From Vulcanimicrobiota bacterium (GTDB taxonomy: Bacteria; Vulcanimicrobiota; Vulcanimicrobiia; Vulcanimicrobiales; Vulcanimicrobiaceae), in NCBI GenBank assembly GCA_003151115.1, contig PLWS01000003.1, positions 125,350-189,349 on the forward strand: a stretch of DNA of 64,000 bases, read 5' to 3'. Below the pieces are notes generated by a model that saw only the letters and a list, made by a program, of their open reading frames with translations, searched no databases and had not been told where the DNA came from. Numbering within the stretch: position 1 is the stretch's first letter; every line of letters starts with the position of its first letter. The position numbers and the translations under genes were made by a program. Shown piece after piece: positions 1 to 64,000 of the stretch.

Positions 1-1
1 G

Positions 2-271
2 CACCCGGCCGGCGCGAGCGCATGGGGCATCCACGATATCATCGGCAACGGTTGGGAATGGACCGGCACGGTCTTCGCGCCGTTTCCGGGATTCGAACCA
101 ATGGCTAGCTACCCGCAATACAGCGCCGATTTCTTCGACGGAAAGCACTACGTCATGAAAGGGGCCTCACCCGTGACCGCACTCGAACTTATCCGCCGAA
201 GTTTTCGCAACTGGTTCTACGCCGACTATCCTTATATGTACGCCAAGTTCAGACTCGTCCTCGACCGGTGA
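2..271 (+). CDS. Formylglycine-generating-enzyme/EgtB-like (SUMF1 domain) protein, C-terminal fragment (5' end outside window)
   Basis: Frame 2 reads ...AWGIHDIIGNGWEWTGTVFAPFPGF...DGKHYVMKGASPVTALELIRRSFRNWF...YPYMYAKFRLVLDR*, typical of EgtB-like C-termini. Confidence 0.75.
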   Translation, partial: HPAGASAWGIHDIIGNGWEWTGTVFAPFPGFEPMASYPQYSADFFDGKHYVMKGASPVTALELIRRSFRNWFYADYPYMYAKFRLVLDR

Positions 272-1878
272 AACGCTACACGGCGTTCGCGCTGGCTCTG
301 CTCTTCGCCGCGAGCGGCTGCGCGAAGCAAGGGTCGGTCACGTCATCGGGCGGCGGCGTTCTACGCGCCGCGATCTTTGCGGAGCCGGCCTCTTTGAATC
401 CGTTGCTCGGCACGAACACTGCCGAGAACTTTCTCGCGAGCTTGGCGTTCGATCTGCTCGTGACACTCGACGATCGCGGCAACGATATTCCCGACCTCGC
501 ATCGGCGGTGCCGTCAATTGAAAACGGCGGCATTAGCCGCGACGGCCGGACGATCACCTACAAGTTACGGCACGGCGTGAAGTGGCAAGACGGAAAGCCC
601 TTCACCAGCGCGGACGTTAAATTCAGCTGGCAAGCGGTCATGAATCCGAACAACAACGTCGTCGAACGTACCGGCTACGACAAGGTCAAGTCGGTGGACA
701 CGCCCGATCCCTACACTGTCATCTTTCACCTCAACGAGCCGTTTGCGCCGTTCGTCGACACGGTATTTGGTGAGAGCGACCAGCCGTTCCGGATCATTCC
801 CAAACATTTGCTCGGCGGGTATGCCAACATCAACCGCATTCCGTTCAATCAGCAGCCCATCGGCACAGGTCCCTTCCGCGTCGTGCGCTGGTACCACGGC
901 GACCACGTCGAGTTTGCCGCGAATCCGTTCTATTTCCGCGGTGCACCCAAACTGCAAAAGATTCTCGTCTACACGGTCCCCGACGGAAACACTTCGGCTG
1001 CCGAGCTGCAGTCGCACGGGATCGATCTCATCGCGGCCGTCACCTCTGCGAACTTCCGTAATTTGCGCGGCGTACCGGGCGTACGGACGATGCTCGTCAA
1101 GCAGCCTGCTTATGCCGCCGCGGTCTTCAACACCAAGCATCCGCCGCTCGACGACGTTCGCGTACGGCAAGCCATCGCATATGCCATTGACGAAAAGCGC
1201 ATCGTTGACAACCTGACCTACGGCACAGCGACGCTCGCTTCTGCCGATCTCTCCGATTACTATTGGGCGCACGATCCCGCCTTAGCCGGATATCCGCACG
1301 ATAGCGCGGCGGCGAGCCGCTTACTCGACCAGGCCGGCTGGCGTCGCGGATCGTCGGGAATGCGCGCCAAGAACGGCAAGGCGCTCTCGCTGCAGATCAC
1401 GATTGGCGCGGGCAGCCAAACAGCCAATCAAATCGCCGTCGAATTGCAATCGGATCTGCGGCAAGTTGGAATCGATCTCGCGATCAAGACGTACAACTAC
1501 TCGCTGCTCTATGCGACCGCGGCCATGGGCGGAATTCAGCAGACGGGCAAATTCGACATGACGCTGCAGGTTTGGGTCGCGGGCGCCGACCCCGACGACT
1601 CGTCGCAGTGGATGTGCAAACAGGCTCCCCCCGCCGGTAACAACATCTCGCGTTATTGCAGCCGTGCATTCGACAACGCGGAAACGGCGGCGCTGACGCA
1701 CTTCGACCGCGCTACGCGCAAGCGCGCTTACACGCTGACGCAGCAGTTGCTGGTGAAGGATGCACCCGCGGCTTTCGAATACTACCCGCGGGGCCGGTAT
1801 GCAATGACTCCGAGCCTGCAAAACTTCTCACCCAACGGCATCAGCGAAGGATGGAACGCTTACTTGTGGTCACTTTGA
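268..1878 (+). CDS. Peptide ABC transporter substrate-binding protein (SBP family 5), lipoprotein
   Basis: Lipobox-like signal (LLFAASGC), EPASLNPLLG...GISRDGRTITYKLRHGVKWQDGKPFTSADVKFSW; 536 aa. Confidence 0.92.
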   Translation: MKRYTAFALALLFAASGCAKQGSVTSSGGGVLRAAIFAEPASLNPLLGTNTAENFLASLAFDLLVTLDDRGNDIPDLASAVPSIENGGISRDGRTITYKLRHGVKWQDGKPFTSADVKFSWQAVMNPNNNVVERTGYDKVKSVDTPDPYTVIFHLNEPFAPFVDTVFGESDQPFRIIPKHLLGGYANINRIPFNQQPIGTGPFRVVRWYHGDHVEFAANPFYFRGAPKLQKILVYTVPDGNTSAAELQSHGIDLIAAVTSANFRNLRGVPGVRTMLVKQPAYAAAVFNTKHPPLDDVRVRQAIAYAIDEKRIVDNLTYGTATLASADLSDYYWAHDPALAGYPHDSAAASRLLDQAGWRRGSSGMRAKNGKALSLQITIGAGSQTANQIAVELQSDLRQVGIDLAIKTYNYSLLYATAAMGGIQQTGKFDMTLQVWVAGADPDDSSQWMCKQAPPAGNNISRYCSRAFDNAETAALTHFDRATRKRAYTLTQQLLVKDAPAAFEYYPRGRYAMTPSLQNFSPNGISEGWNAYLWSL

Positions 1879-3320
1879 CAGCCAAAAAGACGCCCATTAC
1901 CGTAGCGTACGGCGACGGTATCGGTCCTGAAATCATGGATGCAACGCTGCGCATGATTACCGAAGCCGGCGCTCAGCTCGACATGGAGCGGATCGAGATC
2001 GGCGAGAGCATCTACTCTCGCGGGATCACCAACGGCATCGAGGACAGCTCCTGGGATTCGCTGCGCCGCACCAAGGTATTCTTGAAGGCGCCGATTACCA
2101 CGCCGCAAGGCGGCGGTTTCAAATCGCTCAACGTGACCGTGAGAAAGACGCTCGGCATGTACGCAAACGTGCGGCCGTGCGCGTCGCTTTACCCGTACGT
2201 TTCGACCAAGCATCCGAAGATGAACCTCGTGATCGCCCGTGAGAACGAGGAAGACGTCTATGGCGGCATCGAGCACCGGCAAACGCAGCAGGTCACGCAA
2301 TGCCTGAAGCTAATCTCGCGCCCCGGCAGCGAGCGCATCGTGCGCTACGCGTTCGAATATGCGCGCGCGAACAAGCGCAAGAAAGTCACCTGCTTCACCA
2401 AAGACAACATCATGAAGCTCACCGACGGGCTCTTCCACAAAATCTTTGACGAGATCGCCAAAGAGTATCCCGACATCGAGAACGAGCACTGGATCGTTGA
2501 CATCGGCGCCGCCAAGATGGCCGACACGCCGGAAGTTTTTGATGTGCTCGTGATGCCGAATCTTTACGGCGACGTGCTCTCCGACGTTGCTGCCCAAATC
2601 ACGGGCTCCGTCGGTCTGGCGGGCTCGGCGAACATCGGCGACCACTGTTCGATGTTCGAAGCGATTCACGGATCCGCACCGCGGCGTGCCGGACAAAACC
2701 TTGCCAACCCCTCCGGCCTCTTCCATGGTGCCTTGCTCATGCTCTCGCATATCGGGCAAGGCGAAATCGCGGAGCGGGCGCACAACGCGTGGCTGCGGAC
2801 GATCGAAGACGGCATTCACACCTACGACATTTATAAAGAAGGCGTCAGCAAAGAAAAGGTCGGCACAAAAGAGTTCGCGTCGGCCGTTATCGAGCGGCTC
2901 GGGGAGTTGCCGGAGCATCTCGCGCCGGTCGCGTACGCCAAAGACGCACAGATGAATGTTACCGTTCGCGCCGCTGGACCGGCTGCCGAAAAGAGACACG
3001 TCGGCGTCGACGTCTTCATCGACCTTCCTAACGTCGATCCGGATGCCATCGCCGAGCGCATCAATGCGCTGCCGCTCGAAGGCGCCGCGCTCACCGTGAT
3101 CAGCAACCGCGGCACGAAAGTCTGGCCGAAAGGCAACCCAGATACGTTTTGGAGCGATCACTGGTGCTGCCGGCTGGAATCGAAGAACGGCGACTTTTCG
3201 GGAAAGAGCGTTGTGCAAATCCTGGCCGCGTTTTGTACGGGCGGCTTCGACGTCGTGAAAACCGAGGGCCTGTACACGTTTGACGGCGCGCGAGGGTACT
3301 CGCTCGCGCAAGGCGAGTAG
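1853..3320 (+). CDS. icd: NADP-dependent isocitrate dehydrogenase, Thermus-type with C-terminal extension
   Basis: ITVAYGDGIGPEIMDATL, VIARENEEDVYGGIEHRQT, MPNLYGDVLSDVAAQITGSVGLAGSANIG, C-terminal ISNRGTKVWP; start could also be GTG 1866. Confidence 0.9.
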
Positions 3321-3333
3321 CTAGCGCACCTGG

Positions 3334-4203
3334 GTGCGAATCGTCAGCTTGCTTCCGAGCGCCACGGAGACGCTCTTCGCTATCGGCGCCGGCGCCGATC
3401 TCGTCGGCGTCACGCACGAGTGCGACTACCCGTCGGAGGCATTGCCGCTGCCGCGTCTGACGGCTTCTAGCCTGCCTTCTGCGGACTCATCCGCCGCAAT
3501 CGACCGGCACGTGCGCCGCGCGCTGCATGCCGGCTCGAGCCTCTACACGCTCGATGCTGACTTGCTCGAGAGTCTCCAGCCGGACCTTATTGTGACGCAA
3601 GAGCTGTGCGAGGTGTGCGCGGTCTCATACCGGATCGTGGATCGCGCCGCCCGTCGCCTTAGCTCCGACCCGCGCGTCGTTTCACTCGAACCGTCTTCGC
3701 TCGAGGACGTCTTCGCCAACATTCAAACGCTTGGAAATTTGACGCATCATGAAACCGGCGCGCGCGAGCTGATTGCGGCGCTGCGCAAACGCCGGGCCGC
3801 AGTGCGGGGCCATGCCGGTACTGCCGCAGCGCCTCGCGTGCTCGTGCTGGAATGGAGCGATCCCCCGATGGGCGCCGGTCACTGGACTCCCGGACTGGTC
3901 GAGGACGCCGGCGGCACCCCGGTGCTTTCTATGCCCGGCGGAAATTCACAGCGCCTATCTTGGGATGACATTACCGCAGTTGATCCCGACGTTATCATCG
4001 TCGCGCCGTGTGGTTACGGCATTGCGAAGACCCATGAAGCCGTCGGCGAGCTGCGAGCTCGACCCGAGTGGAACGCGCTGCGCGCCGTACGTGAAGGCCG
4101 CGTCTACCCGGTTGACGGAAACGCCTACGTGAATCGCCCTGGACCTCGGCTCGTCGACACGATCGAAATCTTCGCTTCCATTTTAGGTCAGGAGGCTGCG
4201 TGA
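3334..4203 (+). CDS. Cobalamin/haem-type ABC transporter substrate-binding protein (BtuF-like)
   Basis: MRIVSLLPSATETLFAIGAGADLVGVTHECDYP...DLIVTQELCEVCAVSY. Confidence 0.88.
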   Translation: MRIVSLLPSATETLFAIGAGADLVGVTHECDYPSEALPLPRLTASSLPSADSSAAIDRHVRRALHAGSSLYTLDADLLESLQPDLIVTQELCEVCAVSYRIVDRAARRLSSDPRVVSLEPSSLEDVFANIQTLGNLTHHETGARELIAALRKRRAAVRGHAGTAAAPRVLVLEWSDPPMGAGHWTPGLVEDAGGTPVLSMPGGNSQRLSWDDITAVDPDVIIVAPCGYGIAKTHEAVGELRARPEWNALRAVREGRVYPVDGNAYVNRPGPRLVDTIEIFASILGQEAA

Positions 4204-4682
4204 TCGCACCATTATTGTTAGCCGTCGATTTTATGAACTTCACCTACGCAACCAACCCGTGTTACAAAAACGTCCCCGTTCCCGCCGTGATGGCCAAAGG
4301 CTCGTTTTCCTATTTCGACAAGAACATGGGAGCGGGATTTGATTTGCGCGTCGATTCGGTTAAGCGAGGCAGTCTCGCTCCCGGAACGCAGCAAGCTGTA
4401 GTCGTACTCGTGTGTGATTTTCCGGTGGGCGGCACGGCCGAAGCCTACGTCTTCAGCGACCGCGGAGCCTCTGCCGCAATGCTGGGTGACGTCGCCAGCG
4501 CAAATTGGGGCCCGGACTGGGGAGCCGGACCCAACTCGGTCCACGTCACGTTCAAAAACCGGTATCTTTACATCGATGCGTGCAAGAACGACGAATGCAC
4601 GACGAACATTGTAACGACGTATGCTTTAAAGAACGGCAGGCTCGTCAAAGTCTACGAGCAGACGCACAAGCGCAGCAACTAA
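4200..4682 (+). CDS. Hypothetical protein
   Basis: 160-aa ORF overlapping the upstream stop by 4 nt (translational coupling). Confidence 0.65.
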   Translation: MIAPLLLAVDFMNFTYATNPCYKNVPVPAVMAKGSFSYFDKNMGAGFDLRVDSVKRGSLAPGTQQAVVVLVCDFPVGGTAEAYVFSDRGASAAMLGDVASANWGPDWGAGPNSVHVTFKNRYLYIDACKNDECTTNIVTTYALKNGRLVKVYEQTHKRSN

Positions 4683-5242
4683 CCCTTACCGTGCTGCTCC
4701 AGTAGGTCCACCATGTCGTTGGCGTGCTCTTCTTCAACCGACAATATCTCTTCGATCATGCGTCGCGTTGTCGGATCGTTGTCGCCGAAAAAGCGAACCA
4801 TTTCGCGGTAGGATTCGATCGCGACACGTTCCGCGACGAGATTCTCCTTGATCATGTCGACAAGATTCTCGCCTTCTTTATACTCCGAATGGCTGCGCGT
4901 CGCCAAGCCTTCCGGATTGAAGTTCGGCTCGCCGCCCAGCTGCGTGATACGCTCGGCGATCATGTCGGCGTGCTGCTGCTCTTCGCTCGCGTGCTGCTGG
5001 AACTCGCCGGCGACGGCATCCTTGGCAATGCCCTTGGCCATGAAGTAATGCCGCTTGTAGCGGAGGACACAAACGATTTCGGTGGCGAGCGCCGTATTCA
5101 GCACGTCCACGGCTTGCTTGATATCGCCCTTGTAGTCGCTCGTAACCGAGCCTTGCATCATGTTCTCGCGGGCCCGGCGCCGCAACTCTTGTACATCGGA
5201 TAAAAACGGTTTTGCGCTGCTCATTTCCATGCCGTACCGCAT
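4679..5242 (-). CDS. Ferritin-like/bacterioferritin family protein
   Basis: ALATEIVCVLRYKRHYFMAKG...EFQQHASEEQQHADMIAERITQLGGEPNFNPEGL...EEEHANDMVDLL. Confidence 0.88.
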   Translation of the reverse strand: MRYGMEMSSAKPFLSDVQELRRRARENMMQGSVTSDYKGDIKQAVDVLNTALATEIVCVLRYKRHYFMAKGIAKDAVAGEFQQHASEEQQHADMIAERITQLGGEPNFNPEGLATRSHSEYKEGENLVDMIKENLVAERVAIESYREMVRFFGDNDPTTRRMIEEILSVEEEHANDMVDLLEQHGKG

Positions 5243-5277
5243 AGGGTCCCGGCTCCCCTGCGTCGTAGCTCGGTTGC

Positions 5278-6156
5278 ATGGCCAAATACGATCAGCCGCG
5301 GCTCGCCGTTCGCAAAATGTACAAGCTGTTCATCAACGGCGCGTTCGTACGCTCAGAGTCCGGCCGCAGCGACCCTTTATGGGACGGCTCGGAGTTCGGC
5401 GCGAATATCGCGCGCGGATCGCGCAAAGACGTCCGCGATGCGGTCGTCGCCGCACGCGCCGCGCAGCCGAAGTGGCTGGCAACGGCTCCGGGCACCCGCG
5501 GCCTAATCCTTTACCGTTTGGCCGAGATGATGGAAGCGCGCCACGAAGAGCTCGTGGATCGCGTGCGCGAGGGCAGCGATCTCTCCGCAGCAGCCGCGGA
5601 AACCGAGGTCGTCGCCGCGATCGATCGCGTCATTTGGTATGCAGGATGGTGCGACAAATACAGCGCGCTGCTTTCAACGCGTAATCCGGTTGCGGGGCCG
5701 CACTTCAATTTTTCGACCGCCGAACCGACCGGCGTTGTCGGCATACTTGCGCCCGACGAACCCGCACTGCTCGGACTGGTCTCGGTGCTCGTACCGGCGC
5801 TTGTTGCCGCAAACGCGGTCGTACTCGTAGCTTCCGAAAAAGATCCGCGCACCGCAGTCGTTTTCGCCGAAGCGCTTGCGACCAGCGACTTGCCTGCGGG
5901 GGTTGCGAACATCATCACGGGCTTCCGCAGCGAGCTTGGGCCGGTACTCGCAAAGCACATGGACGTGAACGCGATCACGTTTCCCGACGGTCCCCTCACC
6001 GAAGAACTGCAGCGTCATGCAGCGGAAAACGTCAAACGCACGCATCCGTACCAGCGGAAGACTCGCGACGAGTGGTTTCAGCCGGCCGCGCAAAGTTTGG
6101 ACGACATTGCCGCTTACAGCGAAATCAAAACGATCTGGCACCCCGCGGGAATATAA
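5278..6156 (+). CDS. Short aldehyde dehydrogenase-family protein lacking the catalytic domain
   Basis: ALDH N-terminal/Rossmann segment (YKLFINGAFV...GVVGILAPDEPALLGLVSVLVPALVAANAVVL) runs directly into EIKTIWHP C-terminus; 292 aa. Confidence 0.8.
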   Translation: MAKYDQPRLAVRKMYKLFINGAFVRSESGRSDPLWDGSEFGANIARGSRKDVRDAVVAARAAQPKWLATAPGTRGLILYRLAEMMEARHEELVDRVREGSDLSAAAAETEVVAAIDRVIWYAGWCDKYSALLSTRNPVAGPHFNFSTAEPTGVVGILAPDEPALLGLVSVLVPALVAANAVVLVASEKDPRTAVVFAEALATSDLPAGVANIITGFRSELGPVLAKHMDVNAITFPDGPLTEELQRHAAENVKRTHPYQRKTRDEWFQPAAQSLDDIAAYSEIKTIWHPAGI

Positions 6157-6223
6157 GGCGTTGTAAACATGGCTGAAAAGTTTTGGGGGCCCGAAAGGGT
6201 CCCCAAAATGCTCCGCATTTTGG

Positions 6224-6310
6224 GGAGAGGTGGCAGAGTGGTCGAATGCACTCGCTTGGAAAGCGAGCAGACGTGAAAGCGTCTCGGGAGTTCGAATCTC
6301 CCCCTCTCCG
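6224..6310 (+). tRNA. tRNA-Ser (GGA)
   Basis: Acceptor GGAGAGG/CCTCTCC, anticodon loop CTTGGAAAG, long variable arm, GTTCGAATC T-loop. Confidence 0.95.
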
Positions 6311-6320
6311 GATTTAAACG

Positions 6321-7061
6321 CTACAGGATTTCTTCGGCCTGTTCTTGCGCGTGCGCGAGCCAGAAATCGAACGAAGCGCGCGCCTGCGCTTCGAGCATGA
6401 GATCGCCCGTTACCACCTCGCGCAACAGCAATCGTTCGATATTCGACCGCTCGCCGTAGTTCGTATCCATCACGAGTTCGGCTTTCCGCACCTGTTCAAG
6501 AATATGTTTTGGAAGCTCGGTGCTCGGCGGCAGCGTCGCGATGACGATTTCGGGCGGACTCTCCGGCCACTGCTGCGCTTCAAAGCGATCGCAAAGTGCA
6601 AGCACTTTGTCGTGATCGCGTCCCCAAACATAGGTGTAAGCGTCTGTTTCATGAAGCTGCGCCAGAATCGCGCGAGCGGTCGCGCCCGTGCCTAAAATGC
6701 CGATGCGTTCCAGCGCAACGGGTTGCCCGAGGATCGTTTCGAGCGCCTTCCGGGCGCCGACGCCGTCAGTATTGCTTCCCATGACTTTACCGCCGAAGAA
6801 AATCGTGTTGACCGCTTCGGACATGCGTGCGTCTTCATCGAGCGACTCGCAAGCGGCCAGCACTTCTTCTTTCAGCGGGGTCGTAACGTTGACTCCCGTG
6901 TAGCCTTCTTCGCGCAAACGCCGGACGGCATCAGCGCCGCCCCCTTTGGGCACGCGAATGACGACGTAGGTGCCTTCGATGCCGGCCTCTTCCAAGAATT
7001 GCCCGTGCAACTCGGGGCTGCGGCTATGGGCGACGGGATCGCCGATGAGCGCGAGTTTCAC
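6321..7061 (-). CDS. aroE: Shikimate dehydrogenase
   Basis: VKLALIGDPVAHSRSPELHGQFLEEAGIEG...GVNVTTPLKEEVL...NTDGVGA; start trimmed from the 7169 ORF. Confidence 0.9.
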   Translation of the reverse strand: MKLALIGDPVAHSRSPELHGQFLEEAGIEGTYVVIRVPKGGGADAVRRLREEGYTGVNVTTPLKEEVLAACESLDEDARMSEAVNTIFFGGKVMGSNTDGVGARKALETILGQPVALERIGILGTGATARAILAQLHETDAYTYVWGRDHDKVLALCDRFEAQQWPESPPEIVIATLPPSTELPKHILEQVRKAELVMDTNYGERSNIERLLLREVVTGDLMLEAQARASFDFWLAHAQEQAEEIL

Positions 7062-7543
7062 CGGCGCCGCTCGGGCAGAACGATGCGCTCGAGAAACCGG
7101 AACATGCGCGTGATCGCAAAATCGTGCGTTTCGATTGGCTCGGTCAAAATCGTATACAGATTGCCGCACAGTTTCGCGCCGAGCACGTCGGTAAAGAATT
7201 GATCGCCGACCACGGCCACCTGTTTGCGCGGAAGCCCTAATTGTTTGAGCGCGCGCATGAACCCGAACGGCAAAGGCTTGAGGGCGTTGGGAACGCAGCC
7301 GATCTTCAACTGACCGGCGATCGACCGCGCGCGCTCGCTAAAATTATTGGAGACCATACACATCAGGAAGCCGCGGGAGTGCGCCTCGGCGATCCAGGCG
7401 AGATGCTCGGCCGCCGGTTCGGTCTCCCGGAAGCCCAAAAGCGTGTTGTCCAGGTCGATGATCAGCCCCCGAATACCCGCTTGTGCGAGCTCGGCCAATG
7501 AGACGTCGTGGAGCCTGGCGGCAAAGCGGTTGGGACCGAGCAT
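7058..7543 (-). CDS. YqeG-family HAD-IIIA phosphatase
   Basis: GIRGLIIDLDNTLLGF...VSNNFSERARSIAGQL...LKPLPFGFMRALKQLGL...VVGDQFFTDVLGA. Confidence 0.88.
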   Translation of the reverse strand: MLGPNRFAARLHDVSLAELAQAGIRGLIIDLDNTLLGFRETEPAAEHLAWIAEAHSRGFLMCMVSNNFSERARSIAGQLKIGCVPNALKPLPFGFMRALKQLGLPRKQVAVVGDQFFTDVLGAKLCGNLYTILTEPIETHDFAITRMFRFLERIVLPERRR

Positions 7544-7687
7544 TCGCGAGCGCTTTGGGCCATTTGTCCTCGCTATCCTCGGAAGTTTCCACAGCCCCCC
7601 CACCGACTAGGGATATTGTCCACCAGTTCAACCTAGCCCCTACACAGATTTATGCCGTTCTGGACAGCTTGCGCACAAGGAGCCGAA

Positions 7688-7735
7688 GCACTATATCTTG
7701 TATCCGAGTTCTCTCGGTAGTACAATTTATGGGCA
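7688..7735 (+). promoter_or_regulatory. Candidate pair of NrdR boxes upstream of nrdJ
   Basis: GCACTATATCTTGTAT (7688-7703) matches the NrdR box well; weaker GTACAATTTATGGGCA (7720-7735) starts 32 bp later. Confidence 0.55.
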
Positions 7736-7829
7736 CGCCTGGCGGTTCTCGTCCGTTGTGACCGAACAGGTGTTCGATTTTCAAGCACAGTAGTAAACGG
7801 GTCCTCCCCTTCGGGAGGAAGGAGCCTCG

Positions 7830-10800
7830 ATGAAGTTCCGCCGCGTCTATTCGGCCCCCGGCGAACCCTACGCCGGCCTTACGTTCGAACCCCGGACCTC
7901 ACGCATCGTCAATCCCGACGGCTCGGTGATTTTCGAGGCGAAAGACGTCATGGTTCCGACCGGCTGGAGCCAGGTCGCGACCGACGTGCTTTCTCAGAAG
8001 TATTGTCGTAAGGCGGGGGTTCCCCAGGCAATGAAGCGCGTCGCCGAAGAGGGCGTGCCCGAATGGCTGTGGCGCTCGGAGGCGGCCGACGACTCGGGGT
8101 TCGGTGCGGAGCGCGACTCGCGCCAGGTCTTCAATAGACTCGCGGGCTGCTGGACGTACTGGGGCTTCAAACACGGGTATTTCGACACCGAAGGCGACGC
8201 GCAGATCTATTACGACGAAATGTGCGCGATGCTCGCGCGGCAGATCGGCGCGCCCAATTCCCCGCAATGGTTTAACACTGGCTTGCATTGGGCGTACGGC
8301 ATTTCCGGTCCATCGCAAGGCCATTATTTTGTGGACCCCACCGATCAGCAAGTCAAGCGCTCGACCAGCACCTACGAGCATCCGCAAGTCTCGGCGTGCT
8401 ACATTCTTTCGATCGAAGACGACCTCGTGAACGAGGGCGGAATCTTCGACGGCGTCGTGCGCGAAGCGCGCATCTTTAAGGGCGGCAGCGGATCGGGCGC
8501 TAATTTTTCCAAGCTCCGCGCCGCCGGTGAAAAACTCACGGGCGGCGGAACGAGCTCAGGCCTCATGTCCTTCCTCAAGGTTTTCGATCGTGCGGCCGGT
8601 GCGATCAAGTCGGGTGGCACGACGCGCCGCGCGGCCAAGATGGTCGTGCTGAACGCGGACCATCCCGACATCGAACAGTTCGTCAATTGGAAGGTCCGCG
8701 AAGAACAGAAAGTTTCCGATCTCGTGGCCGGTTCGATTGCGTGCGAAAAACATCTGAACGCAATCATGAAGGCAGCACACGACGATGCGCTGCCCGAGAG
8801 CGCGCGCCTAGATCCGGCCCTCAATCCGACGCTGAAGCTCGCGATGAAATCGGCACTGGCCGCCGGCATCCCGCAAGCCAACATTCAGTATGCCTTGGAT
8901 TTCGCCAAGCAAGGCTACAAGTATCTGGACGTCGCGACCTACGACACCGGCTGGGATTCCGAAGCGTACAACACCGTCTCCGGACAGAATTCCAACAACT
9001 CGGTTCGTTTGACCAACGCGTTCTTCGAAACGCTCGATCGCGACGAGGATTGGCATCTGACCGCGCGCACAACGGGCGCAGTGCTCAAGACTATCAAGGC
9101 TTCGTCACTCTGGGAGCAGATCGCGCTTGCGGCTTGGCAGTGCGCCGATCCCGGCATTCAATACGACGACACGCTGCAAGAGTGGCACACGTGCGCAAAC
9201 GACGATCGCATCAATGCAACGAATCCCTGTTCGGAATACTGTTTCATAGACGACACGGCGTGCAATCTTGCCAGTTTAAACCTTGTCAAGTTCTTAAAGG
9301 AAGACGGCACGTTTGATGCGCCGATCTTCGCCGAAGCATCACGCACGTGGACGACGACGCTCGAAATCTCGGTGACGATGGGCCAGATGCCTTCGCAAGC
9401 GATCGCCGAAAAAAACCACGGCTACCGCACGCTGGGGCTCGGCTACGCCAACCTTGGTACGCTGCTCATGCGCATGGGACTGCCCTACGATTCCGAAGAG
9501 GCCTTCGGCTGGTGCGCTGCGCTCAGCGCGCTGATGACCGGCAGCGCATATCGCGCGTCCGCGGAGATGGCCCGCGAGTTAGGACCGTTCGCCCGCTTTG
9601 AAGCCAACGCCGAATCGATGCTGAGGGTGATCCGCAATCACCGTCGCGCCGCTTACGACGAACCCGACGCTGCCTACGAAGGGCTTAGCGTCAAACCCGT
9701 GACGCATTCTCCCACGCTCTTCACCCAAGAGACGTGGGTGCTCGCGCGCAAGATGTGGGACGACGCGCTCACCATGGGCGAAGTCACCGGCTTCCGCAAC
9801 GCGCAAACCGTCGTAATCGCTCCCACGGGCACGATCGCGCTCGTCATGGATTGCGACACCACCGGCATCGAGCCCGACTTTGCTTTGGTGAAATTCAAGA
9901 AGCTCGCCGGCGGCGGCTACTTCAAGATCGTCAATCAGTCGGTCGAAGCCGCCCTGCGCAAACTCGGCTACAGCGAGCAGCAGATCCTCGAGATCGAGCT
10001 TTTCGCCAAAGGCACCGGGTCGCTCGAGGGAGCGCCGCATATCAACGCGGCGACGTTACGTGCCAAGGGCTTTGATGACGATATCCTCGCGCGCATCGAA
10101 GCGGCTCTACCGTCGGCATTCGAGTTAGAGTTCGCCTTCAATAAGTTCGTCCTCGGCGAAGAGTTCTGCACGCAAACGTTGGGATTACCCGCCGACAAAC
10201 TCGACGCATGGAACTACTCGATCTTGCGCGATGGACTCGGCTTCACACAAAGGCAGATCGACGAGGCCTCCGACGTCATCTGCGGCCGCATGACCCTCGA
10301 AGGCGCGCCGTATTTGAAAGACGAGCACCTCTTCGTTTTCGATTGCGCCAACCCGTGCGGCAAACACGGTCAGCGGTTCATTCGTCCGCTCGCGCACATC
10401 GATATGATGGCCGCCGCCCAACCTTTCGTGAGCGGCGCAATTAGCAAGACAATCAATTTTCCGCAAACGGCGACTATCGACGACGTCAAAGAAGCGTACC
10501 GCTACGCCTGGGAGCGCATGATCAAAGCGGTCGCGCTTTATCGCGACGGCTCGAAGCTTTCCCAGCCGCTGGCCTCCACATCCGATCTCGGAGGTGAGGT
10601 TACCGAGGAAGACGCGCCGCCCGTCGCATTTCAACATCCGTTGCAAATCGCCGAGCGTATCGTGTACCGCTACATCGCCAAGCGCCGGCGCATGCCGGAG
10701 CGGCGCAGCGGCTATACGCAAAAAGCCATCGTCGGCGGACACAAAGTTTATCTACGCACGGGTGAGTATGAAGGCGGCCAGCTCGGCGAGATCTTCATCG

Positions 10801-11426
10801 ACATGCACAAGGAGGGCGCCGCCTTCCGCTCGCTGATGAACAACTTCGCCATCGCGGTCTCGCTGGGCTTACAGCACGGCGTGCCGCTCGAAGAGTTCGT
10901 CGACGCGTTCACCTTCACGCGCTTCGAACCCAACGGACCGGTGGTCGGCCACGATCACATCAAAATGGCCACGTCGATTCTCGACTATATCTTCCGCGAG
11001 CTGGCCGTCAGCTATCTCGGCCGCTACGAGCTCGCGCACGTGCAGCCCGATATGGAGATGGATTCGATGGGACCGGTTCGCGAGGAAGACTATTTCGGCG
11101 AAGAAGCCGGCGAAGTGCAGTACGTGACGGCGGGCGTCAGCGAGAAAATGCATCCCACCAGCACGCATCTGCGGCCGAACGGATCGGCACCGCACGCGCA
11201 AACGCTCGACGTCGTCGAGCGCACCATAGAAAGCGCCGGCAACGCTCCCGCCATGTCTACTTCGGGCATCGCGACCGCGGTTGGCGCGAAGACTGCGCAA
11301 ATTTCTGCAGCCAAGGCGAAAGGCTACACGGGAAACGCGTGCTCCGACTGCGGGCAGCTTACGATGGTCCGCAACGGCTCATGTGAGAAGTGTGACTCTT
11401 GCGGAGCCACAAGCGGCTGTAGCTAA
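7830..11426 (+). CDS. nrdJ: Vitamin B12-dependent ribonucleotide reductase
   Basis: 1198 aa: QYYDEM...[60 protein letters not shown]-terminal [22 protein letters not shown]. Confidence 0.95.
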
Positions 11427-11502
11427 AAAGGTCACGTATTGCGGCAAACGCAAGTAGTGCAAGCACCACGTAGCGTAACGCGGCTTCGCAGCCCGCAATA
11501 AT

Positions 11503-12077
11503 GTGCCCGAATCGATCGACGATGTACTCGCAGCTCTGCTTCGCAGGCGGCGCGCATTCGAAGGATGCCTCGCAAAACCTACGGTACGGGCGCACCTACG
11601 AAATTACGTAGAGCACAGTGGCCGTACGGCATTCGCCACCTGTCCATGCTGCGGTTACCCAACGTCGGCGAGCGGGGTAACTACGACATATGTCAGATTT
11701 GCCAGTGGGAAGACGATGGCCAGGATGACGCCGAATTCTCATCGCGAAGTGCACTGCACCATCAGCCGGACGACGTTTCCCGGATAGCCGGCGGGCCTAA
11801 CGCGGATTACTCGCTCACAGAAGCGCGCCTGAACTTCAGTCAATTTCATCAGATGTACCGACCTGCCGATACTCGAGCTTTTGGGCAAACGAACCAAGAC
11901 CGAGAGTTACACGAAGCGCTAATCGCGGTTTTCGATACGCTCCTGCCGGATGTTAGCGCAACTTCCTGCATCGCGGCGCTCCCTGAAATCCAGGCAGCTT
12001 CCGAGCGCGTTAATCAGGCTCTTCGCGAGCGACTTGATGCGCGGAAGTTCCCGCGCTCCGAGAACGGTGCTACATAA
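11503..12077 (+). pseudogene. CPCC-type cysteine-rich protein gene with internal frameshift
   Basis: TCPCCGYPT in frame of ORF 11503-11787 continues as GERGNYDICQICQWEDDGQDDAE...GPNADYSLTEARLNF in frame of ORF 11565-12077. Confidence 0.65.
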
Positions 12078-12085
12078 CTCATGGA

Positions 12086-12673
12086 TTGGCTCGCCTCGGA
12101 ACCAACGTGACAGTCGCCTTCGCCATAGCGCTCGCGTGCGTATCCGCACTTTTCTCTCTCACCGCAGTTCGCGGATCGTCTGGTTTGGGAGAAACGGCCG
12201 GCCTGCGGCCATCGTATGATCTGGCGCAGGTCCTTGATACTAATAACAGGACAATCGACAACGTGGTCGGCCCGATTTATTACGGCGAAGGCCTCAACCG
12301 TCTGTTCCGTATTCTCGGCAAAACCAGCGAATCGACATCCTGCTTTGTCGAAACGAAGTGCACCGAACTGCGCTATACCGATGGAGCTAATCTGCTCCTT
12401 CTCGACTATTCGAAGACGTATGGCGTCGAGATGATTCGCGTGTACCGGCACGCATCTTCCAAAAGCGCCGCCGTTCTGCCGGACGCCCTTTCGCCTTTAG
12501 CTTCGTGGCACTGGCATGGCTTCCCGATACTGAATTGGCCGCCGCCTACGGCCGTCCAGGGGTGGGAACGGCACGGTAGCGGCTCCATGGTCTCCTTTTC
12601 TTACGGGCACCCTTGCGAGGTGTCGTTCGAGAGGACTCGGGGGCGCCCGGCCTTCGAGTTTTACTGCGAGTAG
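12086..12673 (+). CDS. Hypothetical secreted/membrane-anchored protein
   Basis: 195-aa ORF with N-terminal hydrophobic helix VAFAIALACVSALFSL. Confidence 0.55.
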   Translation: MARLGTNVTVAFAIALACVSALFSLTAVRGSSGLGETAGLRPSYDLAQVLDTNNRTIDNVVGPIYYGEGLNRLFRILGKTSESTSCFVETKCTELRYTDGANLLLLDYSKTYGVEMIRVYRHASSKSAAVLPDALSPLASWHWHGFPILNWPPPTAVQGWERHGSGSMVSFSYGHPCEVSFERTRGRPAFEFYCE

Positions 12674-12674
12674 C

Positions 12675-13151
12675 TCATGGCGTCACTCGTCCAGAAGAAC
12701 CTTTGGGCGCAACCGGCGCGAGCGACAGTGCAAGACCCACGACCATAAGCACCACGAGTACCAGGTTGATCCAAATTCCCGGCGGCGTTCCTACGCGGAT
12801 CATTGGGACAACCTGATAGGCTAGTCGCCTTAGCAGCTGCTCCGCGAGCAATATGGTAAACATTAGGGGTACGAGGGCGCGATAGCGCAGCAGCACGATG
12901 ACCGCGATGACGGCCATCATGAGGAGCGTAACACTCAGCCCTGCATCGAGCGAGAGAAAATCTCGCGCACCCGTTGCGCCGAAGGTGTTGAGCGGAATCC
13001 CATCCGCCTGCGCAGCGGCATTCGGCCCATTGAACAAGCTTCCGAGCGCAATGCCTATTTTAAGCAGCACGACGACGGCGAAAATCCAGAGTCCCAATTT
13101 ATGGCCGCGGTACGTGTTGTCCGCCGTCCGCGGCAGCAAAAAATTCACCAT
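12675..13151 (-). CDS. Small integral membrane protein
   Basis: 158 aa with about four hydrophobic helices; convergent with upstream gene. Confidence 0.6.
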   Translation of the reverse strand: MVNFLLPRTADNTYRGHKLGLWIFAVVVLLKIGIALGSLFNGPNAAAQADGIPLNTFGATGARDFLSLDAGLSVTLLMMAVIAVIVLLRYRALVPLMFTILLAEQLLRRLAYQVVPMIRVGTPPGIWINLVLVVLMVVGLALSLAPVAPKGSSGRVTP

Positions 13152-13226
13152 GCCTCACTTACGGCGGGTTAAGGAGCATGTTTCGCTGCGTAGGATTTTT
13201 CGCAACGAGATCACAAGTGGCGTGCA

Positions 13227-14102
13227 ATGCTCCTAAAGGTTTGTCGCAGCCTCGTACAGGGGCTAGCCCTCACCGGGCTCGTCGCAGGCGCGCTGACGTG
13301 CGTGGCCAGCGCCCAAGAAACCGACCTGGAGCAACAGCTCAAAGTCTGCCAAGGGGAGACCGCAGGCGCAAATCCCGTTACCGCAGATGCAAAAATTGCG
13401 GCCTGCACAGCGTTGCTGCAATCGGATCGCCTTACCACGCGAGGAAAAGCCGACGTGTACGTGTGGCGGAGCGAGGGTTATTCAGTAAAAGGCGACTCCG
13501 CCGATGAAATGAGTGACCTCGACTTGGCGATCAAGGCTGATCCAACCGATGCCAACGCCTGGGCGCAGAGCTGCTCGGTTCACACATGGTCGGGCAATCA
13601 GACAGCCCAGGCGCTTAAAGAGTGCACGACGGCCATTCAGCTGGCGCCCGATGCGGCCAGCCCGTGGACTTTCCGCGGCGATATCTATCTGACGCAACAC
13701 GATTACAAACGCGCCATTGCCGATTACGACCGCGCCCTCAAATTGGACGCGAGCTGGATGTGGCCATGGGATAATCGAGGCGAAGCGTATCTGCGCTTAG
13801 GGAATATTGCTCAGGCAATCCAGGACTTCCACCAAGTCATCAAGGTCGCTCCCGATTATTCGATGGGGTATTTGGATCTCGGTATCGCCGAGGTCAAAAG
13901 AAAGAACGCGCCCGCGGCCTTATCTGATTTCCAAGCAGCTCTGAAGATTCAGCCAAAGTGCGCTCCTTGTCTCTATGGGCGCGGTCTTGCAAAAGTCATG
14001 ATGGGAGACCAAGCCGGCGGTCGCGCCGACATCGCTCAGGCGAAGACGATAAGCCAGAATGCACCGAAGATGTTTCAGGAAGATGGAGTGTCAACGCCAT
14101 AG
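13227..14102 (+). CDS. TPR-repeat secreted protein
   Basis: Signal peptide plus TPR units (ASPWTFRGDIYLTQHDYKRAIADYDRALKLDASWMWPWDNRGEAYLRLGNIAQAIQDFHQVIKVAP). Confidence 0.8.
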   Translation: MLLKVCRSLVQGLALTGLVAGALTCVASAQETDLEQQLKVCQGETAGANPVTADAKIAACTALLQSDRLTTRGKADVYVWRSEGYSVKGDSADEMSDLDLAIKADPTDANAWAQSCSVHTWSGNQTAQALKECTTAIQLAPDAASPWTFRGDIYLTQHDYKRAIADYDRALKLDASWMWPWDNRGEAYLRLGNIAQAIQDFHQVIKVAPDYSMGYLDLGIAEVKRKNAPAALSDFQAALKIQPKCAPCLYGRGLAKVMMGDQAGGRADIAQAKTISQNAPKMFQEDGVSTP

Positions 14103-14116
14103 CCGGCGTCTAGAAC

Positions 14117-15100
14117 ATGCGTCGATTCTTCATTGCCGCGGCAATAGTCATCTGTGCCGCATTCGCCACCTTAAATTCAGGGACCGCAAAGACGACGGAG
14201 ACCTCTGCGCTGCAAGTCGCCAACCCCGCAGCAAATTCGGTAACCTTCTATCCTTTCGGTCAGGGCGGGAACATCGCGCCCACTGGAACGATCGTCGGAT
14301 CTCGCACAAAGCTCAACCAACCCGGACGAGTTTGGCCCATCCAAGGCGTTCTGCTTTATGTCGTCAATCGCGGCAGCAATGCGATCACCGGATACCCGGC
14401 TAAGGAAACCGGTAACGTCGCGCCCACCGTAACGATAGCGGGGCCGAAGACGACGATTGACTCGCCCTCTTCTCTCCAGCTCGACGCGTCGCAAGCGATT
14501 TGGGTGCTGAGCACCGGTAACAATGCGATTCTAAAGTTCGCGCCGGGTGCGAACGGCAACGTATCGCCCGTGCTGTGCATCGCGGGCTCCAAAACGGGCC
14601 TGTCGCATCCCGAGAGCCTCCACATCGCCTTTCGCACCGGGGAGATATCGGTTGCGAACGTGGCATCGAATTCCATAGAAATCTTTGCCAAGAACAGTTC
14701 CGGAAACGTCGCCCAGGCGCGCGTCATCAAGGGATCGAAAACGCTTTTGAATAGGCCGGCCGAAGCGGAATTAGATTCATCGGGTCATATCTGGATTGCG
14801 AACAACGGCGGACACAATCTGCTCGAATTCGCGAACGATGCGAACGGAAACATCGCCCCTCTGAACGTGCTAACGATCGCTGCGGGAAGCAAGTTCAACC
14901 CTTACGGATTAGGCCTCGATCCCAAAGACGACATGGCCGTCAGCGACCCGACGTCCAACACGATTTACGAGTTCTCTGCGCAGGCGAACAAAGGCAAGGT
15001 CGTTCCGATAGCTATTCTCCGCGGACCCAAGACGAGGCTCGCGAAACCTGCGGCGCTTTCTGTTCCGCAGCCGCTAGCAACCCCGATTCCAGCCACCTAG
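14117..15100 (+). CDS. Secreted NHL/YncE-like beta-propeller protein
   Basis: Signal peptide; repeated units of the form N-[SA]-[IV]-x(n)-GN[IV]AP-x(n)-I-x-G-x-KT-x-L-x-x-P. Confidence 0.7.
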   Translation: MRRFFIAAAIVICAAFATLNSGTAKTTETSALQVANPAANSVTFYPFGQGGNIAPTGTIVGSRTKLNQPGRVWPIQGVLLYVVNRGSNAITGYPAKETGNVAPTVTIAGPKTTIDSPSSLQLDASQAIWVLSTGNNAILKFAPGANGNVSPVLCIAGSKTGLSHPESLHIAFRTGEISVANVASNSIEIFAKNSSGNVAQARVIKGSKTLLNRPAEAELDSSGHIWIANNGGHNLLEFANDANGNIAPLNVLTIAAGSKFNPYGLGLDPKDDMAVSDPTSNTIYEFSAQANKGKVVPIAILRGPKTRLAKPAALSVPQPLATPIPAT

Positions 15101-16263
15101 GAATAGAGTATTCGGCCCGCGCGCAACGTGAATCGCACGTTCGCAAGCGCGCGGATGTCCGATTCGGGATCGCCGCGCACGATCGCAAGATCGGCGGAGC
15201 CGCCGGGCGTTATCCGGCCCGCTTCATCGGCATCTCCGAAAACGATTGCCGGCATTGACGTCAGCGACGCAAGAATCTGAGGGAAGTTCATCCCTGCCGC
15301 CTCCATCAGCTCGTACTCCGGCAACGGGTCGGAATCGACGGCGCCGAGATCGGTTCCGAACAGCACTGTCCCTCCAGCACTTACCCATCCGCGCAGTTGC
15401 TCGAGTGCGCAATTCGTTATTTGTTCTTGAGCCGAAAGCCGGTCGTGACGTGCAAAATACTTCCACAGCGCCAGAGTCGGCGTTAGCGCCACTTTTTGTT
15501 CGCGTACCGTTTCGAAAATCGTCTCGGTCCAGGGCCCGGAGTGCGGCGTCGTATGCGCGATGACATCCACGCCGCCGCGAAGCGCCGTCAGCACGTCATC
15601 TCCCGTGGCCGGATGTGCGAAAACGAGCTCGCCGGCGCGGTGGGCTTCTTCGGCAACAGCGGAAATAATTTCGGCCGAAAACGCCGGCGCCCCGGAAGGG
15701 GCGCCTTGCACGAAGAGTTTGATACCGTCGGCGCCTTTTTTCAAAAGTGTCTTTGTTGCGTCAACAGCCTGCGCGGCATCTCGGACCTCCGGCATCGGCG
15801 TCGGCATCACGCCCATCATCCGCATCACCGTCTCCGATGGCAGCGCGCCCGGCGATACAAGGCCTTCGCCGGCTGAGCGAATGCGCGGCCCCGCTACTTC
15901 ACCCAACTCGGTGCGCTCACGAATATCACGTGTGTTCTCCCACGGCGACGACAGATCGAAAACGCTTGTAACACCATAACGCGAGAACGCTTGTTGCAAT
16001 TGGCTCGCAAGTTCGGGCGCCGGAATCTCACTCGCCGAGGCCCACTTCCTTTCAAAGAAGTGCACGTGATTGTTCCAGAGGCCCGGTACGATCGTGCAGC
16101 CCGAACAATCGACGATTTCAAACCCGTGCGGCACCGCAACGCTCCGTCGACCAGTCGCTGCGATTTTTCCGTCTTTCACCAAAACGACGCCGTCAAGAAC
16201 CGGCGGTTCATCCGCACTTGCATAAACAGTTCCGCCAACGAATGCAACCGGCGGCGAAGGCAT
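15097..16263 (-). CDS. Amidohydrolase family protein (imidazolonepropionase-like)
   Basis: IVDCSGCTIVPGLWNNHVHFF...VFAHPATGDDV...VIAHTTPHSG...LFGTDLGAVDSD...GGSADLAIVRGDP. Confidence 0.88.
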   Translation of the reverse strand: MPSPPVAFVGGTVYASADEPPVLDGVVLVKDGKIAATGRRSVAVPHGFEIVDCSGCTIVPGLWNNHVHFFERKWASASEIPAPELASQLQQAFSRYGVTSVFDLSSPWENTRDIRERTELGEVAGPRIRSAGEGLVSPGALPSETVMRMMGVMPTPMPEVRDAAQAVDATKTLLKKGADGIKLFVQGAPSGAPAFSAEIISAVAEEAHRAGELVFAHPATGDDVLTALRGGVDVIAHTTPHSGPWTETIFETVREQKVALTPTLALWKYFARHDRLSAQEQITNCALEQLRGWVSAGGTVLFGTDLGAVDSDPLPEYELMEAAGMNFPQILASLTSMPAIVFGDADEAGRITPGGSADLAIVRGDPESDIRALANVRFTLRAGRILYS

Positions 16264-16267
16264 CGCT

Positions 16268-16570
16268 CTACTCCGTTTCGGTTTCCGGCTCAGGTTCGAG
16301 ATCGGGTTTATCGCGGATAGTCAGTCCCAAAGACCGGTGAAATTCTTCGCTCTCGGCAAGCGCGGCCGCGATATCGTCGCGCTCTCCGTGGTCCTCGCGG
16401 AGTTTGCGCAGGCGTTCGCGGCTCTCGCGCAGTTTTCGAGCATGCGCTTCCAGGACCGCGCCCGGAACCTCGGGTGCATCGGCCGGCGCGCTGACCCACG
16501 CCTCCATGGCGTCGTATGCCTCGCGCCCCTGTCGCCGCGCGGCGGCTAATTCGTCATTATAGATCGCCAC
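16268..16570 (-). CDS. Hypothetical protein, charged/alpha-helical
   Basis: 100-aa ORF collinear with neighbours. Confidence 0.5.
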   Translation of the reverse strand: MAIYNDELAAARRQGREAYDAMEAWVSAPADAPEVPGAVLEAHARKLRESRERLRKLREDHGERDDIAAALAESEEFHRSLGLTIRDKPDLEPEPETETE

Positions 16571-16573
16571 GCG

Positions 16574-17272
16574 CTACATCGCCTTGCCATTAAACGTTTC
16601 GCGATCGAGCGCATCGAGAAACTGACGCAGTTCGGCAACTCTGGCCGCAGCCATGGATCGAGCGGTTCGCGTCACCAGCTTCGGCGGGATGTCATTTAGG
16701 AACGACCGGAGCGATTTCACCGCGGGGGCGAAATCGGGCCTCGTACTGCCGGTCAGCGAAAGCATCCGGGCCGCGCCGATCGCTCCCAAGAAATCGAGCG
16801 AGTCGGCGTCGTGCAACACGATCGCTTCGGGCCTCGTCCCCGGATCGCGGTAATACATGTGACCACGTTCGGCCGCGGCGACCGCAGGATACTTCTGCAT
16901 CGGAAATCCGGCAGAGCGTAGGATCGCTTCGCTTTCGATCGCGGCGCAGTCGCCGTGTTCCACCTTCGTATCGGCGCACGGCTGAAAGGCCGCCATGTCG
17001 TGCAAGAATACGGCGGCGAACAAAACGTCATCGTCGACCTTCAGGCCGTCACCCTGCGCGAGCTGCAGCGCGATCCGGTAGTTTCTTTCGGAATGCTGCC
17101 AGCCCCACGCCGGATGCTTGAAGGTCGTGCGGGCCAACTGATACACCGTAACTTTCCACGGCGCGTCGAGCGCGATCCCCGTCGCGGTAACGGCCGTCTC
17201 GGCGCTTCGGCCTTGCGCGGCAAGTGCGGCGGCGATCGCCAGCGTCATCATCGCGGTCGTATAAAATCTCAT
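16574..17272 (-). CDS. HD-domain phosphohydrolase-like secreted protein
   Basis: Signal peptide; HPAWGWQHSERNYRIALQLA...VFLHDMAAF...VLHDADSLDFLGAIGAARML. Confidence 0.8.
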   Translation of the reverse strand: MRFYTTAMMTLAIAAALAAQGRSAETAVTATGIALDAPWKVTVYQLARTTFKHPAWGWQHSERNYRIALQLAQGDGLKVDDDVLFAAVFLHDMAAFQPCADTKVEHGDCAAIESEAILRSAGFPMQKYPAVAAAERGHMYYRDPGTRPEAIVLHDADSLDFLGAIGAARMLSLTGSTRPDFAPAVKSLRSFLNDIPPKLVTRTARSMAAARVAELRQFLDALDRETFNGKAM

Positions 17273-17325
17273 GCCGAGCGCTTGATTGCCGCATCCAAGA
17301 CGACCTGCCGCACGTTATATCGATC

Positions 17326-17928
17326 ATGAAACGCGCGATGGCCATCATCTTCGGACTCGCCCTCCTGCTGCCCGCTGCGGTTTCTGCCGCACCGTTGCAG
17401 CACGTCGTTCTTGCGGGCGGCTGTTTCTGGGGAATGCAGGCCGTCTTCGAACCGCTCAAGGGCGTCACCAAAGTCGTCGCGGGCTATTCGGGCGGAAGCG
17501 CGCTCACCGCGCACTACGATATCGTCAGTACCGGTATGACCGGTCATGCCGAATCGGTTGACGTCACCTACGACCCCTCTAAGATTTCGTTCAAGCAATT
17601 GCTGGATGTCTATTTTCTGGTAGCGCACGATCCCACCGAACTCAACCGGCAAGGTCCTGACGGCGGCACGCAGTACCGCTCCGAAATTTATTACACCACC
17701 TCCGCGCAGCGCGACGAAGCGCAAACCTACATCAAACACCTGACCGCCGCAAAGGTCTATCCGGCACCTATCGTCACCAAACTCGAATCGCTGCGAGCAT
17801 TTTACGCCGCCGAAGCCTACCACCAAGACTTCATGGCGCATAATCCGGATAATCCGTACATCGTCTATAACGACAAGCCGAAGCTCGTGGCGCTGCGGCA
17901 CCGCTTCCCGCAACTGCTCCGCAACTGA
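17326..17928 (+). CDS. msrA: Peptide-methionine (S)-S-oxide reductase with signal peptide
   Basis: MKRAMAIIFGLALLLPAAVSA + VVLAGGCFWGMQAVFEPLKGVTKVVAGYSGG...HAESVDVTYDPSKISF. Confidence 0.92.
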   Translation: MKRAMAIIFGLALLLPAAVSAAPLQHVVLAGGCFWGMQAVFEPLKGVTKVVAGYSGGSALTAHYDIVSTGMTGHAESVDVTYDPSKISFKQLLDVYFLVAHDPTELNRQGPDGGTQYRSEIYYTTSAQRDEAQTYIKHLTAAKVYPAPIVTKLESLRAFYAAEAYHQDFMAHNPDNPYIVYNDKPKLVALRHRFPQLLRN

Positions 17929-17964
17929 CAGGCGCGTAAATAACCCGCGCTGAAGGCGCGCTTC

Positions 17965-19065
17965 GTGACGACTTTCGTGAAAGCGTCCGTCGCGCCCGGA
18001 GCGCGCACGCTCGCCGCCGAGTGGTATCTCTCGCCCGAGATTCGTGCGCGGGAAGATGAGCGTATCTTCGCGCGCTCCTGGATTTACGTTGCGCGTCAAG
18101 ACGATTTTACCGAGCCGGGCATCTTCTTCACCCGCGACGTCGCCGGCGAAAACCTCATCGTCACCCGCGATCAAAGCACTACCTTACGCGCATTCTTCAA
18201 CGTCTGCCGTCACCGCGGCACGCGGTTATGCACGGAAGAGCGCGGAACGTTCAAGGGCACGATTCAGTGTCCGTATCATGCGTGGACTTACGGTGTCGAC
18301 GGAAAACTGCGTGTCGCGCGCAGCATGGAGGGCATCGAAGGCTTCGATCCGGCGGACTACGCGCTGCGCGAAGCCTCGGTCGAGTGCTTCGAGGGTTTCG
18401 TCTTTGTGGCCATCGAGCCGCAAGAATCGCTCGCCGAAGCATTCGCTCCGCTAGCCGGACGATTCTCCGCATGGCGCCTGCCCGAGCTGCGGCGCGCCGC
18501 CTCGATCGCCTACGACGCCGCCTGTAATTGGAAGCTCGTCTTTCAGAACTACTCCGAATGCTATCACTGTCCCGTGATCCATCCTCAGCTCGAGCGGCTC
18601 TCTTCTTCCGACAGCGGACGCAACGACCTGACCGACGGTCCGTTTTTGGGAGGCTATTCGGAATTGCGCGACTCCGCGACGACGCTGAACGCGATTGGAA
18701 AGACGCCGAGGCCGCTGCTCGCGGGCGAAGAGAACCGATCGCGCGTCTACTATTACACCATCTTTCCGTCGATGCTGTTGAGTTTACATCCCGATTACGT
18801 CATGGTGCATTCCGTCCAGCCGCTCGATGCCGGCCACACCCGCATATCATGCGAGTGGTTCTTCGATCCCCAGACGATGCAGCGGCCGGATTTCGATTGT
18901 TCCGATGCGGTCGAATTCTGGGATCTGACCAACCGGCAAGATTGGGCCGTCAGCGAGTTGACGCAGCTCGGCGTTGCTTCGCGCGCCTATACTCCCGGCC
19001 CATACTCTCAGCAAGAAGGTTTGCTCGGGGCGTTCGACCGCCACTACAAACGGATTGTGGAGTAA
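17965..19065 (+). CDS. Rieske [2Fe-2S] aromatic ring-hydroxylating oxygenase, alpha subunit
   Basis: FFNVCRHRGTRLC(x)nIQCPYHAWTYGVDGKL; NWKLVFQNYSECYHCPVIHPQL. Confidence 0.92.
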   Translation: MTTFVKASVAPGARTLAAEWYLSPEIRAREDERIFARSWIYVARQDDFTEPGIFFTRDVAGENLIVTRDQSTTLRAFFNVCRHRGTRLCTEERGTFKGTIQCPYHAWTYGVDGKLRVARSMEGIEGFDPADYALREASVECFEGFVFVAIEPQESLAEAFAPLAGRFSAWRLPELRRAASIAYDAACNWKLVFQNYSECYHCPVIHPQLERLSSSDSGRNDLTDGPFLGGYSELRDSATTLNAIGKTPRPLLAGEENRSRVYYYTIFPSMLLSLHPDYVMVHSVQPLDAGHTRISCEWFFDPQTMQRPDFDCSDAVEFWDLTNRQDWAVSELTQLGVASRAYTPGPYSQQEGLLGAFDRHYKRIVE

Positions 19066-20397
19066 GTGCAGCCCGGGGGCGTCAAACTCGCCCGAAAGCT
19101 CACCACCTTCGACGCGACGCTCATCGTCATGGGCGGAATGGTCGGCTCTGGAATATTCCTGACGCCGCCGCTGATCGCGCAAGTCGCGAGAACGGCACCT
19201 CTTATCGTAACCGCTTGGATCTTCGGCGGAATCATCGCGCTCGCCGGCGCGTTCATCTTCGCGGAGCTCGCATGGCGGCGCCCCGCCGTCGCCGGCGTCT
19301 ACGGATATTTGCGCGATGGCTTGCATCCCGCGATTGCGTTCACGGCGGGATGGACTGCGCTCTTGATCAGCTATACCGGCGCGATGGCGGCGTCCGCGGT
19401 GGCGTTCGCCGCGTACTTTCAGCCCGTGATCGGACTGCACACGCCGTTGTGGATCGTCGCTGCAGTCGTCCTCCTGCTCCTAACATTCGTGAATTGCTTA
19501 GGCGTCCGTCCAGGAAGTCTCACGCAAAACGCGCTCATGATTCTGAAGATCGGAGCGATCGCCGCAATCATACTGGCCGGATTCTTCGGCCCGGCGCGCG
19601 CAGCCGCGCCGTTGCTCCAACTGCCCGCCAGCGGAAATTGGCTTTGGCTGGTCGGCGCGGCGATGGTGCCCGTGCTCTTTGCCTACGATGGATGGCAAAC
19701 GGCTCCGTTCATCGACGAAGAAATGCGCGATGCGCGCCGCGGCATGCCCCGCGCTCTGCTCTGGGGTGTGCTCGCCGTCATGATCCTCTACATCGCCATC
19801 ACGCTCGCCGCGCTGCGCATGCTCGGGCCGGCCGGTTTGGCGCATTCTACCGCTCCCGCCGCCGACATGATGCAGAATGTCTTGGGCTCGATGGGCGTGC
19901 GCGCGATTGCGGCCGCAGTTGCGCTCTCAACGCTCGGCTATTTGAGCAACGCGATCCTGGTCTCCCCGCGGCTGTATTACGCGATGGCCGCGGACGGTCT
20001 ATTCTTTAAGCAGTTGGCGTGGGTTCATCCTAAAACGCAGGCGCCGGTTGTCGCTATCGCGGTTCAGGGCATCGTCGCCGCATTTATTACTATTTTCAAC
20101 GGCTTTCCGCAAATTCTGAACTACGTCGTCGTAATCGACTTCATCTATTTTGCTCTGGTCGCGTACACGCTCTTCGTCTTCCGGCGCAGGGATAAAGGGG
20201 AGACTCGCGGCGGGTTTCTCGTTCCGGGTCATCCGTTCACCACGCTCTTCTTCATCGCCGCCAGTGCCGCAGTCGTCGTGCGGATTTTCCTCGCCGACCC
20301 GCGCCACACGTCAATCGTAATCGGCATCCTGCTCAGCGGGATCGCCGTGTACTTCATTAGCCAGACCTACGCAAAAAGGAAAGAGGCGCGAGCGTAA
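19066..20397 (+). CDS. APC-family amino acid permease
   Basis: GGMVGSGIFLTPPLIAQ...GGIIALAGAFIFAELAWRRPAVAGVYGYLRDGL; 443 aa, multi-TM. Confidence 0.9.
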   Translation: MQPGGVKLARKLTTFDATLIVMGGMVGSGIFLTPPLIAQVARTAPLIVTAWIFGGIIALAGAFIFAELAWRRPAVAGVYGYLRDGLHPAIAFTAGWTALLISYTGAMAASAVAFAAYFQPVIGLHTPLWIVAAVVLLLLTFVNCLGVRPGSLTQNALMILKIGAIAAIILAGFFGPARAAAPLLQLPASGNWLWLVGAAMVPVLFAYDGWQTAPFIDEEMRDARRGMPRALLWGVLAVMILYIAITLAALRMLGPAGLAHSTAPAADMMQNVLGSMGVRAIAAAVALSTLGYLSNAILVSPRLYYAMAADGLFFKQLAWVHPKTQAPVVAIAVQGIVAAFITIFNGFPQILNYVVVIDFIYFALVAYTLFVFRRRDKGETRGGFLVPGHPFTTLFFIAASAAVVVRIFLADPRHTSIVIGILLSGIAVYFISQTYAKRKEARA

Positions 20398-20408
20398 CCC
20401 GCGCCTCT
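20382..20408. terminator. Hairpin between convergent genes (possible bidirectional terminator)
   Basis: AGAGGCGCG-AGCGTAACC-CGCGCCTCT perfect 9-bp stem spanning the permease stop codon. Confidence 0.5.
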
Positions 20409-20459
20409 CGTCCTCTGCTTACTGCATTGGATTATCTCCAACGCTTTTAGCGTACCCGG

Positions 20460-22799
20460 CTACGCAGCCCCCAAACGCACTTGGATACTCTCCGCGGCTG
20501 CAAGCGTCTCCCCGATGAAGGTCGCTTGAAAAGCAACGATATCGTCTACCGCCGGATAATTCGGATGTTTTCTTCTTTCCGCAAGTTCATAGCGACCGTC
20601 TGTATGAATCGCAATTCCCAAACGCACCAGAGCTGCCAGCGCCCGTTTCGTCACCTCTTCGGGCGAGCGAGCGAACTCGGGATCGACGAATACGTTTTCC
20701 GGCAAGCGCCGCAAGCTTTCGATCACCGCCCGAACCGCTTCGGATTCCGAAAAAGGCCCGCCTAGCCCCAGCATCCAGGCCGAAAGTAACGCGCTCACGG
20801 TGACCGGACGTGCGGCGCGCAACTCATCGGAAGCGTCCTCGCGCCGGCGAAGCGGCACGACCCGGTAGAGTTGCGAGAACTTGGGCGCAAACGGATCATA
20901 ACTAATCGCGGCGATGTAGATTTCTCGCGCGAGCGGCTCCAACCGTTCCCAAATGCCGCGAAACGGCAGCGCCGATCCGGTGACCGTATAAGCTCCCTCC
21001 GGCGTAACGTAGAGCGTGGCGCCGCGGCGGACAGCATCTTCAAAACCCTCTAGGTCCTCCGCAACACCGCGCCGCATGAGGTCGAGCTGCTCCTTGCCGT
21101 AGACAGCTTGCAGCTCGGTAATGCGGACGTACGCGTCTTGCGCGGTTTGGAAATACTGCGCCCGGAACAGGTCGCTCGTTTTTAAGCCGCGCAGCCCATA
21201 GCGCTCGACCACCGAGTCCTTGAAGATCTCCTCGAGCCGGATGCGTCCGTGAATTCGTTCGACGCTCCATGCCCAGCGGCCGATCGATCGCGACTGCAGT
21301 TCGTTCTCAATCGGCAGCAGGCCGATGGCCAGGAAAAACCAGTTCATATTGAGATTGCGCAACACGCGCCACATCGACGGGAAGCGCACGGCCATAAAGC
21401 CGGGCTCGAAGAGAACCCTCGCCGTCGCCGCCAGCAGCGGCGAGCGCCCGCCGGACGTTAAAAATCCCAGCGCGGTAAAGGGCATCAGATCGAGTTCGTT
21501 CTGATGATTGGAGATCACGAGCGCCGATCCGAGCCGCTTCGGCAATCTTCCCCACATGCGAATTCGATACGTAAGATGCGTCGAGGTCCACACCGCTAGC
21601 CCAACGACAAATCGCAGCGGATAACCCCACCAAGGCAAGAGTGGGCGGCGCCCAACAGCTAGCACGGAGAGCGACCCGATCGCAAAGGTTCCCGCCGCCG
21701 TAAGAAACAGCAAACGATATCCCGGCAGCGGCGAGCTGTACAGCGAGAGCAGCCACCATCCGAACAGCGGCGCGATAACGGCCGGAAAGTTCTGCGCGAT
21801 TCCCCACACGCCCAAGTCGCGAGCGACGTCGCGCATTTTCGGAACGCTGTCGATCGCCAGAGCCCAGCCGGTGGATAACACGCCGCCGAAACCGATTCCG
21901 AACAGGACCGCAAAAGCATACATCCAGCGTTCTTGCGGCAGCAGCGCAAACCCGGCTGCCGCCAGCACCATCGGAACGCCGCAAGCCGCCACGACGAATT
22001 TGCGCGAAACGCGGTCCGAAAGCCACCCTAGGTACACGGCCGAAGCTATCGAGCCCACGAGCGACGCCGCCGCGACGAGCGCCGTTCCTACTTTCGGATC
22101 GCTTGAGTGTAAGACGTCACGAAAGAAATACAGGATGAACGTCATCAGGAGCGATAGGCCGAACGCCAGAAACAAACGCGCGACAAATACGACGGTGAAA
22201 TCGTGCCAGTCGCTGATGTGTGCGGGGTCTTCCCGTTCGTTTGGTGCATCCTGTTCCGGAACGGCGAAGAGCGTCAGTGCGCCCAAGCCGATCGCGACCG
22301 CAATTCCGATGAACGTCGTTTGCGGATACGTCCACGCCGCCAGCGCGATGCCGCCGATGACGCCGATAACCATCGCGACGCCGCGGACGCCCGACACGGT
22401 CCCCCACAGCGCCTTCGGAACGACGTCGGGCAGCAGCGCCTGGTACGCCGCCAAGGCTACATTCGCCCCGAACGTTGCCAGCAAAAGAAACGCTGCGAAA
22501 AGGCCGAGGCTTCGAACCTCGGCCATCATGACAAGGCAGGCGACGTCCACCGCGGCGCCGCCCAAAATGAACGCGCGGCGCGGCACGCCTTGCCGTCGGA
22601 GGCGATCCGACAATGCGCCGGCCAGCGGCGGAATCACCATTGAAACCAGCGAGACCAGCGCCGCGAGCACGGCAAACACTTTGACGTGTTCCAGCGGTGC
22701 GAAGCGCACGATCGCCGCCGGCACGGAAATCGCTATCAGCGCCGTGTCTTGAAAGTGCAGCGGAATCCAAAACGCATTGAGCAGCGCCGATTTCCGCAC
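20460..22799 (-). CDS. MFS transporter / PlsC-like acyltransferase fusion
   Basis: N-terminal MFS helices, then SNHQNELDLMPF (NHX4D) and VTPEGAYT (EGxxT-like) motifs; 779 aa. Confidence 0.82.
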   Translation of the reverse strand: MRKSALLNAFWIPLHFQDTALIAISVPAAIVRFAPLEHVKVFAVLAALVSLVSMVIPPLAGALSDRLRRQGVPRRAFILGGAAVDVACLVMMAEVRSLGLFAAFLLLATFGANVALAAYQALLPDVVPKALWGTVSGVRGVAMVIGVIGGIALAAWTYPQTTFIGIAVAIGLGALTLFAVPEQDAPNEREDPAHISDWHDFTVVFVARLFLAFGLSLLMTFILYFFRDVLHSSDPKVGTALVAAASLVGSIASAVYLGWLSDRVSRKFVVAACGVPMVLAAAGFALLPQERWMYAFAVLFGIGFGGVLSTGWALAIDSVPKMRDVARDLGVWGIAQNFPAVIAPLFGWWLLSLYSSPLPGYRLLFLTAAGTFAIGSLSVLAVGRRPLLPWWGYPLRFVVGLAVWTSTHLTYRIRMWGRLPKRLGSALVISNHQNELDLMPFTALGFLTSGGRSPLLAATARVLFEPGFMAVRFPSMWRVLRNLNMNWFFLAIGLLPIENELQSRSIGRWAWSVERIHGRIRLEEIFKDSVVERYGLRGLKTSDLFRAQYFQTAQDAYVRITELQAVYGKEQLDLMRRGVAEDLEGFEDAVRRGATLYVTPEGAYTVTGSALPFRGIWERLEPLAREIYIAAISYDPFAPKFSQLYRVVPLRRREDASDELRAARPVTVSALLSAWMLGLGGPFSESEAVRAVIESLRRLPENVFVDPEFARSPEEVTKRALAALVRLGIAIHTDGRYELAERRKHPNYPAVDDIVAFQATFIGETLAAAESIQVRLGAA

Positions 22800-22813
22800 G
22801 CCGTACGCTGCCT

Positions 22814-25800
22814 TCAGCGGTGCAGCTCCGGCAAACGCGCGGCACGCAGAAGGTCGTTTATGTGCGTGAGGTTTTGGCCAAAGAGATTTGTAAGATCCGC
22901 TTCGACATCTGCCGTTTCGGCGGCATACTGCGAAGCCAGCGTCTGCTGAGGAACCGTCGGCGCGCCGTCATACTGTTCGATCGTATAGCGAAGGTACGCC
23001 AGCTGTTCGCTCAAGCGGGCCGGACGGCGGTAACCGCTCGGTTCGGGATTGCGCAGCCGGTCTTGTTGTTCCGACAAGCTTGCGTTGTATGCACCCAGCT
23101 CGCGGAGCGGTGCGCCGGCGCGAACGCGCAGCGTGGCGATCTGGCGCCGTAAGCCGTCCAATTGCGCCAGCGCTACCTCGACACGCTCTTGCGTTGAAGC
23201 GAGCTGCTGCAGCGCGTCGTACTGCCGCTGAAGATCGAGCGCGGCCACGGGATGATGCGGATCCATCTCCACCGTTACCGGCGCCGTCAATGTCTTTCCG
23301 TTTACCTCGATGCGCAAGCCGTACGATCCGGGCGGCACTTGAGGGCCACGAATTTTCATCGGGAAGAATATATAATACGGACGCGCGTCCTGCACGGTGT
23401 TGATGCCCGAAGGAGGCAGAATATGCAAATCCCACGTGAACCGGTTCATGCCGGCGTGCACCGGCACGACGAACTGATCGATCGTCCGCTGCTCGCCGTC
23501 GAGTACTTGCACGGTAACCGATGGTTTTTGCTTGCCTACCGCAGGCGGTGCGTTGGCGAGATAGAGTGAAATGAGCGCGCCGTACGGCTTGTTATCCGAA
23601 ACGTACGCCCCTCGCCCGTGCTCGCGGTACGCCGAGCTCGAGATGCGCATGGCCGGCATCGGCTCGAACAGGTAGGCCCCGGAACTCATCGCTCGCGTCC
23701 AATTCTGCAGCGGCGTCACGTCGTCGAGCACGTAGAACCCTCGCCCGTGCGATCCGAGAATAAGGTCGTTGTCGCGGGGATGCACTTGCAGATCGAAGAT
23801 CGGCACCCGCGGAATCCCAAGGCGCAAGTCATTCCACCCAGAGCCGCCGTCAAACGAGACGAGTACGCCCGTTTCGGTGCCGGCATACAGGACGTCGGAA
23901 TTCCGGGGGTCTTCACGCACCACGTGCACGTAGCTCTCTAGACCGCGGCCGATTGCGGTCCACGTTTTGCCGTAATCGCGTGTCACGTAGGCGTAGGGCG
24001 CATAATCATTCCACTGATGGCGATCGAAGGTCACGTAGGCGACGCCGGCATTCTTTGATGAAGGCGCGATCGAAGTCACGCGCGCGGGCAGCGGCAGTCC
24101 GGCAATATTTCCGATGACGTCCTGCCAGGATGCTCCTCCGTCGCGCGTCAGCTCCAGATGTCCGTTATCGGTTCCGTACCAGATCGTTTCCGGGCTCTTG
24201 GCGTCTTCTCCAATCGTGTAGATCGTGCAGTACGTTTCGGCGTTCGTATCGTCGAACGTGATCGGCCCGCCGCTGGGGGCAAGTTGCGCCGGATCGCATC
24301 GCGTCAGATCGGGGCTGGCTTCCGACCAAGAGTTGCCCTGATCGCTCGACTTGAACAACGCGTTGCCGCCGAAATAGATGACGTCGGGATTGAAGTGCGA
24401 GATGAGCAGGGGCGCGCTCCAGTTGAAACGGTATTTGTACGTTGCCGCGCCGGTTCCAAAACCAATGATCGGCTGCGGCGAGATATAGCGGCGTTCGCCC
24501 GTTCTTAAGTCTTCGCGCGCCAAGTCGCCGAAGTGTGTGTCTTCGTATATGATGTCCGGGTCGCGCGGATCCGCCATTGCATACTGTCCATCGCCCCAAT
24601 CCGAAATGTTCAGCCAGTCACCGCCCGCTACGCCGTCGCTCCGGCTAGGCAACTCGTTTGGACCACGCCACACCTCATGATCTTGCAGCCCGCCCATAAC
24701 GTGGTACGGCACGTCCATGTCGTAGCCCACGCGATAGACTTGATCGAATGGAACGACGTTATCGAAGCTCCACGTCTTTCCGCCGTCGACCGAATAGTCG
24801 AAACCCAAATCGCTCCCGTTGAGCAGCCTGCGCGGATTTACCGGATCGATCCAAAGATCGTGGTTGTCGCCGCCACCGCCGGCACTCCGGAACGTTTTCC
24901 CGCCGTCGATCGAAACGCGCAATCCGCCCGCCACTGCAAAGACTCTTTGCGAATTGCCCGGATCGCAGCGGACTTGAGAAAAATAAAACGGCCGGAAGTT
25001 GATATCTTGACTGGCATTGCGTATTTGCCAATGGGCTCCGCCGTCGGTGCTGCGGTAGAGCATGCCGTTCTTGACCGGCACGAACGCGTAAACGATCCGC
25101 GGGTTGCTGTAGCAGACACTGACTCCCACGCGGTTGATCGGGCCTGCGGGCAAACCGTTGTGGAGGCTCGGGTCCGTAAGCTTCGTCCACGTCTTTCCCG
25201 CATCCACCGATTTGAAGAGCCCGCTTCCCGGCCCGCCGCTGCGCATCGTCCAGGGCTGCCGCAAGAAATCGAACGTCCCCGCAAAAACGACGTTGCCGTG
25301 CTTCGGATCGAAAGCGACGTCACTGCCCGCGGTCGTCGCGTTGACGTAGAGAACGCGCTTCCAATGCAAACCACCGTCTTCGCTGCGGTAGATGCCGCGG
25401 TCGCCTCCCGGCGCAAACTCGCGGCCAATTGCCGCCGCCAATACGATCTTGCTGTCTTGCGGATCGAACGCGATCTTCGCGATGCTGCCGCTTTGCGTGA
25501 GTCCGGTGTTGCGCCAATGCCGCGCGCCGTCGGTGGAAAGCCAGACGCCGTCGCCGTAGGCGGCCGTGTTGCGCGGAAAACCTTCGCCGGTGCCGATCAG
25601 AATGCGCTGCCGGTCGCGCGGATCGATTGCGATCGCGCCCACCGCCGCCGTATCTCCCGCTTCAAAAACCGATGCGAACGAGAGTCCGCCGTTTTGCGAC
25701 TTCCATAAGCCGCCCGAAGAGTGCGCCAGATAAACGACTGTGGGATCTCCGGGAATGCCGGCGACCGCGTCGAGCCGCCCGCCCATCACGGCCGGGCCGA

Positions 25801-25897
25801 GCCAACGGTAGGCCAAGTCCCCAAACTGCGAGCCGGCAGCTCGCGCGCCTGCAAGGGCGCACGCAAAAAAAAGTACTGCGAGAAGGCCGGCTTTCAC
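22814..25897 (-). CDS. Secreted BNR/sortilin-like beta-propeller protein
   Basis: Multiple BNR-type motifs (SxDGGxTW): VYRSEDGGLHWKRV, LFKSVDAGKTWTKL, VSIDGGKTF, LFKSSDQGNSWSEA, VTRDYGKTWTAI; 1027 aa. Confidence 0.85.
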   Translation of the reverse strand: MKAGLLAVLFFACALAGARAAGSQFGDLAYRWLGPAVMGGRLDAVAGIPGDPTVVYLAHSSGGLWKSQNGGLSFASVFEAGDTAAVGAIAIDPRDRQRILIGTGEGFPRNTAAYGDGVWLSTDGARHWRNTGLTQSGSIAKIAFDPQDSKIVLAAAIGREFAPGGDRGIYRSEDGGLHWKRVLYVNATTAGSDVAFDPKHGNVVFAGTFDFLRQPWTMRSGGPGSGLFKSVDAGKTWTKLTDPSLHNGLPAGPINRVGVSVCYSNPRIVYAFVPVKNGMLYRSTDGGAHWQIRNASQDINFRPFYFSQVRCDPGNSQRVFAVAGGLRVSIDGGKTFRSAGGGGDNHDLWIDPVNPRRLLNGSDLGFDYSVDGGKTWSFDNVVPFDQVYRVGYDMDVPYHVMGGLQDHEVWRGPNELPSRSDGVAGGDWLNISDWGDGQYAMADPRDPDIIYEDTHFGDLAREDLRTGERRYISPQPIIGFGTGAATYKYRFNWSAPLLISHFNPDVIYFGGNALFKSSDQGNSWSEASPDLTRCDPAQLAPSGGPITFDDTNAETYCTIYTIGEDAKSPETIWYGTDNGHLELTRDGGASWQDVIGNIAGLPLPARVTSIAPSSKNAGVAYVTFDRHQWNDYAPYAYVTRDYGKTWTAIGRGLESYVHVVREDPRNSDVLYAGTETGVLVSFDGGSGWNDLRLGIPRVPIFDLQVHPRDNDLILGSHGRGFYVLDDVTPLQNWTRAMSSGAYLFEPMPAMRISSSAYREHGRGAYVSDNKPYGALISLYLANAPPAVGKQKPSVTVQVLDGEQRTIDQFVVPVHAGMNRFTWDLHILPPSGINTVQDARPYYIFFPMKIRGPQVPPGSYGLRIEVNGKTLTAPVTVEMDPHHPVAALDLQRQYDALQQLASTQERVEVALAQLDGLRRQIATLRVRAGAPLRELGAYNASLSEQQDRLRNPEPSGYRRPARLSEQLAYLRYTIEQYDGAPTVPQQTLASQYAAETADVEADLTNLFGQNLTHINDLLRAARLPELHR

Positions 25898-25901
25898 CCG
25901 T

Positions 25902-26234
25902 CTAGCTCGCGGGTCGAGCTTCTATCCAGCGTTCGGCCCAGTGCGCGATTTCGTCCAGCGCCGGCCCCAGGTCGCGGCCACAATCCGTTAATTCGTAGAC
26001 GACGCGAACCGGCGCCTCGGGCTTGACCTCACGCCGCACCACCTTCTCAGCCTCAAGTTCGCGCAGCCGCTCGGTCAGCAAGCGGTCGGAAATGCCCGGA
26101 ATGCCCGCCAGCAGCTCGTTGAACCGCCGCGGCCCTCCCATGAGGGTGCGGACGATGGCCCCGGTCCAGCGCTTGCCCACCAGCTCTACAGCCCGGTGGT
26201 AGCGTGGGCATAATGATGCTGCTTCTATTGACAT
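25902..26234 (-). CDS. HxlR-family transcriptional regulator
   Basis: CPRYHRAVELVGKRWTGAIVRTLMGGPRRFNELLAGIPGISDRLLTERLRELE. Confidence 0.92.
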   Translation of the reverse strand: MSIEAASLCPRYHRAVELVGKRWTGAIVRTLMGGPRRFNELLAGIPGISDRLLTERLRELEAEKVVRREVKPEAPVRVVYELTDCGRDLGPALDEIAHWAERWIEARPAS

Positions 26235-26307
26235 CTTCGAGCTGCTCCCTTACTATTTTAGCATACGGCTATATAAAGTAGGTAGCCATAGATAGGTAGG
26301 TTTTTCT

Positions 26308-26823
26308 GTGAGTGAAGCACTTCTGATTGCGCGCCTGATCCTGGGGCTCGGGCTGGCGGCGCACGGCGCCCAAAAACTGTTCGGCTGGTTCGGCGGGCCC
26401 GGTCCCAAGGGGATGGCGGGCTTCATGGCCGGCATGAACCTGCGCCCGCCCATGCTCTTCGGACTGGCTGCGGGCTTGGGCGAGTTCGGCGGCGGCCTGC
26501 TTATCGCGCTCGGCTTCCTGGGCGGAATCGGGCCCGGATTGCTCGTGGTCGTCATGCTGACTGCCATTCTAACTGTCCACTGGGGCAAGGGATTCTTCGT
26601 TGCCGGCAACGGCTGGGAGTTGCCCGGCACGTACATCGCCGGAGCTCTTGCCATCGACTTTGCCGGCTTCGGCGTTTATTCGATCGACAAAGTTTTGGGC
26701 TGGAGCATCTTAGGAACGGACGCAGACCGCTGGATCATCCTGGGCGTCGCGGTCGTGATCGCGCTGCTCAATTCGAGCATGCGATTTCTGCCGCGTCCCG
26801 CTAGCGCGCCAGCAGCCAAGTAA
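26308..26823 (+). CDS. DoxX-family membrane protein
   Basis: LILGLGLAAHGAQKLFGWFGGPGPKGMAGFM...ALGFLGGIGPGLLVVVMLTAI. Confidence 0.9.
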   Translation: MSEALLIARLILGLGLAAHGAQKLFGWFGGPGPKGMAGFMAGMNLRPPMLFGLAAGLGEFGGGLLIALGFLGGIGPGLLVVVMLTAILTVHWGKGFFVAGNGWELPGTYIAGALAIDFAGFGVYSIDKVLGWSILGTDADRWIILGVAVVIALLNSSMRFLPRPASAPAAK

Positions 26824-27640
26824 CGATCGCGCGGACGGCGGCCCGATCCAATTCGTGCCGCTGTCCGTATTGCGGACCACTTCGAAGTTCTTCATCTGAA
26901 AGCCGCAGCAAGAAATGATCGTCGCCGGCAAACCGTTTGACGGTGACGTCCCGGTGCGCCGTTTGCGCCGCGGCTACCAGCCCGTCGAAATCCGCAGCCG
27001 GAGTCTGCGTGTCGGAGAATCCGCGCATCAACAACAGCGGCTGACGGACAGACGCGATCTCCCGGCGCGGATCGACGCCTTCGTAACTCTGAAAGTACGG
27101 CATCGTCAGTAATAGCGAATCGCGCTGTTTGACCAGCGGGTTGGCGTTCGCATCTTGTTCGGCCATCGCTTGTGCGTAAGGAACGCTGAGCGGTCCGATC
27201 AACACGAGGCCACGCACCGGCGCGCCTTCTAGTGCGGCCGCAATCGCCGTTTCGCCGCCTTCACTCAAACCAATCACGAAGATCCGCGACGCATCGATCG
27301 CCGGATCTTCCGCTGCTGCTCGTACCGCCGCTGCCGCGTCGTCGATGAAATTCTGACGCCGCACGCGTTCGGCTTGCGTCTTGGTCGTACTCTGACCATT
27401 GCCGCGATTATCGTAACGCAGCACCGCAAAACCCGCGTCGTTGAGCGCGCCGGCGTAAAGATCGAAAACCGGCGTGACGCCGACCGGTTGTGTTCGATCC
27501 ACCGGACCGTTGCTTCCCACGAGAACGACCACGGGCACTTTTCCATTCGGCGATTGCGGATAGGAAAGCGTCGCCGCGATGGTGCTACCGTCGGCTGACG
27601 TGAACGTCAGTCCGAGCAGCAGCGTTAAGGCGTGCAGCAT
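26801..27640 (-). CDS. Alpha/beta hydrolase (dienelactone hydrolase-like), secreted
   Basis: VVVLVGSNGPVDRT...VLRYDNRGNGQS...VIGLSEGGETAI...FAGDDHFLL. Confidence 0.87.
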   Translation of the reverse strand: MLHALTLLLGLTFTSADGSTIAATLSYPQSPNGKVPVVVLVGSNGPVDRTQPVGVTPVFDLYAGALNDAGFAVLRYDNRGNGQSTTKTQAERVRRQNFIDDAAAAVRAAAEDPAIDASRIFVIGLSEGGETAIAAALEGAPVRGLVLIGPLSVPYAQAMAEQDANANPLVKQRDSLLLTMPYFQSYEGVDPRREIASVRQPLLLMRGFSDTQTPAADFDGLVAAAQTAHRDVTVKRFAGDDHFLLRLSDEELRSGPQYGQRHELDRAAVRAIVTWLLAR

Positions 27641-28110
27641 CGGACCGGCAGCGGCGTGCGCCGCGGTGCGGGTTTACCGCTCACTTGCGGCCTCGGCGTC
27701 GCGACCGGCGATGGCGTAAACACGATCGAAGGCGGCGCCGTAGGCACGGCGGGATTGAACGGCGTCGGCGTGACGACGGCGATTTTCGCAGTATCGATCT
27801 CCAGCCGGCGCGACTGCGGATCGTAGGAGACGCGCACGCCCAAACTGCGCAGAAGCGGGGCGATCTCGACGTAGGTTTGCGCCCATTGCGCCGGCGCGGT
27901 ATTCGCCGCCATAGGCAGCTGCGCGAACCGATCGCCGCGCGTCACGATCAGCTGCGAGCCGCTGTATCCGATGCTTGCGGCCACCGCCGTTACATAGGGC
28001 TCCAGCGGCGCGACGACGTGCCCGCGCACGAGGTATGCAGGAGCATACGAATGCACGATCGCGCCGTTGAGCACCACGACGAGCGCCGGCGTCAAAAGTG
28101 GGAATATCAT
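27625..28110 (-). CDS. Copper amine oxidase N-terminal (stalk)-like domain protein
   Basis: VVLNGAIVHSYAPAYLVRGHVVAPLEPYVTAVA...VEIAPLLRSLGVRVSYDPQSRRLEI. Confidence 0.7.
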   Translation of the reverse strand: MIFPLLTPALVVVLNGAIVHSYAPAYLVRGHVVAPLEPYVTAVAASIGYSGSQLIVTRGDRFAQLPMAANTAPAQWAQTYVEIAPLLRSLGVRVSYDPQSRRLEIDTAKIAVVTPTPFNPAVPTAPPSIVFTPSPVATPRPQVSGKPAPRRTPLPVRCCTP

Positions 28111-28140
28111 CGCCGAACCGCGATACTATCGCAGGACCAT

Positions 28141-29013
28141 ATGCGACTCATCTTGGCGTTCCGCGAGGCCGGCATGCGGTTCTCCCGCGACGGCTGCGCC
28201 TTCTTGTCACAAGCCATTGCGTTCAATGCGCTGTTTGCGATCTTCCCGCTTTTCGTCCTGATCTTGACCGGCGCGTCGCTGATCTATCCCAATGCGGACC
28301 AGCAGATCCTCGCCTTCATCGACGAATTCGCTCCCGCGCTCCATCAAACCGTCGCGAACAACCTTCAGACCTACGTCTACGGCCGCGGCATTTCGAGCAT
28401 CATCGCCTTCGCGGTGGTCATCTGGGCCGGCAAGAATCTGTTCATGGGCCTCGCCTATGCGCTCAATCGCGCGCTGGCCGTCCCAAAAAGCCGTCCGCTC
28501 ATTCACGATATCGCGCTTTCGCTCATCATGCTGCCGCTCATCGGCATCGTGATGGTCGTTGCGATGGGACTGCCGATTCTCGTATCGCTCTTCGTGGTGT
28601 ACGCGCATTTTTCCAATCCGCAGAACGTCTCCGAAGTGCTGGCGTACGCGCTCTCGATGCTGCTGATTTTTCTGGTGGTCGTTGTACTGTACACGTTTCT
28701 GCCCAACCGTCCGGTGCGCTGGTATTTCGGCATCCCGGGCGCGACCTTTGCGGCCCTGATGTGGCCGGCGGCGCAATTCGCATTCGCGTTTTATACCGTA
28801 CACGTCGATTTCACGCATATTTACGGCGCTCTCTCCGCACCGCTCGTGCTGCTCTTGTGGTTTTATCTGCTGGGTGCCATTTTTTTCTTCGGCGCCGAAT
28901 TGAGTGCCGCTTGGGCGCATGAAAAGGGAAGCGAGACGGTCGCGCCTCTCGTGGACCCCGTTCGCCGCGACGAACAGGACGTGGTGGAAGCGGAATGCGA
29001 GGGCGCTTCGTGA
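28141..29013 (+). CDS. YihY/virulence factor BrkB family membrane protein
   Basis: FSRDGCAFLSQAIAFNALFAIFPLFVLILTGASLI...LPNRPVRWYFGIPGATFAALMWPAAQFAFAFYTVHVDFTHIYGALSAPLVLLLWFYL. Confidence 0.9.
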   Translation: MRLILAFREAGMRFSRDGCAFLSQAIAFNALFAIFPLFVLILTGASLIYPNADQQILAFIDEFAPALHQTVANNLQTYVYGRGISSIIAFAVVIWAGKNLFMGLAYALNRALAVPKSRPLIHDIALSLIMLPLIGIVMVVAMGLPILVSLFVVYAHFSNPQNVSEVLAYALSMLLIFLVVVVLYTFLPNRPVRWYFGIPGATFAALMWPAAQFAFAFYTVHVDFTHIYGALSAPLVLLLWFYLLGAIFFFGAELSAAWAHEKGSETVAPLVDPVRRDEQDVVEAECEGAS

Positions 29014-29092
29014 CCGGCGAGGAAACGAAAAGCCCGGCCCTGCCGTTTCCAGCGGGGTCGTCGCTGCATCAGCTTCCACTAGAAAGGGTTTC

Positions 29093-30106
29093 GTGCGCCG
29101 AGTCTTCGCGGCACTTCTTCTCGTATCGACGTTCGCACTGATCGCCGCGGCGCCGCCGCCGGCGCCCAAAGCAACGCCGACACCCACGCCGTTGCCGGCC
29201 GCTGTGCCGACCGCACTGCCCAAGCTGCCGCTCGTCGTCGTCTATCCTTTCGATTTCAGTAGCGACATGCGCGCCGATACCGGCGTGCGGACCGCTCAAC
29301 TCTACATTAACCAAATGAATGCAGCGGGCGGCGTCGACGCATTGCAAGGACCGGCGACCGTTAAGCGCGCCAGCTACCTCGACTATGCACGCTCCCTGGC
29401 CGCGGCCTACTATGTCTCCGGCTACATGACGTCGCTGGGCAGCGGAGTTTCGCTGGTGGAACAAGTCGTCGACACTTCGACCGGAACGATTATTCTCGGC
29501 GCAACCGCGCAAATACAAAATTTTGAAGACGCGACCTCGCAAGCGATCAGCATTCGCGACGGCATCGTCGCTCGCGAGCAGAGCAAAGCGCAAGCCTTTG
29601 AGGAATCCTCCGCGCAGGCAACGCCCGCGCCGCTGGCGAGCAATCAAGCCAATATCGGCGGCGGCATCGCGGGACTCTTCAGACGTCACGGCCGGCAAAC
29701 CCCGGATCCGCATCCATCGGTCATCGTGAAGCCGGCCAAGGGAATTTTTGTCGTCCGCGTGGGCGGCAATCCGAACGCGACGCTCTTGAACGACGCCACG
29801 AGCGCACTCTACAATGCGCTCAATCAGCGATATGTTGTGCGCAACACGAACTCCGGGGGCGACGCTGCGAAGCTCGCCAACACGATTTGCGGCGCCGATC
29901 GCAACAACACGGTCGCCACCGGCACGCTCTCGTCTACGTCGGTGCGGCGCGGCTTTTTCAGCCGCACGCAATACACTTTCACACTCGACGTCTACACGTG
30001 CTTTGGAGCAAAACTTGCCGAAACGGCCGCCGACGGAGACTCGGTGCAAAGCGCCGTTTCCGCCGCCGTCGCCGCGTACGCCGCGGACCACCCGCAAAAC
30101 AGCTAG
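29093..30106 (+). CDS. Secreted TolB-N/CsgG-like hypothetical protein
   Basis: Signal peptide, Pro/Thr linker, VVVYPFDFSSDMRADTGVRTAQLYINQM...YYVSGYMTSLGSGVSLVEQVVDTSTGTII. Confidence 0.6.
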   Translation: MRRVFAALLLVSTFALIAAAPPPAPKATPTPTPLPAAVPTALPKLPLVVVYPFDFSSDMRADTGVRTAQLYINQMNAAGGVDALQGPATVKRASYLDYARSLAAAYYVSGYMTSLGSGVSLVEQVVDTSTGTIILGATAQIQNFEDATSQAISIRDGIVAREQSKAQAFEESSAQATPAPLASNQANIGGGIAGLFRRHGRQTPDPHPSVIVKPAKGIFVVRVGGNPNATLLNDATSALYNALNQRYVVRNTNSGGDAAKLANTICGADRNNTVATGTLSSTSVRRGFFSRTQYTFTLDVYTCFGAKLAETAADGDSVQSAVSAAVAAYAADHPQNS

Positions 30107-30107
30107 C

Positions 30108-30599
30108 CTACTCGAGCAGCCCTTCGGGCAGTTCGGCGTCGATGCGCTTGTTCGCAACGTCGATTTCTTTTACGAACTCCTCAATCAACGGAATCATCCG
30201 GCCGCGCACCACGAGCATGTCCGACGCGGGATAATGTTCTACGCCCTCCACGGTTCCGATGAGTGCGTTCCGATCGTAGACTTTGCAGCCCGTCAAGTCG
30301 GCGTCCAGAAATTCGTTGGGCTGCAAACTGATCCGGTCGCGCGGCGCATAGAGCGATGCGCCCTTAAGAGCCTCGGCTTCTTCGACCGAATCGAAATGCT
30401 CGAATCGAACGAGCAGGCGCCCTTGGTGCTCTCTGACCGATTGCAGCAACAGCATACGGCTGCCGCCGTCCACCAAATCTGCGCGCAACTTTTCACCCGC
30501 TGAAAAAACCATGCGACCCGCGTTGGTCGGGTCGCATTTTAATTCACCACGAACGCCGAAGACGCCGGCGATACGGCCTACGGGAAGCTCGTCACTCAT
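30108..30599 (-). CDS. rimM: Ribosome maturation factor RimM
   Basis: PVGRIAGVFGVRGELKCDPT...LVRFEHFDSVEEAEALKGASLY...MLVVRGRMIPLIEEFV. Confidence 0.9.
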   Translation of the reverse strand: MSDELPVGRIAGVFGVRGELKCDPTNAGRMVFSAGEKLRADLVDGGSRMLLLQSVREHQGRLLVRFEHFDSVEEAEALKGASLYAPRDRISLQPNEFLDADLTGCKVYDRNALIGTVEGVEHYPASDMLVVRGRMIPLIEEFVKEIDVANKRIDAELPEGLLE

Positions 30600-31101
30600 C
30601 CTCGGGCGTGTCGTCGTAGAACTCGTCCGTATCGAGGATCTCGACTTGGATGCGGCCTTCCGCAGTTGCCCGGACGATCGTACGAAGTGCCTGCGCAACG
30701 CGTCCGCCGCGTCCGATCACTTTTCCGATATCCTCGGGATCGACGGCCAGCTCGATCAGCGCTTGCTCGCCGTTCTCCGCCGGATAGCTTTCGATCTTCA
30801 CGACGTCCGTTTTTTCGACCAATTTCTTGGCGAGGAATTCCAACAATTCGCCGGCGCGTTTTTGCGCAGCGGCCGGATCTTCGGGAGCGCCGCGCCGCGG
30901 GGGCGGGCGCCGGAACGTTCTCGGGCCGCCGGTGCTGCCGCTGCCGACAGACGATCTGCGGCGCGGCGGACCTTCGTCTTCGGGCTCGACGTCGTCGATG
31001 ATCGTTTCGTTCGAAGCGATGCGGCGGCCGCCCAGTGTAGAACGCCGTTCAGCTTCCTCTTCGTCGCTGAATAAACCGAATTCGTCGTCGAATGCGCTCA
31101 T
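30592..31101 (-). CDS. KH-domain RNA-binding protein (KhpA-like) with N-terminal extension
   Basis: [34 protein letters not shown]; located between rimM and rpsP. Confidence 0.88.
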
Positions 31102-31361
31102 CGGCCTTCGCTGACAGCCTTTTCGATGATGCCTTTTTCGGTGAACAGACGCCGCACGGTATCCGAGGGCTGGGCGCCCTTGGCGAGCCATGCCTTCGCC
31201 TTTTCTTCGTTGACGACGATCGTGCGCGGCTCGGTTCGCGGGTTGTAATGCCCGAGAATCTCGATGAAACGGCCGTCGCGCGGCGCGCGCTGATCCGCCA
31301 CAACGAAGCGGTACGTCGGTTGTTTCTTGGCGCCCATGCGCCTAAGTCTAATCTTAACCAC
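31098..31361 (-). CDS. rpsP: 30S ribosomal protein S16
   Basis: [45 protein letters not shown]. Confidence 0.96.
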
Positions 31362-32691
31362 TAGAATTACTCCGTAACTTCCTGAGCTTGTTCCCAAACC
31401 CCATTTGCTTCATCATTTTGCGCGATTCGTCAAAGCGCTTGACCAGGCGGTTGACATCGGCGACCTGCGTACCACTGCCCGCTGCGATACGTTTGCGGCG
31501 CGAACCGTTGAGCAGCGCGGGGTCCCGCCGTTCGCGCGCGGTCATCGAACAGATTATCGCTTCGATCTGCTTGACGTCCCGCTCGGGGATTTCGAAGTCT
31601 TTGGGCAGCGCGCGCGACAGACCGGGAATCATTTTGAGGATTTCCCCCATCGATCCCATTCGGCGGATCTGCCGCATCTGTTCGAGGAAATCGTCGAGCG
31701 TGAACTGCTGCTTGAGCAGTTTTTGCTCGATCGCCTTGGCCTGATCTTCGCTGTAAACGCTCTGCGTCCGCTCGATGAGCGTCAGCACGTCGCCCATGCC
31801 GAGGATTCGCGAGGCGAGCCTGTCCGGATGGAAAGGCTCGAGCGCCGAAAGTTTTTCGCCTATGCCGGCAAATTTGATCGGGGCGCCCGTGACAGTATAC
31901 ATGGAAAGCGCCGCGCCGCCGCGCGCGTCGCCATCGAGTTTGGTGAGTATCACGCCTGTAATGCCGAGCCGGTCGTGGAAGCCCTTGGCGACGCTGGTGG
32001 CCTCCTGGCCGGTCATTGCGTCGGCGACCAGCAAAATCTCGGCCGGGGCAACGGCCGACTTGATCGCGGCCAGCTCGTCCATCAGGGTTTCGTCGATCTG
32101 CAGCCGCCCGGCGGTGTCCAGAATGACCGTCGAGAGGCCGAGACGGCGCGCTTCGATGACGGATTCGCGCGCGATGTCGACGGGATTGGCCGCGCCCTTT
32201 TCAAAAACGGGGATATCGATCTGCTTGCCGATCGTTTGCAGCTGCGCGATCGCCGCCGGACGATAGACGTCGGCCGCCACCAGCAGCGAGCGCCGTCCCT
32301 GGTCTTTCAGGCGCAGCGCGAGTTTGCCGGCCTGCGTCGTCTTGCCCGAACCTTGCAATCCGACGAGCATGATGACCGACGGCGGTGGATCGGAAAACCG
32401 CAGGCGCGATTCCGGCGATCCCGCCGGCGGGCCGAGCAAGTCGATGAGTTCGGCGTGCACGATCTTGACGATCGTTTGCGCCGGCGAAAGCGACGCCAGC
32501 ACGTCCGCACCGACGGCTTTTTCCCTAACGCGTGTAACGAAAGTTTTGGCGACGGCGAGCGAAACGTCGGCCTCAAGCAAAGCGATGCGCACTTCGCGCA
32601 TCACTTCGTTGACATCACCTTCGCTGAGCCGGCCGCGGCCGCTCAGCCGGGAAAAGATCGCGCCTAAGCGATCGGAGAGCGTTTCAAACAA
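31354..32691 (-). CDS. ffh: Signal recognition particle protein
   Basis: [27 protein letters not shown]...[15 protein letters not shown]...DTAGRLQID...[15 protein letters not shown]. Confidence 0.97.
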
Positions 32692-32694
32692 AGG

Positions 32695-32934
32695 TCACTC
32701 TTTGGTGCTGGTCTCCTCGATGCGTTTGACGGCGTCGCCGACGGTCTTGATCTTCTCAGCTTCTTCGTCGGGAATGTCGATGTTGAACTCCGTCTCGAAG
32801 GCCATCACCAGTTCAACTTGATCGAGTGAATCCGCACCGAGGTCGTCGGTAATCGATGCTTCGGGCGTTACTTCAGATTCGTCGACACCGAGCTGCTCGA
32901 CGATGATCTTCTTGACTTTATCGAACGTGGACAT
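32695..32934 (-). CDS. acpP: Acyl carrier protein
   Basis: [33 protein letters not shown]. Confidence 0.97.
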
Positions 32935-32941
32935 ATGTCTC

Positions 32942-33688
32942 CTACATTACAACTCCGCCGTCGACCACGAGCGTCTGGCCCGTTACGTAGGCGGCGGCAT
33001 CCGAGCAAAGAAAGCGCACTACTCCGCTGACATCTTCCGGTCTTCCGGCGCGCCCGAGCGCCGTCTGTTTCAATAAATATTCCCTGGCGGCGTCCGGCAT
33101 TTTTTCGGTCATCGACGTTTCGATCAAGCCGGGCGCGACGGCGTTGACTCTTATGTTCCTCGAACCCAATTCCTTTGCTAGGGACTTGGTAAGCCCGAGC
33201 AGACCCGCCTTCGAGGCTGCATAGACCGCTTGACCCGCGTTGCCCGTCAACCCCACGATGCTCGAAACGAGCACGATCGAGCCGCCGTGCTGCTTCATCA
33301 TCGGCTTCGCGGCGGCGGCGCAAAGGAAGAACGCCGACTTCAGGTTGACCGAAAGCAGCTGATCGAGAACGTCGCTTTTGAGCCGCAAGATCAGCCCGTC
33401 TCGCGATTGGCCCGCATTGCCGATCGCGAAGTCGAGGCGGCCGAACTTCTCGACGGTTTTCGCAACAAACGAATCGACCGTGGCGCGATCAGCAACGTCG
33501 CCGGTCATCACGACGACCTCTACGCCTGCCCAAGCTTTGCGGCATTCCGAAGCCGTTGCCTCGAGCGCCGCGTGATCTCGGCCCGCCAACGCGACCGACG
33601 CGCCGTGCTTGGCGAGGTCCACCGCAATCGCGCGGCCGATGCCGCGGCTCGCGCCCGTTATCAGCGCCGTCTTGCCTTCGAACGTCAC
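32942..33688 (-). CDS. fabG: 3-oxoacyl-ACP reductase
   Basis: [27 protein letters not shown]...[32 protein letters not shown]. Confidence 0.94.
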
Positions 33689-34638
33689 GCGTGCACGCTC
33701 AATTTTTCGCGGAGCTTTTCGACGCCGGCAAAATCGGTGACGTTCAGCACTTCGGGTGCATTGGGCAAACGCCGCATCAACGGTCCGAGCACCGGCGACG
33801 CGCCGAATTCAACGATGAGATCCAGATCGTAGGTCAACAGCGCCTGCGCCGTCTCGTGCCAACGCACTTCCTGCGTGACCGAGCGGATCAGATTGCTCTT
33901 GATCGTTTGCACGTCGCGGTACGGCTTCGCGTCTACGTTTGAAACGACATCGAACGCCGGCACTGCGAAATGCGCTCCGTTGACGGCCGGCGCGAATCTT
34001 TCCGCCGCCGGCTCCATCAAGCGGCTGTGCCACGCGCCGGAAACGTTGAGGGGAACGACTCTTTTCGCCCCCTGCTCCAGCATCGCGTCAGCAGCAGCCT
34101 GCACGGCGGCCGCGTCGCCGCTGATCACGATCTGCGCCGGCGAATTGAAGTTGGCCAATTGTACGCGTCCTCCGGTTTCTGTTTGCACGCGCGAGACGAC
34201 ATCGCGGATCCGGTCGGCGTCCAATCCTAATACGGCGGTCATTCCGCCCGGCGCGAGCTCCGCGGCATGCTGCATCGCCTTGCCGCGCGCGTCGACGAGA
34301 CGGAGCGCATCTTCAAAACTGAGCGAACCGGAAATCGTCAAGCTGCAGAATTCGCCGAACGAATGGCCGGCACTCACCACAGGCTTAAGGGCTTCGCCGG
34401 CGGCATAATACAGCGCGAGGTTCGTCACGAAGATCGCGGGCTGGCTGAATTGCGTTTCCCGGAGCTTCGCTTCGGGTCCGCGTGTTTGCAACTCGAGCAA
34501 ATCGTAACCGAGCGTCTGTGCGGCGTGCTCGAAAAGATCCCGGGCGGCCGGTGACCTCTCCGCGACGCCGGCGCCCATGCCAACGACCTGCGAGCCCTGG
34601 CCGGGAAAAATCGCCGCGAACTTCACGCCCATCGCCAC
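33685..34638 (-). CDS. fabD: Malonyl CoA-ACP transacylase
   Basis: AAIFPGQGSQVVGMG...SAGHSFGEFCSL. Confidence 0.94.
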   Translation of the reverse strand: MAMGVKFAAIFPGQGSQVVGMGAGVAERSPAARDLFEHAAQTLGYDLLELQTRGPEAKLRETQFSQPAIFVTNLALYYAAGEALKPVVSAGHSFGEFCSLTISGSLSFEDALRLVDARGKAMQHAAELAPGGMTAVLGLDADRIRDVVSRVQTETGGRVQLANFNSPAQIVISGDAAAVQAAADAMLEQGAKRVVPLNVSGAWHSRLMEPAAERFAPAVNGAHFAVPAFDVVSNVDAKPYRDVQTIKSNLIRSVTQEVRWHETAQALLTYDLDLIVEFGASPVLGPLMRRLPNAPEVLNVTDFAGVEKLREKLSVHA

Positions 34639-35603
34639 GCGACGGCTCCCCAGGACAGGCCGCCGCCAAACCCTACGAAGACAATGATATCTCCGGCTTT
34701 AATTCTGCCCGCGCGCAGCGCTTCGGAAAGCGCTATGGGAATCGAAGCAGCCGACGTGTTGCCGTATTCTTCAATGTTCACGATGACTTTATCATCGGGC
34801 ATGTCCAAGTATTTTGCGGCCGCGTCGATGATGCGTCTGTTCGCTTGATGGGGTATCAGCCAATCCACGTCGCTCTTTTGCAGGCCGGCATTGCGCAGTG
34901 CGATGTCGGTTGACTCGATCATTTTGGTCACCGCGAACTTGAATATCTCGCGACCTTCCATGCGGAGGTACTGTTCGCCGGCCTGCAAGGATTCCGCCGT
35001 GAACGGCCGGCGCGAACCGCCCCCGAGCAGGCAGAGCATTTCCGGACGCCGCCCGTCCGCGCCCAACTCGCTGGAAAGAAACGAATTCTCCGCCGACGCT
35101 TCCAAGACGACCGCGCCGGCGCCGTCGCCGAAAAGGATCGCGGTACTGCGGTCGGTGCGATCGACGATCTTGCTCAGCGTTTCGGCACCGATCAGCATGA
35201 TCCGCGAATAGATGCCCGACTGGATCAAGCCCGAGGCCATCGTGAGCCCATAGATAAAACCGCTGCATGCGATCTCCATGTCGAATGCAGGTTTACCAGT
35301 CGCTCCCAACTGCGCCGCCAGGATGCATGCCGTTGCCGGAAAGGCGTAATCGGGAGTCGATGTGGCGACGATGAAACAGTCGATGTCGGATGGCGCGATC
35401 TTGCCGTTCCTTAAGGCGTCGCGCGCGGCAGCGATACAGAGATCGCTGGTGGCTTCCTCCGGCGCGGCGATATGCCGGCGTTTCATCCCGGTGCGCGTGG
35501 TAATCCACTCGTCGGACGTATCCAGCGTCTTTTCGAGGTCTTCGTTCGTCAGAATAGCGGCCGGCGCGTAATGGCCAACCGCGCTGATCTTGACGCCGTT
35601 CAA
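34623..35603 (-). CDS. fabH: 3-oxoacyl-ACP synthase III
   Basis: DEWITTRTGMKRRHIA...FDMEIACSGFIYGLTMASGLI...IPHQANRRIIDAAAK...YGNTSAASIPIALSEA. Confidence 0.95.
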   Translation of the reverse strand: MNGVKISAVGHYAPAAILTNEDLEKTLDTSDEWITTRTGMKRRHIAAPEEATSDLCIAAARDALRNGKIAPSDIDCFIVATSTPDYAFPATACILAAQLGATGKPAFDMEIACSGFIYGLTMASGLIQSGIYSRIMLIGAETLSKIVDRTDRSTAILFGDGAGAVVLEASAENSFLSSELGADGRRPEMLCLLGGGSRRPFTAESLQAGEQYLRMEGREIFKFAVTKMIESTDIALRNAGLQKSDVDWLIPHQANRRIIDAAAKYLDMPDDKVIVNIEEYGNTSAASIPIALSEALRAGRIKAGDIIVFVGFGGGLSWGAVAWRWA

Positions 35604-35612
35604 AGGTGGCGC

Positions 35613-35816
35613 CTAGGTCTGCTTCTGCCGGCGATCATCCTTTATCTCGACCACTTGTCGTCCGGCATACGTGCCGCACTTTTCGCACACAAAGTGCGGG
35701 CGCTTGGCCGCGTGGCACTGCGGACACTCTTCGGTCGTCACCCGGTTGAGCTTCCAATTAGCGGCGCGCCGGCTGCGCGTCTTGCTGCGGGGGGTCTTCC
35801 ATTTTAAGTTAGCCAC
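35613..35816 (-). CDS. rpmF: 50S ribosomal protein L32
   Basis: KTRSRRAANWKLNRVTTEECPQCHAAKRPHFVCEKCGTYAGRQVVEI. Confidence 0.92.
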   Translation of the reverse strand: MANLKWKTPRSKTRSRRAANWKLNRVTTEECPQCHAAKRPHFVCEKCGTYAGRQVVEIKDDRRQKQT

Positions 35817-36279
35817 TCGTCTCTCCGTTACACTCGCACTCTTTGCTGTTTCTGTTCTCTCCGCAGCGCGGACAGATGCCTTTACAATCCTCTTTGCACA
35901 GCAGCCCGATCGGTATCGCGCTGTAAATCAGTTGCGCGGCCAGGTCGGCGACGTCCAGGCGGCCTGCCGTCAGAACGTTGCTTTCCTCGAACGGACCATT
36001 TTGCAGACTCGCGCCCGCTTCGACCTGCTCGTCGACTCTCACGTGCATGTCCTCGGCCACTGCGCCTAAGCACCGGGCACACTCGGTGCGTAGGGGCACG
36101 TCGATCGTGCCCTTGATCTCCAGCAGCTCGCCGGCCCCTTGGAGCTCGAGATGGACCGCGGCCGCTTCGGGAAACACGACCCCCTCGAACGGGGCCACCG
36201 GAACGCGGTCGTCCACCACGAGACCCCGGCGGTTGCCCGCCAGCAGTCCACTGACGTCTATCTTGTGCGCAGAGCCCAT
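35809..36279 (-). CDS. DUF177/YceD family protein
   Basis: TECARCLGAVAEDMHVRVDEQ...GLLCKEDCKGICPRCGENRNSKECEC, next to rpmF; true start (MGSAHKIDVSGLL) lies well inside the 37251 ORF. Confidence 0.88.
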   Translation of the reverse strand: MGSAHKIDVSGLLAGNRRGLVVDDRVPVAPFEGVVFPEAAAVHLELQGAGELLEIKGTIDVPLRTECARCLGAVAEDMHVRVDEQVEAGASLQNGPFEESNVLTAGRLDVADLAAQLIYSAIPIGLLCKEDCKGICPRCGENRNSKECECNGETSG

Positions 36280-36414
36280 AACATAGAGGAAGGCCCCGGC
36301 GGGGGCCCTCCAAACTCGACCCATTGTAGACCCGCCCCAGGGCCTTGTCAAACGCGTTGGTCGGCGGGGTATGATATACTTGACAAACTGACCCCTTTCT
36401 GCCATACTTGTGGC

Positions 36415-37362
36415 ATGGCGAAGCAACCGATTCCCAAGACTATGATCGCGGCGGTCAAGCAGTTTGCGGACCCGCAGGTCGCCCATGACTTTTTCGTCCA
36501 AATGCGCTGGCCGCACGGCGTGGCTTGCCCGCGCATGGGTTGCGGATCGGCGGACGTTACCTATCTTGCCACGTACCGCCGTTGGAACTGCAAGGAGTGC
36601 AAGCGGCAGTTCACGGCTAAGGTCGGAACGATCTTTGAAGATTCTCCGATTGGCCTCGACAAGTGGCTCCCCGCGTTTTGGCTGATCGCCAGCAACCGTA
36701 ACGGAATCTCGTCGCACGAACTTGGACGGGCGCTTGAGATCACGCAAAAGACGGCGTGGTTTATGCTGCACCGTATCCGTGAAGCGATGAAGAACGAGAA
36801 CCTTGACCCGCTGACCGGGACCATCGAGGTTGACGAAGCCTACATTGGCGGTAAGTGGGAGAACAAGCCGAAGGCCGTCCGTCGTGCGGCGGGATGGTAC
36901 GGTAAGGCAGAACACTACAAGTCCAAAACGACGGTCTTCGGAATGGTCCAGCGCGGCGGTCGAGTTCGCGCCTGGAAAGTTCCTGATGCGACGAAGAAAA
37001 CGCTCCTGCCGAAGCTGCGCGATAGCATCCACTATGACGCTACGGTGTACTCCGATTCGGCCACGGCATATACCCATATAGACGAGTATTTCTTGCAACA
37101 TTCGACCGTGAATCATTCGATGGAAGAGTACGTTCGCGGGAACGTACATACGAATAATATCGAGTGCTTCTGGGCCGTGCTGAAGCGCACCATCGGCGGA
37201 ACGTACACGCACGTTAATCCTCGTCACCTTGACCGCTATCTTGCGGAACAAGTCTTTCGCTTTGACGAGCGAGAGAATACCGATGGACCGCGCTTTGCCA
37301 AAGCGACAAAGCAGGCAGACGGGAAGCGTCTTACTTACAAAGCATTGATCGCTAAGTCATAG
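36415..37362 (+). CDS. IS1595-family transposase
   Basis: N-terminal zinc ribbon (CPRMGCG...WNCKECKRQFTAKVGTIFEDS), EVDEAYIGGKWENK, VYSDSATAY, RGNVHTNNIECFWAVLKRTIGGTYTHVNPRHLDRYLAEQVFRF. Confidence 0.95.
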   Translation: MAKQPIPKTMIAAVKQFADPQVAHDFFVQMRWPHGVACPRMGCGSADVTYLATYRRWNCKECKRQFTAKVGTIFEDSPIGLDKWLPAFWLIASNRNGISSHELGRALEITQKTAWFMLHRIREAMKNENLDPLTGTIEVDEAYIGGKWENKPKAVRRAAGWYGKAEHYKSKTTVFGMVQRGGRVRAWKVPDATKKTLLPKLRDSIHYDATVYSDSATAYTHIDEYFLQHSTVNHSMEEYVRGNVHTNNIECFWAVLKRTIGGTYTHVNPRHLDRYLAEQVFRFDERENTDGPRFAKATKQADGKRLTYKALIAKS

Positions 37363-37973
37363 TGCCCCGTCCCTGGAAGAGCAATAACAAGAATAGCATT
37401 AGCGGCGGCTCCAGGGCGATTCTAAATAGCCCTGTTTGCGCGGCGCTTTTAGGGGCGGTTGTTGCGGAATGGTCAGGAGCCGAATCGCAGCTTGGGATTA
37501 TTTACTCTGAACTGATCGTAGGAACGACAATGGCTGGAGTTCCGATTGCTGCTGGTGCCTGGTCCGCGATGGAAACCTTTGATATGATTTCAAACTTTGA
37601 TCAGAAGCGGAAGATGCTCGTCAAGGCAGCCGAACGCAGAGGCTTAGAGGCTAGCATTGTTGAGGATTTAGACAAACTCCTAAAGGCGCTTCAAAAGGCC
37701 GGTAAGTCCAGAATCGCAGCTGCTCATGGGCGATGGGGAGTAGATCAAACCGCCTACCCGGAGAGTTTGATATGGACGCCCACGGCTGGCGGCGTCGGAG
37801 AAGCGATGGTATATGACGCCTCGGACTTCGAAGCAGACATAAATCGAATCGCCCAAAGGTCCGGAGAGCTAATGGCGTTTTGGCGGGTGACACTCCATCC
37901 AAAGCTCGAAGTCGCGACGAAGTGGTATATCAAGCACCTGCGATCCATGAAGGATTTCGAGGACCCCGCCTAA
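37362..37973 (+). CDS. IS passenger protein; HEPN-like (Rx4H motif)
   Basis: GTG start overlaps transposase stop (TAGTG); helical protein with KSRIAAAHGRW. Confidence 0.6.
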   Translation: MPRPWKSNNKNSISGGSRAILNSPVCAALLGAVVAEWSGAESQLGIIYSELIVGTTMAGVPIAAGAWSAMETFDMISNFDQKRKMLVKAAERRGLEASIVEDLDKLLKALQKAGKSRIAAAHGRWGVDQTAYPESLIWTPTAGGVGEAMVYDASDFEADINRIAQRSGELMAFWRVTLHPKLEVATKWYIKHLRSMKDFEDPA

Positions 37974-38041
37974 CGCTTCTTCGCACTCACCACGACCCCG
38001 CTCATATCGAGGATCGTCGGTAAAGTAAAACCGCAGAAACT

Positions 38042-38218
38042 CTATCGCTTTTTCGTGGGGCGCTTGCGCTTCGCTGTCTTGCTCTTCGTTCGCTTGGCCT
38101 TCGGCGGTTTGGGCTTGATGTGCGCGACCGCCGACTTTGGGACGCGCGCGATCTTGCCGACCAGCTTTCCGAACTCGGCCAGCGGAATCAGAGGCTCTAG
38201 CGGCTTCTTGGCGGACAT
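38042..38218 (-). CDS. Small highly basic IS passenger protein
   Basis: MSAKKPLEPLIPLAEFGKLVGKIARVPKSAVAHIKPKPPKAKRTKSKTAKRKRPTKKR. Confidence 0.45.
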   Translation of the reverse strand: MSAKKPLEPLIPLAEFGKLVGKIARVPKSAVAHIKPKPPKAKRTKSKTAKRKRPTKKR

Positions 38219-38254
38219 TATCCGTATTGTAACACGCTTCGCCGGGAGGCTCTG

Positions 38255-38458
38255 ATGGACGGGATTGATCCTGAGAAACTGCGTCAAATGGGGGAACAGG
38301 CGCTTCGAAATCTTCTAGATACTCAGCGCGCCTACATACAAGAGCTGCTAGATAACGACGACGCGTTCGCTCCTGAGCAGCTTGCGAAAACGCGCGAGCA
38401 GCTTCGAATCTCGATTGCAGCCCTACACGAGCTTGGGGTTGAAGCGATTCGAAAATAG
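38255..38458 (+). CDS. Small helical IS passenger protein
   Basis: SD GGGAGG just upstream; MDGIDPEKLRQMGEQALRNLLDTQRAYIQELLDNDDAFAPEQLAKTREQLRISIAALHELGVEAIRK. Confidence 0.5.
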   Translation: MDGIDPEKLRQMGEQALRNLLDTQRAYIQELLDNDDAFAPEQLAKTREQLRISIAALHELGVEAIRK

Positions 38459-38567
38459 CCTCGTATTCGTCGGCCATGATCGCCGCGTGAAGCGCCTGCT
38501 CCCATCGCCGGGCTGATCCATAGTTTGCCATCTATATCAGACCCGGTCGGCGGTATAGACCTGCGTA

Positions 38568-39221
38568 ATGATCGAATCATCCAACCCCGCCGTCCGCGAC
38601 CTGGCCCGCCACGGCGTGGCCTACGCCCCTGAGATCGTCCGGGCGGCCGGCAAGCACGGGGTCAATGCCCAACTGCTGGCGGCCGTCGCCGCTCAAGAGA
38701 CCGGCGGCCCCGGCTCAAATGCCGGGAGCAATATCGTGGGTGACGGCGGACACGGGCACGGCCTCTTCCAGATAGACGATCGCTGGCACGCTTTCGCGCG
38801 CAACCCTGCCGCCATGGATCCACAGGCGAACGCCGACTACGCAGCCGGGATGATCTCCGGACTGCTCCGGCGCTACGGCGGCAACGTTCACAAGGCGCTT
38901 TCCGCATATAATGCCGGCGATCCGAATGCGACCGGGACGATCACGCCGTGGCAAGACGGCCGGAAGCTCGGATATGCGGACTCCGTCATGCGACACTATG
39001 CCCAGCTCGGCGGAGCGCCCCAAGATTTTACCGCCGAAAGCGCCACCGAGCAGCAAAACGTGAACCAGCTCGCGACGTTTGCATCGCTGATGCCGCCGCC
39101 CGCGCCGCAGGCCGCAAACGCGCACTCATTCCGGCAGCTCGCCGGCAGCGACAACGCTCATCCGGAATCGATCGTCGACGACAGCGATGACGATTCATCT
39201 CAAAGTGAAGGTGTAACATGA
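38568..39221 (+). CDS. Lytic transglycosylase (SLT-domain) protein
   Basis: LLAAVAAQETGGPGSN...GHGLFQIDDRWHAF...ANADYAAGMISGLLRRYGGNVHKALSAYNAGDP. Confidence 0.85.
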   Translation: MIESSNPAVRDLARHGVAYAPEIVRAAGKHGVNAQLLAAVAAQETGGPGSNAGSNIVGDGGHGHGLFQIDDRWHAFARNPAAMDPQANADYAAGMISGLLRRYGGNVHKALSAYNAGDPNATGTITPWQDGRKLGYADSVMRHYAQLGGAPQDFTAESATEQQNVNQLATFASLMPPPAPQAANAHSFRQLAGSDNAHPESIVDDSDDDSSQSEGVT

Positions 39222-39595
39222 GCTTCAATCTGATAGGCGGACTGCTGAACGCCGGCTTGGGCTTGATCGAAAGCGGCGGAAATCCGCTGGCCGCGATCGG
39301 CATGGGTTTGACAGGTGCCACGGGAGGCGCCACCGCCGGGAACGTTGCGGGCGCAGCCGGCAATGCCGGTCTCGGCGCGCTCAACGCGCAAGACGAGGCC
39401 TTCCAGCTCGCCATGTACGGCGAACAGATCCGTCATCAAGAAACGATGCAAGCGCAGTCCCAAGCATTCGATGAAATGATGGACGAAAAATCAGAATCCA
39501 TGCGCGAGGTGAATACGCCGCGTGACGTGCAAATGACTCAGCGCAAAGCCGACAACCAAATCACCAAGAAGTTCATCGAGTCGATCACCGAGTGA
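39218..39595 (+). CDS. Small Gly/Ala-rich hydrophobic + helical-tail protein
   Basis: 125 aa; start overlaps SLT stop (ATGA); C-terminal module shared with the next gene. Confidence 0.7.
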   Translation: MSFNLIGGLLNAGLGLIESGGNPLAAIGMGLTGATGGATAGNVAGAAGNAGLGALNAQDEAFQLAMYGEQIRHQETMQAQSQAFDEMMDEKSESMREVNTPRDVQMTQRKADNQITKKFIESITE

Positions 39596-39831
39596 CCGAA
39601 CCCGTTCGGCAAACCCCGCCTCGTTACGTCACGGCCCGCGGCTCCGCCAAGGCGGCCGCGGGCGCGGATCCGCAATCCGACGATGCCGTGGAAGCGGAGC
39701 GGGTAGCGTTCGATCTCCGCTTGGCCGAGCGCGCAGAACTTCTTCGTGAATCCAACGCCATGCGCGACATGATGCTGGCGCAACTCAAAGCCGACGACGA
39801 GGCTTTGAAAAAGTACATCGCGCTGATATAA
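39592..39831 (+). CDS. Small helical protein with paralogous C-terminal module
   Basis: 79 aa; start overlaps upstream stop (GTGA). Confidence 0.7.
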   Translation: MTEPVRQTPPRYVTARGSAKAAAGADPQSDDAVEAERVAFDLRLAERAELLRESNAMRDMMLAQLKADDEALKKYIALI

Positions 39832-39844
39832 TGGCCCCTGCCCC

Positions 39845-39921
39845 GGGCCATTAGCTCAGTTGGTTAGAGCGCATGCTTGATAAGCATGAGGTCCCTGGTT
39901 CGAGACCAGGATGGCCCACCA
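39845..39921 (+). tRNA. tRNA-Ile (GAT), CCA encoded
   Basis: GGGCCAT...CTTGATAAG...GTTCGAGAC...ATGGCCCACCA. Confidence 0.96.
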
Positions 39922-39927
39922 GCGCTC

Positions 39928-40248
39928 CTACGCCGGGCTCTGTGATTGACCCGGCGCCGAAACAATCGTCAGCACACGCGTCAGACCGGAGATTTCAAAC
40001 GATCGGCGCAAGCCCGGCCCGACGATGACGACGATATTTACGGGGTCGCCCCCTGCGGATGCAAAACTCCGGCGGTAACGCATCAGCAGGCTGAGAATAG
40101 TCGAGTCGATCGACGTAGCTGCGGAACAATCGATGATCACCCGATCCACGGCACCCGGTTCCGGCAATTGACTTTCGATCTCGGCGCGGCGGTAGATGTC
40201 GAGATCGCCTTCCAAGCGCAGGGTCGCCGTCTGCTCGTCTTCGCGCAC
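39928..40248 (-). CDS. STAS-domain protein (anti-sigma factor antagonist-like)
   Basis: ATLRLEGDLDIYRRAEIESQL...VIIDCSAATSIDSTILSLLMRYRRSF. Confidence 0.82.
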   Translation of the reverse strand: MREDEQTATLRLEGDLDIYRRAEIESQLPEPGAVDRVIIDCSAATSIDSTILSLLMRYRRSFASAGGDPVNIVVIVGPGLRRSFEISGLTRVLTIVSAPGQSQSPA

Positions 40249-40308
40249 CCCAAAGCGTAGCGCGAAAAACGTGGGCGCTCCTCTTGCCAGGTTGCTTTCG
40301 AGTGACTG

Positions 40309-41034
40309 TTATGGGCCCGGTTCGAAATAGTTTGACGGGAGTCTATTCGGAAACGTAAACCCCGACAGCGTATACTCGCCAAAATAATTCGCGTACTGGG
40401 AGTATTCGCGCTGGCGCAACTGCCAAACGACGTGATTCACAACCAGGAACGGACCCGCGTAGCCGAGTTCGACTTGAAAATCCGCCAATGGCGGTGCCTG
40501 ATTAGCATCGACGAAATTTATGTATCCGCTCACAATCAATTTCCACACATCTTGGGAAGCGACGTCGATCCAGATCGCTTTGATCGCGGGCTTGTTCTGC
40601 GCTAAGTTCCCGAAGACCAAACGGTAGCTGCGGTGCCCTTTGTATTCCTCGATATCCGCCACGTTGCACGTTATGTTGCCCAAGACGTGGACGCTCGTTA
40701 TGACCGGCAGATCGCGCGCGCCCTCCAAGGGAAGCCAGAGTGAACGGGCCTTCCCGTATGGCCCGAGCTCCGGCGGCCCCGGCTCCGCATGGTGCGTATA
40801 GATCGGAAGATAGTCGAAACGCTGGTCGAGTACGCGCGCCGTCCCGTCGTCGCGATAGTCGACGTGCGCCAAGCTGTAGAGAATGGGCAGATCATCCCCG
40901 GTAACCGAGATCCGTTCCTCGTAACTGATGTACGCCGGGTGTGCACCCTGTGCGTTGTGCCGCAGCGCGCCGTCAAAAATATCCCAGCACTGCTGACTGG
41001 AAAAGGCGGCCGCGAGCACCATTGCCGGAAACAT
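40309..41034 (-). CDS. Hypothetical secreted protein
   Basis: 241 aa, N-terminal signal-like MFPAMVLAAAFSS. Confidence 0.6.
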   Translation of the reverse strand: MFPAMVLAAAFSSQQCWDIFDGALRHNAQGAHPAYISYEERISVTGDDLPILYSLAHVDYRDDGTARVLDQRFDYLPIYTHHAEPGPPELGPYGKARSLWLPLEGARDLPVITSVHVLGNITCNVADIEEYKGHRSYRLVFGNLAQNKPAIKAIWIDVASQDVWKLIVSGYINFVDANQAPPLADFQVELGYAGPFLVVNHVVWQLRQREYSQYANYFGEYTLSGFTFPNRLPSNYFEPGP

Positions 41035-41112
41035 CGCTTGAGACTCCTACGTTTGATTATCGCACCGCGAGCAAGACCTGTTAAGGGGCGGGCCGAAAAA
41101 TCTGCGGCGCCT

Positions 41113-41185
41113 GGGGATGTAGCTCAGCTGGTAGAGCGCCTGCTTTGCAAGCAGGATGTCAGGGGTTCGAGTCCCCTCATCTCCA
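41113..41185 (+). tRNA. tRNA-Ala (TGC)
   Basis: GGGGATGTAGCTCAGCTGGTAGAGCGCCTGCTTTGCAAGCAGG...GGTTCGAGTCC. Confidence 0.96.
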
Positions 41186-41198
41186 AAGTCCCGGGTCT

Positions 41199-41274
41199 GG
41201 GGGCATAGCTCAGTTGGTAGAGCACTTGCATGGCATGCAAGGGGTCAGGAGTTCAAGTCTCCTTGCCTCCACCA
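41199..41274 (+). tRNA. tRNA-Ala (GGC), CCA encoded
   Basis: GGGGGCATAGCTCAGTTGGTAGAGCACTTGCATGGCATGCAAG...GTTCAAGTC...TGCCTCCACCA. Confidence 0.95.
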
Positions 41275-41278
41275 GATT

Positions 41279-42007
41279 TTAGGCGGCAGCGTCCTTTAGT
41301 CCCAAGATTTTCTGTCCTTCGATTGCCACGTGTTCTTCGATCGTTCGGTCGACGAGGGCGCGTGCAGATTCCGTCTCGGCCCGGGCGAGCAGCTGCGCAA
41401 ACTCCCACGAATCCTGCCGGGCACGCTTAAAGTCGCGCGCCATGCCCGCGTCGGCGAGACCGCCGAACCATCGTTGCGTGAACGAGAGTTCCGCTCCGTA
41501 CGCATCGGCGATGCGCCGCCGGACAAGCGGCATGTTTAAGCGCAGCACATCATCGATTCGAACGTAATCTTCATAACAATCGGTGGAGTCCACGTCGATC
41601 CCGGCGGCTATGACCGCGTACGGCAGATCACGCTTCATGTGTGCGTTGATGCCGAGCATCAGGCATTGGAACACGCCGCTTCTCTCATCGCATGCGTCGA
41701 ACGATTGTTGCCAGGCAATCGGAACGCTCGAATGATTCCCTGCAACGCGATCCGCAAGAGCGCGGCGGTATTCGTTTGCAAACGCGATGACGTACCGAGT
41801 CATTGCCGCGCAGTCCCCAAAAACGCCTTGCTCAATCCATTGCGCGATCGTACCGGTGGTTGCGACATACGCCATCACAAACAGCCCGCGCAGATCTCGC
41901 GTACTGCGGAACTGGCGGTCCAGCGCGGCCAATCCAGCAGCGACATCGCCGATCGAATGAAATGGCGGCGGCACTTTGAGTGCCTTCCGGCATGTCAGTA
42001 TGTGCAA
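41279..42007 (-). CDS. DUF5995-like protein
   Basis: GLFVMAYVATTGTIAQWI...FANEYRRALAD...AWQQSFDACDE...CLMLGINAHMKRDLPYAV. Confidence 0.7.
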   Translation of the reverse strand: MHILTCRKALKVPPPFHSIGDVAAGLAALDRQFRSTRDLRGLFVMAYVATTGTIAQWIEQGVFGDCAAMTRYVIAFANEYRRALADRVAGNHSSVPIAWQQSFDACDERSGVFQCLMLGINAHMKRDLPYAVIAAGIDVDSTDCYEDYVRIDDVLRLNMPLVRRRIADAYGAELSFTQRWFGGLADAGMARDFKRARQDSWEFAQLLARAETESARALVDRTIEEHVAIEGQKILGLKDAAA

Positions 42008-42122
42008 ATACTCGCCCTGCTAAAGAGCGCGAGCGGCCAAAGGCCCCTCGCTTGCTTCGAGCGCTATTGGGCGGCGCCGGGCTCCTTGCCTTCAGCGCTT
42101 GCATAAGCGTATACTTTTCGTC

Positions 42123-42450
42123 GCGGAGCACGCTGGATGGCCGCGCCGCGAGGCGAGGAAAGTCCGGGCTTCACCAGGGCAAGGTGCAGGATAACGTCCT
42201 GTCGGGGCAACTCGAAGGAAAGTGCCACAGAAACATACCGCCGCAAGGTAAGGTTGAAATCGTGAGGTAAGAGCTCACGGAGTTGCGCGGTGACGCGCGC
42301 TCGGGCAAACCCCACCTGAAGCAAGACGCTCGTCCCCCTCACCGGGGCGGATGCCCTCCGATGAGCATGAGTCGCAACGAGGCGCGCGGTAACGCGCGTC
42401 CCAGAGAGATGGCCGTCATCTACAGAATCCGGCTTACAGGCGTGCTCCGC
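42123..42450 (+). ncRNA. rnpB: RNase P RNA, class A
   Basis: GAGGAAAGTCCGGGCT, ACAGAAACATACCGCC, AGAGAGATGGCCGTC...ACAGAATCCGGCTTACAGGC; P1 GCGGAGCACG/CGTGCTCCGC. Confidence 0.96.
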
Positions 42451-42488
42451 AACTAAACGGGGGCCGGACCGCGTTGTAGCAAAAGAAT

Positions 42489-42896
42489 ATGACAATGACC
42501 CAACAGCAATTTACTCCGGAAATGACCGTCGACGACGCCTTCAAAATGCATGCCGGCGCGCGCCGCGTTTTTGCGAAATTCCATTTAGGCGGCTGCTCGA
42601 ATTGCGCGATTAGCGAAACGCATACGATCGGCGCGATTAGCGAAGACTACGGCATCCCGTTGCCGATGCTGCTCGAGAGCCTCAACGCGCTCTGGGATCA
42701 GGGAAGCCTCTCCGTCGGTGACAAGGTTCGCATTCCCGACGAGATCCGGGCGAAGATCCCGCAGCTCGCCGACGTCCCCGAAGTCGGCGAAATCAAGAGC
42801 GTCGAAAGCGGCGCTTACACTGCGGAGTTTGGCGAAGTTCGTCTACAGGGTCTGGCCGAAGATTTTCTGCCCCTAACGGCCGGCGCCACGGCCTAA
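42489..42896 (+). CDS. DUF1858-domain protein
   Basis: FTPEMTVDDAFKMHAGARRVFAKFHLGGCSNCAISETHTIGAISEDYGI. Confidence 0.75.
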   Translation: MTMTQQQFTPEMTVDDAFKMHAGARRVFAKFHLGGCSNCAISETHTIGAISEDYGIPLPMLLESLNALWDQGSLSVGDKVRIPDEIRAKIPQLADVPEVGEIKSVESGAYTAEFGEVRLQGLAEDFLPLTAGATA

Positions 42897-42910
42897 CGGC
42901 CGGCTTCCAG

Positions 42911-43306
42911 CTAAAGCGGCCGCCGGGACGAATAGCTCTCGTCCATCGGGTGCCAGTAGCCGATCTCCGGCTCGCCCGCTTTCCAGCACAGATAGACCGC
43001 TCGCCCTTCACGCATCGACGGAAAATCGAGTAGCCCCAGGTCCACGTCTTTGAGCAGGCAGCCATATGCCTCGATGCGGTTGATGATGCGTACGATCTCC
43101 GCTTTTTGCTCGCTGAACCGGCTGGGCAGGAAGGGCGAGCGCGGAACCGCCATCCGGATCGGCGGCGACGGCTCGACGCCGCGGAGCGTCGTTTCACTTT
43201 CGAGCAGTTTGATCGCCAGGTCGCGCCGCTTCTGCCAAAGCTCTTCCACCAAAGGGGCGACCTTCGGGATGAGGGCGTTGGCCTTTTCGGGCGAAAACAG
43301 TTTCAT
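42911..43306 (-). CDS. DUF2203 family protein
   Basis: MKLFSPEKANALIPKVAPLVEEL...VDLGLLDFPSMREGRAVYLCWKAGEPEIGYWHPMDE. Confidence 0.85.
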   Translation of the reverse strand: MKLFSPEKANALIPKVAPLVEELWQKRRDLAIKLLESETTLRGVEPSPPIRMAVPRSPFLPSRFSEQKAEIVRIINRIEAYGCLLKDVDLGLLDFPSMREGRAVYLCWKAGEPEIGYWHPMDESYSSRRPL

Positions 43307-43333
43307 GCAGATCAAACGCTCCGGAGAATCCGT

Positions 43334-43747
43334 ATGGTTCTTCCCCAGGAACATGGCGTGAGCATCCTCGGGCGGCAGCTCGCCGTGGAAGTCGTCGCGT
43401 TCGGATTCAAGCACGGCGTCCCGGCCGGCCTCGACCTGCTTTTCGACGTCCGGTTTCTGCGCAATCCCAACTACGAGCCCGAACTCGAGCCTCTCACCGG
43501 CTTCGATCCGGCCGTGGCCGCATACATCGCCGCCGATCCGTCCACCGCGCCGTTCTTGGAACGGCTCTTCGATTTGATCGATTTCTTGGTGCCGCGTTAT
43601 GCCGAGGATCGCGACGGCCTGAAAATCGGCGTCGGCTGCACGGGCGGACAACACCGCTCTGTCTATATTGCGCGCCGCTTGACTACGCATCTGGAATCCG
43701 CCGGCGACGTGCGCGTGCGCCTCGAAACTCGGGACACCGCAAAATGA
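43334..43747 (+). CDS. RapZ C-terminal domain protein (no N-terminal P-loop domain)
   Basis: EVVAFGFKHGVPAGLDLLFDVRFLRNPNYEPELEPLTGFDPAV...GVGCTGGQHRSVYIARRL; adjacent to yvcK. Confidence 0.85.
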   Translation: MVLPQEHGVSILGRQLAVEVVAFGFKHGVPAGLDLLFDVRFLRNPNYEPELEPLTGFDPAVAAYIAADPSTAPFLERLFDLIDFLVPRYAEDRDGLKIGVGCTGGQHRSVYIARRLTTHLESAGDVRVRLETRDTAK

Positions 43748-45096
43748 AGTCGCGCCGCTTGCAGTCGCTCCCGCCGGCGCTCCGCTGGGCCTACCCGGGG
43801 CTGGGCGTAAAGCGCTGGCTGATTGTGGTGATCGTCGGAATTCTTTTGCTGGTCAACGGCGTCGATCGTTACTTGGTCGCCGAAGGCGCCGGCGTCAACG
43901 CCAATGAGTGGATCGACAGTTTCGTTTCGGATTATTTTGCGCCGTCGAACCTCGCGTGGATCTTCGCTCTGCTGGGGATCGCGCTGATCTTTTTGGGCAT
44001 CCGGCAGTGGCTGATCGCTATTCTGCGCGCGAGCGGAACCGGCGGACGCGACAACATCATCGACTCGCTCATGGAGATGCGCCTGAAGCACGGCTACAAA
44101 ATCGTCGCCGTCGGTGGCGGCACCGGCCTCTCCACACTTTTGCGCGGACTGAAACGAAAGACGAGCAATCTCACCGCTGTCGTGACGGTGAGCGACGACG
44201 GTGGGAGTTCCGGGCGTTTGCAAAAGGAACTCGGCGTGCTGCCGCCCGGGGACGTGCGCAACTGTTTGGTCGCACTTGCCGACGACGAAGCGATGGTTAC
44301 CGATCTCTTCAAGTACCGTTTCAGCGAAGGCGAGGGCTTGAGCGGCCACTCTTTCGGAAACTTATTCCTTGCCGCCATGAGCGGCATCACCGGAAACTTC
44401 GATAAGGCGATCAAAGAATCGAGCCGCGTGCTCAACATCAAGGGACGCGTTTTACCCTCGACGCTGGGCATCGTACGGTTATGCGCGCGCCTGGAGGACG
44501 GATCGGTCGTTGAGGGCGAGTCCAACATCTCCATGTCCGGCCAGCGCATAAAACAAGTCTTCTTCGATCCGCCCTACGCTGCGCCGCTGGCCGAAGTCAT
44601 TTCTGCGATCGCCGAAGCCGACGCAATCGTTCTGGGACCGGGAAGTTTGTTCACGTCGATCGTTCCCAACGTCTTGGTTGACCGGATCGCACACGAAATC
44701 GCTGCATCGCCGGCGGTGAAGATCTACGTCTGCAACGTGATGACGCAGCCAGGTGAAACCGACGGGATGACAGCCAGCGATCACGTCGAGGCACTGATGG
44801 AAAACGCCGGCGCGAAGATTTGCGACTACGCGATCGTCAACGACGAACCGCCCTCGAAACTGCGCGAGGTCTACGCCAAGGAAGGGCAGATACCCGTGAC
44901 GGCCGACGTCGATCGCATTCGCGAGCTAGGCGTCACGCCGGTGCGCGCGCAGATGATCAGCGAGACCGTGAACGTGCGTCACGATCCCGAAAAGCTCGGC
45001 GAACAGGTTCTGGGCGTGATCGATCGCGCGGTCGCGCACCGCGCCTCCTACGTCAAACCGGCGCAGGTCTACAAACGCTCGAATTCCCCGGCCTAA
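43744..45096 (+). CDS. yvcK: YvcK/CofD-like gluconeogenesis factor
   Basis: IVAVGGGTGLSTLLRGLKRKTSNLTAVVTVSDDGGSSGRLQKELGVLPPGDVRNCLVALAD; N-terminal TM segments. Confidence 0.93.
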   Translation: MKSRRLQSLPPALRWAYPGLGVKRWLIVVIVGILLLVNGVDRYLVAEGAGVNANEWIDSFVSDYFAPSNLAWIFALLGIALIFLGIRQWLIAILRASGTGGRDNIIDSLMEMRLKHGYKIVAVGGGTGLSTLLRGLKRKTSNLTAVVTVSDDGGSSGRLQKELGVLPPGDVRNCLVALADDEAMVTDLFKYRFSEGEGLSGHSFGNLFLAAMSGITGNFDKAIKESSRVLNIKGRVLPSTLGIVRLCARLEDGSVVEGESNISMSGQRIKQVFFDPPYAAPLAEVISAIAEADAIVLGPGSLFTSIVPNVLVDRIAHEIAASPAVKIYVCNVMTQPGETDGMTASDHVEALMENAGAKICDYAIVNDEPPSKLREVYAKEGQIPVTADVDRIRELGVTPVRAQMISETVNVRHDPEKLGEQVLGVIDRAVAHRASYVKPAQVYKRSNSPA

Positions 45097-45099
45097 GCG

Positions 45100-45432
45100 T
45101 TAGAGTTTTGTCAGACTGATCGAGAGGTTAAGCGGTTTGTCGGGCTCGAGCCGCGCCGGCGCGCTGTAGTCTTTGTAACCAGCCGCCGTGATGACGACGT
45201 CGACGTCGCCTGCGGGAACCTGCGCGAACGAAAATTTTCCCTGCGCGTCGGTTGTCGCCGTCAGCACCGTATCGACGGTGACGGTCGCGCCCGCGACAGG
45301 CTGATTGGTTGCCGCGTCGAGTACGACGCCTTGCATCGCGTTGTAGGTTCCGCCCGGCGGTAGGGCGCTGTCGTTGCACGCGGCTAGCGCGAGAACTGCG
45401 AATATAGCGCCCAAGAGACGTGAACGCGTCAT
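45100..45432 (-). CDS. Carboxypeptidase-regulatory-like (CarbopepD_reg) lipoprotein
   Basis: Lipobox-like LAACNDS; VVLDAATNQPVAGATVTVDTVLTATTDAQGKFSFAQVPAGDVDVVITAAGYK. Confidence 0.82.
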   Translation of the reverse strand: MTRSRLLGAIFAVLALAACNDSALPPGGTYNAMQGVVLDAATNQPVAGATVTVDTVLTATTDAQGKFSFAQVPAGDVDVVITAAGYKDYSAPARLEPDKPLNLSISLTKL

Positions 45433-45548
45433 GATGGCTCCCCTCTTCTTTTAGTATACGGCCGGCACCCGGCAAAACGATCGAGCGGAGGGCCATCCCC
45501 AGGGCGCGCGGAAGCCGATTTCCTCTCAATCAGCTCTGGAGGTTTCCC

Positions 45549-46949
45549 TTGGCGACCATAGCCACGGACCGGCGCGCGGGTATGCGTTACTACGACGACG
45601 CCCTGCAAGCCATTGGCAAAACGCCGCTCATTCGGCTGAACAAGGTTACCGCCGGCGCGCAGTGTTTGGTGCTCGCCAAGGTGGAGTACATGAACCCCGG
45701 CGGCAGCGTGAAAGATCGGCCTGCGCTCACGATGCTCGAGGCCGCCGAAAAGGCCGGTCACCTGAAACCCGGCGGAACGATCGTGGAGCCGACCAGCGGA
45801 AACACCGGTTCGGGCCTTGCGATGGCGGCCGCTATCCGCGGTTACCGCTGCATTCTGGTCATGCCCGACAAAATGTCCAAAGAAAAAGTCGATCTGCTGC
45901 GCGCATACGGCGCCGAAGTCGTGGTGACGCCGACCAACGTGCCGAACGAATCTCCCGAATCCTACTACGGCGTTGCGAACAGGCTGGCGTCGGAGATTGC
46001 CGGCGCGTTCCAGCCAAATCAATTTCACAACATGCACAATCCCGAAGCTCACTATCAGACCACCGGGCCCGAGATTTGGGACGCGACGGCCGGACACGTT
46101 ACGCATCTGGTGGCCGGCATCGGCACGGGCGGAACGATTTCTGGCACGGCGCGCTACCTCAAGGAACAGAATCCGAAAATCTACGTGGTCGGCGCTGACC
46201 CCGAAGGATCGATCTATTCCGGGGATACGCCGAAATCATTTGCGGTCGAAGGCATCGGCATGAATTACTTGCCCGAAACGGTCGACTTGAAAGTCATCGA
46301 CGAGATCGTGCGCGTTTCCGATCGCGAGTCGTTCCTCATGGCCCGGCGCATTACGCGCGAGGAAGGGCTGCTCGTCGGCGGATCGTCCGGAACAGCTGCA
46401 GTGGCAGCCGTCAAGCTTGCGGCGACGCTACCGAAAGACTCCGTGCTCGTCGTGGTCTTCCCCGATTCCGGCCGCGGCTATATGTCGAAGATTTTCAACG
46501 ACGAGTGGATGATCGCCAACGGTTTCTTGGCCGAAGGCAAACGCCGCGCGACCGTGGGCGACGTGCTGCGCAGCAAACGTCCTCTGCCGCCGATGATCAC
46601 GGTCAAAGACACCGACGTGGTCAAAGACGCGCTCGACCTTCTCCGTCAATACGAAATATCGCAGATTCCGGTGATGCGCGACCACGAACAGATCGGCAGC
46701 ATCAATGACGTCGCGGTGATGCAGGCGGTCTTCGATCGATCGGACATCATCCACAAGCCGGTCAGCGAAGTCATGGGCAGCCCTTTCCCGGTGCTCGATC
46801 AAAGCGAGGCGATCGAGCTGGCCTACAAGCTTTTGACGCTCGCGAATCATGCGGTCGTCGTTACCGACGACGGAGACCCCATCGGCGTGCTAACGCGCCA
46901 AGACATCATCAGTTATCTCTCGACCTCATCCGAGCCGCTGAAACGCTAA
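45549..46949 (+). CDS. Cystathionine beta-synthase with C-terminal CBS-domain pair
   Basis: YYDDALQAIGKTPLIRLNKV...YMNPGGSVKDRPAL...EPTSGNTGSGLA...GIGTGGTISG; CBS repeats. Confidence 0.92.
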   Translation: MATIATDRRAGMRYYDDALQAIGKTPLIRLNKVTAGAQCLVLAKVEYMNPGGSVKDRPALTMLEAAEKAGHLKPGGTIVEPTSGNTGSGLAMAAAIRGYRCILVMPDKMSKEKVDLLRAYGAEVVVTPTNVPNESPESYYGVANRLASEIAGAFQPNQFHNMHNPEAHYQTTGPEIWDATAGHVTHLVAGIGTGGTISGTARYLKEQNPKIYVVGADPEGSIYSGDTPKSFAVEGIGMNYLPETVDLKVIDEIVRVSDRESFLMARRITREEGLLVGGSSGTAAVAAVKLAATLPKDSVLVVVFPDSGRGYMSKIFNDEWMIANGFLAEGKRRATVGDVLRSKRPLPPMITVKDTDVVKDALDLLRQYEISQIPVMRDHEQIGSINDVAVMQAVFDRSDIIHKPVSEVMGSPFPVLDQSEAIELAYKLLTLANHAVVVTDDGDPIGVLTRQDIISYLSTSSEPLKR

Positions 46950-46952
46950 CGT

Positions 46953-48110
46953 ATGAAGTTCAGCACCAGGGCCATCCACGCCGGACAGGGCGCCGATCCC
47001 GCGACGGGCGCGACGATCGTGCCGATTTACCAAACATCCACGTACACGCAGGAAGCCGTCGGCGTTCACAAAGGCTTCGACTACAGCCGCACGGCCAATC
47101 CGACCCGGCGCGCGCTCGAAACGCAGCTCGCCGCACTTGAAAACGCGCGCTTCGGCTGCGCCTTCTCGAGCGGGGTCGCCGCCACCGCAGCCGTCGTCGG
47201 CGTGCTCTCGTCGGGCGATCACGTCATTGTATCCGACGATCTCTACGGTGGCACGTACCGCCTGTTTTCGAACGTGTTCGGACGCTACGGCCTGCAATTC
47301 ACCTACATGGATATGACCGACCCCGAGGCTGTCCGCAAAGCGCTCCGCCCCAGCACGAAAATGATCTGGATCGAAACGCCCACCAATCCCATGCTGACGC
47401 TCGTCGACATCCGCGCCATTGCAAACGCGGCGCCCGATGTTATCGTCGCCGTCGACAACACGTTTGCGTCGCCCTATTTCCAGCGGCCGCTCGAATTAGG
47501 AGCCGACGTCGTCGTGCACTCGACCACCAAATATATCGGCGGACACAGCGACGTCGTCGGCGGCGCCGCCATCACCGACGACAAGGATCTCTACGAGACA
47601 ATCAAATTTCAGCAAAACTCGGCCGGCGGCGTTCCCGGCCCGCACGACGCGTGGCTCACGATGCGCGGAGCAAAAACGCTCGCGCTCCGGATGCGCGAAC
47701 ACGCCAAAAACGCGCAGGCGGTGGCGGAATTTTTGGAAGCGCGCCCAGACGTCGATCGCGTGTATTATCCCGGCCTCGCTTCGCACCCGCAGCACGAGCT
47801 CGCGAAACGTCAGATGAGCGGATTTGGCGGCATGGTTTCGTTCACACTCAAAGGTGACGATGCGCGCGCGCTGGCGTTTGCGAACTCGCTGAAGTACTTC
47901 AGTCTCGCCGAAAGCCTCGGCGGGGTAGAATCGCTCATCTGCCATCCCGCGCGCATGACGCACGGCTCTATTCCCAAAGAAGAGCGCGAGCAGCGCGGTC
48001 TCACCGATCGTCTGTTGAGACTTTCGGTCGGAATCGAAGATATCGAGGATTTGATCGCAGACCTGCAAAGCGCTCTGGAAGCGCAACAGCCTCAGCCGGC
48101 TTCAGTCTAG
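46953..48110 (+). CDS. Cystathionine gamma-synthase/lyase (PLP Cys/Met metabolism)
   Basis: FSTRAIHAGQGADPATGATIVPIYQTSTYTQEAVG...FDYSRTANPTR...VVHSTTKYIGGHSDVVGG. Confidence 0.93.
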   Translation: MKFSTRAIHAGQGADPATGATIVPIYQTSTYTQEAVGVHKGFDYSRTANPTRRALETQLAALENARFGCAFSSGVAATAAVVGVLSSGDHVIVSDDLYGGTYRLFSNVFGRYGLQFTYMDMTDPEAVRKALRPSTKMIWIETPTNPMLTLVDIRAIANAAPDVIVAVDNTFASPYFQRPLELGADVVVHSTTKYIGGHSDVVGGAAITDDKDLYETIKFQQNSAGGVPGPHDAWLTMRGAKTLALRMREHAKNAQAVAEFLEARPDVDRVYYPGLASHPQHELAKRQMSGFGGMVSFTLKGDDARALAFANSLKYFSLAESLGGVESLICHPARMTHGSIPKEEREQRGLTDRLLRLSVGIEDIEDLIADLQSALEAQQPQPASV

Positions 48111-48695
48111 TTACCGGCCCCTGGGGTAGAGCACACCGGACGCGTTTGCTAGGGCCTTTTTTGCCGCCGGCTCGTCCAGCACGCCATAGCGCCCGGTGAT
48201 CGCGAGCAGCACGCCGCGCGTGCCGTCGGCCCACACGTATTCGAAACGCTTGAGGGTGTCGAAACCCGATCCCATGGTCAGCTCTTCCCAATAGGCCGGC
48301 ATTCCGTTGGTGAGTTTTGTAACCTCGTGCTTCTTGAAAAACACGTCGCCATTGTCACGCGCTTCGTTTTCGGAGACCATCTCGAAGCCGTCGAGAGTTC
48401 CGTCGTGATTTTCCATCGTGATCGTGATCGTGAGTTGTTCGCGTTTGCCCGGATTGGCAACCCATGCGGCCACTACCGTCGACTGATCGAACTGTGCCGG
48501 ATCGTGGGCCGCCAGCGGCAGGCGGTAGAATTCAGGCGGCGCCGTGAACGACATCGCGGGATCGTGGTACTCACTCGGAGACGGCGTCGGCGACGCTTCC
48601 GGCGTAGCCGGCGTGAAACGCTGCGCGAAGGTTTGCACCGGCGCGGTGAAAGCGCACATCAAGCAGAACGCTAATCCAAGAGCGAGGCGGTTCAC
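48111..48695 (-). CDS. Hypothetical secreted protein
   Basis: 194 aa with signal peptide. Confidence 0.6.
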   Translation of the reverse strand: MNRLALGLAFCLMCAFTAPVQTFAQRFTPATPEASPTPSPSEYHDPAMSFTAPPEFYRLPLAAHDPAQFDQSTVVAAWVANPGKREQLTITITMENHDGTLDGFEMVSENEARDNGDVFFKKHEVTKLTNGMPAYWEELTMGSGFDTLKRFEYVWADGTRGVLLAITGRYGVLDEPAAKKALANASGVLYPRGR

Positions 48696-49735
48696 TGCGA
48701 CTCCAAAACTCTGGCAAGGGCCGGCATCGAGATTTCGTAACGGTATCCCACGTTTCGATGATCGTCATCGAATTCTTCGTGGCGCACCTCTAGGCCGAGT
48801 TCGCGCATGCGCGACGCCATAACGCGCGCGCCCACATCCAGCCCGTACTCGTCTTTGCGGCCGCAGTCGATGTAACGCAAGCGCAGCCTCGCCAGTTCCG
48901 CTTTTTTCTCCAGGCACATCCGGGCCGGGTCGAACTGCAGCCACCGATCGAAGACGGCCCGATTCAGCTCACCGGTTTCGCGCTGCAGCGGCAGGTCCAG
49001 ATCGAAGGCCTTCGCACTGCGCGGCGAGTATGCGGCGGCATACCCGAGCATCTCGATCGTCGCGTATTCCGCGGGCTGCCGCTTGTTTAGCCCTTCAAAA
49101 TGAGCGACGAACGCTTCGATGTTCCAGCCGTGTTTTTCCAACGTCCGGTGAACCGGCGGAAACGAAATGGGATGCGCGTATTCGAAATAGGAGTCGCCGC
49201 TATGCGATGCAAAGGCGGCAAACGTTCCCGGGTATTGCATCGAAAGGTAGAGCGATCCAAAACCGCCCGACGATTTTCCGAAGACCGCGCGGCCGCCCTC
49301 GGCTGCGATCGTTCGATACGTCTTGTCGACGTGTCCGATCACGTCGCGAACCGTATAGGTCGCGTAATCGCCGTTGTGGATCGAGTTGACGTATTGCGAT
49401 CCGCCCAACCGCGTGAATCCGTCGACGATAACCAGTATCACCGGCGGCATGCGTTTCGCGGAAACGAGCCGATCGATCCATTGGACGACGTTGGTTTCCC
49501 ACGGGCGAGAACCGACGAGCGCGGCGGCGTCACCGGTATACCCGTGCAGGCAATAAAGCACCGGGTACCGGCGCGAGCCTTGCGCATCGTATCCCGGAGG
49601 CAAATACGCGACGACAGGCCTTTCGCTCGGGTCGCCGAGCGGATTGCCTTTGAGCGCCGCGCTCTCGAGGAACTCGACGCGGACGTCGCCCTCCAGCTGC
49701 ATTAGGCGCGCGAGCGGCGATTTCGTTTCGTTCAT
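48692..49735 (-). CDS. Esterase (esterase D/Fes-like alpha-beta hydrolase)
   Basis: VAYLPPGYDAQGSRRYPVLYCLHGYTGD...RAVFGKSSGGFGSLYLSM...HEEFDDDHRNVGYRY. Confidence 0.85.
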   Translation of the reverse strand: MNETKSPLARLMQLEGDVRVEFLESAALKGNPLGDPSERPVVAYLPPGYDAQGSRRYPVLYCLHGYTGDAAALVGSRPWETNVVQWIDRLVSAKRMPPVILVIVDGFTRLGGSQYVNSIHNGDYATYTVRDVIGHVDKTYRTIAAEGGRAVFGKSSGGFGSLYLSMQYPGTFAAFASHSGDSYFEYAHPISFPPVHRTLEKHGWNIEAFVAHFEGLNKRQPAEYATIEMLGYAAAYSPRSAKAFDLDLPLQRETGELNRAVFDRWLQFDPARMCLEKKAELARLRLRYIDCGRKDEYGLDVGARVMASRMRELGLEVRHEEFDDDHRNVGYRYEISMPALARVLESQ

Positions 49736-49789
49736 TCATCGAGCGATTTCGCCGCCAGGTCCGTTAGTCACTACCCCGAAGGTCGGCGC

Positions 49790-52700
49790 ATGATACGCGG
49801 CATCGGTCTGCGCGGCGCGATCGCCATCAACGTGATCACGATGGTCGGGATCGGTCCGCTCATCACGATACCGCTGGTTCTCGCGCAGTTAGCCGGACCG
49901 CTGGCATTGATCGGCTGGATCGCCGGTGCCGTCGTCGCACTCTGCGACGGATTGGTTTGGGCCGAACTTTCGTCGCGTTACCCCGGAAGCGGCGGCACGT
50001 ACGTGTATCTTCGCGAGGTATTCGGTCGCGAACGATGGGGACGTCTGCTTGCCTTTCTCTTTAACTGGCAGTTCTTGCTCTATGCGCCGTGCTTGCTCGC
50101 GACCGGCTACATCGGCTTTGCAAGCTACTTCGGTTACCTCGATCCTGCGGCGGCTTCACGGCCGTTTCAGATCGGGACCGCGGCGCTCGTCGGTGTCCTT
50201 ACAATAATCTTGCTCTACCGCCGCATCACCGCGGTCGCATCGATTGGATCGGCGCTCGCCGTTGCCGCAATTCTGACGCTGCTGGCCGTCACCGCAGCGG
50301 CATTTTGGCATTCCGAGATCCATCGCGCTTTTACTCTGCCGGCCCATGCGACTTTTGGGATCGGATTCTTGGCCGGTCTGGGCGGCGCGTTGTACATCAC
50401 GCTGTACGATTACGTCGGCTACAGCGACGCGGCGCTGCTGGGTGACGAGGTGAGAGAACCGCGGCGCACCATTCCTTTGGCGATCGTCTCATCAATCGCA
50501 ATCGTCGCGATCCTCTACGTCGCCTTACAGGTCGGCGTACTCGCGCACGGCGTTCCGGCCGGCAACCCGCAGTTCATCGCTTCAACGATCGTCGAACAGT
50601 CCTGGGGACCGGCGGCCGCAAAGGCCGTCACGGTGCTCATCCTCTTGACCGCGTTTGCATCAGTCTACGGAAATCTTGTCGGGTTCGCGCGCATTCCGTA
50701 CGCGGCTGCGCGCGACGGCGAATTCTTTCCGGCGTTCGCGCATCTCAACCAACGCGGGCAGTTTCCCGATGTTGCGCTCCTCGTTATCGGCGCAGCCTCC
50801 TTGGCCGCGTGCGTGCTTCCACTCGACCAGGTTCTTGCCGTCCTCACGGCGGGCATCGTCCTCATCCAAGGCGTAGCGCAAGTCGTCGCACTATTTGTCG
50901 CGCGCACGCGCGGCGCCGCGCCGTTTCGGATGTGGCTGTTTCCGCTTCCGGCGATCGTCGCGCTGGCCGGATGGCTTTACGCGTTCGCCTACACGGGCGC
51001 GTTCGCGATCGCGGTCGGCATCGGATGGCTTCTCGCCGGCGCGTGCGCCTATCTCGTCACGGCACGCGTACAACGCCGCTGGCCTTTTGCGGCAGCTCTT
51101 CTTCTCATATTATGCTGCATGCAAGCTTCTCCGGCGCACGCGGCGGCTTGGCCTGGAAGCGCGGTCGTGCAGCGGAACGGTTATCCCGTCTACACGGTGA
51201 ACGGCAAGCCGTTTTTCATTTATGGCGCCACGTTCTTCTACGAGCGAATTCCGCGCGCGCAGTGGGCGGCATCGCTGGCCCACTATCGCGCGCTCGGCAT
51301 CAATACGATCGATCTGTACGTGATGTGGAACTGGCACGAAGTTCGGGACGGTTCGTTCGATTTCACCGGGAGCTCGAATCCGCGCCGCGACCTCGCGGGC
51401 CTTTTCCGGCTCATCGACCGGCTAGGTTTCAAGGTCGTTCTCCGGCCGGGTCCGGTTATTCGCAACGAATGGCGCAACGGCGGCTACCCCGCCTGGCTGC
51501 TAAAACGGCCGGAGTACGATATGCCGCTGCGCGACGTTTTGGAAGGCCGGTATCCCGCAACCGCGACGCTGCAAAACCAGCACTCCGACGATGCCGCGGC
51601 CGAATGGATGCGCAACGCGACGCACATGCGTTATGCCGCGCGCTGGCTGCGGCATGTCTTGGAAGCTGCAGCGCCATGGCGGCAGGACGTCATCGCGATC
51701 GCGCTGGATGACGATCAGGGCGCTTATCTCGACAACCAAACGTGGCCCGCGCCGCACTTTCAACAGTACCTCGGGTATCTGGCATCGATCGTTCGCGGCA
51801 GCGTCGGATCGAGCGTGCCGTTGTTCATTAACACCTACGACATGAAAGTCACCGCGTCGGCGCCCGTTTGGGCCTGGGGCAATTGGTATCAGAGCGATGC
51901 ATACAGCATCGGCGAGCACGACCGCGCGCAGCTCGCATTCTCGACGGGCCTGATCGCAACGCAATCCCATTTGCCCGTGATGATGAGCGAGTTCCAAGCC
52001 GGCTGGCTGCAAGGCGCCGATGAAGCTTGGCCGCGGCCGGCCGATCCTTCGAACACTACGCTCGCACTCCATACGCTGCTGCAGCAGGGTATGCATGGCG
52101 TCGTTAACTTTCCGGTGCAAGACACGATGAATCCGGCCGGCTGGGAAGCGCCCTGGGCCAACCCGTTTTATTCTTGGGACGCGGCGCTCTCCGTGCAATT
52201 GACGCATCAAGGCCGCTGGCTGCCGACGCGTCGTTTCGGCGAGTTGGTTCATACCTTGGGTCCGTTGCTTGCTCAAATGCACGTGAAAGCCGACGCAGCC
52301 ATTGCTTACACCGCAAGCGCGTACGATCCGAGAAGCCTCACAAAAGACGATTTTTTCTCGATTGCCGCAAACACGATGGCGGCGCAGCGCGACTGTCGTA
52401 ACAGGCACATTACTTGCGCTTTGATCGACTTGCGATATGCACCCAGCGATCTACATCGTTATCCGGTGATCGTCATTCCGCCAGGTCCGGCTGGTCTTAC
52501 GTTCGTTCCCGCCATTAACCAAACACTTTCCGCTTATCGCTTGAACGGCGGTCAAATCGTGGCAGCTGCGGGGAGCGCGTCCATCTCCCATCCGGCGGCC
52601 GGCGGGATTCCCAATGCCGTCCTGATCGTCGATCCAACCGAACGCTTCGGGTTTCTCAGCATTGTGAATTACTCGAGCGTTCCCCAGCCGATCGTAAGTG

Positions 52701-53644
52701 CCCGGCTTTGGGCGGCAAACTTGCGCGCTACCGCCCCGACGCTAGTGGTTGCCGCGCGCGATGCGGCGCTCATTGCCGTCAACGTTCCGCAACATTTCAT
52801 GCCGAAAGTGCCGCCGTTGCCGGCGGACCCGTCGCCGATGGCGGGCGAACGAGTGCCCCTGCGGGGCGGCAGTTGGCTGATCGCACACGGAGATGACGTT
52901 TACCAAGACGGCTACCCGGCAACGATCTTGGAAAACTCCTGGGTGCGGCTGATCGTTTCTCCGTGCGCCGGCGCGCGCGCACTTGTACTGGAGGATAAAC
53001 GGTCCAAGGAAAATCTTTTCTCGACCGCCGGCGGCTTTCGCGATGCGTGGTCGCCGCAGTTGCCCGCATCCGAACGCGACTACATCGGGCGGTACACTCA
53101 CCCGATTGCAGCCGGCACGTTCAATCGCTGCTACGCCATCCACAATGCATCTGCGGCGCAGGCGCGTTTCACCTATTTTGCTCCCGACGCGCCGGGCAAC
53201 GGAGCAGCCTTTGATAAGACGATATCCGTCAATCGCTTTGTGCCCGTGATTGTCGTGAAATACGTCGCTCATTTTAAGGCACCGTCCGGGGAGTTGCCGC
53301 AGCAGCTGACGTCATTTGCCGCAACGCCGCAAACGAAGATCGAGCAGTTGAAAAATGCCTACGGTCTCTACCAGCCCGAGAAAAAACGAATCGTCATGGT
53401 TGCGTGGCCCGCCTCGGACGTAAAGACGCATACCCTCGCGCTACGCGCAACGGACGCGCTGCTCACGCTCACGTTCTTTCAAAACGGAACTGGCGATCTG
53501 CGCTATGGTATTAACCGGGTGCTATCAGAAAATCAAGCGCAGGCGGGCCTTGCGAAGTTCGCGAAATTGTCGCGACTGCCGACAAGGGGAAGTGGCGGAA
53601 CGGTAGACGCAGCCGCCTCAAAAGCGGCCGGGCAACCCCCGTGA
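49790..53644 (+). CDS. APC-family permease fused to GH35-type beta-galactosidase-like domain
   Basis: APC N-half (GPLITIPLVLAQLAGPLALIGWIAGAVVALCDGLVWAELSSRYPGSGGTYVYLREVFG) then signal-like RRWPFAAALLLILCCMQASPAHA and GH35 YGATFFYERIPRAQW...GINTIDLYVMWNWHEVRDGSFDF...VLRPGPVIRNEWRNGGYPAWLL; uninterrupted 1284 aa. Confidence 0.87.
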   Translation: MIRGIGLRGAIAINVITMVGIGPLITIPLVLAQLAGPLALIGWIAGAVVALCDGLVWAELSSRYPGSGGTYVYLREVFGRERWGRLLAFLFNWQFLLYAPCLLATGYIGFASYFGYLDPAAASRPFQIGTAALVGVLTIILLYRRITAVASIGSALAVAAILTLLAVTAAAFWHSEIHRAFTLPAHATFGIGFLAGLGGALYITLYDYVGYSDAALLGDEVREPRRTIPLAIVSSIAIVAILYVALQVGVLAHGVPAGNPQFIASTIVEQSWGPAAAKAVTVLILLTAFASVYGNLVGFARIPYAAARDGEFFPAFAHLNQRGQFPDVALLVIGAASLAACVLPLDQVLAVLTAGIVLIQGVAQVVALFVARTRGAAPFRMWLFPLPAIVALAGWLYAFAYTGAFAIAVGIGWLLAGACAYLVTARVQRRWPFAAALLLILCCMQASPAHAAAWPGSAVVQRNGYPVYTVNGKPFFIYGATFFYERIPRAQWAASLAHYRALGINTIDLYVMWNWHEVRDGSFDFTGSSNPRRDLAGLFRLIDRLGFKVVLRPGPVIRNEWRNGGYPAWLLKRPEYDMPLRDVLEGRYPATATLQNQHSDDAAAEWMRNATHMRYAARWLRHVLEAAAPWRQDVIAIALDDDQGAYLDNQTWPAPHFQQYLGYLASIVRGSVGSSVPLFINTYDMKVTASAPVWAWGNWYQSDAYSIGEHDRAQLAFSTGLIATQSHLPVMMSEFQAGWLQGADEAWPRPADPSNTTLALHTLLQQGMHGVVNFPVQDTMNPAGWEAPWANPFYSWDAALSVQLTHQGRWLPTRRFGELVHTLGPLLAQMHVKADAAIAYTASAYDPRSLTKDDFFSIAANTMAAQRDCRNRHITCALIDLRYAPSDLHRYPVIVIPPGPAGLTFVPAINQTLSAYRLNGGQIVAAAGSASISHPAAGGIPNAVLIVDPTERFGFLSIVNYSSVPQPIVSARLWAANLRATAPTLVVAARDAALIAVNVPQHFMPKVPPLPADPSPMAGERVPLRGGSWLIAHGDDVYQDGYPATILENSWVRLIVSPCAGARALVLEDKRSKENLFSTAGGFRDAWSPQLPASERDYIGRYTHPIAAGTFNRCYAIHNASAAQARFTYFAPDAPGNGAAFDKTISVNRFVPVIVVKYVAHFKAPSGELPQQLTSFAATPQTKIEQLKNAYGLYQPEKKRIVMVAWPASDVKTHTLALRATDALLTLTFFQNGTGDLRYGINRVLSENQAQAGLAKFAKLSRLPTRGSGGTVDAAASKAAGQPP

Positions 53645-53667
53645 GGGTTCAAATCCCTCCTTCCCTA
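53586..53667 (+). tRNA. tRNA-Leu (CAA)
   Basis: GGGGAAGTGGCGGAACGGTAGACGCAGCCGCCTCAAAAGCGGCCGGG...GGTTCAAATCCCTCCTTCCCTA; overlaps upstream CDS 3' end. Confidence 0.93.
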
Positions 53668-53687
53668 TACTTTAGGAACGGAGCTTT

Positions 53688-54098
53688 ATGCGCATTTTTA
53701 TAACGGCCGGCGCCTTTATCGCCGCTCTATCATTCGTCTCTGGCCCCGCGATGGCCGCAATGTGCGGTCCAAGCGGCGATGTGGTCGCGGTCGCCAACAG
53801 GACCGTCTACAATTGGAACGCTACCGTCGGCAAGGGCCGGTTGAAAATCGACAAGACGTATATCATGTCGATCGCGATTCTCGGCACCTATGCGGAAGTG
53901 AACTTGGATTTTCCGCAGGGACCGATCTTTCAATTTTGGATTAAGAAAAGCGGCAACTGGACGTATGCCGGACAGCAAGCGCCGAAAGGCTGGCCTGCTT
54001 CGATCGCCACGAAGCTCGATAAAATGAGCGGCGAAACCTCCACCGGCGGTAAGCAGTGCATTAATCCAAACTGGAAAAACCGGTCGAGTTCAGGTTGA
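53688..54098 (+). CDS. Hypothetical secreted protein
   Basis: 136 aa, signal peptide MRIFITAGAFIAALSFVSGPAMA. Confidence 0.65.
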   Translation: MRIFITAGAFIAALSFVSGPAMAAMCGPSGDVVAVANRTVYNWNATVGKGRLKIDKTYIMSIAILGTYAEVNLDFPQGPIFQFWIKKSGNWTYAGQQAPKGWPASIATKLDKMSGETSTGGKQCINPNWKNRSSSG

Positions 54099-55357
54099 TC
54101 TTCGCGCCGGGAGCGCTGGGCGGGACCGTCCGCGTTCCCGGCGACAAGTCCATCTCTCATCGCGCTCTGATGCTCGCCGCATGCAGCGCGCAACCTGTTT
54201 CGATAACCAACCTCAATGCCGGGCACGACGTCGCGGCGACGTGTACTGCGCTGCGCGCGCTCGGCGCGACGATTCACTGGAACGGCGACGATGCGACCGT
54301 TACCGGTGGAACGCTGCACGATGCTGACGGCACGTTAGACTGCATGAACTCTGGATCGACTGCGCGCATGATCGCAGGGCTTTGCGCCGGCGCGAACCTG
54401 CGCGCCCGGTTAGACGGTGATGCGTCGCTGCGCAGGCGGCCCATGGAACCCGTTGCCGCACAATTACGCGCATTCGGAGCGCGCATCGAAACGACTGATG
54501 CGCATCTCCCCGCGCAAATTGCGGGCACCGCCGAGCCGCAGACGCGCAGCTTCATTCTCCTCTCCCCGTCGGCACAGATAAAGACCGCGCTTCTTCTTGC
54601 GGGGGTTTTTGCGCGCGTGCCTATCGCCATCACCGGCGACAAGGGCTCCCGCGATCACACCGAGCGACTCTTGCGTTACTGGGGCGCCGGGATCTCGTTC
54701 GATCGCGAACGCATCGTTCTCGAGTCACCGCCGGTATCGTTCGAAGCGGTGCGCGTTGCGGGGGATTTCTCGGCCGCGGCATTCTTCATCGTCGCCGCTA
54801 CGGTCACGCCCGGAAGCGCCGTACGGATCGAAAACGTGGGCGTGAATCCGACTCGCACGGGCTTGCTTGACGCGCTCCAGGACATGGGCGCACACATCCG
54901 CCTGGAAAACCCGCGCGAAGAATCGGGAGAACCGGTCGCCGATATCGTCGTCGAACATGCGCGCCTGCGAGGCGTGCCGGTCGGACAGCAGACAGTGGTC
55001 CGGGCCATCGACGAAATCCCCGTGTTGGCGGTCGCGGCCGCTTTCGCGCACGGTGAAACGCGCATCAGCGGCGTGCGCGATCTGCGAAACAAGGAATCCG
55101 ATCGCGTCGAGGCCATCGCGCATTTGCTCGAAGCCGCCGGCATCGAAGCCGCAACCTCGGATGACGCCATCGTTATCCGAGGCGGCACTCCGCGCGCACA
55201 GGGAGCGATCGTCGAAACGCACGGCGATCACCGCACCGCGATGGCAGCGGCGGCGCTAGCCTCGGGCGCAGGCCCTCTGGAAATCGACGATCCCGGCAGC
55301 ATCGCGGTGAGCTTCCCGGGCTTTATCGAAGCATGGCAAGCGGCGCAAGCCGCCTAG
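54095..55357 (+). CDS. aroA: 3-phosphoshikimate 1-carboxyvinyltransferase (EPSP synthase)
   Basis: VRVPGDKSISHRALMLAACS...NSGSTARMIAGLCAG...RDHTERLL...RNKESDRVEAIAHLLEAAG...DHRTAMAAAAL. Confidence 0.96.
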   Translation: MIFAPGALGGTVRVPGDKSISHRALMLAACSAQPVSITNLNAGHDVAATCTALRALGATIHWNGDDATVTGGTLHDADGTLDCMNSGSTARMIAGLCAGANLRARLDGDASLRRRPMEPVAAQLRAFGARIETTDAHLPAQIAGTAEPQTRSFILLSPSAQIKTALLLAGVFARVPIAITGDKGSRDHTERLLRYWGAGISFDRERIVLESPPVSFEAVRVAGDFSAAAFFIVAATVTPGSAVRIENVGVNPTRTGLLDALQDMGAHIRLENPREESGEPVADIVVEHARLRGVPVGQQTVVRAIDEIPVLAVAAAFAHGETRISGVRDLRNKESDRVEAIAHLLEAAGIEAATSDDAIVIRGGTPRAQGAIVETHGDHRTAMAAAALASGAGPLEIDDPGSIAVSFPGFIEAWQAAQAA

Positions 55358-55689
55358 GATAACTCTTGCACCAGCGTTCGAATCTGTGCGGCGCATTGAA
55401 GCCACGAGTTTCGAATATCAGAGAGGCCCGCTGTTTCCGGCGTCTTGCGAAGCGACTCCACGGCAATCTCTGCGCGGCGCCGAAGATCTTCGCAGTCGCC
55501 GGAGACTCGCGTCAGGCGCGCGATTTGAATCTGCAACGAATCGATCTTGGTAACGAATGAGGATTCCCGCAATGCGGCGAGACGGCGCTGCAGCCGTACA
55601 AAACCTGTTAGCGCCATTGCCGATCCCGCGATTGCGGCGACCAAACCGACCCCCGCCAAAACGACGAGCGTCCAAAGCCAAAGGCTCAT
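55354..55689 (-). CDS. Small membrane-anchored coiled-coil protein
   Basis: N-terminal TM helix LWTLVVLAGVGLVAAIAGSAMAL then helical region. Confidence 0.6.
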   Translation of the reverse strand: MSLWLWTLVVLAGVGLVAAIAGSAMALTGFVRLQRRLAALRESSFVTKIDSLQIQIARLTRVSGDCEDLRRRAEIAVESLRKTPETAGLSDIRNSWLQCAAQIRTLVQELS

Positions 55690-55690
55690 T

Positions 55691-55984
55691 TTAAGCTGCC
55701 GGATCTTTCGCGGGAGTTTCTTTGGCCGAGGTCTCTTTAGCGGGCTTTGCCTCTTCCTTTGCCGGCGTCTCTTTGGCCGGCGCATCCTTGGCCGGCGTTT
55801 GCGATTTTCCGCGCGAGTCAGTGACGTAAAAGCCGGAACCTTTGAATACAATCGGCGCTGGGTTGAAGACGCGGCTCAAGGTGCCGCCGCATTGGGGACA
55901 CGGCTCGGTAAAGTTCTCGCCGAAACCGTGCCGCACTTCGGTGACTTTTTGACACGTCGTACACTTGTAGTCGTACAGCGGCAT
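55691..55984 (-). CDS. FmdB-family zinc-ribbon protein with Ala/Lys/Pro-repeat tail
   Basis: MPLYDYKCTTCQKVTEVRHGFGENFTEPCPQCGGTLSRVF; tail AKDAPAKETPAKEEAKPAKETSAKETPAKDPAA. Confidence 0.9.
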   Translation of the reverse strand: MPLYDYKCTTCQKVTEVRHGFGENFTEPCPQCGGTLSRVFNPAPIVFKGSGFYVTDSRGKSQTPAKDAPAKETPAKEEAKPAKETSAKETPAKDPAA

Positions 55985-55998
55985 GAGCGGAGTATACC

Positions 55999-56466
55999 TC
56001 AAAAATCCGCGAGCAGTGCGTCCTTCTCGGCTTCGTACTCGGCCAAATGCTTGAAATGGAGGACGGCTTCTTGGAATTGCGCGGAGAGTTTGCGCGCGCT
56101 GCGAAAGCGGTCGACCATTGCGCCGAACCGTCCGCCATATGACGGGTATTCGATTCTCGCGTGCAGGCGCGAGCGCTTGCTCTGGCTCTCGAGGCGGAAA
56201 TCCAACCGGCGGCGCGTGGAATATGCGCCGACCAGCGAGACGTGATGATTTTGAATGAAGCGATCGACTTCGAAAAGCTGTTCGGGCTCCCCGGGAATGG
56301 CGGAGCGCACCGAGACTTCGCTTCCCAGTCCGAGCGTTTCACCGTGCTCGCGAAGTTTTGCGGTCCGCAGAAAAGGCAGCCAGAGCGGCCACTTCTCAAC
56401 CGCGCAAAGCAGCGAAAAAGCGCTTTCGGCCGGCTTTTGAACGTCGATGGATGCACGAATTTCCAT
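55999..56466 (-). CDS. SRPBCC/polyketide-cyclase-like protein
   Basis: MEIRASIDVQKPAESAFSLLCAVEKWPLWLPFLRTAKLREHGE. Confidence 0.72.
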   Translation of the reverse strand: MEIRASIDVQKPAESAFSLLCAVEKWPLWLPFLRTAKLREHGETLGLGSEVSVRSAIPGEPEQLFEVDRFIQNHHVSLVGAYSTRRRLDFRLESQSKRSRLHARIEYPSYGGRFGAMVDRFRSARKLSAQFQEAVLHFKHLAEYEAEKDALLADF

Positions 56467-56525
56467 AGGCTAAAGGCTTCGATCCCCCTACATATAGTGC
56501 CTTTATCAGGCCGTATCTACTAGGG

Positions 56526-57722
56526 CTAGCGGTCCAACCCGAGGTCTCCCGACCCCACCGCCCGCGCGAAATTGACCAGCGTCTCCACTCCCACCGGCAG
56601 CGCTCTTTCGTCAATGCGAAAAAGCGGGCTGTGCCCTGAATGCGTCGAGCCGGCGTCTTCGTTGCGGATCCCCAGTCGTACTTGAACGCCCGGAATCAGC
56701 TGCGCGTAATACGCGAAATCTTCGGCGCCCATCGTCGGCGGCGGCCGGTCGACCGCAAGCCGGGAGTGCGATTTCATGTACTGCGAAAATTTTTCCGCCA
56801 AGTCCGTATCGTTGACCACCGGCGGATAGCCATAGAAGACGTCCAACTTCACGCGCACACCATACGCGCTCGCTACGCCGTCCAAGATGCGGCGCAGCCG
56901 GGCTTCTAAACCGTTGCGAATTTCCGGATCGTGCGCGCGCAGGGTTCCGGTCATCTTCACCTCATCCGCGATCACGTTACTGCGATAACCGCCGGAGATC
57001 GTACCGATGGTAACGACGACGCTTTTCAGCGGATCGGTTTCGCGCGATGCGATATGCTGCAGTGCCGAAATCATCGCGGCCGCCGCGGGAATGGCATCCG
57101 CGGCCGTATGGGGATAAGCGCCGTGACCGCCGCGGCCTTGCACCGTAATCACGATCTCGTCGGCCGATGCGTTCACGGGACCGGGAGTAATCCCGATGTG
57201 CCCGGTTTCCAGGCGATGATCGACGTGCAGCATCGCGATCGCTTCGACCTTCGGATCGGCGAGCGCGCCTTCGGCGATCATGGGTTCCGCGCCGCCGAGC
57301 GACGGCGTTCCGGCACCTTCTTCAGCAGGCTGAAAAAGCAGCACTGCGCTGCCGCGCAATTCGCCGCGCATTCCTTGCAAAACATGTGCGGCGCCGAGCA
57401 GCATGGCGGTGTGCGCGTCGTGACCGCACGCATGCATCTTCCCGTCGGTTTCCGAACTGAACGGTTCGCCGGAGCGTTCGGTGATCGGCAGCGCATCCAT
57501 GTCCGCCCGCAGGCCCGCGACATGTCCGGGATGGGCTCCGCGAACGACGGCCACGACGCCGGTGCGCGCGCAGCGGCGATGCTCGACGCCGATGCTGTCG
57601 AGTTCGCGTTCGATCACATCTTGCGTGCGCGTTTCCTCGAAACCGAGCTCGGGGTGGCGGTGAATGTCGCGCCGCAAATCAACGACGCGCGACAGGACCT
57701 CGTCTTGCAGGCTCATGGTCAT
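56526..57722 (-). CDS. M20-family amidohydrolase (hippurate hydrolase-like)
   Basis: DIHRHPELGFEETRT...GLRADMDALPITE...MHACGHDAHTAMLLGAAHVL...GGHGAYPHTAADAI...MGAEDFAYYAQLIPG. Confidence 0.93.
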   Translation of the reverse strand: MTMSLQDEVLSRVVDLRRDIHRHPELGFEETRTQDVIERELDSIGVEHRRCARTGVVAVVRGAHPGHVAGLRADMDALPITERSGEPFSSETDGKMHACGHDAHTAMLLGAAHVLQGMRGELRGSAVLLFQPAEEGAGTPSLGGAEPMIAEGALADPKVEAIAMLHVDHRLETGHIGITPGPVNASADEIVITVQGRGGHGAYPHTAADAIPAAAAMISALQHIASRETDPLKSVVVTIGTISGGYRSNVIADEVKMTGTLRAHDPEIRNGLEARLRRILDGVASAYGVRVKLDVFYGYPPVVNDTDLAEKFSQYMKSHSRLAVDRPPPTMGAEDFAYYAQLIPGVQVRLGIRNEDAGSTHSGHSPLFRIDERALPVGVETLVNFARAVGSGDLGLDR

Positions 57723-57776
57723 GCGACGCAGTTCCCCGGCGGTGAATCCGGCCCTTCGCTCGAACTAGCCGGATGG

Positions 57777-58499
57777 ATGCTTTCTCCAGACATCGCCTTG
57801 GCGAATTTGATGAACCGGACCGCAACGGCGTACGTCCAAAATGCGCCGGCGTTCATCGTCTATCGCGAGCGCACGCACGTCACCGCCTCAATTGGGCGAG
57901 CCCAAGATATCGACCGGTCGGTCAAAGTTCGCCAAGCAGACAACTATGCCGTGATGCAAGACTTGCCAGGCGGTGCGGAGCGAACCGGGCAAGCCTTTCC
58001 GATTATTCCGTACTTCGATCCGTTCAGCAATTTTACGTACAGCTGGTTCGCAAATTTGAAGCGCGTTGACATCACGCTCAACCGGGTAGCTCCCTCATTG
58101 TGGCCGCTTCCCGGAAATGACCCTGGCGCCGACATCGTCGTGCCGTACATCAGCTTTTGGGCGCCCTCTTATGCTGCCGATTCAGCGCCGTCGCGTTTGC
58201 ATTTCACGGTACTCCCAACTCCGGCTCTGACTTCAGGGCAGTTTTTTCCATTCGACGTCGCGGCCGATTCGCACAGCGGGTTGCCGTCGCACATCGAGTT
58301 GCGGTTCGTTGGAGATGAGACAAGTATCAGCCTGGACTACCAAACTATCGCGGGCTACTGGGTGATTACGCACGCGAGGTATAGTGCGCCGCAACATGTT
58401 GGGCCGTTCAACTTCACCGTCGTATCGGACACAAGTTACGATCAATTCCAATTCCCGACGACCCCTCCCGACCCGCGGCTCGTGGCCCCTCCTTCATAA
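57777..58499 (+). CDS. Hypothetical protein
   Basis: Downstream part of ORF 56931-58499 that does not lie antisense to the M20 gene. Confidence 0.55.
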   Translation: MLSPDIALANLMNRTATAYVQNAPAFIVYRERTHVTASIGRAQDIDRSVKVRQADNYAVMQDLPGGAERTGQAFPIIPYFDPFSNFTYSWFANLKRVDITLNRVAPSLWPLPGNDPGADIVVPYISFWAPSYAADSAPSRLHFTVLPTPALTSGQFFPFDVAADSHSGLPSHIELRFVGDETSISLDYQTIAGYWVITHARYSAPQHVGPFNFTVVSDTSYDQFQFPTTPPDPRLVAPPS

Positions 58500-58514
58500 C
58501 CGGGGCTTGCATCG

Positions 58515-58545
58515 CATAGTTACTTTGTGATACAAAGTAACTATG
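58515..58545. promoter_or_regulatory. 31-bp perfect palindrome (probable operator)
   Basis: CATAGTTACTTTGT-GAT-ACAAAGTAACTATG, 14-bp perfect arms; right arm ends on the ATG at 58543-58545. Confidence 0.7.
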
Positions 58546-59043
58546 TCGCCGAAGACGAGGGTCCTGATCGCGATTGTTGCCTCGATCATTGTGGTAGGCG
58601 GAGCATTCACGGCCTGGGCGTTCGTACGAACGCCGTACGTCGTCGCGGTCGGAGCGCCAATCCGCCATGACGATTTCCTGTTCACCGTCACGGCGATCCA
58701 ACGAGGCCGGCTGCCCAGCGGCACTGCGCAGTATCGCGTAGCCGTGCGCGTTCAAAATCGAGCGAAGATCGTGGATTATCAGTGGCGCGATACGATCGCG
58801 CACGTACGCGCGTTTGACAGCGCAGGATTTGGCCGGGATTTTCTTCCCCTCACGAACGGATCATTTCGATTGCGAGCAGGACAAGAGCGCACCGCGCAGC
58901 TCACGTTCGAGGTCCCGGCCGGCTACTCGAGCGCGAACGTCCGCTTTTGGGATGGCATTTTCATGGGCGACGCATTGAACGGTGCCGCTTACGGCAAGGC
59001 AATCGTTCCGCTCGAAGCTTATCACCCGCCGTTCGGAACTTAA
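58543..59043 (+). CDS. DUF4352-like membrane-anchored protein
   Basis: N-terminal TM (VLIAIVASIIVVGGAFTAWAF); Ig-like region DFLFTVTAIQRG...FRLRAGQERTAQLTFEVPAG. Confidence 0.7.
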   Translation: MSPKTRVLIAIVASIIVVGGAFTAWAFVRTPYVVAVGAPIRHDDFLFTVTAIQRGRLPSGTAQYRVAVRVQNRAKIVDYQWRDTIAHVRAFDSAGFGRDFLPLTNGSFRLRAGQERTAQLTFEVPAGYSSANVRFWDGIFMGDALNGAAYGKAIVPLEAYHPPFGT

Positions 59044-59045
59044 GC

Positions 59046-59074
59046 AGAAAGCCCGGCGTTTAGCCGAGCTTTCT
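59046..59074 (+). terminator. Rho-independent-like hairpin
   Basis: AGAAAGCCCGGC-GTTTA-GCCGAGCTTTCT immediately after the stop at 59043. Confidence 0.6.
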
Positions 59075-59081
59075 CATACTT

Positions 59082-59169
59082 CGGAGAGGGAGAGATTCGA
59101 ACTCTCGGAACGCTCATCACGTTCGCCCGCTTTCGAGGCGGGTGCCTTCAACCACTCGACCACCTCTCC
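59082..59169 (-). tRNA. tRNA-Ser (CGA)
   Basis: Reverse complement GGAGAGGTGGTCGAGTGGTTGAAGGCACCCGCCTCGAAAGCGGG...GAGTTCGAATCTCTCCCTCTCCG. Confidence 0.95.
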
Positions 59170-59184
59170 GTAAAACCGAAGGTT

Positions 59185-59649
59185 TTACGGCGCCCCCGTT
59201 TTCCTTCGCTTCCGGAAGAACGCCTGCAGTTGAGCCGCCGTTTCTTCTTCTAATACACCGCCGGTTACGTCGATCCGGTGGTTCAATTCCTGATTCTGCA
59301 CGATATCAACGATACTGCCCGCGGCGCCGCCCTTCGGATCTTTGCATCCGTAGACCAGTCGCTTGATTCTCGCGGCGACCATCGCACCGGCGCACATAAC
59401 GCACGGCTCCTTGGTCACATACATCGTCGCATCGGGAAGCCGCCAAGCTTTCAGTTCGGACGCCGCCCGTTGCAGCGCAAGCATCTCGGCATGGGCGGTA
59501 GCGTCACCGCGCAGTTCCTTTTCGTTTTTCCCCTCGAAAATCTTGTCATCGCACACCAGAACGGCGCCAACTGGCACGTCGCCGTTAGCCTCGGCGGACG
59601 CCGCCAACACCATGGCGCGCTCTATGCCGTTTTTGTCGCCGGAGTCCAC
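59185..59649 (-). CDS. tadA: tRNA-specific adenosine deaminase
   Basis: GDVPVGAVLV...ATAHAEMLALQRA...MYVTKEPCVMCAGAMVAARIKRLVYGCKDPKGGAAGS; GTG start proposed, 59694 alternative. Confidence 0.92.
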   Translation of the reverse strand: MDSGDKNGIERAMVLAASAEANGDVPVGAVLVCDDKIFEGKNEKELRGDATAHAEMLALQRAASELKAWRLPDATMYVTKEPCVMCAGAMVAARIKRLVYGCKDPKGGAAGSIVDIVQNQELNHRIDVTGGVLEEETAAQLQAFFRKRRKTGAP

Positions 59650-60077
59650 TGATATATCAGGGCAGAACCGCCCATAAGGCGCAACCGCAGCCATCCCGCC
59701 CGCTGCGCCGTAACTTTACGGTGACAATTCGCACACCGGACTTCACAGTTTTCTATCTCGCGCGCTATGCGCTCCCACGAATGGCCGTCTTTTACGAGAT
59801 TTCCCACTTCGCGCTCTTTTGACTTGACATGGTCGAATTCAAGAACGAGCGGCTCACCCTCGCCGCAATCAACACAAGGATGATTCAATAGGTACTCGTG
59901 AATCTTGGTGAGGTTTGCAAGCTTGTAGCGTTGTTTATTCGCGCTAGCCCTAGCAATGTATGACGCTTTGTTATCATTGTAGTGTTGGCGGCTATACGCC
60001 CTTTTGCACGGTTTACAGCGCCCTGATTTGTCACCACCCACTTTAAATGCTTGCCCACACGCAACACATGTTGACAT
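59622..60077 (-). CDS. HNH endonuclease-like protein
   Basis: MSTCVACGQAF...RCKPCKRAYSRQHY...HPCVDCGEGEPLVLEFDHVKSKEREV...VRCANCHRKVTAQR. Confidence 0.8.
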   Translation of the reverse strand: MSTCVACGQAFKVGGDKSGRCKPCKRAYSRQHYNDNKASYIARASANKQRYKLANLTKIHEYLLNHPCVDCGEGEPLVLEFDHVKSKEREVGNLVKDGHSWERIAREIENCEVRCANCHRKVTAQRAGWLRLRLMGGSALIYQWTPATKTA

Positions 60078-60100
60078 GTTCTGATTATAGCATACGAATC

Positions 60101-60174
60101 TGCGCTCGGCCGGATTTGAACCGGCAACCCCCACCTTCGGAGGGTGGTGCTCTATCCAATTGAGCTACGAGCGC
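60101..60174 (-). tRNA. tRNA-Arg (CCG)
   Basis: Reverse complement GCGCTCGTAGCTCAATTGGATAGAGCACCACCCTCCGAAGGTGG...GGTTCAAATCCGGCCGAGCGCA. Confidence 0.95.
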
Positions 60175-60192
60175 ACGTCGTCAAATGGCGGA

Positions 60193-60429
60193 TTATCGTG
60201 ACGCTTCCGGCGTGTTGCCGGAGCTTGGAATATGCTTGAACAGATCGAGCTTGTGATCGATCAACGAGCGGTAGAACTTTCGTACGCAATCCGGATGTCC
60301 GAAGAAATAGGTCCGCGCGTAAGCTAAGTCGTCGCCGGCGCTGTCGGGAACGTAGTGCGAGATTTCGATCTCTTCCATCTGGGTTCGATCGACGGCGTGC
60401 GGACAGAAGTCGCACGGGATAGTTGACAT
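60193..60429 (-). CDS. Small hypothetical protein with CDFC/HPDC cysteines
   Basis: MSTIPCDFCPHAVDRTQMEEIEISHYVPDSAGDDLAYARTYFFGHPDCVRKFYRSL. Confidence 0.55.
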   Translation of the reverse strand: MSTIPCDFCPHAVDRTQMEEIEISHYVPDSAGDDLAYARTYFFGHPDCVRKFYRSLIDHKLDLFKHIPSSGNTPEASR

Positions 60430-60487
60430 AGAGCATCATTTCAGAGACGCTTTTTCAAGCACCTGCGACGTACGCGCGATGAGGAAA

Positions 60488-60562
60488 TGGTGACTCGGGT
60501 AGGATTTGAACCTACGACCTAGGGCTTATGAGTCCCCCGCTCTACCACTGAGCTACCGAGCC
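60488..60562 (-). tRNA. tRNA-Met (CAT), CCA encoded
   Basis: Reverse complement GGCTCGGTAGCTCAGTGGTAGAGCGGGGGACTCATAAGCCC...GGTTCAAATCCTACCCGAGTCACCA. Confidence 0.93.
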
Positions 60563-60666
60563 GCATCGTCTGACGCTCTACTTTATCAAATCCCGGAGCG
60601 AGGGTTCAAGGCCAGCCCCCTAAAAAATGCCATAAAGCAACTCTTCCTTCCAAAGACGGGTGACAT

Positions 60667-62232
60667 ATGCGGATATTTTCGATAGTACTGGGAACGCTGT
60701 TCGCACTCTCTGCCCTGGCGGCGCGTGCGGACGAAGCCTCCGACCTGCTCGCCAAACATAAGGCCTTTGCCGGATGGCAGGCTGGGGACGGTTCGCTGGG
60801 TTCGATCGTCCTGGACGGCACGATGACTTCGCAGCAAAATGGAACCGCCAAAACGTACGCGGCCGTGCACGAAGTCCGGCGCCGGCTGGCGGTACGCGAG
60901 ACGCGCACGCTTGCGGACGGCACAGTCGAAAACAACGGCTTCACGGGCAGCGTCTTTTGGGCAACAAACGAAAACGGCTTCACGCACCCGGTCGTCGGTG
61001 ATGCTGAAAGGTTTGCAATCGCGCAAGAGCTGCTCTTTAACGAAGGCGTCGCCGCGCTCGCCGGAACGGTTAAGGGAACCGACACGACCGGCGGCGTGCC
61101 GTGTACCATCGTTCAAGTGAAAGCCGACGCCTCCGATGCCTTGAATCTGTGCATCGATCCGCAGACCGGTGCGGTAAAGCGCGCCGTCATCGACCCGGGC
61201 GGCACATACGAACAAGCGGTTGACATCCTCGCCTATACCGAAGCAGCACCGGGAAAAAAGATCATTTCACAGTGGCGCTTCCAAGGGAGCGACTACACTC
61301 ACCTGATGACAAAGATCGCCGTGAATCAGCCGGTCGCCGACGCCGACCTGCATCCGCCCGCGCAGACGGCGACGTGGACGTTTGCAAGCGGGCAGTCCTT
61401 TCCGATGGAATTTCACGATAACGACAATTCGCGCGGCTTTTTCGTCAATGCATCATTCAACGGCGTCAAGGGGCGCTTTCTGGTCGACACCGGCGCGTCA
61501 CAGATCGCACTCAACCGCGCATTCGCCGGCCGCGTGCACATGAAGCCGATGAGATCGGAGATGGCCGCCGGGATAGGCGGCGAAACGAAAGCCGAAATCG
61601 GCAAAGTCGATACGTTTCAGATCGGCGGAAATACCCTTGCGAACGTCATCGTGAGCAGTTTAAGCTACGACCTCTGGGATGGTAAAGACCAGAACGGCAA
61701 CGAGATCGACGGCATCATCGGTTACGATCTTTTTGGCGGCGCGATCGTTGCAATCAACCTGGATACACAGCAAATGACGCTCTTCGATCCGGCGAGCATG
61801 CAACTTTCGGATACCGGCGCAATCCCGCTTACCGTGGATCTGGAAAATCTGGTGCCATCGATTCCGATGACTGTTAACGGCAAGATCGGCATCAACGCGT
61901 TACTGGATTCCGGCGATCTGGCGGAAGCGACGTTTTCCTTTGAACTTGCGAGCAAGTACGGGCTGAACATGCTCGTGGATACGAGCGTGCAAGGAATCAC
62001 CAGCGGCATCCGATTCGCGTCCGGCGTGGGCGGCGTCGAGCGCGAAGAATGCGGGCGAGTCGACTCGATCAGCGTAGGGCCGATCGTGTATCAGAATGCT
62101 CCCGCTTGCAAATCCCGCAGTATGAGCGGCAACGACGCAATCGTCGGATTCGATTTCATTAAGAATTTCAACATCATCTTCGACTACCCGCAGGCGAAAA
62201 TGCTATTGCTTCCACGTGTCCAAAACGGGTAG
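60667..62232 (+). CDS. Secreted retropepsin-like (clan AA) aspartic protease family protein
   Basis: Signal peptide; FLVDTGASQIALNRAF...IDGIIGYDLFGGAIVAINLDTQQMTLFDP; 521 aa. Confidence 0.85.
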   Translation: MRIFSIVLGTLFALSALAARADEASDLLAKHKAFAGWQAGDGSLGSIVLDGTMTSQQNGTAKTYAAVHEVRRRLAVRETRTLADGTVENNGFTGSVFWATNENGFTHPVVGDAERFAIAQELLFNEGVAALAGTVKGTDTTGGVPCTIVQVKADASDALNLCIDPQTGAVKRAVIDPGGTYEQAVDILAYTEAAPGKKIISQWRFQGSDYTHLMTKIAVNQPVADADLHPPAQTATWTFASGQSFPMEFHDNDNSRGFFVNASFNGVKGRFLVDTGASQIALNRAFAGRVHMKPMRSEMAAGIGGETKAEIGKVDTFQIGGNTLANVIVSSLSYDLWDGKDQNGNEIDGIIGYDLFGGAIVAINLDTQQMTLFDPASMQLSDTGAIPLTVDLENLVPSIPMTVNGKIGINALLDSGDLAEATFSFELASKYGLNMLVDTSVQGITSGIRFASGVGGVEREECGRVDSISVGPIVYQNAPACKSRSMSGNDAIVGFDFIKNFNIIFDYPQAKMLLLPRVQNG

Positions 62233-62271
62233 GAGCGAAGGTCCCATTTCCTTCGCCTACGGGAGGCTCGG

Positions 62272-63838
62272 ATGAGTCTATTGGCTGCATTGTTGGGAGC
62301 CACGCTCATTTTCGTTTCCGGAAATGACGCTTCCGGATTACTCGCAAAACATACACAATTCGCCGGGTGGCAGGCAGGCGACCCAAGCGTGCCGGGCTGG
62401 AACGCTTCGGGGACCCGCACCAACGGCCACGCTGCCGATACGTTCGCCGAAAAGCGCACCGGGATCGTTTACCGCGATACGTTAACAACCGCGGGCGGGC
62501 GCGTCAGCATTCAGATGGGCTTCACCGGGACGATGTTCTGGTAATCTAATCCGAACGGTTACGTCGTCAAACAAACCGGAATTCCCGCGCAGGTCGCCTA
62601 CGATCTCAATCTCATTCGCAGCGAGACGCTCTCTTCTGTTCGCGACGTCGCAGTAACCGGCTCGGCAAACGTGCGAGGTACGTCAACGGCCGTCATTCGC
62701 GTTAAACCCACCGGCGCGCCGCCGATGGACGTGTACGAAGATCCGAACTCCGGTGCATTTCTGCAAGCTATCGTGGACCCGGAAGGCCCGGCCAGAACCG
62801 TGGTCTCAGTCGATGCGTATGCGGATGTCGCCCCGGGAAAGAAAATTGTCAGCCAGTGGACCGTCGGCAGTTTGCAGTATGTGCTGACGACAATGACCTC
62901 GCAGCGCATCGCCGACGCGGATCTGCTGCCGCCTCAGCCTACCGCGACGTGGAGTTTCGGCGGTGGGACGATTCCTATCGATCTCTTCGACCTGTCCACG
63001 CAAGCCTACGAGCCGCGCGTCGAGCTCACGGTCAACGGGATTACCGGCGTTTTCGTCCTGGACACAGGCACGCAATCGATCGTGCTGTTCGACAATTTTG
63101 CTCGCAGAGTCGGAGTAGTCGCTATCGATGGCGCGGATTTCTCTTCATTCGTCAACCAGCCGCGCTATCAAGGCTACGGCCTCGTAAACACGCTTCGCAG
63201 GTAATAGCACGCTGCACAACGTCATGATCGAGCGAATCAGCGATCCCGACGTTCGAATCGCTGGTCTGATTGGCTGTGATTTTTTTGCCGGGGCAATCGT
63301 TGAAGCAGACCTCTCAAGCCGCACGATGCAGGTTTTTAATCCGGCGAGCGTGCAGCCCGCTGTCACGGCCGGCGCGTACGCCTTTCCCATCGATCTTACC
63401 TCGCGGCGTCCCGTCATCGGGATGCGCCTGTCGGACAACGCCTACGGCTTTCCTTATTTTTCCACCGGCGAACCGTTCTTCATGTATCTTTCGCAGCGGC
63501 TGCGGGAAAATGGCGCAGTGTTAGCCAGCGATCTCTCGACCGAGCACCTCAATCCTACACATGGAACGAGCGGCTTCTTCGGCACCATGATCGAGTCCGA
63601 TCCGGTGCAGATCGCGTACTCAAACTATACAGGTGCCTACGGTTCGGGAAACTGTGTGCTGCTGAACCAGGTTCTCATCGGTCCGTACAAATATCAGAGT
63701 CCGCCGCTTTGTTTTGTCGGATCGGGAGTCTTCGGCGAAGACGGCGGCGAGATCGGCAATGACTTTTTGCGGCATTTTGATTGGACGATCGATTATCCCG
63801 ATGGAAAGTTCGTGTTAACTCCAAACAATTTGCCGTAG
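62272..63838 (+). pseudogene. Decayed tandem paralog of the upstream aspartic protease-like gene
   Basis: ORFs 62272-62544, 62671-63204 and 63224-63838 together align to 60667-62232; in-frame TAA after GFTGTMFW and a frameshift near 63200. Confidence 0.82.
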
Positions 63839-63978
63839 GCGCCGGGGCCCATGGCGCCTCCGCCAGCAGGGTGAAATCAACGCAGCGCTAAGGTCTTGGG
63901 CGCTACGTATAATGCGGATGGTTCTTTAGAACCATTCGCTCTGTTTCTCATACTCGTGCTTTGGAGCTTTAGCACATG

Positions 63979-64000
63979 AAATTGTCGATCGGCATTAGAC
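63979..64000 (+). CDS. Start of a CDS running off the window (MKLSIGIR...)
   Basis: ATG at 63979 with upstream TATAAT at 63908-63913. Confidence 0.4.

Follow-up and report, generated by a model that had tools for sequence, protein, structure and literature searches.

A complete IS1595-family transposon of a cassette-swapping lineage in Eremiobacterota, with cargo most likely of toxin or defence type

IS1595 elements that carry passenger genes have already been described under the name "transporter IS" (PMC3129680, citing Siguier, Gagnevin and Chandler 2009). As far as that source outlines them, they combine an IS1595 transposase, terminal inverted repeats, and 8-bp duplications with genes unrelated to transposition, as does the element analyzed here. 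ISApl4, an IS1016-type member of the IS1595 family, also has a same-family DDE transposase and 8-bp duplications, but it is only 712 bp long, contains the transposase only, and resistance genes are carried only between flanking pairs of it (PMC12561309). Tn7-like transposons, which carry variable cargo including defence systems, are similar in role only (PMC8649781); they use several transposition genes, whereas elements of the present lineage have a single transposase accompanied, as a rule, by one or two genes of cargo.

We analyzed the window, a stretch of 64 kb from a 2.56-Mb, 8-contig genome, which contains an intact IS1595-family element of 2178 bp (positions 36367–38544). Our preferred reading, to which we assign a probability of roughly 0.85, is that this is a complete "transporter IS" of a cassette-swapping lineage, with probable coupling between transposase and cargo and a cargo most likely of toxin or defence type. 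A passenger gene lies between the ends, and the empty sites described below indicate that the whole unit arrived together, both of which are expected of a "transporter IS". Compared with the elements outlined in PMC3129680, the present lineage is distinguished by a small basic ORF conserved near the right end and by a single exchangeable slot with sharp boundaries. Passenger-carrying IS1595 elements being known, the present analysis adds a lineage of them, together with its basic ORF and the swapping of its cassettes.

Ends, expression and insertion site of the element

From position 36367 the left end reads GGGTATGATATACTTGACAAACT, and the right end, finishing at 38544, reads GGGTCTGATATAGATGGCAAACT as reverse complement. 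These terminal inverted repeats are identical at 19 of 23 positions and are directly bordered by a perfect 8-bp direct repeat, GGTCGGCG (coordinates of all features in Table 1). Within the 2.5-kb region, the combination of a 16/20 inverted match with an adjacent 8/8 direct repeat occurred at one position pair only, and it occurred at no pair in 12 dinucleotide shuffles of that region. The transposase ORF is intact (948 bp) and matches NCBIfam transpos_IS1595 and Pfam DDE_Tnp_IS1595; its acidic residues, assigned by motif, are D140, D214, and E250. The element thus has the DDE domain plus zinc ribbon, the border inverted repeats, and the 8-bp target duplication of the IS1595 family. A preliminary description had proposed an IS1595-type element with exact ends and a perfect 8-bp duplication, a transposase occupying less than half of it, at least one forward cargo gene coupled to the transposase, and 2 small ORFs besides. 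All of this was borne out: the 3 profile matches are above curated cut-offs, the end motif recurs in relatives, the duplication is also supported by the empty sites, the transposase takes up 44% of the element, the GTG start of the cargo gene shares one base with the transposase stop (TAGTG, 37360–37364), and both small ORFs are present.

A promoter candidate, TTGACA-17-CATACT, is located at 36380–36408, with its TTGACA inside the left inverted repeat. In the alignment of 12 elements the left ends approximate GGTTATTATATACTTGAC, and a second hexamer and the ATG come next; because TTGAC is conserved in the left repeat in this arrangement, it is the likely -35. The short distance from the -10 to the ATG suggests that the transposase message is leaderless. 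The transposase expressed from this left-end promoter would act on both ends; the ends, the duplication, and the empty sites show that the whole 2178 bp was inserted with duplication of the 8-bp target. The element is probably still mobile, although its single copy in the genome counts against this. The cargo gene is probably co-transcribed and translationally coupled with the transposase, given the stop/start overlap in the window and the spacing of -3 to +11 bases in relatives.

Table 1. Coordinates of the element's features in the window, related elements of the phylum, and cargo types
Feature	Location	Strand	Evidence or remark
Target duplication, left copy, GGTCGGCG	36359..36366	.	sequence; single copy in empty sites of G005, G002, G006
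Left terminal inverted repeat	36367..36389	+	contains TTGACA; left-end alignment (12 elements)
IS1595 transposase, 315 aa, zinc ribbon + DDE domain	36415..37362	+	NF033547 2.5e-58, PF12762 2.5e-39, PF12760 2.7e-10
Cargo gene, 203 aa	37362..37973	+	GTG start; no family match
-1 frame continuation after basic ORF	37869..38044	-	similar only to G037 element; score 63 vs shuffles
Small basic ORF, 58 aa, MSAKKPLEPLIPL...	38042..38218	-	alignment; phylum search; position beside transposases
Small ORF, 67 aa	38255..38458	+	similar-sized ORFs at matching place in relatives
Right terminal inverted repeat	38522..38544	-	sequence
Target duplication, right copy, GGTCGGCG	38545..38552	.	sequence
Related element, 2274 bp	G011		8/8 duplication
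Related element, 2355 bp	G070		8/8 duplication
Related element, 1915 bp	G037		8/8 duplication
Related element, 2264 bp	G110		8/8 duplication
Related element, 2114 bp	G024		8/8 duplication
Related element, 2029 bp	G035		8/8 duplication
Related element, 1944 bp	G120		8/8 duplication
Related element, 1994 bp	G020		8/8 duplication
Related element, 2632 bp	G128		8/8 duplication
Related element, 3850 bp	G006		8/8 duplication
Related element, 2480 bp	G036		8/8 duplication
Related element, 3148 bp	G064		7/8 duplication
Cargo, HEPN-like	window, G037		
Cargo, HNH_5-like	G011, G120		below Pfam cut-off
Cargo, RelA/SpoT	G047		PADLOC PDC-S33 6e-109; right end unmapped
Cargo, DUF3800	G036		PADLOC PDC-M04A 1.8e-6; right end unmapped
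Cargo, SocA/Panacea antitoxin + 131-aa neighbour	G128		SocA_Panacea 1.2e-19
DNA methylase with Mrr-type domain	beside G049 transposase		ends unmapped
Cargo, HNLRSALDH-type, seven elements	L037, L040, L041, L042, L087, L090, L093		grouped by eye

The preliminary description had also pointed to sister genomes as the place to look for empty sites. We located the right flank in all 6 congeneric genomes searched, and in every one of them the left flank is joined to it without the element. The empty sites of 3 of these genomes (G005, G002, and G006) read GCGTTGGTCGGCGGTATAGACC, with a single GGTCGGCG, and those of 3 more distant congeners carry a slightly diverged GGTCGGCG. The empty sites indicate that the whole 2178 bp came in as one insertion, and the joined flanks with a single GGTCGGCG support the element boundaries to the base. 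The proposal that the insertion is fairly recent is likewise supported by the absence of the element from the 6 congeners, by the intact duplication, by its copy number (one copy each of the element and its transposase in the host genome), and by its G+C content of 0.551, below that of every other window of the same size tested (lowest 0.558, median 0.607).

On the right, the element is flanked by a lytic transglycosylase gene with an SLT domain, which starts at 38568; the left flank lies upstream of a small minus-strand gene that we take to be yceD/DUF177-like. In all 6 sister species the joined site carries the string TTGTCA-17-TATAGA, with a few bases between it and the start of the transglycosylase gene, which places the insertion within the spacer of the likely promoter of this gene. 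In the window the string is split (36345–36366 with 38553–38568), and the insertion may have led to lost expression of the lytic transglycosylase gene. A divergent promoter-like site on the minus strand (36351–36323) is left unbroken. An IS1595 element of the same lineage also lies just upstream of an apparently orthologous transglycosylase gene in a different genus, in opposite orientation (L040 of G036, about 2301–2310). The site upstream of this gene is perhaps a favoured target of the lineage.

The 203-aa cargo protein

Searches with the cargo protein against Pfam, NCBIfam, PADLOC, PDB sequences, plasmids, and viral contigs returned nothing beyond chance. A contig search with the cargo alignment gave 4 loci, of which a single one, located in a Rhodobacteraceae genome, was new, and a homologous cargo gene occupies the equivalent place behind the IS1595 transposase of the G037 element. 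The alignment of the window's protein with 4 relatives (23–39% identity to it) has 11 invariant columns, among them R117 and H122, which form an Rx4H motif, and W125. The residue after the arginine is N in 3 of the 5 sequences (RN-x3-H), I in the window, and V in L056; a polar residue at this position is typical, though not strict, for HEPN proteins. The predicted structure is helical (pLDDT 83.5, pTM 0.75) and places R117 near the end of a helix (97–121) and H122 right after it, followed by a β-hairpin and a long helix. The HEPN feature Rx4-6H at a helix end is present, the residues being invariant in the alignment and the helix being seen in the model. HEPN RNases (PMC3710099) share with this protein the Rx4H motif where a helix passes into a loop, the helical core and, as in Csx1, the β-hairpin right after the motif; the cargo protein differs from the HEPN families in having neither a profile nor a fold match and, in the window, an isoleucine instead of a polar residue after the arginine.

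Our best guess, held at slightly less than even odds, is that the window's cargo is a HEPN-class RNase. We give even odds to its being another kind of helical protein, for instance with a binding or signalling function, in which the conserved R and H are structural. This second possibility draws on the absence of any HEPN member among the Pfam profiles or PDB fold matches (Foldseek) of the cargo, because of which we do not file it as a HEPN member, on the Foldseek comparison with viral models, which gave no usable match (the best was an unnamed protein, E 0.035), and on the I or V after the arginine in 2 of the 5 sequences. Against it, R, H, and W are among so few invariant columns, most of the sequences read RN-x3-H, and the motif sits at a helix end and in the next loop, as described for HEPN proteins. 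At the broader level, the window's cargo is most likely a toxin- or defence-type protein. Several other members of the lineage carry cargo with toxin or defence links, namely the RelA/SpoT (PDC-S33), DUF3800 (PDC-M04A), and SocA/Panacea types, which supports this view. One cargo relative is found in G072, a genome of the host's family, where it (L033, 1429–2001) follows a ThsB TIR gene (635–1129; PADLOC 1.3e-64, Pfam 4.3e-25) at a distance of about 300 bp, with no IS1595 transposase near it; the two genes are possibly a defence locus.

A lineage with one exchangeable cargo slot

The transposase relatives of the phylum were taken with their flanks and scanned for inverted ends with adjacent direct repeats, which delimited 12 further elements, 11 with 8/8 duplications and one with 7/8. 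The score used in this search favours duplications, and thus the weakest calls are less certain than the others, namely L093, with ends matching at 13/20, and the pair L047 and L048, which do not begin with G; for the right ends of L037, L039, L040, L044, L049, and L090 the search gave no convincing duplication. In each of the 9 mapped elements scored, base 48 or 49 is the first of the transposase gene. Spacing to the next gene was scored in 12 elements; in 11 of them its start lies within -3 to +11 bases of the transposase stop, the exception being +57. The order common to the lineage is a left end with the likely promoter, the transposase, the cargo gene, a small basic ORF on the opposite strand, and the right end. 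The basic ORF has the consensus KxxLEPLIPLxxLKKVVxxIxxVPK with a lysine/arginine-rich tail and lies close to the right end. A search of 149 genomes of the phylum found it in 22, and an IS1595 transposase is encoded nearby on the opposite strand for nearly all of the strong matches.

Three supported sister pairs of transposases carry unrelated cargo. In the closest pair, L091 (G120) and L090 (G118), the first 965 bp are 89% identical at the DNA level; identity ends near the transposase end, is absent over the cargo, and returns at 85% in the basic ORF and at 92% in the final 62 bp. Comparisons of the window with L036 and with L087 show breaks of identity like these. Near-identical flanks around unrelated cargo show that the cargo was swapped as a cassette; by this comparison the transposase, the ends, and the basic ORF are retained while the gene between them is replaced, most likely through recombination between the conserved flanks. 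The commonest cargo, of the HNLRSALDH type, comprises proteins of 252–312 aa in which the motif itself is an Rx4H string in several cases; the 4 that were scanned against Pfam had no match. Because this type is without known function, the term "defence-type" fits part of the set only. The slot is delimited by the transposase stop on one side and the end of the basic ORF on the other, and this sharp definition means that uncharacterized genes inside it can be collected automatically as candidates for toxin or defence functions. The lineage provides small, clearly delimited transposons whose ends are mapped and for which natural empty sites exist, in a phylum that is known chiefly through metagenomes, and cassette exchange can be studied directly between nearly identical elements.

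A bolder form of the preferred reading, which we consider tentative and rather unlikely as a whole, is that these elements are minimal-transposon shuttles in which the fixed transposase and an undescribed basic protein flank a single exchangeable toxin/defence slot, with swapping that uses the flanks as arms of homology or is assisted by the basic protein, and in which the window's cargo represents a new HEPN-type family. It is improbable that both the cargo and the basic ORF encode accessory proteins that aid or control transposition instead of being passengers: the basic ORF is conserved together with the transposase and encodes a product rich in lysine and arginine, as expected for a DNA-binding protein, and cargo replacement leaves room for a helper role of this ORF, but the presence of unrelated cargo in elements with near-identical transposases means that the cargo cannot be a fixed helper. 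Least probable is a plain IS1595 element with chance-captured host DNA that has no lasting link to it, since the absence of close cargo relatives from congeners and plasmids and the relative outside any IS1595 element in G072 are outweighed by the homologous cargo of G037 in the equivalent place and by the single, equally spaced cargo slot of nearly all mapped relatives.

Other small ORFs and similar layouts outside the phylum

Past the stop of the window's basic ORF, the reading continues in the -1 frame, partly antisense to the 3' end of the cargo gene. This stretch (37869–38044, minus strand) aligned to positions 2229–2408 (plus strand) of L038, the locus of the G037 element, with a score of 63; the 99th percentile of shuffles was 41 and the next best frame pair scored 33, the shuffle test covering the window/L038 pair only. 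Conservation of this frame is limited to these two elements, both with HEPN-like cargo. It may be a frameshift extension or an overlapping ORF, and could be expressed by a -1 frameshift at GAAAAAG or by re-initiation at CTG/TTG. Long -1-frame ORFs after the basic ORF of other elements resemble antisense shadows of cargo genes and were left uncounted. Beyond the basic ORF, relatives often contain an ORF of 60–72 aa; similarity among these ORFs is too low for homology to be claimed.

The basic ORF had no match at 3 plasmid loci outside the phylum. One of them, on a Roseomonas marmotae plasmid (L103, 3504–5983), has a similar layout, in which an IS1595 transposase and the next gene share 4 bases and a PIN-domain gene comes after them. 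On the Entomospira culicis plasmid p28 (L106, 2989–5991), an IS1595 transposase is followed, 285 bp on, by a gene for a 601-aa AAA ATPase.

Follow-up and report, generated by a model that had tools for sequence, protein, structure and literature searches.

Transporters and secreted hydrolases are normally encoded by separate genes. The Bradyrhizobium cytochrome b/c1 polyprotein FbcH consists of a multi-transmembrane (TM) protein and, in the same frame, an exported domain preceded by an internal signal peptide; signal peptidase cuts it. The gene described here has the same layout as FbcH, but the proteins are unrelated. In the heteromeric amino acid transporters, a GH13-like heavy chain (4F2hc or rBAT) is disulphide-linked to an SLC7 light chain of the LAT type; the heavy chain of LAT-4F2hc is N-in and has one TM segment and a glycosidase-like ectodomain (PMC8537225). 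Here, too, a glycosidase-fold ectodomain would be placed on a LAT-type permease via an N-in hydrophobic segment. The differences are that it is GH35-like instead of GH13-like, lies in the same polypeptide, is probably cleaved off, has a conserved catalytic face and is of independent origin.

The best match of the glycosidase (GH) half in both sequence and Foldseek searches was the exo-beta-glucosaminidase GlmA (PDB 5gsl, 5gsm, 6jow and 8oug). In TkGlmA, Asp178 binds the C2-NH2 of GlcN and D178N is inactive (PMC6566704), while Tyr53 and Glu103 are residues of the -1 subsite (PMC8861115). A further Foldseek relative is IaSGT, a GH35 beta-1,2-glucosyltransferase of Ignavibacterium. It has Asn where GlmA and the GH half have Asp, a Glu as acid/base, a predicted cytosolic location and no fusion (PMC8861115). 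The bacterial LAT-family carrier BasC (6f2g, 9h76) has the 12-helix APC fold in common with the permease half (23% identity in the structural alignment), but no fused enzyme, and its TM1 reads G-A-G-I-F as opposed to G-I-G-P-L. No precedent for an APC-GH35 protein was found in the literature, which is weak evidence of absence.

The window, i.e. the whole stretch of 64,000 nucleotides that was analysed, comes from a lineage of poorly known soil bacteria in an almost uncultured phylum. The fused gene (49790..53644, forward strand; 1284 aa plus stop) begins with ATG at 49790 and runs for 1284 codons without a stop to the stop codon ending at 53644, so that the continuous frame claimed in the sequence-only reading was confirmed. 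That reading had also placed an APC permease and a glycosidase in this single ORF. A Pfam search, run without any prior hint of the architecture, found both domains in one chain: AA_permease_2 at aa 10-400 (E 1.8e-34) and Glyco_hydro_35 at aa 470-577 (E 4.2e-32). The two weak points it had named were a frameshift or stop hidden near the junction and relatives that always keep the halves as separate genes; neither was found. Assemblies made independently contain the fused frame from end to end at 49-82% identity, which rules out an assembly error or a hidden stop, and about half of the family genomes are fused (see below). Within the genus, codon differences at the junction were mostly in position 3 (0.25/0.22/0.52 for positions 1/2/3), as expected for translated DNA, with a bias less sharp than in the conserved halves. 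The ORF is genuine, and no assembly error lies behind the fusion.

The fused architecture (1250-1500 aa) was found in ~52 of the 99 family genomes searched, spread over 21 genera, all belonging to a single family of Ca. Eremiobacterota/Vulcanimicrobiota, with calls based on open-frame length and the junction. All seven genomes of the window's genus carry it. In ~23 genomes of 11 genera, a permease of this subfamily stands alone, usually with a separate GH gene present as well, and three genomes were classed neither as fused nor as separate because of contig ends or frameshifts. The permease is single-copy per genome except in G059 (two fused copies) and G085 (two stand-alone copies), and no second, stand-alone copy was found in the fused genomes of the 99-genome search. 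The GH-half profile matched 88 of the 99 genomes, a few of them only as weak generic GH35 matches; elsewhere in the phylum it matched a single genome, again weakly and generically. GH without permease occurred in genus g25 and part of g12, and permease without GH in g16 and g18. The fusion is genuine and lineage-wide.

The permease half (aa 1-425; 49790..51064, forward strand) has 12 predicted helices with a broken TM1 in the AlphaFold model. Its AA_permease_2 score of 119.9 bits lies well above the Pfam gathering threshold of 27 bits and places it in the APC superfamily. PDB sequence matches were the xCT consensus, BasC and LAT1, and Foldseek matches were y+LAT1, BasC and LAT1 (E about 1e-13, TMt about 0.8). 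The half is a LAT-type APC carrier with y+LAT1, LAT1, xCT and bacterial BasC as its nearest solved relatives. The substrate motif G-S/A-G-I-F of amino acid carriers is absent from TM1; it is replaced by G-I-G-P-L, which is invariant in the fused set.

The GH half (aa 456-1284; 51155..53641, forward strand) is built from a TIM barrel, an alpha/beta domain and beta domains, as is GlmA. It scored 112.4 bits against Glyco_hydro_35 (gathering threshold 27 bits), and archaeal exo-beta-glucosaminidases ranked first in the sequence and fold searches. The 'GH35-type' label of the sequence-only reading thus stands as far as the Pfam family is concerned, but the nearest enzyme is GlmA and not a beta-galactosidase, and Asp occupies the acid/base position. 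Its 'full GH35-like catalytic region' holds for the start only: the strong match, like that to GlmA, fades past the first ~107 residues, and the remainder is a divergent GlmA-like architecture. With 120.5 bits, the half stays far below the cut-off of the GlmA family NF041127 (1500 bits). It also differs from GlmA in being fused to a permease and, by prediction, exported. By sequence, it is best described as a GH35 enzyme that has diverged, is confined to this lineage and comes closest to archaeal GlmA. A plain GH35 beta-galactosidase was rejected, as the Asn-Glu motif is absent and GlmA is nearer.

The TkGlmA equivalents were assigned by HMMER alignment to 5gsm. Since the active-site loops are of low model confidence, the catalytic assignments rest on alignment. 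Y510 (51317..51319) and E560 (51467..51469) correspond to TkGlmA Tyr53 and Glu103 of the -1 subsite and are invariant. In the pair D641-D642 (51710..51715), D641 is the equivalent of Asp178, also invariant, and D642 stands at the acid/base Glu179. The beta-4 motif of GH35, Q-x-E-N-E-[FY] (or D-E in GlmA), reads (A/Q)-L-D-D-D-(Q/E) in 70 of 70 homologues, meaning that the amine-binding Asp178 is kept and the acid/base Glu179 is Asp in all of them. A GlmA-like relative from another family has the canonical Q-V-C-N-E-I-G, and its A-E-F-Q aligns with the proposed beta-7 nucleophile E734 (51989..51991), which lies in S/A-E-F-Q and is invariant in 70/70. As an Asp at the acid/base position usually lowers activity, the enzyme may have weak or altered activity, or none. 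The segment D640-D642 (51707-51715) represents a natural Glu-to-Asp swap at the GH35 acid/base, invariant across the family. Towards its C-terminus, the GH half was far more variable than in the barrel: the within-genus amino acid difference was 0.385 for aa 801-1284 (52190-53641) and 0.131 for aa 461-800.

The junction (aa 426-451; 51065..51142, forward strand) was studied by comparing fused with separate genes, by a shuffle test for AxA motifs and in the model. The permease tail ends in RRWPF and is followed by a signal-peptide-like stretch, AAALLLILCCMQASPAHA, with an AxA motif (AHA, 51134-51142); a signal peptidase I site is predicted at A451|A452. Many unfused permeases stop soon past the W-P-F tail (..REWPFA.., ..ERWWPFAQSATP*), and unfused GHs open with their own Met and then a hydrophobic, signal-peptide-like segment. 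Judged from these sequences, the fused junction is a stand-alone permease tail (..RRWPFA) plus a stand-alone GH signal peptide. The sequence-only reading had seen a possible retained signal peptide here, and this is supported: the unfused relatives show both original ends, and the cleavage motif has been kept between the halves. AxA was present in 40 of 43 fused junctions, where shuffling of the linkers predicts 33.3 (p=0.002), with the reservation that the junctions are related and the shuffle ignores kinship. The excess is modest because alanine-rich segments often contain AxA by chance. Of the three junctions scored as lacking it, one (G048) reflects a script boundary error, and its sequence does show ARAQ. 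In the AlphaFold model, the 12 permease helices are followed by a short helix (431-442) and a low-confidence coil (441-452). This thirteenth helix, only ~12 residues long and ending in coil, is more like a signal peptide than a membrane anchor.

Our main reading, to which we give a probability of roughly 0.55, is that of an internally signalled polyprotein whose GH half reaches the periplasm and is probably released there, with both halves probably serving an amino-sugar pathway. The first 12 helices would form the LAT-type permease with both ends in the cytoplasm. The positive tail (RRWPF) and the thirteenth hydrophobic stretch would then re-enter the Sec channel, and the GlmA-like half would be carried across the inner membrane. 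Signal peptidase I would most likely cut after AHA-451 and free the enzyme into the periplasm. There, the glycosidase would trim terminal amino-sugar residues, and the permease would take up what is released, an amino sugar or a related sugar bearing an amine, to be phosphorylated and deaminated. An amino-sugar substrate is probable because the GlmA Asp that contacts the sugar amine is invariant and because a GlmS/NagB-II-like SIS isomerase or a GH20 is often found next to stand-alone permeases. In many genera, the gene keeps a transporter and a hydrolase in a single frame and carries its own export signal and a predicted cleavage signal. A bacterial membrane polyprotein can thereby be put to the test, amino sugars are suggested as the cargo of an APC carrier, and the unexplained glycosidase-fold ectodomains on animal amino acid transporters gain a parallel of separate origin.

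The sequence-only reading had offered two fates, tether or release. The alternative that survives best is the tether, with the thirteenth stretch staying uncut as an anchor. The GH half would then remain covalently on the periplasmic side, like 4F2hc or rBAT on SLC7 carriers, and would either feed its product to the transporter or stabilise it. We consider this possible but clearly less probable than release. The permease half resembles LAT carriers in both sequence and fold, the expected topology fits LAT-4F2hc (PMC8537225), the fusion has been retained across 21 genera, and the altered acid/base residue would suit a glycosidase fold that possibly serves as a scaffold. However, the AxA motifs are retained, which favours release over a tether as far as sequence can tell, the thirteenth helix is short in the model, and many relatives manage without a covalent link. 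Moreover, the catalytic-face residues including the proposed nucleophile are invariant, whereas the catalytic residues of the heavy chains are not conserved among all orthologues. This invariance also disfavours a pseudo-glycosidase scaffold as the main reading. A more specific proposal, a bacterial single-chain counterpart of LAT-4F2hc, would have the GH35-fold ectodomain permanently attached and handing amino sugars or other amines directly to the carrier, with an independent origin and the Asp acid/base. We regard it as unlikely, and rank it below a tether in general.

Still more doubtful is that the halves share no substrate, i.e. that the permease takes up common amino acids or amines while the GH works on a glycan that has nothing to do with them, so that being joined brings co-expression only. 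That the halves are separable and occur one without the other, and that solved LAT-type relatives carry amino acids and not sugars, would fit this and speak against our main reading. The surroundings of the fused gene fit it as well. In the window, a metB-like gene, a small protein and a divergent PF00756 esterase (48692..49735, reverse strand) are found on one side, then a small protein and aroA. The same flanks (metB, small protein, esterase, often aroA) recur at fused loci, and across the family the esterase is conserved next to both the fused gene and lone GH genes. No amino-sugar genes were found beside the fused locus, only the esterase and housekeeping genes. In unfused genomes, the GH alone occupies this metB/esterase/aroA site, and the permease lies elsewhere. 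It is the neighbourhood of the stand-alone permease that argues against unrelated substrates, together with the conserved amine-binding Asp of the GH half and the TM1 motif that deviates from the amino acid consensus. In six genomes of five genera (G002, G041, G065, G067, G074 and G085; loci L175, L178, L075, L191, L192 and L210), an SIS protein is encoded 6-35 bp upstream of the stand-alone permease on the same strand. The SIS protein has no glutaminase domain, and the best families of the two proteins examined were GlmS isomerase, NagB-II and GlmD, all below cut-off. A GH20 hexosaminidase adjoins the SIS gene in G041 and G042, and a ManA-like isomerase lies upstream of the stand-alone permease in G086 and G093. 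The pairing of SIS protein and LAT-type permease suggests an amino-sugar uptake operon. A close SIS homologue is absent from the fused genus g5, and no APC amino-sugar carrier was found in the literature, which is weak evidence of absence.

It is very improbable that a stop or frameshift was overlooked, or that translation from an internal start yields two proteins from one frame: GTG or ATG codons do lie near the junction in some fused genomes, but the repetition of the fusion in independent assemblies of 21 genera refutes an assembly error, no ATG, GTG or TTG codon precedes the junction hydrophobic stretch in the window's own genome, and a Shine-Dalgarno-like motif with a start codon was found at only 1 of 43 fused junctions, which lends an internal start no support and makes separate translation of the halves unlikely.

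The permease tree required four changes between the fused and separate states and the GH tree 11. In the outgroup-rooted permease tree, the stand-alone permeases fall inside the fused ones, with very long outgroup branches that make the root unsafe. The permease of G042, nested among fused ones, ends in ERWWPFAQSATP* and seems to be a remnant of fission.

The amino-sugar context, the LAT resemblance and the lineage-wide distribution go beyond what had been read from the window before. The genome of the window has its SIS orthologue on a different contig (locus L187, C6:316000-333000), near a ManA-like isomerase and an S13 carboxypeptidase and together with a PLP decarboxylase and an ABC permease; this is possibly a cluster for recycling cell-wall amino sugars.
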